Below are positions 1 to 39,031 of a DNA stretch of 39,031 nucleotides, piece by piece. The stretch is taken from contig CAIKKJ010000152.1 in assembly GCA_903827955.1 (NCBI GenBank), forward strand, positions 1 through 39,031, in the 5' to 3' direction. The position numbers and the translations under genes are program-made. The number at the start of each line of letters is the position of its first letter. Position 1 is the stretch's first letter. This stretch comes from an uncultured Verrucomicrobia subdivision 3 bacterium. GTDB lineage: Bacteria; Verrucomicrobiota; Verrucomicrobiia; Limisphaerales; UBA11358. The notes under the pieces were generated by a model, which was not told where the DNA came from, did no database searches, and saw only the letters and a program-made list of their open reading frames with translations.

Positions 1-405
1 GCTGCGCTGCGGCGTCCCCGCTGGCGCTTCCCCGGTTTTGGCCAGCGGCATTTCCCAACCGCCCGCAAAAAAGGGAAAGCGCGGGCGGGGACAGCCCGGC
101 GGTCTGTCCCTACCATTGAAAACCGAGGGTAGGCATTACTTCTCCTGCGCGAGAATCTTTTGGTGGTAGGGACGCTGCGCTGCGGCGTCTCCGCTGGCGC
201 TTCCCTGTTTTTGGCCAGCGGCACTTCCCAACCGCCCGCAAAAAATGGAAACCGCGGGCGGGGACAGCCCGGCGGTCTGTCCCTACCATTGAAAACTGAG
301 GGAAGGCGGAACGAGCGGAGCAGGATTCACTCTTTGCCCGTTCGCTTCCGTCGCCTGACGCTGCGCTCGGCGACGGGGACGGCGCAGCGCGCCCATCCCT
401 ACCAT
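1..405. repeat. Tandem REP-like palindromic repeats next to a RAYT gene
   Basis: Two near-identical copies with a period of 173 bp lie at about 1-130 (left end cut by the window edge) and 174-302, followed by a degenerate third piece at about 349-405. Each full copy contains a GGACAG...CTGTCC hairpin (89-109 and 262-282) and a CCGCCCGC/GCGGGCGG inverted repeat (60-88 in copy 1), and ends in CCCTACCAT. The third piece has its own CGTCGCC/GGCGACG hairpin at 349-375. No credible protein is encoded here. Clusters of such palindromes beside a Y1 transposase gene are the usual arrangement of REP/BIME elements with their RAYT. Confidence 0.8.
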
Positions 406-448
406 TTTGAGTTTGCCAGTTTACCGTGCATCTAATTACTTTTTCCTC

Positions 449-922
449 ATGGACGCGCTCAAAAGAAAATCTTTGCCGCATGCCGTGCCATTATGGGTTG
501 AGCCGCACCGGAATATTTATTTCATCAGCATCAACTGCCAGAAACGCGGTTACAACCAGCTTGCCTTGCCGGAAATTTCCGGCCGTTTGTTTGAAACCGT
601 CCGTCACCGGCAGGCAAAATGTTTGTGGTGGCCGCACGTTTTTCTGCTGATGCCGGATCATCTGCACGCACTGGTTTCATTTGGGCCATCGGGCAAAACC
701 ATCCCAGCCATCGTCAGCCAATGGAAGGAGTGGACGGCAAAAGAAATTGGCCTCGGCTGGCAACGCGATTTTTTTGAACATCGTTTGCGGCACGACGAAA
801 GCCGGCGGCAAAAGGCCAATTACATTTTGGAAAACCCCGTGCGAAAAAAACTCATCGCGCGTCCCGAAGACTGGCCGTTCGTCTATTTCGCCGATGGCGA
901 GCGGCCGCAATTTGAATCGTAG
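449..922 (+). CDS. REP-associated tyrosine transposase (Y1/HUH, RAYT)
   Basis: A 157-residue single-domain Y1 transposase of the IS200-like/RAYT family, which nicks single-stranded DNA at palindromic hairpins. The HUH metal-binding motif is visible as PDHLHAL, preceded by a hydrophobic strand. The C-terminal helix carries the nucleophile Tyr in KANYILENPVRKKL, and the WPFVYF ending is typical of RAYTs. The start is set at the ATG at 449; the frame stays open back to a TTG at 407, but that extension runs into the repeat. The gene lies directly downstream of tandem palindromic repeats that are its likely substrates. RAYTs are usually single-copy domesticated genes rather than insertion sequences, and no flanking IS ends are seen. 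It converges with the rluA-like gene, six bases away. Confidence 0.88.
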   Translation: MDALKRKSLPHAVPLWVEPHRNIYFISINCQKRGYNQLALPEISGRLFETVRHRQAKCLWWPHVFLLMPDHLHALVSFGPSGKTIPAIVSQWKEWTAKEIGLGWQRDFFEHRLRHDESRRQKANYILENPVRKKLIARPEDWPFVYFADGERPQFES

Positions 923-928
923 ATTTGT

Positions 929-1771
929 TCACGCCACGCCGAAGGCGGTGAACCACGGTTCGGGCGGGCTGGTGAAATCGTATTCCCGTCCACGCCAGGC
1001 AAACTGGAGGCGTCCGGCATGCAGGGCGTGCTGGGGCAAAATGAGCCGGGCGCGCTGTGCATCCGTCAACCGGCCTTCGACGAGCGCCAAATATAAGTCC
1101 GGATCGCCGCCGTAAATCTTGTCGCCCACAATCGGATGTCCCAGGTGCGCGAGGTGCAAACGAATCTGGTGCTTGCGGCCGGTGTGGGGACGGACGCGGA
1201 GTAAGGTGAAATTTGAAACCGGAGACTTGAAACCGGAAACCAGACCAGATTCGGCGCGCACTCCCTCATCCCGGTCTTCTCCCTCGTGGGGGAGAAGGTG
1301 GCCGGAGGCCGGATGAGGGGGTGCGCCAACGCAACGGAAAAATCTTCGCTCCACAAAAAATTCCGTCTGCGCCGCCACGCCGTCTGGGCGCACGCAATCT
1401 TTGATGGCGATGATGCTTTGCTCGTCCTTGCCGAGCGGAGCGTCAATCGTTCCTTGCTCCGCCGCCACGTGGCCGTGGACGATGGCGAGGTATTCTTTTT
1501 GCACGGCGCGGGTTTCCCAGACTTTGCCGAGTTCACGCGCGGCGAGGGGATTTTTGGCGATGAGGACGAGGCCGGAGGTTTCGCGGTCGAGGCGGTGGAT
1601 GAGATGAGGTTGCTGGTTGCAAGTTGCTGGTTGGCGGTTGAAATAAATCCGCGCACGGCTGATGAGGCTGGAATATTCGTCGCCCTTGGTCGGATGACAC
1701 ACGAGGTCGGCGGGCTTGTGGACGACCAGCAGATCGTCGTCTTCGTGGATGATGGCGAACAGTTTTTCCAA
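929..1771 (-). CDS. RluA-family pseudouridine synthase with repeat-derived insertions
   Basis: Converts specific uridines in rRNA or tRNA to pseudouridine. The catalytic motif HRLDRETSG (Asp nucleophile), the LAIVHG strand and the TGRKHQIRLHL motif identify the RluA family; an S4 domain is absent. At 280 residues it is longer than the bare catalytic domain because of two low-complexity stretches. Residues about 43-54 are encoded by a heptanucleotide array. Residues about 151-186 are encoded by a palindromic element plus a second heptanucleotide array and lie in the loop before TGRKHQ. All catalytic motifs are intact and the frame is open, so it is probably functional. The start is a TTG at 1771 with no clear ribosome-binding site, and a 10-bp-period repeat lies just upstream. 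Which RNA site it modifies cannot be told. Confidence 0.88.
   Translation of the reverse strand: MEKLFAIIHEDDDLLVVHKPADLVCHPTKGDEYSSLISRARIYFNRQPATCNQQPHLIHRLDRETSGLVLIAKNPLAARELGKVWETRAVQKEYLAIVHGHVAAEQGTIDAPLGKDEQSIIAIKDCVRPDGVAAQTEFFVERRFFRCVGAPPHPASGHLLPHEGEDRDEGVRAESGLVSGFKSPVSNFTLLRVRPHTGRKHQIRLHLAHLGHPIVGDKIYGGDPDLYLALVEGRLTDAQRARLILPQHALHAGRLQFAWRGREYDFTSPPEPWFTAFGVA
1215..1249. repeat. Heptanucleotide array inside the rluA-like gene (copy 1)
   Basis: Five 7-bp units related to GAAACCG (GAAACCG, GAGACTT, GAAACCG, GAAACCA, GACCAGA). They are read in frame on the minus strand as part of the loop insertion before the TGRKHQIR motif. Confidence 0.7.
1263..1319. repeat. Nested palindromic element in frame inside the rluA-like gene
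   Basis: Outer arms CCCTCATCC (1263-1271) and GGATGAGGG (1311-1319) enclose inner arms CTTCTCCC (1276-1283) and GGGAGAAG (1290-1297). It encodes about 19 residues (151-170) of the pseudouridine synthase without breaking the frame. Elements with CCCTCA...TGAGGG ends are common dispersed intergenic repeats in many bacteria. Confidence 0.75.
1608..1642. repeat. Heptanucleotide array inside the rluA-like gene (copy 2)
   Basis: Five 7-bp units: GGTTGCT, GGTTGCA, AGTTGCT, GGTTGGC, GGTTGAA. Translated in frame on the minus strand as a Gln/Asn/Pro-rich stretch (residues about 43-54) just before the catalytic HRLDRETSG motif. Confidence 0.7.
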
Positions 1772-1786
1772 GCGCGGAGGAGTTTA

Positions 1787-1816
1787 ACCACGGATAGCCG
1801 GGGATGGACACGAATT
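1787..1816. repeat. 10-bp-period mini-repeat upstream of the rluA-like gene
   Basis: Three decamers, ACCACGGATA, GCCGGGGATG and GACACGAATT, share a CACGGAT-like core. The array lies 16 bases before the TTG start of the rluA-like gene, between it and the divergent TMTC-like gene. The resemblance between units is imperfect. Confidence 0.5.
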
Positions 1817-1901
1817 AATGTTCTGCGGCGACGGCGGAGGGGCGCAGCCACGCAAAGCCGGTTGATTCTTCACGCCGCCTTCTTCATCCTTGCTTGGAAA
1901 A

Positions 1902-3752
1902 ATGTCCCGCAAGAATTTTCTCATCGCCGTCGCCCTCGCGGCCGTGACGCTCGGCCTTTACTGGCCGGTGCGGAATTTCGACCTCGTGCGCTATGACGAT
2001 CCGCAGGTGATGACCGATTGCCCATTCGTCGCCGGCGGGCTGACGTGGGCGGGCCTCCACTGGGCGCTGACGGGCGTGGTCATCGCCAACTGGCATCCGG
2101 TGACGAATCTGTCGTTCCTGACGGTGGCGCAATTTTTTGGCCACACGCCCGGCGCACAGCATCTGGCGAACGCCTTCATCCACGCGGCGAACGCAGCGCT
2201 GCTCTTCCTGCTGTTGCGCCAACTCACCGGCGCGACGTGGCGCAGCGCGGCGGCGGCGGCGATTTTCGCGTGGCATCCGCAGCGCGTGGAATCAGTGGCG
2301 TGGATCATCGAGCGCAAAGACGTGCTGTGCGGATTTTTCTTTTTGCTGACGCTGTGGTTTTACGCGCGGTTTGCGGAGGAGAAAAAAATCCAAGGCGCGA
2401 AGTCTAAAATATTTTTCCGCGCGAGCCTGCTGGCATTCGTGCTGGCGCTGTTGAGCAAGCCGATGGCCGTGACGCTGCCGTTCGTGCTGCTGCTGCTGGA
2501 CGCGTGGCCGCTGAACCGCTTTCAGGTTTCAGGTTTCAGGTTTCAAACTTTCAAACCGCTGGTCTGGGAAAAAATCCCGTTCTTTGCGCTGATGATTTTA
2601 TTTTGCGCCGCGACGTATTGGATCCAACACGATTACGCCGCCATGACGCCGTGGGAAAAACTCGGCCTCGCGCCGCGCGTGGCCAATGCCATCAACAGCT
2701 ACCTCGCCTATCCCGCGCAACTGTTTTGGCCGGTGAACCTCGCGGCGATTTATCCATTCCCCAAAGATTTCGACGCGACGACGACCGGCCTGAAGGCGCT
2801 GGCGTTGGTGGCGATTTCCATTTTCTGCGCGGCGCAAATCCGGCGGCGGCCGCAGCTCGCCGTCGGCTGGTGCTGGTATCTCGGCACGGCGCTGCCGGTC
2901 ATCGGCATCATCCAAGTCGGCGAACAAGCGCTGGCCGACCGCTACACTTATTTGCCGCTCATCGGCCCGGTCGTGGCGCTGGTGTGGACGGCGGCGGAAA
3001 TGTTTTCATCGCGCGCGGGGAAAATGGTTCTGGCGGCGGCAACCATTTTTATTTTGCCGACGCTTCTCGTGCTGTCCGCGCGGCAATTGCAATTCTGGCG
3101 GAACACCATCGAGCTGTTTTCGCACAACGTCGCCGTGACGCCCAACAATGCCTCCGCTCATTTCACGCTCGGCCTCGGCTACGAACACGCCGGCGAGACG
3201 AACCGCGCCCTCGTCTGTTATCGCACCGCGAAAAATCTCGCGCCGTTCGACTGGCAAAACCGGCGCAGCCTGGCGACGCTGCTCGGCAAACAGAATCTAA
3301 CCGCCGAAGCCGAAGCGGAATTCACCTCGCTCGTCGCCGAGGAGCCGGAGGATTTTCAGAACCATCTTTTGTTCGCCGGATTTTTGGGCGCGCAAAACCG
3401 GCCAGCCGAGGCTGCCGCGCAGCTCAATGAAACGTTGCGGTGGAATCCCGATTGCACCGAGGCGCTGAACAATCTTGCGTGGTCGCTCGCCACCAGTTCG
3501 CACGCGGAACTCCGCGACGGCCCGCGCGCGGTGACGCTCGCGCAACACGCGTGCGAGCTGACGAAATTTGAAAAGACGATTTTTCTCGGCACACTCGCAG
3601 CGGCGTTGGCTGAGGCGGGGAAATTTGACGATGCCCTCGCCACCGCGCAACGCGCCTGCGACCACGCAGAGAAAAACGGCGAGGCAGATTTGCTCGCGGC
3701 CAACCAGCGGTTGCTGGGACTTTACCGCCAGCACCAGCCGGCGCGGGAATAG
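1902..3752 (+). CDS. TMTC-like polytopic membrane protein with C-terminal TPR repeats
   Basis: About 616 residues. The N-terminal ~390 residues form a polytopic membrane domain of the glycosyltransferase-C/TMTC type: an early YDDP motif at the first extracytoplasmic loop, then NWHPVTNLS, HAANAALLF, HPQRVESVAWIIERKDVL and later YPFPKDF. Residues about 410-610 are tetratricopeptide repeats, such as HFTLGLGYEHAGETNRALV and ALNNLAWSLA. Eukaryotic TMTC proteins are O-mannosyltransferases; bacterial relatives are uncharacterised, so protein or glycan glycosylation at the inner membrane is inference. An in-frame heptanucleotide array encodes residues 207-218 between membrane segments. The ATG at 1902 is preferred over an in-frame TTG at 1890. 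It converges with mpl, five bases away. Confidence 0.75.
   Translation: MSRKNFLIAVALAAVTLGLYWPVRNFDLVRYDDPQVMTDCPFVAGGLTWAGLHWALTGVVIANWHPVTNLSFLTVAQFFGHTPGAQHLANAFIHAANAALLFLLLRQLTGATWRSAAAAAIFAWHPQRVESVAWIIERKDVLCGFFFLLTLWFYARFAEEKKIQGAKSKIFFRASLLAFVLALLSKPMAVTLPFVLLLLDAWPLNRFQVSGFRFQTFKPLVWEKIPFFALMILFCAATYWIQHDYAAMTPWEKLGLAPRVANAINSYLAYPAQLFWPVNLAAIYPFPKDFDATTTGLKALALVAISIFCAAQIRRRPQLAVGWCWYLGTALPVIGIIQVGEQALADRYTYLPLIGPVVALVWTAAEMFSSRAGKMVLAAATIFILPTLLVLSARQLQFWRNTIELFSHNVAVTPNNASAHFTLGLGYEHAGETNRALVCYRTAKNLAPFDWQNRRSLATLLGKQNLTAEAEAEFTSLVAEEPEDFQNHLLFAGFLGAQNRPAEAAAQLNETLRWNPDCTEALNNLAWSLATSSHAELRDGPRAVTLAQHACELTKFEKTIFLGTLAAALAEAGKFDDALATAQRACDHAEKNGEADLLAANQRLLGLYRQHQPARE
2521..2555. 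repeat. Heptanucleotide array inside the TMTC-like gene
   Basis: Three perfect TTCAGGT units (2521-2541) followed by two diverged units, TTCAAAC and TTTCAAA. Translated in frame as an FQVSGFRFQTFK stretch, residues 207-218, in a loop between hydrophobic segments. Confidence 0.85.
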
Positions 3753-3757
3753 TTTTT

Positions 3758-5152
3758 TTACCGCCCCAATCGCGCCAGCAGTTTTCCGTGGATGCCGCCG
3801 AAGCCGCCGTTGCTGAACACCACCACCACGTCGCCGCCCTGCACATGTTTCGCGACGTGCGCCACGATGGCATCCGCGTCCGGCAGATACGCCGTGGGCT
3901 TGCCGGTCGCGCCAATTTGCTGCATCAATTTTTCCGGATCGAGGCGTTCTTCCGGCGCGAGCAATTCCAGCCGCGCGATTTGCGAAACGATCACGCCATC
4001 CGCATCCACGAACGACGCCGCGAGTTCGTCTTGAAAAACATTCCGGCGCGTCGTGTTCGTGCGCGGCTCGAAAATCGCCCAGATTTTTTCCTTCGCGTAT
4101 TTGATGCGGAGCGCGCGCATCGTCTCGCGGATGGCCGTGGGGTGATGGCCGAAATCGTCAATCACCGTCACGCCGCCCGCGATGCCCTTCACTTCCATGC
4201 GCCGCTTGATGCCTTTGAACGTATCGAACGCACTTTGAATTTGTTTGTTCGACAGCCCGCAATGTTTCGCCGCGCCGATGACGGCGAGCGCGTTGCGGAC
4301 ATTTAATTCGCCCACGAGATTCAGGTGAAACTTGAAGCTGGGGATTTCAAACGTCGTCGCCGTCGGACCGAAGTTCAGGTTGAAACCTTGCACGGCATTT
4401 TCTGCACCGAGGCCGAAGCGCTTCACCGGGCAATGCGTGACGTTCAACAGCGGCACGAGATTCGCGTCGTCGCCATTGCCGAGCAGCAGACCGTTGCGCG
4501 GCACGAGGCGGATGAAATGGGAAAACGTTTTCTTCACCGCCGCAAGATTTTCAAAAATGTCCGCGTGGTCAAATTCCAAGTTGTTGACGATGGCGACTTC
4601 CGGCAGGTAATGGATGAATTTGCTGCGCTTGTCGAAAAACGCGGTGTCGTATTCGTCGCCCTCGATGATGAAAAATTCGCTGTCCGTGAACCGCGCGCCC
4701 TGTGTGAAATTATTCGGGATGCCGCCGATGAGATAGCTGGGATTGTGGCCGTTATGCTCGAATACCCAAGTCAGCAAGCTCGTCGTCGTCGTCTTACCGT
4801 GCGTGCCGGCGACGACAAGCGAGCGTTTGCCGCGGATGAAAAATTCCGCGAGCAGTGCCGCGAGCGAGCAATAGCGTAGCCTGTGGTCGAGGCAGTATTC
4901 AGCCTCGGGATTGCCGCGCGAAATGGCGTTACCGATGACGACGAGGTCGGGCTTGTGCGAGAGATTTTTTTCGTCATAGCCGTTTAGCACGGGAATTTTT
5001 TTAGCGGCGAGAAACGACGCCATCGGCTCATAAACATTCTGGTCGGAGCCGGTGACGAGAAAACCTTTGTCGAGCATGGCGGCGGCGGCGGAAGCCATCG
5101 CGGTGCCGCCGATGCCGGTGAAATGGACGGATTTGATCGCGGTTGAAAACAT
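3758..5152 (-). CDS. mpl: UDP-N-acetylmuramate:L-alanyl-gamma-D-glutamyl-meso-diaminopimelate ligase
   Basis: Cytoplasmic ATP-dependent ligase that attaches recycled murein tripeptide to UDP-MurNAc. The 464-residue product shows the three Mur-ligase domains: an N-terminal nucleotide-binding GIGGTAMA motif followed by TGSDQNVYEPM, the ATP-binding loop GTHGKTTT at 116-123, and NLEFDHADIF in the central domain. C-terminal motifs are DDFGHHPTAI, FEPRTNT and the final SNGGFGGIHGKLL. The phrases VIGNAISRGNP and FFDKRSKF are characteristic of Mpl rather than MurC. The open frame continues upstream to 5584, but that part overlaps the PL22-like gene; the ATG at 5152 gives the family length. It implies meso-diaminopimelate in the peptidoglycan and active murein recycling. 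Confidence 0.95.
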   Translation of the reverse strand: MFSTAIKSVHFTGIGGTAMASAAAAMLDKGFLVTGSDQNVYEPMASFLAAKKIPVLNGYDEKNLSHKPDLVVIGNAISRGNPEAEYCLDHRLRYCSLAALLAEFFIRGKRSLVVAGTHGKTTTTSLLTWVFEHNGHNPSYLIGGIPNNFTQGARFTDSEFFIIEGDEYDTAFFDKRSKFIHYLPEVAIVNNLEFDHADIFENLAAVKKTFSHFIRLVPRNGLLLGNGDDANLVPLLNVTHCPVKRFGLGAENAVQGFNLNFGPTATTFEIPSFKFHLNLVGELNVRNALAVIGAAKHCGLSNKQIQSAFDTFKGIKRRMEVKGIAGGVTVIDDFGHHPTAIRETMRALRIKYAKEKIWAIFEPRTNTTRRNVFQDELAASFVDADGVIVSQIARLELLAPEERLDPEKLMQQIGATGKPTAYLPDADAIVAHVAKHVQGGDVVVVFSNGGFGGIHGKLLARLGR

Positions 5153-5297
5153 CGGCGCGCATGATGGCGGAACGGCGCGAAAAAAAAAGTGAGAAGTGTG
5201 CGCATCGCCAGTTGTGACGATGGCGCGGCGGCGGGTTTCTGCGAAAATCGGAAACCAAACCTGAAGCCAAACGTCTGTTCCGATGCATTTCCACACC

Positions 5298-6578
5298 ATG
5301 AAACAATTTTTATTTTCCATTGCCGCCGCGATTTTTGCCACGACGGTTCGCGCGCAAACTGATTTGCCGACCGAGTGGATTGATGCGGACACCGGCCATC
5401 GCGTCGTGCAGTTGTCCACCGAGCCGGGCAGCGAGAGTTTGTATTTCAACCTGAATCCGTTCACGCCCGACGGGAAAAGCATGGTCATTACCACGAGCAA
5501 CGGCATCGCGCTGGTGAATCTGGAAACGCGCGCGGTGGAAAAAATTGTCGAGGGCCGCGTCCACATCATCATGGTCGGGCACAAGACCGGGAAAATTTAC
5601 ATCGGGCAGACGGACATCGCGGATGGCGTGACGAACCGCTGGATTTGCCGCATTGACCCAAGCACGAAAGCCGTGGAAAAAATCCTGAAGCTCGCGCGCG
5701 GGCAGGAAGTTTCCACCGTCAATGCGGACGAGACGCTGCTCGGCGGCACGTTCACCGAGCGCAATGACTGGGGCACGAATAATTTTTTCAACGGCGGTCC
5801 GAACCGCCGCAACGACATCGCCACCGCCGACGCCTACCGCGGCAAGAAAGGCACGATGATGGAAGAACGCCTCGCCAAACATTATCCGATGGAACTTTTT
5901 TTCTACAACATCGTGACCAGTGAGACGAAAAAATTCAACCGCTGCACCGACTGGCTAGGCCATCTGCAATTTTCGCCGAGCGATCCGACGTTGCTCATGT
6001 TTTGCCACGAAGGCCCGTGGCACAAGGTGGATCGCATCTGGACGATTCGCACCGACGGCTCGGATTTGAAACTGATTCATCAGCGCACGATGATCATGGA
6101 GATTGCCGGGCACGAATTTTTCAGCAGCGACGGCAAAACGATTTGGTATGACTTGCAAACCCCGCGTGGTGAAGATTTCTGGGTGGCGGGCTATGAAATC
6201 GCGAGCGGCGCACGGACGTGGTATCATTTGCAGCGCGATGAATGGGGCGTGCATTTCAACGTCTCGCCGGACGGCAATTTATTTTCCAGCGACGGCGGCG
6301 ATGACAAGATGGTGGCCCACGCCGACAACGGCAAATGGATGTATCTTTTCCGCCCCGAACTCATCGAAGACCGTTCCGCTGGAAATGTCACGACCACGAA
6401 TCTCATCCAGACCGGCGTGTTTCGTTCCGAAAAACTCGTCAACATGGCGAAGCACGACTACGCGCTGGAACCGAACGGGATGTTCTCGCCCGACATGAAA
6501 TGGCTCATCTTCCGCAGCAATCTGAGCGGCGGGAACCAGGCCTACGCGGTGGAATTGAAACGGGCCGACGGGAAGTGA
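5298..6578 (+). CDS. Secreted oligogalacturonate-lyase-like beta-propeller protein (PL22 family)
   Basis: About 426 residues with a cleavable signal peptide (MKQFLFSIAAAIFATTVRAQ), so periplasmic or exported. DTGHRVVQLSTEPGSESLYF and NPFTPDGKSMV near the N-terminus resemble oligogalacturonate lyases, which cleave short pectin fragments. HEGPWHKVDRIW, AGHEFFSSDGKTIWYD and WGVHFNVSPDG repeat the propeller blade pattern and carry histidines that could bind the catalytic metal. Catalytic competence cannot be confirmed, and related Verrucomicrobial proteins may act on other uronates or be plain TolB-like propellers. The ATG at 5298 is chosen over 5283 because it starts the signal peptide. No pectinase cluster surrounds it; it is divergent from mpl and converges with glgC. 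Confidence 0.72.
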   Translation: MKQFLFSIAAAIFATTVRAQTDLPTEWIDADTGHRVVQLSTEPGSESLYFNLNPFTPDGKSMVITTSNGIALVNLETRAVEKIVEGRVHIIMVGHKTGKIYIGQTDIADGVTNRWICRIDPSTKAVEKILKLARGQEVSTVNADETLLGGTFTERNDWGTNNFFNGGPNRRNDIATADAYRGKKGTMMEERLAKHYPMELFFYNIVTSETKKFNRCTDWLGHLQFSPSDPTLLMFCHEGPWHKVDRIWTIRTDGSDLKLIHQRTMIMEIAGHEFFSSDGKTIWYDLQTPRGEDFWVAGYEIASGARTWYHLQRDEWGVHFNVSPDGNLFSSDGGDDKMVAHADNGKWMYLFRPELIEDRSAGNVTTTNLIQTGVFRSEKLVNMAKHDYALEPNGMFSPDMKWLIFRSNLSGGNQAYAVELKRADGK

Positions 6579-6582
6579 CCCA

Positions 6583-7893
6583 TCAAATCACCATGCCGTG
6601 CGGAATCACCGCGCTTTTGGGAATGATCACGATGCCATCGCGGATGAAATAGCGTTCATGGTCGAGCGTATCCGGTTTGCCAGCGGGCGAAATCGTCACG
6701 TTGTTCCCGATGCGGGCATTCTTGTCAATGATGGCGTTCTCAATCTTGCAGTTCTCGCCCACGCCCACGCGCGGCAAACCTTCGCGCTCATGACGTTCGA
6801 TGGAATCCTGTGATTCGTAGTAATCGCTACCGAGCAGGATGACGCGGTCCAATTCCGTGCCCGAACCCACGATGGTCCGCAAGCCCACGATGCTGCGATT
6901 GATTTTTGCGCGGTTGATGATGCAGCCATCGGAGATGACCGCGTGATCGATCTGCGCGCCGTTGATCTTGGAGCCGGGCAGATAACGCGGACGCGAAAAA
7001 ATCGGCGCGCTCATGTCGAAAAAATTAAAGCGTGGCAGTTCACTCACCAAGTCCAAGTTTGCCTCAAAGAAACTACGAATCGTTCCGATGTCTTCCCAGT
7101 ATCCTTCATAGACGTAGGAAAACACGCGGCGCGTGGTGATGGCGTGCGGGATGATGTGCTTGCCGAAATCCGAGAGCGGGTTGTCGAGCAACTCGGCGAT
7201 GACGTTGCGGTTGAAAACATAAATGCCCATTGAGGCGAGAAATGAATCGCCTTCGCGCTTCACGGCCAGATTTTTTTGCATCGCAGACGACAGCTTGAGC
7301 GTGTCGAGCACCGCGTCCTCCTTGGGTTTCTCGACGAAGCGCGTGATGCGGTTGTCGCCGTCAATCGCCATGATGCCGAGCGATTTTGCGTCCGCGCGGC
7401 CCACGGGAATCGTGGCGATGGTGATTTCTGCGCCGGTGACAAGATGCTGCGTGACGACTTCTTCAAAATTCATCCGATACAACTGGTCGCCGGAGAGAAT
7501 CACAAGCTGGTCGAAGTCATGATTCATGAAGTGCATCAGGTTTTTCCGCACCGCATCCGCCGTGCCTTCATACCACGACGTGTTGGTGAACGTCTGCTGC
7601 GCCGCGAGGATTTCCACGAAGCCGCTGGAGAAATGGTCGAACTTGTAAGTGCGCGAAATGTGGCCGTGCAACGACGTGGAGTTGAACTGCGTCAAAACAT
7701 AGATGCGGCGGAAACCGGAGTTGATGCAGTTCGAAATCGGGATGTCTACGAGACGATACTTGCCCGCGAGCGGCACCGCCGGCTTCGCGCGATCCTTCGT
7801 CAGCGGAAACAGCCGCGACCCCTGGCCGCCGCCCATGATGACACAGAGAACTTTACTGGTATTGGATGTCTGCCGCCCGGTGTGTGATGCCAT
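6583..7893 (-). CDS. glgC: Glucose-1-phosphate adenylyltransferase
   Basis: Makes ADP-glucose from glucose-1-phosphate and ATP, the committed step of bacterial glycogen synthesis. The 436-residue protein has the nucleotide-binding GGGQGSRLFPLT followed by KPAVPLAGKYRLVDIPISNC (residues 21-57), then WYEGTADAVRKN, SGDQLYRM, FVEKPKE and YWEDIGTI. The C-terminal half is a left-handed beta-helix with GSKINGAQI and NCKIENAIIDKNARIG. The sequence style is closer to the cyanobacterial/plant type than to the enterobacterial type. It lies downstream of hflX on the same strand, 94 bases apart, with an AT-rich leader and no obvious ribosome-binding site. No other glycogen genes are in view. Confidence 0.95.
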   Translation of the reverse strand: MASHTGRQTSNTSKVLCVIMGGGQGSRLFPLTKDRAKPAVPLAGKYRLVDIPISNCINSGFRRIYVLTQFNSTSLHGHISRTYKFDHFSSGFVEILAAQQTFTNTSWYEGTADAVRKNLMHFMNHDFDQLVILSGDQLYRMNFEEVVTQHLVTGAEITIATIPVGRADAKSLGIMAIDGDNRITRFVEKPKEDAVLDTLKLSSAMQKNLAVKREGDSFLASMGIYVFNRNVIAELLDNPLSDFGKHIIPHAITTRRVFSYVYEGYWEDIGTIRSFFEANLDLVSELPRFNFFDMSAPIFSRPRYLPGSKINGAQIDHAVISDGCIINRAKINRSIVGLRTIVGSGTELDRVILLGSDYYESQDSIERHEREGLPRVGVGENCKIENAIIDKNARIGNNVTISPAGKPDTLDHERYFIRDGIVIIPKSAVIPHGMVI

Positions 7894-7987
7894 AAAATAT
7901 TTTTTTGAAGGACGGAAAAACTTTAACGCCGTTGCCCGTCACGAAGCAAGCGCCGTTCTGATTTTTATGAAACAATTTTTGGCGAGG

Positions 7988-9292
7988 TCAGTCCATCACC
8001 ACAAACGCCGCGAACTCCTCCACCAGATGCGGCGGGATGCGGACTTTGAAGCGCGCATTCTTGCCGCTGTAACGACTCGCCACCACCTGCCCCACGGCGT
8101 GAATCCGCGCAATGACGGCGGCCTTTTCCTGCGGCACGCGCAAATCCAGAAACTCGCGGATGGGTCGCAACTGCGTGCCGATTTCCGCCAGCAGCGGCGC
8201 GATGCCTTCGCCGGTTTTCGCGGAGATGCAGACGGCGTGCGGATACTTTTCGCGCATCATCGCGGACACGCTGCCGGTAAGCCGATCAATCTTGTTGAAC
8301 ACCATCAGCACCGGTTTTTCCGCCGCGCCGATCTCCAGCAGCACGGTGTTGACGGCATCAATCTGCTCCTGCGCCTGCGGATGGCTGATGTCCACGACGT
8401 GCAGCAACAAGTCCGCCTGCACCACTTCCTCAAGCGTGGCCTTGAACGCCTCGACGAGTCCGTGCGGCAGTTTTTTGATGAAGCCCACGGTGTCGGTCAG
8501 CAAAACATTTTGCTTGGTCGGCAATCTCAAACGCCGCGTGGTCGGGTCGAGCGTGGCGAATAATTTATCTTCCGCCAGAACCGCCGAGCCGGTGAGCTGG
8601 TTCAGCAATGTTGATTTCCCTGCGTTCGTATAGCCGACGATGGACGCGATGGGCCAGTTGCTGCGCTGGCGGCCGGCGCGCTGCGTCTCGCGCTGGCGAA
8701 CCACTTTGCCGAGTTCGCTTTCAATCTTCTCGATGCGCTCGGAAATTTTCCGGCGGTCGGCTTCAAGCTGCGATTCGCCTTCGCCACCGATGCTGCCGGT
8801 GGAACCGCGCTGGCGCGACAAGTGCGACCAGTAACGCGTGAGTCGCGGCAGCAGATACTTCAACTGGGCGTGCTCAATCTGCAACTTGCCCTCGCGCGTG
8901 CGGGCTCGTTGGCCAAAGATTTCCAGAATGAGCGCGGTGCGGTCCATCACGCGGCAGCCGAAAATATTTTCCAGGTTGCGCGACTGCGCGGGAGAAAGTT
9001 CGTCATCAAAAATAATCGTGTCCACCGACTGCTCTTTGCAGAGCGCGGAAAATTCCTCGGCCTTGCCCTTGCCGATGAAGGTGGCGGGTGCGGGCGAATC
9101 CAGTTTCTGCACTCCTTCGCCGGTGATTTCCGTGCCGGCGGTGGTGGCGAGCTCGGCGAGCTCGGCGAGCGATTCCCGGATGTCGGCGGCGTTGCGGGAT
9201 TTGAGTTCGACGCCGATGAGAAAGGCGCGGATGGTGCGGGCGTTGCGATTTTGGACGAGGGCTTTCAAAGGTTCGTGCCGGCAGGATGGCAA
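7988..9292 (-). CDS. hflX: Ribosome-associated GTPase HflX
   Basis: A 434-residue GTPase that binds the 50S subunit and helps rescue or dissociate stalled ribosomes. The N-terminal HflX domain contains GKGKAEEF and DDELSPAQSRNLE (residues 73-108). The linker has RTREGKLQIE and GEGESQLEADRR. The G domain follows with G1 GYTNAGKST (220-228), G3 DTVGF (267-271) and G4 NKID near residue 330. All GTPase motifs are present. The ATG at 9292 is the longest plausible start; the first ~20 residues are poorly conserved in character and the true start could be slightly downstream. It is divergent from the porin operon. Confidence 0.93.
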   Translation of the reverse strand: MPSCRHEPLKALVQNRNARTIRAFLIGVELKSRNAADIRESLAELAELATTAGTEITGEGVQKLDSPAPATFIGKGKAEEFSALCKEQSVDTIIFDDELSPAQSRNLENIFGCRVMDRTALILEIFGQRARTREGKLQIEHAQLKYLLPRLTRYWSHLSRQRGSTGSIGGEGESQLEADRRKISERIEKIESELGKVVRQRETQRAGRQRSNWPIASIVGYTNAGKSTLLNQLTGSAVLAEDKLFATLDPTTRRLRLPTKQNVLLTDTVGFIKKLPHGLVEAFKATLEEVVQADLLLHVVDISHPQAQEQIDAVNTVLLEIGAAEKPVLMVFNKIDRLTGSVSAMMREKYPHAVCISAKTGEGIAPLLAEIGTQLRPIREFLDLRVPQEKAAVIARIHAVGQVVASRYSGKNARFKVRIPPHLVEEFAAFVVMD

Positions 9293-9407
9293 AAAATTTA
9301 TTCCGGCGAAAGCGCGGAGTGCGGCGGGTTCATCATAATTGTTTGCTTAATCCGAACCGCCGGACGCCGAAGAAATATGAAGCTGGTGCGCGGCGGCAAG
9401 GCAGCGA

Positions 9408-9443
9408 CCGACAAGGTGCCGGCCCACCTGTCGGCAATTTTTT
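9408..9443 (+). terminator. Terminator-like hairpin in the leader of the porin operon
   Basis: CCGAC-A-AGGTG (9408-9418) pairs with CACCTGTCGG (9425-9434) as a ten-base-pair stem with one bulged A, followed by six Ts at 9438-9443. It lies 45 bases before the GTG start of the porin gene on the same strand, and no gene upstream on that strand needs a terminator. It may be an attenuator in the operon leader; no known riboswitch was recognised. Confidence 0.45.
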
Positions 9444-9487
9444 CCCGCCGACCGGTTAAAAGGCACGGGGGCTGCTTAAATGACCGG

Positions 9488-10783
9488 GTGAACCAAAAAA
9501 CTCACATTATTCTGATGTTTTGCGTCCTGACCGCGGCTTTTGCCCCGGCAGCGGAACAAAACATGGCGGAAGAGGTGCGTTTGCTCCGCGAACAGAACGC
9601 GCTGTTACAGCAGCAAGTTCAAAAACAAGGCACTGAACTGGACACTCTCTCGAAAAAAGTCCAGCAATTGGAAACTTCCAGCACTGCACATTCCGTCGCG
9701 GAAGGTGAAAACCCCGCCCCGGCCAGCGCCGGTTTCAATGTGGGCAGCGTTCATTTCAGCGGCGAGGGCGGCGCGGCGTTTTTCAACACCGGCGGCGACG
9801 GCTTCGCGCCGCACTCGGAATTCCGCGTGGACGAGGCGCGGATTTTTGTCGAATCGCCAGTCTGGGAATCGGTTTATTTTTATGGCGACATTGATCTGGC
9901 CACACGCGAAAGCACGGGACTGAACACGCAGCTCGGCGAACTGTATCTGGATTTTGAAGATGTGTCACAGCTCTGGGGCAAAAACGGACAGGTGAACCTC
10001 CGCATCGGCCGGATCAATTGTCCGTTCGGCGAGGAATACCAGAACCGCTACGCGATGGAAAACCCGCTCATCTCGCATTCGCTTTCCGATTTCTGGGGCA
10101 TTGATCCGGGCGTGGAACTTTACGGCAAGCTCGGAAAATTTTCCTACGTCGCCGCCGTGCAAAACGGCGGCGGCAACGGCGTGCAAGATTTCAACGGCGA
10201 CAAATCCGTGATGGGCCGCGTCAGTTTTGATCCGAACGCGCGCTGGCACTTTAGCTTGAGCGGCATGCGCACCGGCAATGTGGACGCCAACAACGATTAC
10301 ATCTCCTCCATCTGGTTCGCCAACGGCTGGTTCCGCTCCATCGGATCTGATTCCACGACGACGTTTCATGCCGACGCCGTGGAGGGCGATATCACCGCGC
10401 ACTGGAAATCCGGCCGCATCAGCGCTTTCGGCGGCTATGTGCGCTACGGTGATGACGACCCGAAGTCAGACAACCCGCGCGATATTTTCTATTACTCGGC
10501 GGAAGTTGAACAAGATTTGCCGCGTAACTTCTACCTCGCCACGCGCTTCAGCCAAATCTTTGCGGCGAACGGTTATCCACTCGTCGGCCACGGTGACTTC
10601 AACGAATATTTCAACGGCACGCAAGCCACGAGCCTGTGGCGCCTGAGCTTCGGCGGCGGCTACCGCTTCAGCAACCGGCTCGCGGTGAAGCTGGAATATT
10701 CGCTCGAACGCGGCACAGAATTGGATGGCGGCCATCGCAACCACGAGGATTTCTTCGGCACCGAGGCGGTGTTCAAATTTTGA
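9488..10783 (+). CDS. Outer-membrane beta-barrel porin with N-terminal coiled coil
   Basis: About 431 residues. A signal peptide (NQKTHIILMFCVLTAAFAPA) is followed by a coiled coil with a heptad pattern of Leu and Gln (roughly residues 24-62), then a long barrel of alternating strands. These include RVDEARIFVES, VNLRIGRINCPFGEEYQNR, GVELYGKLGKF and LAVKLEYSLERG, ending with a terminal Phe (EAVFKF). It resembles phosphate/pyrophosphate-selective (OprO/P) or short-chain porins; the substrate is unknown. The frame stays open far upstream, but the signal peptide places the start at the GTG at 9488 or the ATG at 9515. It is the first gene of an operon with the cupredoxin gene (5-bp gap) and the kinase gene (3-bp gap). 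Confidence 0.8.
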   Translation: MNQKTHIILMFCVLTAAFAPAAEQNMAEEVRLLREQNALLQQQVQKQGTELDTLSKKVQQLETSSTAHSVAEGENPAPASAGFNVGSVHFSGEGGAAFFNTGGDGFAPHSEFRVDEARIFVESPVWESVYFYGDIDLATRESTGLNTQLGELYLDFEDVSQLWGKNGQVNLRIGRINCPFGEEYQNRYAMENPLISHSLSDFWGIDPGVELYGKLGKFSYVAAVQNGGGNGVQDFNGDKSVMGRVSFDPNARWHFSLSGMRTGNVDANNDYISSIWFANGWFRSIGSDSTTTFHADAVEGDITAHWKSGRISAFGGYVRYGDDDPKSDNPRDIFYYSAEVEQDLPRNFYLATRFSQIFAANGYPLVGHGDFNEYFNGTQATSLWRLSFGGGYRFSNRLAVKLEYSLERGTELDGGHRNHEDFFGTEAVFKF

Positions 10784-10788
10784 AACGC

Positions 10789-11652
10789 ATGAACGAAAAA
10801 ATTTCAAGCCCGCCTGCCACCGACCCGGCGCCCGCCGCGCCCGCCGCGCGTCCGGTCGGGTTCCGCGTTTCGCGCTGGCAGCGGCTGGCGGATTTTCGTT
10901 CCCCTGCCCCGCAGATTCGCCAGCATCAGCAGAGTGTGCGTATGCGTTATTCGTTGCTGCGCAGTTTGGCCGCCAGCCTGGTGTTCGCCGGTCAATTATT
11001 TTTTCAGAATGCCGTCGGCGGCACGATCACTGGCACCGTTCACGCCGAGGGCAAGAACGGTGCGGAAGCGGCGGCGGGCGGAAATTATTCCAGCCACGCC
11101 TTGAGCACGGCCGTGCGCGTGGATTACGCGGCGATGCGCGACTTCGTGGTGTTCATTGACAGCACCAATTTCGCGAACACCGCACCAGCCACGAATGTCG
11201 TGCAGGTTTCCACGCTCAAGGTGGCGCAGTATCACGCGGATTTTTCGCCCCACGTTTTGCCGGTGCTCGCGGGCACGACGATCCAATGGCCGAACAACGA
11301 CGACATTTATCACAACGTCTTTTCCGTGTCCGACGCGGCGCAGTTCGACCTCGGACTTTACAAGGATTGTCCGCCGGACAAGCAGGTGAAATTTGACCAG
11401 CCGGGCAAGGTGGATGTTTATTGCTCCATTCACGCGAACATGCATTGCATTGTGCTCGTCATGGAAAACCCGTATTTCGCCGCGACCGACCGCAGCGGGC
11501 GTTACGCCATCGCCAACGTGCCGGCGGGCAAATATCAATTAAAAGCCTGGCACGAACGGATGCCGGTGGATGTGCAGGAAATCACCGTGCCGGACACGGG
11601 CGAAGTCAAAGCCGACTTCACGCTCACCATCAAAAACCTCCCGAAAATCTGA
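10789..11652 (+). CDS. Exported cupredoxin with C-terminal carboxypeptidase-regulatory-like domain
   Basis: About 287 residues. A signal sequence or signal anchor (MRYSLLRSLAASLVFAGQ) lies at residues 52-70 behind a Pro/Ala-rich cytoplasmic leader. The blue-copper fold follows: WPNNDDIYHNVFS supplies the first His, and VYCSIHANMH supplies the Cys, His and Met of a type I copper site. The C-terminus (GRYAIANVPAGKYQLKAWHE) is a carboxypeptidase-regulatory-like or transthyretin-like sandwich. Similar proteins are often annotated as methylamine-utilisation or plastocyanin-like. A periplasmic electron-transfer or copper-sensing role fits the neighbours but is inference. An alternative start at 10942 would give a plain signal peptide; 10789 is preferred for tight spacing to the porin stop. 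Confidence 0.82.
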   Translation: MNEKISSPPATDPAPAAPAARPVGFRVSRWQRLADFRSPAPQIRQHQQSVRMRYSLLRSLAASLVFAGQLFFQNAVGGTITGTVHAEGKNGAEAAAGGNYSSHALSTAVRVDYAAMRDFVVFIDSTNFANTAPATNVVQVSTLKVAQYHADFSPHVLPVLAGTTIQWPNNDDIYHNVFSVSDAAQFDLGLYKDCPPDKQVKFDQPGKVDVYCSIHANMHCIVLVMENPYFAATDRSGRYAIANVPAGKYQLKAWHERMPVDVQEITVPDTGEVKADFTLTIKNLPKI

Positions 11653-11655
11653 ACG

Positions 11656-13953
11656 ATGCAGCCCATCAAAAAATTTCTCGAGGCCAACTTCCGCTTCAAG
11701 GTGCTCGTGCCGGTGGTGGCGGTGATGATCGTCATGCTGGCTTTGACCGTGTGGTTCGTGGACTACCGCACCAAAAACCAAATCAACAATGACGCCCGCG
11801 ACGCGCTGAAAACGTGCAGCGAAGTCTATACCCACCTCGAGACCACGCACCTGAACTATCTCCGCATGCGTTTCCAGTCGCTAGCCAACGTGCCGAAATA
11901 CAACGCCGTCCTGACGAAGCGCGACAGCAAAAACAAGCCCGACTTCAAAAGCGTGCAGGAGCAGCTGGCGCGGATGCTCAAGGAGGAAAGCCTCGCCAGC
12001 CAGAATGTTCGCTTCGTCATGTTCACGCCGGATGACGGGTCCAGCAGCGCCGAACCGATGATCCAGCCGTCGGAAATCACCGCCCCGGTCGTTGCCAAGA
12101 TTGAACACGCCTTGAACTTCATCCGCAACTCCGACCAGATGAACGCCGTCGTCAAGGCCGACCAGTCGCTCTACAACATCGTCTGCATCCCGGTCTATGA
12201 CCAGGACCACGACCACGCCCGCAGCGGCATGCTGACGTTCGGCGAGGAGATTGACTGGAAGACCGCGCAGGAATACAGCCAGATCACCAAAAAACAAATC
12301 GTCTTCGTTGCCGGCGGACAAGTCGTGGCCTCCACCTTTCCGAATTCTGCCGACAAGGCGCAGTTCGAATCTTTGTTCATGCAACTGGCCACCAGCGGCA
12401 GCGCCACCGACGCCACCGCGGAACCACCCAAGGCGACCATCGGCGACGCGCATTACTTTTGTGCCCGCGGCAAATTTTCCGGCGCCAACAAGGATCCGGC
12501 CATCGGCCTCCTGCTCTTCAGTTCCTACGATCCGCCGGTGGGCATCCGCCAGACGCAACAACTGCTGCTCGCCGCCATCATCATCGCCATCTTCCTCGGC
12601 TCGGCGCTGATTTTGTTCTTCATCAACAAGGCCACTGAACCGCTGCGCGAACTGCACGATGCCGCCGAGGCGGTCGGGCGTGGCGATTTTTCCCGCCGCA
12701 TCAACATCCGCAGCAAGGACGAATTCGGCGAGCTCGCCCATGCCTTCAACCAGATGACCGAGAACATCGAACTCTCGCAATCCAAATTGAAGCAGACCGT
12801 CGAGACGCTTAAGACCACGCAATCGCAGCTCATCCAGAGCGAAAAACTTTCCGCCGTCGGCGAGTTCGTGGCCGGCGTCGCGCATGAGTTGAACAACCCG
12901 CTCGCCGCCGTCATGGGCTTTTCCGAAATGCTCAAGAACGCCGACGTGGGCGAAAAACATGCGCGCCATCTCGACCTGATTTTCAAGTCCGCGCAACGCT
13001 GCCAGAAGATTGTGCAGTCGCTCTTGAGCTTCGCCCGCCGCGCCGCGCCGGAACGCAAGCCAGTCAGCGTGAACAAACTCATCGAGGACGTCCTCGAAAT
13101 GATCGCCTACCCGCTCCGCACCAGCAACGTCAAGGTCATCACGCAGTTCGCCACCAAGCAGCCGGTCGTGCTGGCGGACGGACACCAGATCCAGCAAGTC
13201 GTGTTGAACCTGATGAACAACGCCCGGCAGGCTATCGAAGCCCACGCGGATTCCGGCCGCATCACCATCACGACCAGCCACGATGTGCGCTTTGTCCGCA
13301 TCGTCATTCAGGACAACGGCCCGGGCATCGCGCCGGAAAATTTGAAACGCATCTTCGATCCGTTTTTCACCACCAAGGAAGTCGGCAAAGGCACCGGCCT
13401 CGGCTTGAGCCTGTGCTACGGCATGATCCGCGAACACGGCGGCAACATCCTCGTCGCCAGCCAACCCGGCGAAGGCGCCACCTTTACCATCGAATTGCCC
13501 GTGGCCGATGAATCGGCGTGGTTTGAAACTTCCTTTCATACCAAGACGGCCACCGCCACGAACCAACCCGATGTGCGCGAAGGTGCCGGCAAAAAAATTC
13601 TCGTGGTGGACGATGAGGAATCCCTGCTCCACATGATCCGCGAAGAACTTACCCAGCACAGTTACGAAGTCGTGACCGTGCCCAACGGCGAAGCCGCCCT
13701 GCGCGAAATCCGTGCGCAAAAATTCGACGCCATCGTGTGCGACCTCAAGATGCCCGGCCTCAACGGCCGGCAGGTCTATGAACGGCTGCGCGAGGAAAAT
13801 CTTACCGCCTCCCGCCGCATGGTCTTTGTGACCGGCGACATCATCGGCGACCAGTTAAAAAGTTTTCTGGAAACGGAAAAACGCCCGTGCCTGACCAAAC
13901 CTTTCTCCCTCGGCGACCTGCGGCAGGCCGTGAAGGACACATTGCGCGCCTAA
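11656..13953 (+). CDS. Hybrid sensor histidine kinase with C-terminal receiver domain
   Basis: A 765-residue membrane sensor. Transmembrane helix 1 is at about 16-35, an extracytoplasmic sensing domain at about 36-300, helix 2 at 302-323 and HAMP at 324-376, then a coiled coil. The HisKA box is [12 protein letters not shown] with His410, followed by the N box (511-527), G1 DNGPGI (553-558) and G2 GKGTGLGLS (578-586). The C-terminal receiver has acidic D652/D653, phospho-acceptor D696 in CDLKMPG, T726 and K748. No DNA-binding output is attached, so a separate response regulator or a purely phosphorelay role is expected. Its position after the porin and cupredoxin suggests it senses something these proteins bind or import, possibly copper or a redox signal; this is inference. 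Confidence 0.93.
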
Positions 13954-13963
13954 CTTCTCATCG

Positions 13964-14020
13964 GTAGGGCTGCAGCCGGTCAGCCCAATTAAATTGGGCA
14001 TCGCAGCAGCGCTGCCCTAC
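13964..14020. repeat. Solitary REP-like palindrome
   Basis: Outer arms GTAGGGC (13964-13970) and GCCCTAC (14014-14020) enclose an inner perfect hairpin CCCAATT/AATTGGG (13984-13998). The right arm matches the partial element at 22335-22356 at 18 of 19 bases, and the GTAGGG/CCCTAC ends resemble the repeats at 1-405. It lies between the kinase gene and the sugar dehydrogenase gene. The rest of 13954-14131 holds no gene that I can see. Confidence 0.75.
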
Positions 14021-14131
14021 GAAATGCGCTCCGGCGAATATTCGTTTTAGCATCCATCAGCAGAGAGCATTTCGTGTCATGTAAATTTGTTCTATCGAAA
14101 CCAAAGACCGTCGCTTAACGTCTTGCCCCGC

Positions 14132-15400
14132 ATGAAAAATCTTTTTGCCACCCTGCTGCTCGCCGTGTCCGCCACGGCCTGGGCTGAAACGCTGCCGGCG
14201 ATCAAGCTGGAACCGGTCTTTCCCAAAATCCGCGAGATCGCCTCGGTCGTGGACCAACGCCCGGTCTGGATGAGCGAGTGCCCGGATGGTTCGGGCCGGA
14301 TGTTCATCGTGTATCAGCCGGGCATCATCCTCATCGCCAAAAAAGGTTCGGATGGCGCGGACGCGAAGGAGTTTTTCAACATCGAGGATCGTCGCGTGAA
14401 CCCGGACAATGAGTGCGGGCTGTTGAGCCTGGCGTTTCATCCGGGCTTCAACACGAACCACCTGTTCTACGTCTATTACAACCTGCGCAATCCGCAGAAC
14501 GCGAATTCCAAGCCGGAGAATTATCCGCTGCGCAGCGTCATCAGCGAGTTCAAGGTGTCGGATGCGGACGCGGACAAGGCGGATTTGAAGTCCGAGCGGA
14601 TCGTGCTGGAAGTGCCCCAGCCGTTCGGCAACCACAAGGGCGGGCAGTTGAGCTTCGGGCCGGATGGCTATCTCTACCTCGGCCTCGGCGATGGCGGCAG
14701 TGGTGATGATCCGTTCGGACACGGCCAGAGTGTCTCGACGTTGCTGGCAAAAATGCTGCGCATTGATGTGAACGGCCGGATGACCATCGGCCGCAATGAG
14801 AACAAGCATGAAGTGGGTTACAGTATCCCGCGCGACAATCCATTCGTGAAGGAGATGGACATGGGTGATCGCGGTTGCCGGAAGGAAATTTTCGCGCTCG
14901 GCCTGCGCAACCCATGGCGTTACAGCTTTGATTCCAAAACCGGCGACCTCTGGTGCGGCGACGTGGGGCAAAATCTTTGGGAGGAAGTGGACCTGATCGT
15001 GAACGGCGGCAACTTCGGCTGGAGCGTCCGCGAAGGCGCGCATCATTTCAAGCCCGGCCCGCCCGGCGCGCAATATCTGGAGCCGGTCATCGAGTATCCA
15101 CACCAAAAACGGATGCAGGCCGAGGCGATGTTCCCCGATCACAGCGTAGGCCTGTGCGTCATTGGCGGCTACGTTTATCACGGTAAATCGTCTCCTGCTC
15201 TTGAAGGCATTTACATCTACGGCGATTACAATCTCGGCACCATTTGGGGCTTGCGCTACGACCGCGCTGCAAAAAAAGTCACCGCGCACGGCACGCTGCT
15301 GCAACAGCCGGATAACATCAACAGCTTCGCCGAGGACAACGACGGTGAAGTTTACACGCTCATGCAGTCGGGGAAAATCCTGAAAATTACCACTGAATAA
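14132..15400 (+). CDS. Secreted PQQ-dependent sugar (glucose/sorbosone) dehydrogenase family protein
   Basis: About 422 residues with a signal peptide (MKNLFATLLLAVSATAWAE). It is a six-bladed propeller of the soluble aldose dehydrogenase/GSDH family, which oxidises sugars in the periplasm using pyrroloquinoline quinone. Diagnostic segments are ECGLLSLAFHPGF, the catalytic-His region NHKGGQLSFGPDGYLYLGLGDGG, LRIDVNG, ALGLRNPWRYSFD and GDVGQNLWEEVD, and a late IGGYVYHG. No PQQ biosynthesis genes are in the window, so the cofactor source is unknown. The ATG at 14132 is chosen as the start of the signal peptide. An intrinsic terminator follows at 15482. Confidence 0.87.
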   Translation: MKNLFATLLLAVSATAWAETLPAIKLEPVFPKIREIASVVDQRPVWMSECPDGSGRMFIVYQPGIILIAKKGSDGADAKEFFNIEDRRVNPDNECGLLSLAFHPGFNTNHLFYVYYNLRNPQNANSKPENYPLRSVISEFKVSDADADKADLKSERIVLEVPQPFGNHKGGQLSFGPDGYLYLGLGDGGSGDDPFGHGQSVSTLLAKMLRIDVNGRMTIGRNENKHEVGYSIPRDNPFVKEMDMGDRGCRKEIFALGLRNPWRYSFDSKTGDLWCGDVGQNLWEEVDLIVNGGNFGWSVREGAHHFKPGPPGAQYLEPVIEYPHQKRMQAEAMFPDHSVGLCVIGGYVYHGKSSPALEGIYIYGDYNLGTIWGLRYDRAAKKVTAHGTLLQQPDNINSFAEDNDGEVYTLMQSGKILKITTE

Positions 15401-15481
15401 AGGCGTTTTGCGAACGTTAAAAATAGTTTGAACAAATCCGCACCCGCCCGGTCTATTAATTCGATTGGGTTATGGGTTGGA

Positions 15482-15521
15482 AAGAGCCTGGCTTTAGGTT
15501 TTTAGCCAGGCTCTTTTTTTT
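15482..15521 (+). terminator. Intrinsic terminator after the sugar dehydrogenase gene
   Basis: Perfect 12-bp stem AAGAGCCTGGCT (15482-15493) and AGCCAGGCTCTT (15504-15515) with a 10-base loop, followed by a run of eight Ts ending at 15521. The remainder of 15401-15680 holds no gene; a small CCTGA/TCAGG hairpin is at 15543-15556. Confidence 0.92.
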
Positions 15522-15680
15522 CCGAACGATAGCGCCGTCCCTGCCTGACAAATCAGGATGCAACCGTGGCCACGCGCAAGATTTGTCCGAAATCGTTCAA
15601 TGGATGGTTGGTTTCTTTCCTTGATTTTCCACGCGCGCGGCGGTTTCATTTGTTTTTGATTGAAACATTGAAATAAGGAT

Positions 15681-16997
15681 ATGGCTTACACCACTTGCAC
15701 CGTTCCCGCTGGCGAAAAAATTTCCATCAGCGGCGGCAAACTCAACGTCCCCAACCACCCGATCGTCCCCTTCATCCGTGGTGACGGCACCGGCCCAGAC
15801 ATCTGGGCGGCCAGCGTCCGCGTCATGGATTCCGCCGTGGCCAAGGCTTATGGCGGCCAAAAGAAAATTTCCTGGATGGAAGTCTCCGCCGGTGAAGCCT
15901 CCTTCAAGCAATATAATAATTGGTTGCCGGATGACACTGTCGAGGCGTTCAAGGAATTTCTCGTCGGCATCAAAGGCCCACTCACTACGCCCGTTGGCGG
16001 CGGCATCCGCTCGCTGAACGTCGCCTTGCGCCAGATGCTCGATCTCTACGTCTGCCTGCGCCCCGTGCAATGGTTCACCGGCGTCCCCTCGCCCGTGAAA
16101 CATCCCGAAAAAGTGGACATGACGATTTTCCGCGAAAACACCGAGGACATTTACGCGGGCATCGAATACGCCGGCGGTTCACCCGAGGCGCAAAAAGTTT
16201 TGGACTTCATCGCGAAGGAATTTCCGAAAGATTTTAAGAAGATCCGCTTCGGAACCAAACCCGCCGCCGAAGATTTTTGGAAAGCGGTCGGCGCAAAAGA
16301 TTTTCCGACCGACATCAAAGTTGGCGTCGGCATCAAGGCCGTCAGCTACAGCGGCACCGTGCGCTTGATGCACAGCGCGATGGCTTACGCGATCAAGAAC
16401 AAACGCAAGAGCGTCACGATTGTCCACAAGGGCAACATCATGAAGTTCACCGAAGGCGGCTTCCGCGACTGGGCTTACCAAACGGCGAAGGAATTTTTCG
16501 GTGCGGTCGAAATTGACGGCGGCCCGTGGTGCAAGATCCCCGAAGGCAAACCCGGCGCGGGCATCGTCATTAAAGACGCCATCGCCGACATCGCGCTCCA
16601 ACAAGTGCTCACGCGCCCGACGGATTTCGACGTGATTGCCACGCTGAATTTGAACGGTGATTATTTGAGCGACGCGCTCGCCGCGCAAGTCGGCGGCATC
16701 GGCATCGCGCCCGGCGGCAACATTAATTACATCACCGGCCACGCCATCTTCGAGGCCACGCACGGCACCGCGCCAAAGTATGCTGGCAAAGACGTGGTGA
16801 ATCCGGGCTCCGTTGTCTTGAGCGGCGAAATGATGCTGCGCTACATGGGTTGGACCGAAGCGGCGGATTTGATTCTCAAAGGCCTCAACGGCGCGATCGG
16901 CAGCAAGCGCGTCACCTATGATTTCGCGCGGCTCATGGAAGGCGGCACGGAAATCAAGTGCTCCGAGTTCGGCGACAACATCATCGCCCACATGTGA
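15681..16997 (+). CDS. icd: NADP-dependent isocitrate dehydrogenase
   Basis: TCA-cycle enzyme that oxidatively decarboxylates isocitrate to 2-oxoglutarate. The 438-residue protein shows [12 protein letters not shown], the substrate loop [13 protein letters not shown] with the serine phosphorylated by AceK in E. coli, and [43 protein letters not shown] and [19 protein letters not shown] follow. The Lys-Tyr pair in the last motif is the NADP-selecting pair in the E. coli enzyme. An AAGG ribosome-binding sequence sits immediately upstream of the ATG, closer than usual. It is flanked by terminators at 15482 and 17015, so it is probably monocistronic. Confidence 0.96.
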
Positions 16998-17014
16998 TCA
17001 ATTCTGAAAACACC

Positions 17015-17048
17015 AACGGCGGCTGTCAGCACGACAGCCGCCGTTTTG
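17015..17048 (+). terminator. Intrinsic terminator after icd
   Basis: Perfect 13-bp stem AACGGCGGCTGTC (17015-17027) and GACAGCCGCCGTT (17033-17045) with a 5-base loop, followed by TTT. It sits between the convergent icd and ROK genes. The reverse sense has a poorer T tract, so it probably serves mainly icd. Confidence 0.9.
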
Positions 17049-17059
17049 ATTTTTGATTC

Positions 17060-17944
17060 TCAAACCCCCACCAGCGCCGCACCAAAAACACCTGCCGAAT
17101 CGCCGAGCTGATGTTTCACGATGGGCGTCTCCAGCTCATCAGTGAAAACGTATTTCCGCACCGCCGCCACGCCTTCGGAATAAACGGCCTTGAAGTTAGA
17201 AACGCCGCCGCCGATGACCACGATGTCCGGGTCAAGAATGTCAATCAGGTTGGCCATCGCGCGACCGAAGCGGTCGAAAAATTCCTGCATGAATTCCACT
17301 GCCGACGCTTCGCCCGCGAAATACGCCGCCTCGACTTCCTTCAGCGAGCGCTTCACGCCAAATTTTTCAGCATAACGATTTTCCAAACCGCCGCCGCTGA
17401 TGAAAGTCTCGATGCAGCCTTTTTTTCCGCAGTAACAAAGCGGCCCGTGCGGATCAATGCTCATGTGCCCCCACTCGCCGGCAATCGCCTGCGCGCCGGT
17501 GAACACTTCGCCCTTGTAAACAATGCCGCCGCCACAGCCGGTGCCCATGATGACGCCGAAAACCAGTTTCTTTCCCCTGCCCGCTCCGAGCAACGCCTCA
17601 GCCATCGCAAAACAGTTCGCGTCGTTCTGAATTTCGATTTTGCGACCGAGAAGTTTTTCCAAGTCAGCTTTCACCGGCTGACCATTCATGCAAACGGTGT
17701 TGGAATTTTTCAAGAGGCCGGTGCGCGGCGAAATCGCGCCCGGCGTGCCGATGCCGAAAGTCGTCGGCTGGTTGGGAACGGCGGCGGCGAGTTCATCGTG
17801 AACCGACTTGATGCGATTCAGGATGTGCTGGTAGCCGTGCTCGCGTTCCGTGGCGATGCGTTTGCGGAAAACCTCTTTGCCGTCGGCGTCGAGAACCACG
17901 CCCTCGATTTTCGTCCCGCCAAGATCAATGCCTATACGAAACAT
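17060..17944 (-). CDS. ROK-family sugar kinase
   Basis: Cytoplasmic ATP-dependent hexose kinase, most likely glucokinase or N-acetylhexosamine kinase, about 294 residues. ATP-binding DLGGTK is at residues 7-12. The catalytic base is in QNDANCFAMAE. The ROK zinc site is seen as GEWGHM followed by CYCGKKGCIE. There is no N-terminal helix-turn-helix, so it is an enzyme and not a repressor. The start is the ATG at 17944, because AGGTGG lies five bases upstream; the in-frame GTG at 17953 is part of that ribosome-binding site. It lies downstream of secA on the same strand, but a REP-derived terminator separates them. The exact sugar is uncertain. Confidence 0.88.
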   Translation of the reverse strand: MFRIGIDLGGTKIEGVVLDADGKEVFRKRIATEREHGYQHILNRIKSVHDELAAAVPNQPTTFGIGTPGAISPRTGLLKNSNTVCMNGQPVKADLEKLLGRKIEIQNDANCFAMAEALLGAGRGKKLVFGVIMGTGCGGGIVYKGEVFTGAQAIAGEWGHMSIDPHGPLCYCGKKGCIETFISGGGLENRYAEKFGVKRSLKEVEAAYFAGEASAVEFMQEFFDRFGRAMANLIDILDPDIVVIGGGVSNFKAVYSEGVAAVRKYVFTDELETPIVKHQLGDSAGVFGAALVGV

Positions 17945-17972
17945 AGATTCCACCTAAAATATATTTTGCCTC

Positions 17973-18072
17973 AAAAAAGCGGCAGAGGGCTGCCGCAGTC
18001 CAAGACGCTGGCGCGAATTACGCGACCTAAAAACAACGCGAAGCGTCTTGGAGTGCGCCAGTCCTCTGGCGC
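17973..18072 (-). terminator. REP-like three-hairpin element acting as a likely secA terminator
   Basis: Three hairpins: GCGGCAG/CTGCCGC (17979-17996), CCAAGACGCT/AGCGTCTTGG (18000-18051) and GCGCCA/TGGCGC (18055-18072). Read on the minus strand, the last hairpin is followed directly by six Ts (17978-17973), making an intrinsic terminator after secA. It is 29 bases upstream of the ROK start codon. The repeat character is judged from structure and from its likeness to other REP-type elements; no second copy is in the window. Confidence 0.7.
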
Positions 18073-18095
18073 TTGCGCTTTGCCAACATGACCGC

Positions 18096-21000
18096 TTACT
18101 TCCCGCAGCAATTCTTGTATTTCTTGCCGCTCGCGCAAGGACATGGATCGTTGCGCCCGACTTTCGGGCCGGTGCGGACAGGCTTGGCCTTGGCCTGCGC
18201 CTCGGCGGCGTTCGCGGCTTCACTGACGACGTCGCTGGCGCGTTTGCCATCAGCGGATGTCGAACCGGTGCCGAGCGTTTGCGTGGTCTGGTGCAAGGTC
18301 TGTTGCGGCGCGTTGCGGAGAAAACTTTCAAACGCCAGCAGGCTCGACGCGCTGCGGAAGACGTTGTGGCAGATTTCCGTTTTCACGTTGACCATGAGTT
18401 CGTCAAAAATCTTGAACGCCTCGGCTTTGTATTCCAACAGCGGATCGCGCTGGCCGTGCGCGCGCAGGCCGATGCTCTGGCGCAAGCTGTCCATCTCGTA
18501 AAGATGTTCCTGCCACAATTTATCAATCGCGCTCAAGATCGTGTAGCGCTCGACAGCCACGAGTTTGTCCGGCTCATCGAAGCTGATTTTCAACTCGTAA
18601 GCTTTGCGAATCGCGTCGCTGATGAAAGTGCAAACGGCGAACTGCGCCTCGCTCAAGCCATCGAACAAGGAACCACTCACGGGTTTTTCCTTGCCGGAAT
18701 GCGCGGCCTTGATGATTTCGCCTTCGGGCAAGCCAAGCGGGAAATTCAAATTCACCCAGTCGGCGAGCGCACGGAGTTTCCACTCGTTCGCATCGGTGTT
18801 CGCAGTTGAAAACTGCTCGACCTTGAGCACCACGACTTCCTCAATGATGTCCATGAGGCGATCGCGCACGTCGTCGCTGTTGATGATTTCGTTGCGGAAG
18901 CCGTAGATGACTTCACGCTGCTTGTTCATCACGTCGTCATATTCGAGCGTGCGTTTGCGTTGCTGAAAATTATGTCCCTCGACGCGTTTCTGCGCCTGCT
19001 GGATGGAACGGTTGAGCAAACCGTGCTTCAGCTCTTCGCCTTCTTCAAGACCCATGCGCTCCATCAATTTCACAATGCGATCGCTGCCGAACAGGCGCAT
19101 CAAATCGTCTTCGAGCGAAATGAAAAAGTGCGATGAACCCGGATCGCCCTGACGCGAGCAACGACCGCGCAACTGCCGGTCAATGCGGCGCGACTCGTGA
19201 CGTTCCGTGCCGAGCACGTGCAAGCCGCCGACGTCCGCGACGCCGGGGCCGAGTTTGATGTCCGTGCCGCGACCCGCCATGTTCGTGGCGATGGTGATGG
19301 CGCCGCGTTGGCCGGCGCGGGAAACAATTTCCGCTTCCTGCTGGTGATATTTCGCGTTGAGGACGGAGTGAATCAGGCCTTCCTTCTTCAGCATCCGCGA
19401 AAGCATTTCGCTCGTCTCAACGGAAATCGTGCCGACGAGCACCGGACGGCCGAGCGCGTGTAATGCCTTGATTTCATTGACGACGGCGTTGAATTTTTCG
19501 CGGCGCGTTTTGTAGACGGAGTCGTCGGAATCTTTGCGGACGTTCGGACGGTTTTGCGGAATCGTCAGCACGCCGAGTTTGTAGATGTCGAAAAATTCTG
19601 CCGCCTCGGTTTCCGCCGTGCCGGTCATGCCCGCCAGCTTCGCGTAGAGCCGGAAATAATTTTGAATCGTGATCGTCGCGAGCGTCTGCGTTTCGCGCTC
19701 GATGGCCACGCCTTCTTTGGCTTCGACGGCCTGATGCAGACCATCGCTCCAGCGGCGGCCGGACATCAGGCGGCCCGTGTTCTTGTCCACGATGACGACT
19801 TTGTTTTCCTGCACGACATATTCCACGTCGAGTTGGTAAAGCGAATACGCTTTCAGCAATTGTGAAATCGCGTGAATCTTTTGCGCCTTCGCCTCGAAGT
19901 CCGCCTGCAACTTCGCCTTCGCTTCAAGCCGTTTGCGCGCGTCGGTTTCCGCGCCGGCGTCCACGTCGTGCAACTGCGTGGACAAATCCGGCAGCACAAA
20001 CGCGTCCGGGTCGGACGGGCTGATGTAGCTGCGGCCCTTTTCCGTCATGTCCGCCTCGTGGCTTTTCTCGTCCATCGCGAACAGCAATTCTTCCTTCTCG
20101 CGGTAAAGTTCTTCTTTCTTCTGATCCTTGTGCAGCGAGAGTTCCGCCTGATTCATCAGCGTGGCATTTTCGGGAACCTCCAGAATTTTCATCAACGCTT
20201 CCGAACGCGGCTGGCCAGTCTTGACGCGGAACAGCAACAAACCCGCCTGCCGTTCCAATTCCTCGCGGTTGCTGACTTTCGCGCCGTCGGCAGAATTTAA
20301 TTTCTTGAGCAGTTCCTCCGCCTCTTTCAAAAAGCGGGCGCAAAGCTGATGCTGTGCGCGAACCAGACCTTCCACCGTCGGCTTCCACTGCGCGTATTGT
20401 TCGTCAAATGTCCGCACCGCCGGGCCGCTGATGATGAGCGGCGTGCGCGCTTCATCAATGAGAATGGAATCCACCTCGTCCACGATGGCAAAATAATGCC
20501 CGCGCTGCACTTGCTCTTCTTTGCGCAACGCCATGCCGTTGTCGCGCAGATAATCGAAACCGAATTCCGCGTTCGTGCCGTAGGTGATGTCGCAGGCATA
20601 TTGCTCGCGGCGAACAGCCGGCGACTGGTCGTGCAAAATGCAGCCGACCGTGAGGCCGAGAAATTTATAGACGGCGCCCATCCACTCCGAATCGCGCAAG
20701 GCGAGATAATCATTCACCGTCACCACATGGACACCGCGACCGGTGAGCGCATTCAGATACACCGGCAACGTGCCGACGAGCGTCTTGCCTTCGCCCGTGG
20801 CCATTTCGGAAATGTGCCCCGTGTGCAACGCGTGACCGCCGATCAGCTGCACATCGAAATGCACCATTTCCCAGCGCAAGGGATGTTCGCGCACGATGAT
20901 GTCCTGCCCGCACAAACGGCGCGCGGCATTTTTGACGACGGCGAACGCCTCCGGCAAAATTTCATTCAGCTTGGCGGCGAGCGCGTCGGCATCCTCAATC

Positions 21001-21161
21001 AGGGAAAGCTCCGCCTTCCACGCGGCGGTTTTGGCGCGGAGCGCGTCGTCGGACAACGCCTGCAAGCCGGCCTCGATTTCATTGATCCGCGCGACGAGCG
21101 GGCGGATCTTTTTGACCTCGCGGTCGTTGCGGGACGGAAAAATGGCTCTTAAAAAATTCAC
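18096..21161 (-). CDS. secA: Preprotein translocase ATPase SecA
   Basis: Motor ATPase that drives unfolded preproteins through SecYEG. The 1021-residue protein has HTGHISEMATGEGKT (Walker A), VNDYLALRDSEWM, TYGTNAEFGFDYLRDN and DEVDSILIDEARTPL (Walker B). GMTGTAETEAAEF, TNMAGRGTDIKLG and LRGRCSRQGDPGSS follow, and the C-terminal SecB/zinc-binding tail is GRNDPCPCASGKKYKNCCGK. It is about 120 residues longer than E. coli SecA; the extra length is a charged, helical insertion between about residues 265 and 430, as in several Bacteroidetes and PVC SecAs. The start is a GTG. No secretion genes are adjacent. Confidence 0.97.
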   Translation of the reverse strand: MNFLRAIFPSRNDREVKKIRPLVARINEIEAGLQALSDDALRAKTAAWKAELSLIEDADALAAKLNEILPEAFAVVKNAARRLCGQDIIVREHPLRWEMVHFDVQLIGGHALHTGHISEMATGEGKTLVGTLPVYLNALTGRGVHVVTVNDYLALRDSEWMGAVYKFLGLTVGCILHDQSPAVRREQYACDITYGTNAEFGFDYLRDNGMALRKEEQVQRGHYFAIVDEVDSILIDEARTPLIISGPAVRTFDEQYAQWKPTVEGLVRAQHQLCARFLKEAEELLKKLNSADGAKVSNREELERQAGLLLFRVKTGQPRSEALMKILEVPENATLMNQAELSLHKDQKKEELYREKEELLFAMDEKSHEADMTEKGRSYISPSDPDAFVLPDLSTQLHDVDAGAETDARKRLEAKAKLQADFEAKAQKIHAISQLLKAYSLYQLDVEYVVQENKVVIVDKNTGRLMSGRRWSDGLHQAVEAKEGVAIERETQTLATITIQNYFRLYAKLAGMTGTAETEAAEFFDIYKLGVLTIPQNRPNVRKDSDDSVYKTRREKFNAVVNEIKALHALGRPVLVGTISVETSEMLSRMLKKEGLIHSVLNAKYHQQEAEIVSRAGQRGAITIATNMAGRGTDIKLGPGVADVGGLHVLGTERHESRRIDRQLRGRCSRQGDPGSSHFFISLEDDLMRLFGSDRIVKLMERMGLEEGEELKHGLLNRSIQQAQKRVEGHNFQQRKRTLEYDDVMNKQREVIYGFRNEIINSDDVRDRLMDIIEEVVVLKVEQFSTANTDANEWKLRALADWVNLNFPLGLPEGEIIKAAHSGKEKPVSGSLFDGLSEAQFAVCTFISDAIRKAYELKISFDEPDKLVAVERYTILSAIDKLWQEHLYEMDSLRQSIGLRAHGQRDPLLEYKAEAFKIFDELMVNVKTEICHNVFRSASSLLAFESFLRNAPQQTLHQTTQTLGTGSTSADGKRASDVVSEAANAAEAQAKAKPVRTGPKVGRNDPCPCASGKKYKNCCGK

Positions 21162-21329
21162 GGCAAACTTTCGCGATAATGGTTAAAAAACGAGCGAACA
21201 CGCTACGCGACACAGGGGGAATGGTCAAAGCGAAACGCAGGCGGGTTTTAGTTGGTAAAGTTTAAGACGACAACTGACAGAAATGAAACACGTCAAACCA
21301 AGTCGGTGTAAGCAACGAACCGACCGACA

Positions 21330-21752
21330 TTAAATTCTGATATGCAAATTATTTAGAAACCAATCCTCAATGTCCGCATACTTTGAGAAGCAATGTCTTG
21401 GTAAAAAATGCACGCCACCCTGAAACTGTTTATCAAACCACTTCACCCCCAGTAGCGATGACTGCATAATAGCGCCACTATTTTCGCTGCTTGCCAGTCC
21501 ACGACATATCCATCTGGTGCCTGACCGAGCGTATGTTGCAACGTGATCTCTGCCCTTTTCTGTCTCCATGTAAATCTGACCGTCCTTGAAAATCCAATTA
21601 CAATCACAACCCATGTCAGGATCGAAATAAACCCCGTCAATGTGAAAGCGAAAATAGGTTTGTGCTCCAATACCTGCGACTAAAAATCCAAGGAGAACCA
21701 TCACGGCAAATCGTTTTGGCTTCGTGATTCTAAATGTTCGATGCTCGCCCAT
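21330..21752 (-). CDS. Hypothetical protein with one N-terminal membrane helix, lower GC
   Basis: A 140-residue protein that I do not recognise. Residues about 14-32 (FAVMVLLGFLVAGIGAQTY) form a transmembrane helix or uncleaved signal. The rest would be extracytoplasmic and contains a CDC pair (in DMGCDCNW) plus two later cysteines. It has a plausible ATG start at 21752. Base composition of this stretch and its flanks is visibly more AT-rich than the surrounding genes, which suggests recent acquisition. The flank 21162-21329 between it and secA holds no other gene. Confidence 0.55.
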   Translation of the reverse strand: MGEHRTFRITKPKRFAVMVLLGFLVAGIGAQTYFRFHIDGVYFDPDMGCDCNWIFKDGQIYMETEKGRDHVATYARSGTRWICRGLASSENSGAIMQSSLLGVKWFDKQFQGGVHFLPRHCFSKYADIEDWFLNNLHIRI

Positions 21753-21794
21753 AAATAGCTAGCAAACGACAAGCGTTGATCGCTGACGTAGCTT

Positions 21795-22004
21795 TCAAAG
21801 CTTCGTCCGCACACCGCAAGCCCGCGCCAGACACCAGCCGCGCAGCGCTTCGTAAATGGCAAACAGCCCGGCCACCACAAAAATCAATCCCAGCCACAAC
21901 ACAAAATCCACCAGCACGATGCCCGCGATGAGACAAATGGTTCCCACCACGCCGCGCGCGATGCGACCTTGCTTGCCGATGTTGGGGCGGAAGAAATTGC
22001 TCAC
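21795..22004 (-). CDS. Small membrane protein, DUF2892 family
   Basis: 69 residues with two hydrophobic segments (GVVGTICLIAGIVLVDFVL and LGLIFVVAGLFAIYEAL) after a short basic N-terminus. The ending RGWCLARACGVRT matches the GWCPLYALLGINT-type ending of DUF2892 proteins, whose function is unknown and which sometimes accompany rhodanese domains. The start is a GTG at 22004. It is divergent from another small membrane protein 64 bases away. Confidence 0.72.
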   Translation of the reverse strand: MSNFFRPNIGKQGRIARGVVGTICLIAGIVLVDFVLWLGLIFVVAGLFAIYEALRGWCLARACGVRTKL

Positions 22005-22068
22005 GCGAAAAATCTAGCACAGCCTTTTTGCATGGCAAGCAGCACGCGACTGCGCCACACTGCCGGTG

Positions 22069-22323
22069 ATGGACACCAACCTGATCGAGCCCGCGTTGAA
22101 CACCGGCATGTTGCACCTGGATTCCAGCGCGCTCTGGGCCGGGTTGTTCTGGAGCGGCGTCGGCGGCGGCTACATGGTTTATGGTTGGAAACAAAAAGCC
22201 GGCATCCCGCTGGCTGGCGGCGTGGCAATGACGCTGGCGTGTTTTTTTTCCGTGCTGCCGATGACGCTCATCTCCATCGCGTCCATGGTGGGCGTCTATT
22301 GGCTGATGAAACGCGCGGATTGA
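22069..22323 (+). CDS. Small two-helix membrane protein of unknown function
   Basis: 84 residues. Residues about 22-40 (ALWAGLFWSGVGGGYMVYG) and 48-78 are hydrophobic, separated by a short basic loop (WKQKAG). The layout resembles short proteins often annotated as 'amino acid transport protein' without experimental basis. The ATG at 22069 directly follows an in-frame GTG. A partial REP-like element begins just after the stop codon. Confidence 0.6.
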   Translation: MDTNLIEPALNTGMLHLDSSALWAGLFWSGVGGGYMVYGWKQKAGIPLAGGVAMTLACFFSVLPMTLISIASMVGVYWLMKRAD

Positions 22324-22334
22324 ATGGCCAGGCG

Positions 22335-22356
22335 GCGCAGCAGCACTGCCCTACCA
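22335..22356. repeat. Partial REP-like element
   Basis: GCAGCAGCACTGCCCTACC here matches the right arm of the palindrome at 14002-14020 at 18 of 19 bases in the core. The left arm is missing, so this is a degenerate or truncated copy. Confidence 0.6.
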
Positions 22357-22391
22357 ATTTAACAGGAAACTATCGCCCCACGTGAGCAGTT

Positions 22392-22433
22392 GAACTTGCA
22401 ACCTTCAACCTGTAACTTGCAACTTCCAAATGG
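22392..22433. repeat. Heptanucleotide array overlapping the cbpA-like start codon
   Basis: Six 7-bp units: GAACTTG, CAACCTT, CAACCTG, TAACTTG, CAACTTC, CAAATGG. The last unit contains the ATG of the DnaJ-like gene, and the array occupies the place where a ribosome-binding site would be. No Shine-Dalgarno sequence is visible. Confidence 0.8.
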
Positions 22434-23353
22434 CCGTGAAATACAAAGACTATTACGAATCGCTCGGCATCCCGCGCACCGCGAACGAAGCTGACATCAA
22501 GAAATCGTTCCGCAAGCTCGCCCGTGAATTTCATCCCGACGTGGCGAAGGACAAAAAAAGAGCCGAGGAAAAATTCAAGGAGATCAACGAGGCCTACGAA
22601 GTGCTCTCCGACAAGGACAAGCGCCGCCAATACGACGAACTGGGCGCGAACTGGAAATCCGGCGCGGAGTTCCGGCCCCCGCCCGGCCAGGGCGGCTTCG
22701 GTGGCGGACAAACTTTTCGCGGCGGCCGCCCGGCGGGCAACGGCACGCAGTCATTTGAATTTGATGGCACGGGCTTCAGCAGTTTTTTCGACCAGCTTTT
22801 CGGCGGGATGCGCGGCGGCGGCCCGCGCGGAAATATGGGCGCGCAAGAACCGGTGAGCCGCGATGTCGAAGGCGATATTTTAGTGACGCTCGAAGAAGCG
22901 CGGCGCGGTTCCATCCGCACCGTCACCGTGCGGCACGAAGGCGGCGCGGATTCGCACCAGGTGAAAATTCCCGCCGGCATCACCGCCGGCCAGAAGCTGC
23001 GCATCGCCGGGCGCGGCGAGAACGGCGGCGATCTTTACCTCCGCGTGCGGCTCGCGAAACATCCCGACTTCGAGGTGGACAGCCACAACTTGATTCACGA
23101 GCTGGAACTCGCGCCGTGGGAAGCCGCGCTCGGCGCGGAGATTTCCGTGCCCACGCTCGACGGCCGGGTGAGCATCAAGATTCCCGCCGGCACGGCCAGT
23201 GGCCAGAAACTTCGCGTGCGCGGGCGCGGGCTGGGTAAAGAGGGCGATCTGTTCGTCGTCACCAAAATCGTCGTGCCGGAAAAAATTTCCGACGCGCATA
23301 AAAAATTGTGGGAGCAACTTGCCAAGGAATCGCACTTCAACCCACGCGATTAA
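22430..23353 (+). CDS. cbpA: CbpA-type DnaJ co-chaperone
   Basis: 307 residues. The J domain (residues 4-70) contains the HPD motif at 35-37, which stimulates DnaK ATPase. A Gly/Phe-rich linker follows (GQGGFGGGQTFRGG). There are two substrate-binding beta domains (DILVTLEEARRGSIRTV and RVSIKIPAGTASGQKLRVRGRG) and no CxxCxGxG zinc fingers, so it is CbpA/DnaJ class B rather than DnaJ. The start codon lies in a heptanucleotide repeat. No grpE or dnaK is adjacent. It converges with rho. Confidence 0.9.
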   Translation: MAVKYKDYYESLGIPRTANEADIKKSFRKLAREFHPDVAKDKKRAEEKFKEINEAYEVLSDKDKRRQYDELGANWKSGAEFRPPPGQGGFGGGQTFRGGRPAGNGTQSFEFDGTGFSSFFDQLFGGMRGGGPRGNMGAQEPVSRDVEGDILVTLEEARRGSIRTVTVRHEGGADSHQVKIPAGITAGQKLRIAGRGENGGDLYLRVRLAKHPDFEVDSHNLIHELELAPWEAALGAEISVPTLDGRVSIKIPAGTASGQKLRVRGRGLGKEGDLFVVTKIVVPEKISDAHKKLWEQLAKESHFNPRD

Positions 23354-23386
23354 ATTCCGGAAAGGATGGCGTGTCGCCGTCCCAAA

Positions 23387-23421
23387 CTAAAAAAATTCGC
23401 CGCCTGAATTTTCAGGCGGCG
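23387..23421 (-). terminator. Intrinsic terminator after rho
   Basis: Perfect 11-bp stem CGCCGCCTGAA (23398-23408) and TTCAGGCGGCG (23411-23421). On the minus strand it is followed by AATTTTTTTAG, giving the T tract. In the plus direction there is no T run, so it serves rho and not the convergent cbpA-like gene. Confidence 0.88.
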
Positions 23422-23440
23422 GTGATGCGGACGGCAATTT

Positions 23441-24589
23441 TTAAGAGCCTTTTTCCATCTTCGCCAGGAACTCGTCGTTGGTCTTGAATTTCTTCAAGGC
23501 CGCCGTGAGGGTTTCCATCGCTTCGATGGGATTCAAGTCCACCATCGTGCGGCGGAGTTTGCGGATGGCTTCGAGATTTTTCGCCGGGAAAAGTTTTTCT
23601 TCCTTGCGCGTGCCGGACTTCGGAATGTCAATCGCGGGATATAAACGGCGGTCGGAAAGCTTGCGATCCAAGATCAACTCCATGTTGCCGGTGCCTTTGA
23701 ACTCCTGGAAAATCAATTCATCCATGCGCGAACCCGTGTCCACGAGCGCCGTCGCGATAATCGTGAGCGAACCGCCGTTCTCAATCTTACGCGCAGAGGC
23801 GAACATCTTGCGCGGAATCTCCAGCGCGCGGGCGTCCACACCGCCGGACATCGTGCGACCGGAACCGCCGTGAACGGAGTTGTAGGCGCGGGCAATGCGC
23901 GTGAGCGAATCCATCAGCACGAAAACGTCCTTACCCGATTCCACGATGCGGCGGCAGCGCTCGATCATGAAACGCGATAGGCGAACGTGCGTGTCGATTT
24001 CCATGTCGTTCGAGGACGCAACAACTTCGGCTTTCACCGAGCGTTGAAAATCGGTGACTTCCTCGGGACGTTCGTCAATCAGCAGCACCATGCAATGCAC
24101 TTCGGGATGGTTCGTGGTGATGGCGTTGCAAATCTGTTTCAGGATGGTGGTCTTGCCCGTGCGCGGCGGCGCGACGATGATGCCGCGCGTTCCCTTGCCG
24201 ATGGGCGTGACGAGATCAATCACCCGCGTCTCCATCGCATCCGGCGTGGTCTCCAGCTTGAATTTTTCGATCGGGTCAATCGAAGTCAGGTTCTCAAAGC
24301 GCACAGCCTTGGTGTAATCCTGAAACGCCATGTCATTGACCTTGTCCACGGTCTTAAGCTGCGGGCTCGTGCCGCGATGCGGCGGCTGCGTGGCACCCTC
24401 GACATAGCTGCCTTCGCGCAAAAAACTGCGGCGGATGGTGTCGGGCGTGACAAAAATGTCGGTGGGCTTGGGATGGAAATGGTTTTGCGCCGTGCGCAGA
24501 AAACCAAAGCCTTTCTCGGAAATTTCGAGAAAGCCTGAACCGTAGTTGGGATTGACGGCTTTTTCGCCGTTCGCTTGCGTATCGCTCAT
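23441..24589 (-). CDS. rho: Transcription termination factor Rho
   Basis: 382-residue hexameric RNA helicase. The RNA-binding OB fold has GSGFLEISEKGFGFLR and DIFVTPDTIRR. The ATPase domain has TPIGKGTRGIIVAPPRTGKTT (Walker A), LLIDERPEEVTDFQR and FVLMDSLTRIARAYN (Walker B). GGVDARALEIPRKMF and EFKGTGNMELILDRKLSDRRLYPAID (secondary RNA-binding site region) follow. It lacks the N-terminal helical Rho_N module of E. coli Rho and carries only about 18 residues before the OB fold. It has a candidate promoter at 24699-24727 and its own terminator. Confidence 0.97.
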   Translation of the reverse strand: MSDTQANGEKAVNPNYGSGFLEISEKGFGFLRTAQNHFHPKPTDIFVTPDTIRRSFLREGSYVEGATQPPHRGTSPQLKTVDKVNDMAFQDYTKAVRFENLTSIDPIEKFKLETTPDAMETRVIDLVTPIGKGTRGIIVAPPRTGKTTILKQICNAITTNHPEVHCMVLLIDERPEEVTDFQRSVKAEVVASSNDMEIDTHVRLSRFMIERCRRIVESGKDVFVLMDSLTRIARAYNSVHGGSGRTMSGGVDARALEIPRKMFASARKIENGGSLTIIATALVDTGSRMDELIFQEFKGTGNMELILDRKLSDRRLYPAIDIPKSGTRKEEKLFPAKNLEAIRKLRRTMVDLNPIEAMETLTAALKKFKTNDEFLAKMEKGS

Positions 24590-24698
24590 AAAAATGTTGT
24601 AACCGAAGGCTGAAACCCTTCCGAAAATGTGCTGGAAAGTGAACTTTTGGAAAATGTCCCCGGCCAGAAGCCGCAGACTAAAACCTTCGACGGACGTT

Positions 24699-24727
24699 TA
24701 ATTACGGGGAAACGCGGCGAAAGGCAA
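24699..24727 (-). promoter_or_regulatory. Candidate sigma70-type promoter for rho
   Basis: On the minus strand TTGCCT (24727-24722) and TAATTA (24704-24699) are separated by 17 bases. Transcription would begin near 24692, giving a leader of about 100 bases before the rho ATG at 24589. Judged only on consensus and spacing. Confidence 0.45.
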
Positions 24728-24748
24728 TGCTTATTTTCAGGCGGTTAA

Positions 24749-24787
24749 AATAAAAACGCGCAAATCCAAGATGAATTTGCGCGTTTT
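24749..24787 (-). terminator. Intrinsic terminator after cysK
   Basis: Perfect 13-bp stem AAAACGCGCAAAT (24753-24765) and ATTTGCGCGTTTT (24775-24787) with a 9-base loop. On the minus strand it ends in TTTTATTTTAA, so it terminates cysK 18 bases after the stop codon. It separates cysK from rho. Confidence 0.9.
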
Positions 24788-24805
24788 GAGTTTTTAAATA
24801 CAAGA

Positions 24806-25789
24806 TCAGCCGCCGACTTCCGCGCGAGCTTCCGCCGCGAGTGCGGTGCTCAAATAACGTTCACCCGTCGAGCAGGCGATGGTCACGATAAGCTTGCCTT
24901 TGTTTTCCGGGCGCTTGGCCACTTCAATCGCGGCGCAGACATTCGCGCCGGTGGAAATGCCGACGAGCAAACCTTCTTCTTTCGCGAGGCGACGCGCCAT
25001 CGCGAAGGCGTCGTCGTTGGAAACTTGCACGCACTCGACGATCTGCGCATTGCCCGCGCTGTCTTTGAGATGCAAATTTTTCGGGACGAAGCCGGCGCCC
25101 GTGCCTTGAATTTTATGCGGGCCGGGTTTCACCGGCTGACCGGCGAGCGTTTGCGAAATGACCGGTGAATCTTTCGGCTCGACCGCGATGGCCTGAAACG
25201 AAGCTTTCTTTGGCTTGATGGCTTCCACACAGCCAGTGATGGTTCCACCCGTGCCAACGGCGGCGACGAGAATATCAATCTTGCCATCCGTGTCTTCCCA
25301 CAGTTCCACCGCCGTGGTTTTGGAATGGATAGCCGGGTTGGCCGCGTTTTCAAATTGTTGCGGAATCCACGAGTTGGGCGTTTCCTTCGCGAGCGCCTCG
25401 GCGCGAGCGATCGCACCCTTCATGCCTTCCGCGCCGGGAGTCAAAACCAGTTTTGCGCCGAGCATTGCCAGCAACGTGCGGCGTTCAAGCGACATCGTTT
25501 CGGGCATCGTCAAAATAATTTTATAGCCTTTCGCCGCCGCGACGAACGCCAGCGCGATGCCGGTATTGCCGCTGGTCGGCTCGATGATGACGGTGTCTTT
25601 CTTCAACACGCCGCGCGCTTCCGCGTCCGCAATCATCGCCGCGCCGATACGATCTTTCACGCTGCCCAGCGGATTAAAAAATTCGCACTTGAGCGCGATG
25701 GTTGCGTCCACGCCGGCAGTGACTTTGTTGAGTTTGACGAGCGGCGTGCGACCGATGGTTTCGACGATGTTATTGTAGATGTGTCCCAT
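24806..25789 (-). CDS. cysK: Cysteine synthase A (O-acetylserine sulfhydrylase)
   Basis: PLP enzyme that makes cysteine from O-acetylserine and sulfide. The 327-residue protein shows [16 protein letters not shown], the PLP lysine in [11 protein letters not shown], the substrate loop [10 protein letters not shown], and [10 protein letters not shown]. The GTGGTITG phosphate-binding loop and [13 protein letters not shown] follow. The frame is open to 25840, but the ATG at 25789 (MGHIYNN) matches the family N-terminus. It is monocistronic by appearance. It is divergent from the first Gfo/Idh/MocA gene, and 25790-25970 holds no other gene. Confidence 0.95.
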
Positions 25790-25970
25790 ATTTTTGTGAT
25801 GGTTAAAATGAATTGTTCTGCCAATCTTGGCGAAATCCAATTCACGGGCAAGCCTTAATTGTCCAAGCCTGCGCGTGATTTATTGAAACCGGTCGGCGAC
25901 GCGCAGCGTCCGGTTGTCCACACAAAAAAACAGAGCCGCGCGGTGATAAAAATAAATACATAATGCCAAA

Positions 25971-27371
25971 ATGAAATCTTCAAACCAAAAAATCTATTCC
26001 CGCCGCAATTTCTTGAAGGCCGCGGGCGCCGCCGTGGTTTTGCCGGCCATTCTGCCGGGCTGCGCCTTGGGGCGTGACGGCAAAAAAATCAGCGCGAACG
26101 ACAAGATTAATATCGGTGTCGTCGGCTGGGGCATGCAGGGACCGAGCAATACAAAGTCGTTCATGTTTGAAAAAGATTGCCGCGTCGTTGCCGCGTGCGA
26201 CCTCGACAAAAATGCGCTGCAAGCCGCCGTGGACACCGTCAACGACAATTACGAAAACAAGGACTGCGCCGCCTATCACGATTACCGTGAGATGTTCGCG
26301 CGGCCCGACCTCGATGCGGTGATGCTCGCCGTGCCGGATCACTGGCATGCCATCGTCGCCACCGCCGCAGCGAAACGCGGCATGCATATCTACGGTGAAA
26401 AGCCGCTGGCAAAAACCATCGCCGAGCAGCAAGCCATCGTTCACGCGGTCGAAAAAAATAAAATCATCTGGCAGACCGGCTCGTGGCAGCGTTCGCAGTC
26501 GCCGTTCCACAAAGCGGCGGAGATTGTCCGCAACGGTTTGATCGGCGAAGTGACGCACGTCGAAGTGGGTCTGCCGAGTGGCCACACGGATTTCAAACGC
26601 ACCAAGCCGGAACTCGTGGAAAAACTTTCCGCGCTCAACATCACCGACCTTTCCAAAATCCGCCCCGGCTCAGACGCATGGAAAATCGCCGTCACCGAAC
26701 CGCCCGCCGAACTCGATTACGAAACGTGGATCGGGCCGTCCAAGATGGAGGAATACATCAAGCAGCGCGTCCACATGAACTGGCGCTGGAATTACAACAC
26801 CGGCGGCGGGCAGTTGCTCGACTGGGTCGGGCATCATGTGGACATCGCGCACTGGGGCTTGGGCTTTGACCACGACGGGCCGTCGGAAATCGAAGGCCAC
26901 GGGGAATTTCCCGAACGTGACGCGTTGTGGAATACCTGCACGAAGTATCGCATCGAGTTGAAATATCCGCGCAACATCACTATGACCATCGCCGGCGGCC
27001 ACGGCGACATCAAAAGCGGCACGAAATGGATCGGCACTGAAGGCTGGGTCTGGGTGGATCGCGGTGGCTTCGATGCCTCCAATCCCGAATGGAAAAAAGG
27101 CAAATCACTGCCCGAGGAACTTCGCAAAGTGAAACTCATCCAGTCGCCCGGCCACTGGCGGAATCACCTCGACTCCATCCGCAGCGGCGAACCGACGATT
27201 GCGCCGGCGCAAACCGCGCATCACTCGGCGACGCCCGGCCACCTTGGTTTGATTTCCATGCTCACCGGCCGGAAAATTCATTGGGACGTGAAGCACGAAA
27301 AAATTATCGGCGATGCCGAGGCGAGCAAATTGTTGAGCCATGAATACCGCGCGCCGTATAAACTGGCGTAA
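25971..27371 (+). CDS. Tat-exported Gfo/Idh/MocA-family oxidoreductase (1)
   Basis: 466 residues. The Tat signal SRRNFLKAAGAA is followed by LPGC, a possible lipobox, so it may be a periplasmic lipoprotein. The Rossmann dinucleotide site is INIGVVGWGMQG, and the family's EKP motif is intact in YGEKPLAKT. A C-terminal alpha/beta domain holds NWRWNYNTGGGQLLDWVGHHVDIAHWGL, with the His residues expected near the active site. Members oxidise or epimerise sugars with a tightly bound NAD(P); substrates of the exported PVC types are mostly unknown. Weak or no ribosome-binding site. It is followed by a strong terminator. Confidence 0.88.
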   Translation: MKSSNQKIYSRRNFLKAAGAAVVLPAILPGCALGRDGKKISANDKINIGVVGWGMQGPSNTKSFMFEKDCRVVAACDLDKNALQAAVDTVNDNYENKDCAAYHDYREMFARPDLDAVMLAVPDHWHAIVATAAAKRGMHIYGEKPLAKTIAEQQAIVHAVEKNKIIWQTGSWQRSQSPFHKAAEIVRNGLIGEVTHVEVGLPSGHTDFKRTKPELVEKLSALNITDLSKIRPGSDAWKIAVTEPPAELDYETWIGPSKMEEYIKQRVHMNWRWNYNTGGGQLLDWVGHHVDIAHWGLGFDHDGPSEIEGHGEFPERDALWNTCTKYRIELKYPRNITMTIAGGHGDIKSGTKWIGTEGWVWVDRGGFDASNPEWKKGKSLPEELRKVKLIQSPGHWRNHLDSIRSGEPTIAPAQTAHHSATPGHLGLISMLTGRKIHWDVKHEKIIGDAEASKLLSHEYRAPYKLA

Positions 27372-27385
27372 GTTTTTCAAAATCA

Positions 27386-27420
27386 AAAAAGCCGTTGCTG
27401 AATTCCAGCAACGGCTTTTT
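27386..27420 (+). terminator. Intrinsic terminator after the first Gfo/Idh/MocA gene
   Basis: Perfect stem AAAAAGCCGTTGCTG (27386-27400) and CAGCAACGGCTTTTT (27406-27420) with loop AATTC, running into Ts. It is nearly symmetric and could also stop minus-strand transcription from the adjacent ncRNA. Confidence 0.92.
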
Positions 27421-27440
27421 TGTTTTCAAGCTTCAGGCCT

Positions 27441-27490
27441 CTAAAAACAAAACAATAAGTCCCGGTTCAACCTTGCGGTCAAACCGGGAC
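27441..27490 (-). terminator. Intrinsic terminator of the candidate ncRNA
   Basis: On the minus strand a 14-bp stem (arms 27490-27477 and 27472-27459) with a GCAA loop and two G-U wobbles is followed by the T-rich tract TTATTGTTTTGTTTTT. The plus strand reading would have two A-C mismatches and no T run. Confidence 0.8.
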
Positions 27491-28315
27491 AAATGGGGGA
27501 TGGGAGTTCGCCACACTCTCTTTCCCGTCCCAGCATTTGGCGCGCTCCTCACGGAGGCTGCTGGATTCCCGACGCCATTCTCCACGGCAAGCGGAGTTCT
27601 CGGCCTCGTAGCAGGGCCGTCCGTGGTCTTGCGACCATCGGATTTTGAGTGAGGCTTTTCAGCTCGCTTCGGCTGGTGGTTGCGCCACCGGCCTGCGAAC
27701 CAGGTCAAGACACGCCTGTAATTTTTCGTTCGCGTCTTGACCACTGGCTCCGGGTCAGCCACCGATTTTGTCGGTGCGTTCGCCCGAGGCCACGGGTCTC
27801 GCCTCTTCACTCTCAAGCTGCTTTTTATTCACAGTCCAGCGGTGTCGTTTTTAACATCGCCGGCGCTTGGAAGTTTTTCACGCGGCTTGCCTGGCCTTCG
27901 TGTTCTTCCCGATGCGCACGCTCTTTTTGTCCACCTTTCGGCGTTTTTCTTTTGGCGGCCCCGACTTTTTATTTTCAGACCCGCCAGAGTCATTCGCACC
28001 GTGCTGATACGCAGTAGCAACTGTTCACCCTCTGGGTGACTGCGATTCATTCAGGCTCGAAACCTGCCTGAACTACTTGATTCAACTCGCAACGGTTTCT
28101 CATCGCTGCTTGCTGCCGGATTCCTCATTCGCATTTGACAGTGCGCGAACACCGCCAGAGAAACCGGTGAATTCTGCCTCGCCGAACTTGCGCTCGGTTC
28201 AGAGGAACCAGGACAACCAGCCTGTCCCGATTTTTCCCCGGTCACCCGGGATTATCAGTGGAACGCGCGATTTCAATGTTACTCTCGACCGCCGCCCCGT
28301 TCGTTCAATGAACTG
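27441..28315 (-). ncRNA. Candidate large structured non-coding RNA (~0.8-0.9 kb), class unknown
   Basis: No convincing protein gene is present, but the minus strand forms many hairpins. From the 5' side they are: CCCGG-GTGA-CCGGG (28250-28237), GGACA/TGTCC (28227-28211), CCGAGC-GCAA-GTTCGG (28197-28182), CACCG/CGGTG (28169-28150), TCAGGC/GCCTGA (28071-28051) and nested CGCAGT/ACTGCG with TCACCC/GGGTGA (28044-28010). Then come CACCGA/TCGGTG (27776-27760), GGTCAAGAC/GTCTTGACC (27742-27703), GGCCGGTGG/CCACCAGCC (27693-27671), TGGTC-GCAA-GACCA (27637-27624) and CCAGCA/TGCTGG enclosing CTCC-GTGA-GGAG (27564-27530). The terminal 14-bp stem is capped by GCAA (27490-27459) and followed by TTATTGTTTTGTTTTT. 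GNRA loops and G-U wobbles exist only in this sense. The 5' end is not determined; it lies between about 28250 and 28345. Confidence 0.65.
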
Positions 28316-28371
28316 ACTACATCCTAGCAGAAATTTTGCATCTGCCCATGATTTGATATGCACAGGTTATG

Positions 28372-28467
28372 CACCGTAAAATGACGGTGAAGAAACGGTG
28401 AATAAGTGAGAATCACACCGTCTGCCAATGCGTTTTCTATTTCACCTCCAATAATTATTCACCGTTT
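28372..28467. promoter_or_regulatory. Cluster of five ACGGTG/CACCGT motifs with a 13-bp inverted repeat
   Basis: ACGGTG occurs at 28384 and 28395, and its complement CACCGT at 28372, 28416 and 28460. The two outer members extend to a perfect 13-bp inverted repeat, AAACGGTGAATAA (28393-28405) and TTATTCACCGTTT (28455-28467). It lies in the AT-rich space between the divergent ncRNA candidate and the secreted-protein gene. It could be an operator array or the ends of a ~75-bp miniature element. The rest of 28316-28607 holds no gene. Confidence 0.5.
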
Positions 28468-28607
28468 TTTCGGCCGGAAAAAATCGCAGTGAACAAGTCG
28501 TCGCTAAAACTTTTTGAAAAAACAGCTGCACAAAACCGTTTTGCATCCCCGCCGCAAAAAGTTATCTTCCCGCCATCAGATTATTTTCGAAACAGTCCGG
28601 CTCGGGT

Positions 28608-31103
28608 ATGGCGAAAGTCGCGCGACTGGCCATTGCGTTGCTGGCGTTCGCCTTCGCCGCCTCGGCACGCACCGTGCCTGACCCGGCGGATGCCACGGGG
28701 TTCTTCACCACCGTCGCGGATAAATTACTGCGCAGCACCTTCAGTTTCGGCATCACCAACATTCCCGTGCAGACGAACGGCGTCTTCACCCACACGCCCG
28801 CCATGCAACGCCTGCTGCAAGTCGCGGCGAACGTGCGCGACGCGGCGACGACGAATTTTTTTCCAACCGTATTTCGCCCGATATTTTTCAACGACGGTCA
28901 GGGAAATATTTTCATCACCGGCTACCAGCAAGTCGCGAGTGTGAACGGCATCAGCGATCCGCAATTGGCCGCGCCGTCGGACATCACAGCCTTGCCCGTC
29001 GGAGCCAGCACGAACAATATTTACGGTGTGCCGTGGATTATCGGCGCGAAAAAATTCCTGCCGAGTTTTAATGAATTTTATTCGTTCAACACAATGCAGG
29101 TTACGCGGAAATTACAATTCAGCCGTCAAACCGCACCCTTGTCTTGGTCTGGAGCTTCCAAAAACCTTTACATCACAAACCAAATGCTCGTGATGAGCAT
29201 CACCAACCACCTTGGATTTTCCTTTTGGAATTCTTACGCGACGAATTATCCCGGCGGTGCGCTGACGATTTATGCAAACGATTATATCCGCATGCGGCTG
29301 TCTTATGGCGGATACAGTTACGCATACACGAACGACTATGTTTATTTTAACCAATTAAATTCATGGCCCGGCGCAAGTTTGGATAAAAACCTGCCGCCAG
29401 CACAACGGCAGGCAAATCCAAGCTCATTCATCGCCGGTAATTTTGATTTTCCGTTCGTCCACGAAGCCGCAATTAACCTCGACAATACCGGCAACGTGGC
29501 CGGCTTCACCATCGAAACTTTCAATACCAACGTCACCTCACTGCCGCCGTTTCCAAATTTTGAATTAGACATCACCAACCGGTTTCAAGCCTTCATCCTC
29601 GACGGCAGCAACGTCGTGGACTACGTCCAGTTTTATGGACCGCAGCAGGTGCGAAATCTGGGCGATGATTTGAAAGACCCAGACTACGTTGCCGGCAATA
29701 TAAATTCACTGATGTGGAGCACAAACTTGAATGGCTTAAATCAGAACGGTGTGAACTGGGGCGTGCAAAATCAAATTACCGTCTCGCAAATAGATCGGAA
29801 TGTTCCACCCGGCGGGCGCTGGACTGTGCCACCCAACTTTCCTGCTGGAGTGCCGCAAACAACACTTGCAATAGCTACAATGTTCGGCGGATTTTTTAAT
29901 TCCGTCTGGTTTTTTGGTGGCAGGACCTACACCAACACCAACCTCGTCCAGCAAGCGCCATTCACCCCGACTCGCACCGTCGTATCACCGACGCTTTGGG
30001 TGGTGAATGATCCATTGGTGCATTATTTGACGAGCGATTTGCTCCAGCCAATGGCTGAAACGTATGGCGTCATAAACGGCGTCGCCCGCAGCGACGATTT
30101 TTCAATTCCACCCATCGTCACTCCCAATCTCGCCTCGCTGCCAGACCGCTTCCAACCGTGGGGACGAAATGCCTTTATGGAAAATCTCGCCGGCGTGCTG
30201 CACGACTCGCCCGACAACGCGAGCTACAACCTTGCCTATCGCGACCCGCTCATGTGGACGCCGGACGACTGGAATTTCCCCGCGACCAACGCGCTGCCGC
30301 TCACCACGCTCGGCCGCGTGCATCGCGGCACGCCGTGGCAGACGATTTTTTTGAAGGCCACCAACATTTTGAATTACACCGATGTTGCCCAAGCCAATCC
30401 CGCCGTCGGCCTCACCACTTGGGAAAATTGGACTGGTGATTTCGATGCCGCCGATGCCGCGCTGCTGTCGCCGACCAGCGACTGGCGGCTCGCAGCATTA
30501 CTCGCAGAAATGTTCAATCCCGGCGACAGCACGCAACTTGGATCCGTCAACACCACCAACTGGCCCGCGTTGCTCGACAGCCTGGCCACGCTCACGAATT
30601 CGACGGCAGTGCCATATTATGATTTCCCGCCGGAATTGGATGCGTTCGTAATGACCAGCAATTCGCCGCAATCCACCTTCGTCGCCGCTGCGCTGATACA
30701 AGTTCGCGCCAACCAGCCGGGGCAAAAATATTTTTCCGCCGGCGATATTTTAAGCACGCCGGAAATTTCCGAACAGTCGCCTTGGCTGAACCGCAGTGAC
30801 GCAAATTTTCCCAACGACCAGATTGATTTTGGAATTTCCGACGACGCTTACGAAATGATTCCCGCGCAACTGCTGCCACGTCTGCGACCGGATTCCAGCG
30901 GCGCGCTGGTTTTCAGCAACGGCGGCTGGCGCGCGCAGTTCAGCGGCAGCGACGCGTTCGACTACACCTTGCAAACCTCCACCAATCTGGTGAACTGGGA
31001 AATCGTGAGCACCAACCAGCCCACGCAGGGCAATTTTTCCGCGCCCATCGCGCCGCTGCCCGGCGGGCAAAATCAATTTTTCCGTTCGGTGCTGTTGCCA
31101 TGA
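28608..31103 (+). CDS. Large secreted protein preceding a pseudopilin (Verrucomicrobial type)
   Basis: 831 residues, exported through an N-terminal signal (ARLAIALLAFAFAASA). It is rich in Asn, Thr and aromatic residues, as surface proteins of this group often are. GRVHRGTPWQTIFLK resembles the C-terminal region of large proteins found beside pilin-like genes in Verrucomicrobia (the 'Verru_Chthon cassette' A type); this resemblance is from memory and moderate. The last ~60 residues (DYTLQTSTNLVNWEIVS) form a short beta module common at the C-termini of Verrucomicrobial exported proteins. The stop codon overlaps the pseudopilin ATG (ATGA), so the two are translationally coupled and probably work together in a pilus-like or type II secretion assembly. 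Function is otherwise unknown. Confidence 0.7.
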   Translation: MAKVARLAIALLAFAFAASARTVPDPADATGFFTTVADKLLRSTFSFGITNIPVQTNGVFTHTPAMQRLLQVAANVRDAATTNFFPTVFRPIFFNDGQGNIFITGYQQVASVNGISDPQLAAPSDITALPVGASTNNIYGVPWIIGAKKFLPSFNEFYSFNTMQVTRKLQFSRQTAPLSWSGASKNLYITNQMLVMSITNHLGFSFWNSYATNYPGGALTIYANDYIRMRLSYGGYSYAYTNDYVYFNQLNSWPGASLDKNLPPAQRQANPSSFIAGNFDFPFVHEAAINLDNTGNVAGFTIETFNTNVTSLPPFPNFELDITNRFQAFILDGSNVVDYVQFYGPQQVRNLGDDLKDPDYVAGNINSLMWSTNLNGLNQNGVNWGVQNQITVSQIDRNVPPGGRWTVPPNFPAGVPQTTLAIATMFGGFFNSVWFFGGRTYTNTNLVQQAPFTPTRTVVSPTLWVVNDPLVHYLTSDLLQPMAETYGVINGVARSDDFSIPPIVTPNLASLPDRFQPWGRNAFMENLAGVLHDSPDNASYNLAYRDPLMWTPDDWNFPATNALPLTTLGRVHRGTPWQTIFLKATNILNYTDVAQANPAVGLTTWENWTGDFDAADAALLSPTSDWRLAALLAEMFNPGDSTQLGSVNTTNWPALLDSLATLTNSTAVPYYDFPPELDAFVMTSNSPQSTFVAAALIQVRANQPGQKYFSAGDILSTPEISEQSPWLNRSDANFPNDQIDFGISDDAYEMIPAQLLPRLRPDSSGALVFSNGGWRAQFSGSDAFDYTLQTSTNLVNWEIVSTNQPTQGNFSAPIAPLPGGQNQFFRSVLLP

Positions 31104-31477
31104 AAATTTTTACACCAATCGCCCGCAACGGTTTCACGCTCGTAGAAATCATGATTGTCGTCGCCATCATCGGCCTGCTGGCGGCGATTGCGGTTCCAAA
31201 TTTCGTCAAGGCCCGCGCCACCTCGCAGGCCAACGCCTGCATCAACAACCTCCGCCAAATTCAATCCGCCGTGGATCAGATGGCCGTGGAGCGCGGCCTG
31301 CACACCGGCTCGACATTTAATTTCCCCGCCGACATCACGCCCTATCTCAAACTGACTGCGTCCGGCGCGCTGCCCGCGTGCCCCGCCGGCGGCACTTACG
31401 GCGAGGGCGCCATCGGCACGACTTCCGCGACCTGCTCGCTCGGTTCCACGGTGACGCCGGCGCACGCCCTGCCGTGA
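31100..31477 (+). CDS. Type IV pilin-like/pseudopilin (prepilin-type N-terminus)
   Basis: 125 residues. A short basic leader ends in Gly11, followed by the processed N-terminus FTLVEIMIVVAIIGLLAAIAVP with Glu5 of the mature protein, the classic prepilin peptidase substrate. The remaining ~90 residues are small for a major pilin and match the short G-type pseudopilins abundant in Verrucomicrobia; three cysteines are present. The ATG overlaps the stop of the upstream gene by four bases. No prepilin peptidase or assembly ATPase is nearby. The 212 bases after it (31478-31689) hold no recognised gene or strong terminator. Confidence 0.9.
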   Translation: MKIFTPIARNGFTLVEIMIVVAIIGLLAAIAVPNFVKARATSQANACINNLRQIQSAVDQMAVERGLHTGSTFNFPADITPYLKLTASGALPACPAGGTYGEGAIGTTSATCSLGSTVTPAHALP

Positions 31478-31689
31478 AACACCCGCGCGTGTCGCGTTTT
31501 TTCGGGACGCAAAAAAAACTTTCGGCATTTGAAAAAAATAGCCAAGATGTTTGAAACCATTGCACCGCGGGTGGCGTCCGTTTCCGTGCCGCCGCAGAAA
31601 AATGTTTTGGGGCAGAAAAAATTTTCCGTTCGCCGCTGATATGATTGTCGTATTGTCCGCGCACGGAATCCTGACAGAATATTGTGAAC

Positions 31690-32235
31690 ATGAATGACGC
31701 GACTGATAAAACCAAGGACACTTGCGAAAGCAAAGGTTGCAACTGTGATTACTCGATGGCTTTCCTGCTGCTGCGCGGCTGGCTCGGCCTGCGCGCGTTG
31801 CTCGCCGGCGTAGAAAAATACGGCGCTTACAAATCCGTGCAGATTCCCGTGCTGGATGACAAAGGCCAACCGGACCCCGGCGGCGCGGTGCTGGACATGA
31901 AGGTGAAATTTTATGCCCTCGCCAATTACCATGGCGTCCCGACCGCGCTGAAAACCAAATTTGAAAACGAGGCGTTGCTCCCCGGCTTTGCGCTGAACCT
32001 GTTCGACAAATGCCTTGGTCCCGTGCTCATCGCGGTGGGCGTGATGTTGCTCATTGGCCTCGGCACGCGTGCGTCGCTGGTGTTGCAGGGCTTGATTTAT
32101 ATTTCGCTATCGGTCGGCTTGATTTTAATCAACCAGCCCGATGGCATTGCGTGGCTGGGCATTCACGTTGCGCTGGTCGCGTTCGCGCTGGTGCTCGCCA
32201 AACACAACAAGCTCGCGCTTCTAAAAAAATGGTAA
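31690..32235 (+). CDS. DoxX-family membrane protein
   Basis: 181 residues with four predicted membrane segments (AFLLLRGWLGLRALLAGVEKYG, LNLFDKCLGPVLIAVGVMLLIGLG, ASLVLQGLIYISLSVGLIL and HVALVAFALVLA). This is the DoxX/TQO small-subunit-like pattern; DoxX proteins are linked to quinone-dependent redox reactions. A Cys-rich N-terminus (CESKGCNCDYS) could bind a metal. Its stop codon lies inside the start of the next gene (ATGGTAA), so it is coupled to a Tat-exported oxidoreductase and may pass electrons from it to the quinone pool. That link is inference. Confidence 0.78.
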   Translation: MNDATDKTKDTCESKGCNCDYSMAFLLLRGWLGLRALLAGVEKYGAYKSVQIPVLDDKGQPDPGGAVLDMKVKFYALANYHGVPTALKTKFENEALLPGFALNLFDKCLGPVLIAVGVMLLIGLGTRASLVLQGLIYISLSVGLILINQPDGIAWLGIHVALVAFALVLAKHNKLALLKKW

Positions 32236-33602
32236 CCCCCAACCACAGCAGCGAATCGGCGGGGCGCGAACTTTCGCGCCGCGAATTTCTCGGCACCACC
32301 GCGGTCGCTGGCGCAGGCCTTTTGCTCACGTCGTGCAGCCCAGATTCCGGCAAGCCCGTGGCCACCGCGGCGGAAGCTGCCGGCAAAAAACTGAACGTCG
32401 CGCTCATCGGCTGCGGCGCGCAGGGCCAGGTGTTGCTCGAATCGTTGCAGGTCATCAGCAGCATCAACCTCGTCGCCTGCGCAGACATCTGGGATTACAA
32501 CCGCAAGATTGTCATGGGCCGCATGAAAGACATCGGTCAGCCGGTGAAGGGCTATCACGATTTTGAGGAACTGCTCGCGGGCGAAAAAAATCTCGATGCG
32601 GTCGTCGTTGCCACGCCGGATTTCTGGCACGCGCCGGTCACGAACGCCTGCTTGAAAGCCGGCTTGCACGTCTATTGCGAGAAGATGATGAGCAACACCA
32701 TCGAAGGCGCGCGCTCCATGGTGAAGACGATGCGGGAAACGGGAAAACTGTTGCAGATCGGCCATCAGCGCCGGAGCAATCCGCGCTATCTTTTCGCACT
32801 GAACAAACTCGTCCGCGAGGCGCAGATTTGCGGTCGCCTCACCGCCGCACACGCGCAATGGAACCGCACGGTGACGAACGATCTTGGCTTTCCGAAGAAA
32901 ACGGAAATCGCGCCGGAAACATTGGCGAAATACGGTTTCAAAGACATGCACCAGTTCCGCAATTGGCGCTGGTTCAAAGGCCTCGGCAAAGGTCCGCTCT
33001 CCGATCTCGGCGCGCATCAGATTGACATTTTCAACTGGTATTTTGGCGGGATGCCGCGCTCGGTGATGGCCAGCGGCGGCACGGATTATTACAAGACGCA
33101 TGAGTGGTTCGATAACGCGATGGTGATCTACGAATTCATCCAACCGGATGGCGGCGTGGCCCGCGCGTTCTACCAAGTGCAGACCACGACGAGCGCGGGC
33201 GGCGGCTATTTTGAAATGTTCATGGGCGACGAAGGCACGATCAAGATGTCCGAGAATCCAAATACCTGTGGCCTTTGGCGCGAGGATCGCTCGACAAAAT
33301 CGTGGGACGAACTAGCCGGAAAAAATTTTCTCCGCACCTCACCCACGCCGCAGCTGGCCGAAGCCGATAAGGTGGACGTGCGCGAAACCGCACCGCTCAT
33401 CAAGTATGATATCCCGGTTTCCTTCGCGAAAAAAATTCACCAGCCGCATCTGGAGAATTTTTTCAACGCCATCAACGGCAAGGCGAAGTTGAACTGCTCC
33501 GGCGAAGAAGCGTTCGCCAGCGAATACGTCATCCACAAAGCCGTTGAGGCCGTGGAGACCGGGCAGAAAATCAACATCACCAAAGAAGAGACCGAGGCGT
33601 GA
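32229..33602 (+). CDS. Tat-exported Gfo/Idh/MocA-family oxidoreductase (2)
   Basis: 457 residues. The Tat motif SRREFLGTTAVAGAG is followed by LLTSC, a good lipobox, so it is a likely periplasmic lipoprotein. The Rossmann site is VALIGCGAQGQ. The family's EKP motif appears as EKM (YCEKMMSNT), keeping the Lys but losing the Pro. NWRWFKGLGKGPLSDLGAHQIDIFNWYFGG is the substrate-side motif with the conserved His. The frame is open upstream to 32010, but the Tat signal fixes the ATG at 32229, overlapping the doxX-like stop by seven bases. It is probably co-transcribed with the doxX-like gene and the discoidin-domain gene. Confidence 0.88.
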   Translation: MVTPNHSSESAGRELSRREFLGTTAVAGAGLLLTSCSPDSGKPVATAAEAAGKKLNVALIGCGAQGQVLLESLQVISSINLVACADIWDYNRKIVMGRMKDIGQPVKGYHDFEELLAGEKNLDAVVVATPDFWHAPVTNACLKAGLHVYCEKMMSNTIEGARSMVKTMRETGKLLQIGHQRRSNPRYLFALNKLVREAQICGRLTAAHAQWNRTVTNDLGFPKKTEIAPETLAKYGFKDMHQFRNWRWFKGLGKGPLSDLGAHQIDIFNWYFGGMPRSVMASGGTDYYKTHEWFDNAMVIYEFIQPDGGVARAFYQVQTTTSAGGGYFEMFMGDEGTIKMSENPNTCGLWREDRSTKSWDELAGKNFLRTSPTPQLAEADKVDVRETAPLIKYDIPVSFAKKIHQPHLENFFNAINGKAKLNCSGEEAFASEYVIHKAVEAVETGQKINITKEETEA

Positions 33603-33653
33603 TTTTGCGCTTCAATATTGAACAACATCCACTTTTATCAGTCTGAATTTAAA

Positions 33654-34283
33654 ATGAAAAACCTCATCCTGCTCGCCGCCACTTTGCTCACTGCCACCGC
33701 GTTCGCCGAAGACATGATCCCGCTCAAGACCGATTTGCCCAACCCGCTCATGGTCGGCACGCCCGTGCCCATCAGCATCCCCAAGCTCGAAGCGAAGATC
33801 AAAAAATTTCCCGACTTCCAGGTTCCTGCTGGCACGGTGAACCTCGCCAAGGGCAAGAAAGTTTCCAGCAGCGACAACGATCCGGTTATTGGCTCGCTCG
33901 ATCTCATCACCGATGGCGACAAGGAAGGCGATGAAGGCTCGTGGGTCGAACTTGGCTCAGGCAAGCAATGGGTGCAGATTGATTTGGCAAACGCCGCGAC
34001 GATCTCGGCGATCGTCGTCTGGCATTACCATTCGCAGGAACGCGTCTATCGCGATGTCGTCGTGCAAATCTCCGACGACCCAAAGTTTGAGAAAGACGTA
34101 ACGACAATCTACGACAATTCATCCGCCGGCAAAGATTTGCCCTACATTGAAAGCTACCTCGGCAAATTGATTGATGCCAAAGGCGCGAAAGGTCGTTACG
34201 TCCGTCTCTCCAGCGCAGGCAACACGACCAACAAGCTGAACCACTACATCGAAGTCGAAGTGTTCGGCAAACCGGCTGCTTGA
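33654..34283 (+). CDS. Secreted discoidin (F5/8 type C)-like carbohydrate-binding protein
   Basis: 209 residues with a clear signal peptide (MKNLILLAATLLTATAFAE). Residues about 60-205 form a jelly-roll of the F5/8 type C kind, with NLAKGKKVSSSDNDPV, LITDGDKEG, WVQIDLANAATISAIVVWHYH and KGRYVRLSSAGNTTN. Such domains bind sugars or surfaces and have no catalytic role themselves. It lies 51 bases after the Gfo/Idh/MocA gene and is likely in the same transcript, suggesting a sugar-related function for the group. The ATG at 33654 is set by the signal peptide. Confidence 0.82.
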   Translation: MKNLILLAATLLTATAFAEDMIPLKTDLPNPLMVGTPVPISIPKLEAKIKKFPDFQVPAGTVNLAKGKKVSSSDNDPVIGSLDLITDGDKEGDEGSWVELGSGKQWVQIDLANAATISAIVVWHYHSQERVYRDVVVQISDDPKFEKDVTTIYDNSSAGKDLPYIESYLGKLIDAKGAKGRYVRLSSAGNTTNKLNHYIEVEVFGKPAA

Positions 34284-34284
34284 A

Positions 34285-34366
34285 ATCCTAATCTTAATCG
34301 TCATCTTATCTCAATCCGTTTCCGCGACGGTTGGGATTTAGCGAAAGATTACGATTACGATTACGA
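34285..34366. repeat. 6-bp-period arrays in inverted orientation before the Agl23-like gene
   Basis: The left part (34285-34318) is an imperfect array of units such as CCTAAT, CTTAAT and CGTCAT. The right part (34347-34365) has three perfect GATTAC units. The right array is the reverse complement of the left type, so the two can form an imperfect hairpin. The right array lies inside the frame that runs into the Agl23-like protein. Confidence 0.65.
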
Positions 34367-34404
34367 ACCCAAAAATCCGCTGGGCAATTTTAATTGCCAT
34401 CGCG

Positions 34405-35820
34405 TTGTTTGCGTTTGCCATCCGCCTGCCGCAGCTTGGCGAACGGCCGATGCACACAGATGAATCCGTAAACGCCTATCTCACCGGCAACCTGCTCGCC
34501 GGCGAAACCTACAAATACGATCCGCAAGACAAGCACGGCCCCGTCCTATTTCTCCTGGCGAAGCCCATCGCGCAACTCGGCGGCGCGAAAAATTTTTCCG
34601 ACCTGACGGAAACGCAGCTTCGCCTCACGCCCGTGCTCGTCGGTAGCGCGATGATTTTGCTATTTGGCTGCGCTGTGGAAATATTCGGCTTCATCGCGTG
34701 CCTCACCGCCGCGCTGCTGTTCGCCATCGCTCCCCTGCCCGTTTATTACAGCCGGTATTTTATCCACGAAACCCTGTTCGTCGCCGCGACGTTTGGATTA
34801 ATTCTCTCCGGCTGGCAGACGCTGAAAAATAATTCGCTCTGGTTCGCCGCACTCACCGGACTCTGCGCCGCGCTGCTGCTCGCGTGCAAAGAGACGGCGG
34901 CCATCCATTTCTTCGCGCTCGCTTGCGGAGCCTTCGCAGCCTGGTTCACAACCGCACGAAAATATTTTCCCGCGCCAAAAATTATTGCGACCAGCTTGAT
35001 GGTCTTCATCGCGACCACAATTTTGCTTTTCACTTGGTTCGGCCAAAATTTTGGCGCGCTCGCAGATTTGTTTCACGCCATCCCGCGCGTCGTCGCACGG
35101 GCGGGCGGCGAGGGCCATGCCAAGCCGTTCTTTTATTATTTTGAACTGCTCGACCCGTTGTTCATTTTATCATTTCTCGCCGCCGCCGGAATTTACACAG
35201 CGATTTGCGACACCGTCAGCGGCGCACGCAAAGCCGCGCTGCCATTGATGATTTACGCGGTTGCCGTCGCCCTGATTTATTCCGCCATCCCTTACAAAAC
35301 ACCGTGGCTTACGCTAAATTTATGGCTGCCGTTCACGCTGCTCTGCGGCCTCGGCGTGTCGGCCATTGTCAGCGCGTTCAACAACAAGGCCGGACGCTGG
35401 GGCGCGGGCATCGTGGGGATTTTTCTGCTGGCCACCCTCGGCGCGCAGACGCAGGAACTCGTCTTTCAAAAACCGGCGGATGAAAAAAATCTGCTCGCTT
35501 ACGCACACACCACACCAGACATCCTCAACTTGCCCGCGAAGCTGGAAGAAATTTGCCGCGCGCGAAAAATCGTTCAGCCCCGCATCGCCGTCGTGATGAA
35601 GGACGCGTGGCCATTGCCGTGGTATCTGCGGAAATTTTCCCGCGTCGGTTTCTGGCCGCCGGGACTGGAAACCGGCGACGCTGATTTTTTCATCACCACC
35701 ACCGACGCACCCACGAACCTAACGGCGCGACTGGAAAATTTCCGCCCGGAATTTTTCGGCGTGCGGCCGAACGTGCTTTTGATTTTATGGACGCCCAGAC
35801 CGGCAGACAAATTGCCATGA
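34405..35820 (+). CDS. Agl23-like (flippase-associated) polytopic membrane glycosyltransferase-family protein
   Basis: About 471 residues, GT-C fold. It has the early acidic motif RPMHTDESVNAYLTG on the first outer loop, then YDPQDKHGPVLF, YYSRYFIHETLF and CKETAAIHFF, several membrane helices, and YKTPWLTLNLWLP. These features fit the family called 'flippase activity-associated protein Agl23', thought to act in lipid-linked glycan metabolism. The start is uncertain: the first codon usable in bacteria is a TTG at 34405, which cuts the first membrane helix short. The frame is open to 34342 with only ATT or similar codons, passing through a GATTAC array. Its stop overlaps the apbE start (ATGA). 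Confidence 0.78.
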   Translation: MFAFAIRLPQLGERPMHTDESVNAYLTGNLLAGETYKYDPQDKHGPVLFLLAKPIAQLGGAKNFSDLTETQLRLTPVLVGSAMILLFGCAVEIFGFIACLTAALLFAIAPLPVYYSRYFIHETLFVAATFGLILSGWQTLKNNSLWFAALTGLCAALLLACKETAAIHFFALACGAFAAWFTTARKYFPAPKIIATSLMVFIATTILLFTWFGQNFGALADLFHAIPRVVARAGGEGHAKPFFYYFELLDPLFILSFLAAAGIYTAICDTVSGARKAALPLMIYAVAVALIYSAIPYKTPWLTLNLWLPFTLLCGLGVSAIVSAFNNKAGRWGAGIVGIFLLATLGAQTQELVFQKPADEKNLLAYAHTTPDILNLPAKLEEICRARKIVQPRIAVVMKDAWPLPWYLRKFSRVGFWPPGLETGDADFFITTTDAPTNLTARLENFRPEFFGVRPNVLLILWTPRPADKLP

Positions 35821-36641
35821 GCGCCATCCACGTCTTCAAACATCACGCGATGGCGACGCATTGGGAAATCCGCATCGCCGACGAGGAACAAACTTACGCG
35901 GCACAGGCGGCGCAGGCGGCGTTCGCGCTGACGGACGATTTGGAATCCAAGTTGAGCCGCTTTCAGGCGAACAGCGAGATTTCGCACATCGCGCAGCTTG
36001 CGCCGGGTGAAACGTTGCAACTCACCGCGCCGGTGCTGGCGTGCCTTCAGTTCGCGGAAAAAATGGAGGCCGCGACGAACGGTGCGTTTTCCATCACGGC
36101 GGCGGCGTTGCAAACGCAGCCGGAAAAACCGCGCTGGTCGCTGGAACAATTTTCCATCCGCTGCGATGCCGGAAAACTGGAATTTGATCTGGGCGCGATT
36201 GGCAAAGGTTTTGCCCTCGACCGCATGGCGGAACGGTTGCGCGAATGGAGCGTGGAAAAATTTCTGCTCATCGCCGGCGGCAGCAGCATTTTGGCGGGCG
36301 CGGCCCCGGCGGAAACACCCGGCTGGTCGTGCGGCCTTGGCGATGATCATTCGCCGCAAAGATTTTTTTTATCGAACTGTTCGTTGAGCGGCTCCGGCCT
36401 CGTGGTGAAGGGAAAACATATTTTCGACCCGCGCACCGGCCAGTCGGCGCAGCGACAAAACCGCGCGTGGGCATTGGCGGAAACCGCCGCCGAGTCGGAC
36501 GCGCTCTCGACGGCCTGCATGGTTTTGGCGGACGCGGAAATTTCAAAAATCGTGGCGTCGGAAAAATCGTGGTTGGTGTTTCTGGAAGCGGACGGGGCGG
36601 AAATTTGTTTTGGCGGACGCCCACTACCGCCGCGCGCTTGA
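35817..36641 (+). CDS. apbE: FAD:protein FMN transferase (ApbE family)
   Basis: 274 residues. Transfers FMN from FAD to a Thr of target flavoproteins such as NqrB/C and RnfD/G. Conserved segments are DLESKLSRFQANSEIS, FDLGAIGKGFALDRM, LLIAGGSS, GKHIFDPRTG and the Asp/Thr metal site AESDALSTACMVL. No lipobox or signal is evident, so it may be cytoplasmic, unlike many ApbEs. The ATG at 35817 overlaps the previous stop by four bases; an upstream in-frame start at 35787 is less likely. No Nqr or Rnf genes are in view, so its target is unknown. Confidence 0.9.
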   Translation: MSAIHVFKHHAMATHWEIRIADEEQTYAAQAAQAAFALTDDLESKLSRFQANSEISHIAQLAPGETLQLTAPVLACLQFAEKMEAATNGAFSITAAALQTQPEKPRWSLEQFSIRCDAGKLEFDLGAIGKGFALDRMAERLREWSVEKFLLIAGGSSILAGAAPAETPGWSCGLGDDHSPQRFFLSNCSLSGSGLVVKGKHIFDPRTGQSAQRQNRAWALAETAAESDALSTACMVLADAEISKIVASEKSWLVFLEADGAEICFGGRPLPPRA

Positions 36642-36812
36642 GCAGGGATTAATGAATTTTTGGATGATGGATAAATGGTGAAGGCGCTGGTGTTCCGCCC
36701 CCCAATTAATCTTTTAGAAATCTGTTCCAACTTACCGTGTCACTCAAATGTATGACAAGAATTCTCGAGATTTTTGTTTCACCGGTTCGTTCACCTGCTT
36801 AAAATTTTGCGC

Positions 36813-38303
36813 ATGAAATCCCAACGCAAGCCTGCACCCGGCGCTTTGTCCCGCCGCCATTTCATCCAATCCACCGCGCTCGCCGCCACCGCCGTCACCT
36901 TCGGCGTGCCGGCGCTGCTGCGCGGCGCAAACCTTAACAGCAAACTGAACATCGCGTGCATCGGTGCGATGGGCAAAGGCCAGAGCGACACGGATGATTG
37001 CGCCAGCGAAAACATCGCGGCGTTGTGCGACGTGGACGCGGAACGCTGCGCCAAGCAGCGCGAAAAATATCCAAACGCGAAATTTTTCCAGGACTATCGC
37101 CAGTTGTTCGCCGAGATGGGCGACGGTTTTGACGCGGTAACGGTTTCCACGCCGGATCACATGCACGCGATCATTGCGACGCTCGCGATGCGCCACGGAA
37201 AACACGTATATTGCCAGAAGCCGCTGGTGCAGACGATTTACGAGGCGCGCTACATCCGGCAGCTCGCGCACGACAAAGGCGTGGTAACGCAGATGGGTAA
37301 TCAGGGCAGCGCGGCGGACGGCTTGCGGCGCGCGGTGGAATGCATTCAGGGCGGCATCATCGGTCAGGTGCGCGCAGTGCACATCTGGACGAATCGCCCG
37401 ATCTGGCCGCAGGGCATCAGCCGGCCGGAAGGCGCGGATGAAATTCCCGCCGGCCTCAACTGGGACATCTGGCTCGGTTGCGCGCAATCACGGCCCTACA
37501 AAAAAGGTGTCTATGCGCCGTTCAACTGGCGCGGCTGGCTGGACTTCGGCACCGGCGCGCTCGGCGACATGGCGTGCCACACAGTCAACATGCCGTTCCG
37601 CGCGCTGAACCTCGGTTACCCGACGGAGATTGAGGCAACGACGGATTTGATGCCGGCGGAAACGTATCCGTTGCAGTCGAAAATCCGCTTTGAATTTCCC
37701 GCGCGCAAAACCCAGATCGCGGCGGCGAACCAAAGTTTTTTCCACCGGCATGACATGCTGGAGCAGTCGCCCGTCACACTCACCTGGTATGACGGCGGCA
37801 AGCCGAGTGAAACCGGACGCGGCGGCCACGACAACACCAACAAGCCGCCGCACGAATTGCTCACGGATATCGAGGCGTTGCAGGGCGAAGTGCCGAACAG
37901 TGCGTGCCTCATCATCGGCGAACACGGAACGATTTTTTCACCGGACGACTACGGTGAACAGTTTTTCATCAAGCAGACGGACGACAAAAAATTCGTCCAC
38001 TACAAGAAACATCCGGCAGTGGAGAAAATTCCGCAGTCAATTGCGCGCAATGAATTCAAGGGCGACACCGATTTGCGACACCATCTCGAATGGCTCAACG
38101 CCATCAAGCAGGGCAAGCCGGAGCTGTGCTACTCGCGCTTCGACATCACCGCCAAGCTCACGGAAATCATGCTGCTCGGCTGTGTCTCGCTGCGCACCGG
38201 CAAAAAACTCGAATGGGACGGCCCGAACATGGTGGCGACCAACTGCCCCGAGGCCGCGCCGTTCATCAAGCGCGCGAATCGCGACGGTTGGATGCTCTCG
38301 TAA
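36813..38303 (+). CDS. Tat-exported Gfo/Idh/MocA-family oxidoreductase (3)
   Basis: 496 residues with a Tat signal (LSRRHFIQSTALAATAV) and no lipobox, so a soluble periplasmic protein. The nucleotide-binding loop reads IACIGAMGKGQ, and the EKP motif is QKP (YCQKPLVQT), changing the Glu but keeping the catalytic-type Lys. The C-terminal domain includes NWDIWLGCA, FNWRGWLDFGTGALGDMACHTVN and a long insertion with HDNTNKPPHELL. It belongs to the long PVC-type branch of the family; the substrate is unknown. It is followed nine bases later by the YdcF-like gene. The gap before it, 36642-36812, shows no gene. Confidence 0.88.
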   Translation: MKSQRKPAPGALSRRHFIQSTALAATAVTFGVPALLRGANLNSKLNIACIGAMGKGQSDTDDCASENIAALCDVDAERCAKQREKYPNAKFFQDYRQLFAEMGDGFDAVTVSTPDHMHAIIATLAMRHGKHVYCQKPLVQTIYEARYIRQLAHDKGVVTQMGNQGSAADGLRRAVECIQGGIIGQVRAVHIWTNRPIWPQGISRPEGADEIPAGLNWDIWLGCAQSRPYKKGVYAPFNWRGWLDFGTGALGDMACHTVNMPFRALNLGYPTEIEATTDLMPAETYPLQSKIRFEFPARKTQIAAANQSFFHRHDMLEQSPVTLTWYDGGKPSETGRGGHDNTNKPPHELLTDIEALQGEVPNSACLIIGEHGTIFSPDDYGEQFFIKQTDDKKFVHYKKHPAVEKIPQSIARNEFKGDTDLRHHLEWLNAIKQGKPELCYSRFDITAKLTEIMLLGCVSLRTGKKLEWDGPNMVATNCPEAAPFIKRANRDGWMLS

Positions 38304-38312
38304 GGAAGGGCA

Positions 38313-38906
38313 TTGAGCGTGCTCTGGCGGTTATTCAAAAAAATTCTCAAGGCGGCAATCGTCTTCACCTTGCTGGTGACGGCGGTTGCCGTTTTCGCTT
38401 GGTGTTATCCGGAAAAATTTCTTTGCGTAGACAGCGGGAAAAATGTTTCCGCCGATGTCATCATCGTGCTCGGCGGCGGCGCTCGGGAACAACGAGCCGA
38501 GCGCGCAGCGGAATTATTTCAGGCGCACGCCGCGCCGCGCATCCTGATTACCGGCGCGGGCGACGACGAGATCAACCGCCAGATTCTACTCAATCACGGG
38601 GTGCCGTTCTCGGCGATTGAAGTTGAAGACAAGTCCACCAGCACACACGAGAACGCAGAGTTCAGCCTGAATTTTTTGCGCGCGGAAAAAGTTCACAGCG
38701 CGATTCTCGTCACCTCGTGGTATCACTCGCGCCGGTCGCTCAAGACCTTTGAGCATTCTGAGCCCGCGCTGATTTTTTATTCGCGACCGGCGTATGTTGG
38801 TTTTGCCCGCGAGGATTGGAAACATACCGGCGTGGGCAAACGAATGTGGTTGGAATTTTTGAAGCTGCCAGCCTACTGGATTCGTTACGGCGTAAATCCT
38901 TTTTGA
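38313..38906 (+). CDS. YdcF/SanA/ElyC-like (DUF218) membrane-anchored protein
   Basis: 197 residues. One N-terminal membrane helix (IVFTLLVTAVAVFAWCY) is followed by the DUF218 fold: ADVIIVLGGGAREQRAERAAELF, PRILITGAG, EVEDKSTSTHENAEF and ILVTSWYHSRRSLKTF. E. coli relatives (SanA, ElyC) affect envelope integrity; the biochemical activity is unsettled. TAAGGA(AGGG) overlapping the upstream stop is a good ribosome-binding site serving either the TTG at 38313 or the GTG at 38319. It is likely in an operon with the preceding oxidoreductase gene. Confidence 0.85.
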   Translation: MSVLWRLFKKILKAAIVFTLLVTAVAVFAWCYPEKFLCVDSGKNVSADVIIVLGGGAREQRAERAAELFQAHAAPRILITGAGDDEINRQILLNHGVPFSAIEVEDKSTSTHENAEFSLNFLRAEKVHSAILVTSWYHSRRSLKTFEHSEPALIFYSRPAYVGFAREDWKHTGVGKRMWLEFLKLPAYWIRYGVNPF

Positions 38907-38912
38907 TTTAAC

Positions 38913-38941
38913 TTGCCCTGCGAACCAGTGGGGTGCATATT
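38913..38941 (+). promoter_or_regulatory. Promoter of the initiator tRNA gene
   Basis: TTGCCC (38913-38918) and CATATT (38936-38941) are separated by exactly 17 bases and placed 13 bases before the tRNA start, as expected for a sigma70 promoter of a stable RNA gene. Confidence 0.6.
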
Positions 38942-38954
38942 TCGAATCCTTGAT

Positions 38955-39031
<77 letters not shown>

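Follow-up and report, generated by a model that had tools for sequence, protein, structure and literature searches.

The window analysed here is a stretch of 39,031 nucleotides of DNA from an uncultured Verrucomicrobia subdivision 3 bacterium. It carries a gap, whose bounds were confirmed, between open reading frames at 25971-27371 (+) and 28608-31103 (+). For this gap the original prediction had proposed a large structured non-coding RNA on the minus strand, equipped with its own terminator and belonging to no class that its author recognised. A cmscan search assigns the minus strand at 27503-28257 to MISL RNA (RF03079) with a score of 611.4 bits against a cut-off of 274.6, and the match runs over positions 1-751 of the 751 in the model. 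The first part of the proposal is borne out by this full-length covariance-model match, by covariation and by terminator-like hairpins in relatives. The second is not, since the Rfam search that the prediction itself had suggested returned a known class, and an unknown RNA class is rejected by the full-length match. The RNA in the window is MISL RNA, present as a single copy in the source genome, and nothing sets this copy apart from the class.

MISL and one tRNA are the only Rfam matches above cut-off in the whole window. The earlier ruling-out of tmRNA, RNase P, SRP and group II intron was thus correct, none of these giving a match above cut-off in the window. The same holds for OLE, GOLLD and ROOL, which in addition show no match up to E = 1 in 27380-28600. 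The minus strand of 27441-28315 has a folding energy of -365 kcal/mol, where shuffled versions average -309.3 (sd 5.8, z = -9.6), and 0 of 20 shuffles were as stable as the native fold. Five GNRA loops had been listed and all are found at hairpin tips where they had been placed; that at 27473 is the terminator loop, whilst those at 27629, 28188, 27549 and 28242 are loops of the Rfam structure. A protein-coding origin of the gap was considered and rejected, as it is RNA pairing that conservation follows.

Weinberg et al. 2017 is reportedly the source of MISL. In excerpts of the Ribonanza paper 'MISL RNA' is named as an Rfam example, with one window of the RNA chemically mapped (PMC10925082), and within the open-access literature searched, as far as its excerpts extend, this is the only place where the name was found. 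No description of a MISL leader or of pseudoknots was found in that literature, a set to which the original description of MISL does not belong.

We propose a MISL gene of about 870 nt, transcribed on the minus strand from approximately 28315 to approximately 27446 and extending beyond the RF03079 model at both ends. The borders originally drawn, 27441-28315, suit the conservation footprint better than the Rfam match at 27503-28257 does, because they include a 5′ element (28299-28313), a hairpin that we call P0 and the terminator, all of which lie outside that match. The 5′ element is a conserved, boxA-like 15-nt sequence, GTTCATTGAACGAAC in the window (minus strand) with a family consensus of GTTCNTTGANAGAAC, and the relaxed pattern GTTCNTTGANNGAAC has one match in the source genome, at 28299-28313. 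All 124 non-redundant upstream regions have a best match to the consensus of at least 10 of the 13 fixed positions; the match is perfect in 99 and reaches 12 of 13 in 22. Shuffled upstream regions (2,480) attain at most 11 of 13, on five occasions, a control that is lenient because the consensus had been derived from these very sequences. The spacing from the element to the model start is mostly 51-62 nt, extending to 82-158 nt in five genomes (G128, G163, G158, G119 and G366). P0 occupies 28258-28298 (-), between the element and the Rfam model. A hairpin covers at least 60% of this interval in 115 of 115 relatives, with a mean folding energy of -17.1 kcal/mol compared with -10.1 kcal/mol for shuffled sequences; nine of the 124 were left out of this count as the element is placed elsewhere.

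Upstream of the element a -10-like hexamer, TAGGAT at 28321-28326 (-), was read by eye from the genus alignment, and TATGAT or similar occurs in several members of the genus. We infer a transcription start near 28314-28316. A sigma-70-type promoter scan of the minus strand gave no site. Further upstream of the inferred promoter is a conserved block, TGTGCATATCAA at 28353-28364 (-), which is possibly an activator site. With a strict pattern it was found in 14 of 53 loci, namely 13 of the 21 from the genus and one from another family, G271. At the other end, the intrinsic terminator at 27459-27490 (-) has the predicted 14-bp stem, GCAA loop and T-rich tail (TTATTGTTTT). Of 161 loci, which were not made non-redundant, 151 have a terminator-like hairpin downstream of the model, compared with 15 of 161 when shuffled. 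A second inverted repeat at 27383-27422, with T after it on the plus strand and A before it, is suited to terminate the convergent plus-strand gene and also to back up the MISL terminator.

Covariation was assessed on an alignment of 91 non-redundant MISL sequences of 735-790 nt. They belong to a set of 110, of which the 19 long ones were kept off the alignment as a held-out set; 34 partial rows of 121 given by nhmmer were dropped before counts were made. The window presents 171 of the modelled pairs, 163 of them standard, grouped in 26 helices. Covarying helices in homologues, a check named in the original prediction, are evident: for 125 of the 171 modelled pairs both partners are changed in two or more of the 91 sequences, although the counts take no account of the tree. 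Sixteen of the 26 helices have 90% or more of their cells paired across the 91 relatives. The ten weaker helices, with 57-89% of cells paired, fall mainly in the middle region, together with two GNRA-capped hairpins. The less structured middle that had been described is real across the family, five helices within 27843-27985 being paired in 67-89% of cells (91 relatives). The GNRA-capped hairpins at 28182-28197 and 27542-27558, paired in 65% and 57% of cells respectively, are outside the features that the family shares.

A search for additional covarying stems gave six antiparallel runs, none in the nested structure of the model, with covariation sums of 129, 90, 84, 50, 48 and 24. Parallel runs of the same kind served as a null that keeps the relatedness of the sequences; two were found, with sums of 29 and 18, and any parallel run had at most 32. 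Four of the six are clearly pseudoknots, which join the 5′, middle and 3′ parts of the RNA (all minus strand). PK1 pairs AGTTGC (28017-28022) with GCAGCT (27816-27821), and PK2 pairs CTGTGA (27829-27834) with TTACAG in a hairpin loop (27716-27721). PK3 is formed by TCGCG (28144-28148) and TGCGA (28129-28133), and PK5 by TGCTA of a hairpin loop (27609-27613) and TGGCG (27573-27577). H4 is a nested extension helix (27860-27863 with 27836-27839, spanning 27836-27863) around the hairpin at 27843-27856. PK6, which would join GGCA (27888-27891) to TGCC (27586-27589), is a weak candidate for a loop-loop contact as its covariation sum of 24 is below the 29 of parallel runs and so not above the null. 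In the 19 divergent held-out sequences the fractions of paired cells are 90/114 for PK1, 94/108 for PK2, 71/93 for PK3, 69/76 for H4, 95/95 for PK5 and 50/76 for PK6. Slid registers give 0.04-0.65, and PK1, PK2, PK3 and PK5 are above all of them. The pseudoknots lie outside the nested structure printed by the RF03079 model, the comparison being with that structure only. This analysis adds to the known class the four pseudoknots, H4, the weak PK6 candidate and, beyond the Rfam model, the 5′ element, P0 and the terminator. MISL is among the largest orphan RNA classes of bacteria, and the leader of 15 nt found across the phylum, the four pseudoknots and the outline of a complete transcript offer experimenters defined ends, a candidate transcription mechanism and constraints on the fold.

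In a phylum sample of 387 genomes, 31 have a match to MISL at E ≤ 0.001, 28 of them above the cut-off, and two of the matches fall in other classes of Verrucomicrobiota. None was found in 14 control genomes. A pattern scan of named-species genomes gave at least 118 contigs, all with MISL by profile search, some of them incomplete; among the contigs listed 116 are titled Verrucomicrobiota and two only 'bacterium'. The closest named copies among the matches listed are L118 (88%), L125 (86%, subdivision 3) and the Limisphaerales L119 and L137 (81%), which by themselves would most likely place the window in a Limisphaerales-type (subdivision 3) bacterium. Cultured carriers include Haloferula rosea (contig L133). 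MISL occurs in 31 of 40 genomes of the window's genus and, with stricter filters, in 25 of 41 of family f5. It is not universally required, since none was found in nine of the 40 genus genomes and 16 of the 41 from f5; the genus genomes lacking it include G295, G388, G396 and G406, each at least 93% complete. Two f5 genomes, G330 (C44, C5) and G155 (C5, C33), carry two full-length copies each. In several genus assemblies (L228-L235; G423, G399, G395, G404, G415 and G418) MISL is at a contig edge, and in G395 and G404 it is split in pieces over two contigs.

The neighbouring genes bear on whether MISL acts in cis or in trans. In f5, 19 of 22 loci have the GTPase TypA downstream of MISL in the same orientation, an arrangement seen in none of the other loci, whilst in the window's genus the same-strand downstream genes are a PLP enzyme in 14 and Rho in 11 of 21 loci, some flanks being short. 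The Rho-type gene of the window, at 23441-24589 (-), encodes a 382-aa termination factor (Rho_RNA_bind and ATP-synt_ab), and such a gene is downstream of MISL in ten further genus loci out of the 21. On the promoter side, the 831-aa open reading frame at 28608-31103 (+) belongs to no Pfam family and does not adjoin MISL in any other locus examined, whether from the genus or from another family.

A same-strand downstream neighbour kept inside each family is what might be seen if MISL were a cis-acting leader or attenuator of that gene, TypA in f5 and the PLP enzyme or Rho in the window's genus. We judge this very improbable. The neighbours differ from family to family, with midpoints approximately 0.6-5.7 kb off, a terminator-like hairpin follows MISL in 151 of 161 loci, and in the window a convergent gene stands between MISL and the PLP enzyme. 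No cluster of open reading frames around MISL is found in more than two families. An RNA that is fixed in place within lineages, and has no constant partner gene, favours action in trans, and MISL would then form the core of a folded ribonucleoprotein and not be a cis-regulator of its neighbour. A different role would be that of a large ribozyme or homo-oligomeric RNA machine with no essential protein, like GOLLD, ROOL and OLE, bacterial RNAs whose job is unknown or partly known. The size of MISL, a fold with several pseudoknots and conserved unpaired stretches recall these ornate large RNAs, and on the basis of excerpts from the literature MISL is, like them, a rare, large, stand-alone and pseudoknotted bacterial RNA (PMC12286853). 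In contrast, the RNA of the window has no Rfam match above cut-off to any of the three families, and we consider this role unlikely, albeit less so than cis-regulation. The explanation that we prefer overall, with a probability of about 0.62, is that of a stand-alone MISL gene, the RNA being the trans-acting core of a ribonucleoprotein, preceded by a putative boxA-type leader.

The case for that leader comes from a comparison with rRNA. The first 11 nt of the MISL 5′ element GTTCNTTGANAGAAC are similar to boxA, the rRNA antitermination signal, which according to passages of two papers recruits NusB/S10 and confers Rho resistance (PMC5725501, PMC10250234). Leaders of 16S rRNA were located with a 16S 5′-end pattern (14 of 26), used in place of a 16S family search that missed complete f5 genomes (eight of 22 genomes matched). 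Of the 15 genomes examined, 13 have in these leaders a boxA-like word of the form G(C/T/A)TC(T/A)TT(G/T)A(A/T)A. It reads GCTCTTTGAAA in the source genome and GCTCATTGAAA in G409 of the same genus, GTTCTTTGAAA or GCTCTTTGAAA in f5 and GTTCTTTGAAA in f11 and f14, with looser words in f35 (GATCTTTGATA) and f28 (GTTCTTTTAAA, the latter by eye). The two leaders of G319 have no boxA-like word within 420 nt, and the leader available for G277 is only 93 nt long.

Within each of these 13 genomes the MISL element was compared with the boxA of the rRNA leader, and it matches at 8, 10, 11, 11, 9, 8, 8, 8, 9, 9, 9, 9 and 9 of 11 positions. The window's element is a weak match to its own rRNA boxA, with eight of 11 and a C at position 11. 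The gamma-proteobacterial consensus, as given in a passage of the cited paper, is GYTCTTTAANA (PMC5725501), and we relaxed it to GYTCTTTRANA to allow for the G of local rRNA leaders. The relaxed form is fitted by only 17 of 124 non-redundant elements, and by 114 once any base is allowed at position 5; the window's element departs from it at positions 5 and 11. Two positions of the MISL element vary freely, 5 and 10, and the second of these coincides with the N of the published gamma-proteobacterial consensus. In the seven families outside f1 and f5 all ten loci have T at position 5, as would suit an element that has drifted from an ancestral boxA. Like the boxA of rRNA leaders, the MISL element is just behind the inferred start and has a G(T/C)TC.TTGA.A core with 8-11 of 11 matches; unlike it, position 5 is often C or A and an extra GAAC arm follows. 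By eye no boxC-like TGTGCGATT stretch was seen.

Another reading of the same 15 nt is a 5′-terminal hairpin (GUUC, loop, GAAC) serving to shield the end of the RNA or to bind a protein specific to MISL; its likeness to boxA would then be distant or due to chance. In 46 of 53 loci all four pairs between the GTTC and GAAC arms can form, which would suit a plain hairpin or a site for a protein. Moreover GAAC (positions 12-15), conserved in MISL, has no counterpart in the boxA of rRNA leaders from these genomes, and the strict boxA consensus holds for only 17 of the 124 elements. Nevertheless the arms display no covariation, and in seven of 53 loci one pair is broken yet the TTGA core is kept. That the variable positions are 5 and 10, the latter the N of the consensus, and that the boxA match is 11 of 11 in f11 also argue against the hairpin, to which we give roughly one chance in three. 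The comparison with rRNA leaders makes it nearly an even question, leaning slightly towards no, whether the MISL 5′ element is a boxA.

Rho resistance is what a long untranslated RNA such as MISL would need. The putative signal may load NusB/S10 onto RNA polymerase, a step of which we are less sure than of action in trans, and it would let the long, untranslated, highly structured MISL reach full length uncut by Rho, as rRNA does. A more far-reaching form of the proposal is that a non-ribosomal, stand-alone RNA carries a phylum-wide rRNA-type boxA leader and is made by the rRNA transcription machinery, its most conserved part being absent from the model; this we put forward tentatively, as somewhat doubtful. 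If the leader is a boxA, Nus-factor antitermination would be extended to a large orphan non-coding RNA, and such leaders might mark other long untranslated RNAs.

Profile and Rfam searches also place MISL, in the sense orientation, at the 5′ end of four viral contigs: L184 (1-813, 543 bits with Rfam), L186 (2-482), L271 (47-321) and L272 (33-155). Their MISL stretches are 81-95% similar to bacterial copies. Genes for RNA-phage maturation proteins occur on L184, L186 and L271 (that of L184 under the Pfam cut-off) and for RNA replicases on L184 and L271, whilst L272 has a tail-sheath gene. The contigs start 61 nt (L184), 46 nt (L271) and 32 nt (L272) before the model, and by eye L184 and L271 have no 5′ element; L272 is too short to tell. 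A further viral contig, L185, was matched by the first MISL pattern yet has no MISL, and a further pattern matched 67 viral stretches, namely L184 and 66 others with MISL in none of the 66.

A role for MISL as a phage gene was considered, a bolder variant being a true capture of MISL, at the 5′ end, by RNA phages of Verrucomicrobiota. The four joins have break points that all differ, at profile positions of about 124, 279, 631 and 748, and the similarity of L186 to its phage relative L353 begins at the join, 3 bases into L353. A further 158 phage contigs (L273-L430), akin to L184 in the replicase or to L186 in the maturation protein, have no MISL at nhmmer E ≤ 10, many of them being incomplete at their 5′ ends. 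Since the break points differ, the partners are unrelated and phage relatives lack MISL, the joins are very probably chimeras, products of cDNA synthesis (reverse-transcriptase template switching) or of assembly. Counting against this, no other Rfam RNA is joined to 18 MISL-free viral contigs. A scan with an RNase P pattern, run as a control, matched six viral contigs, and MISL was found in none of them. RNA phages have no DNA stage, and MISL on L184, L186 and L271 must accordingly have been read from RNA. Chimeras with RNA phages would thus imply, indirectly, that MISL is transcribed.
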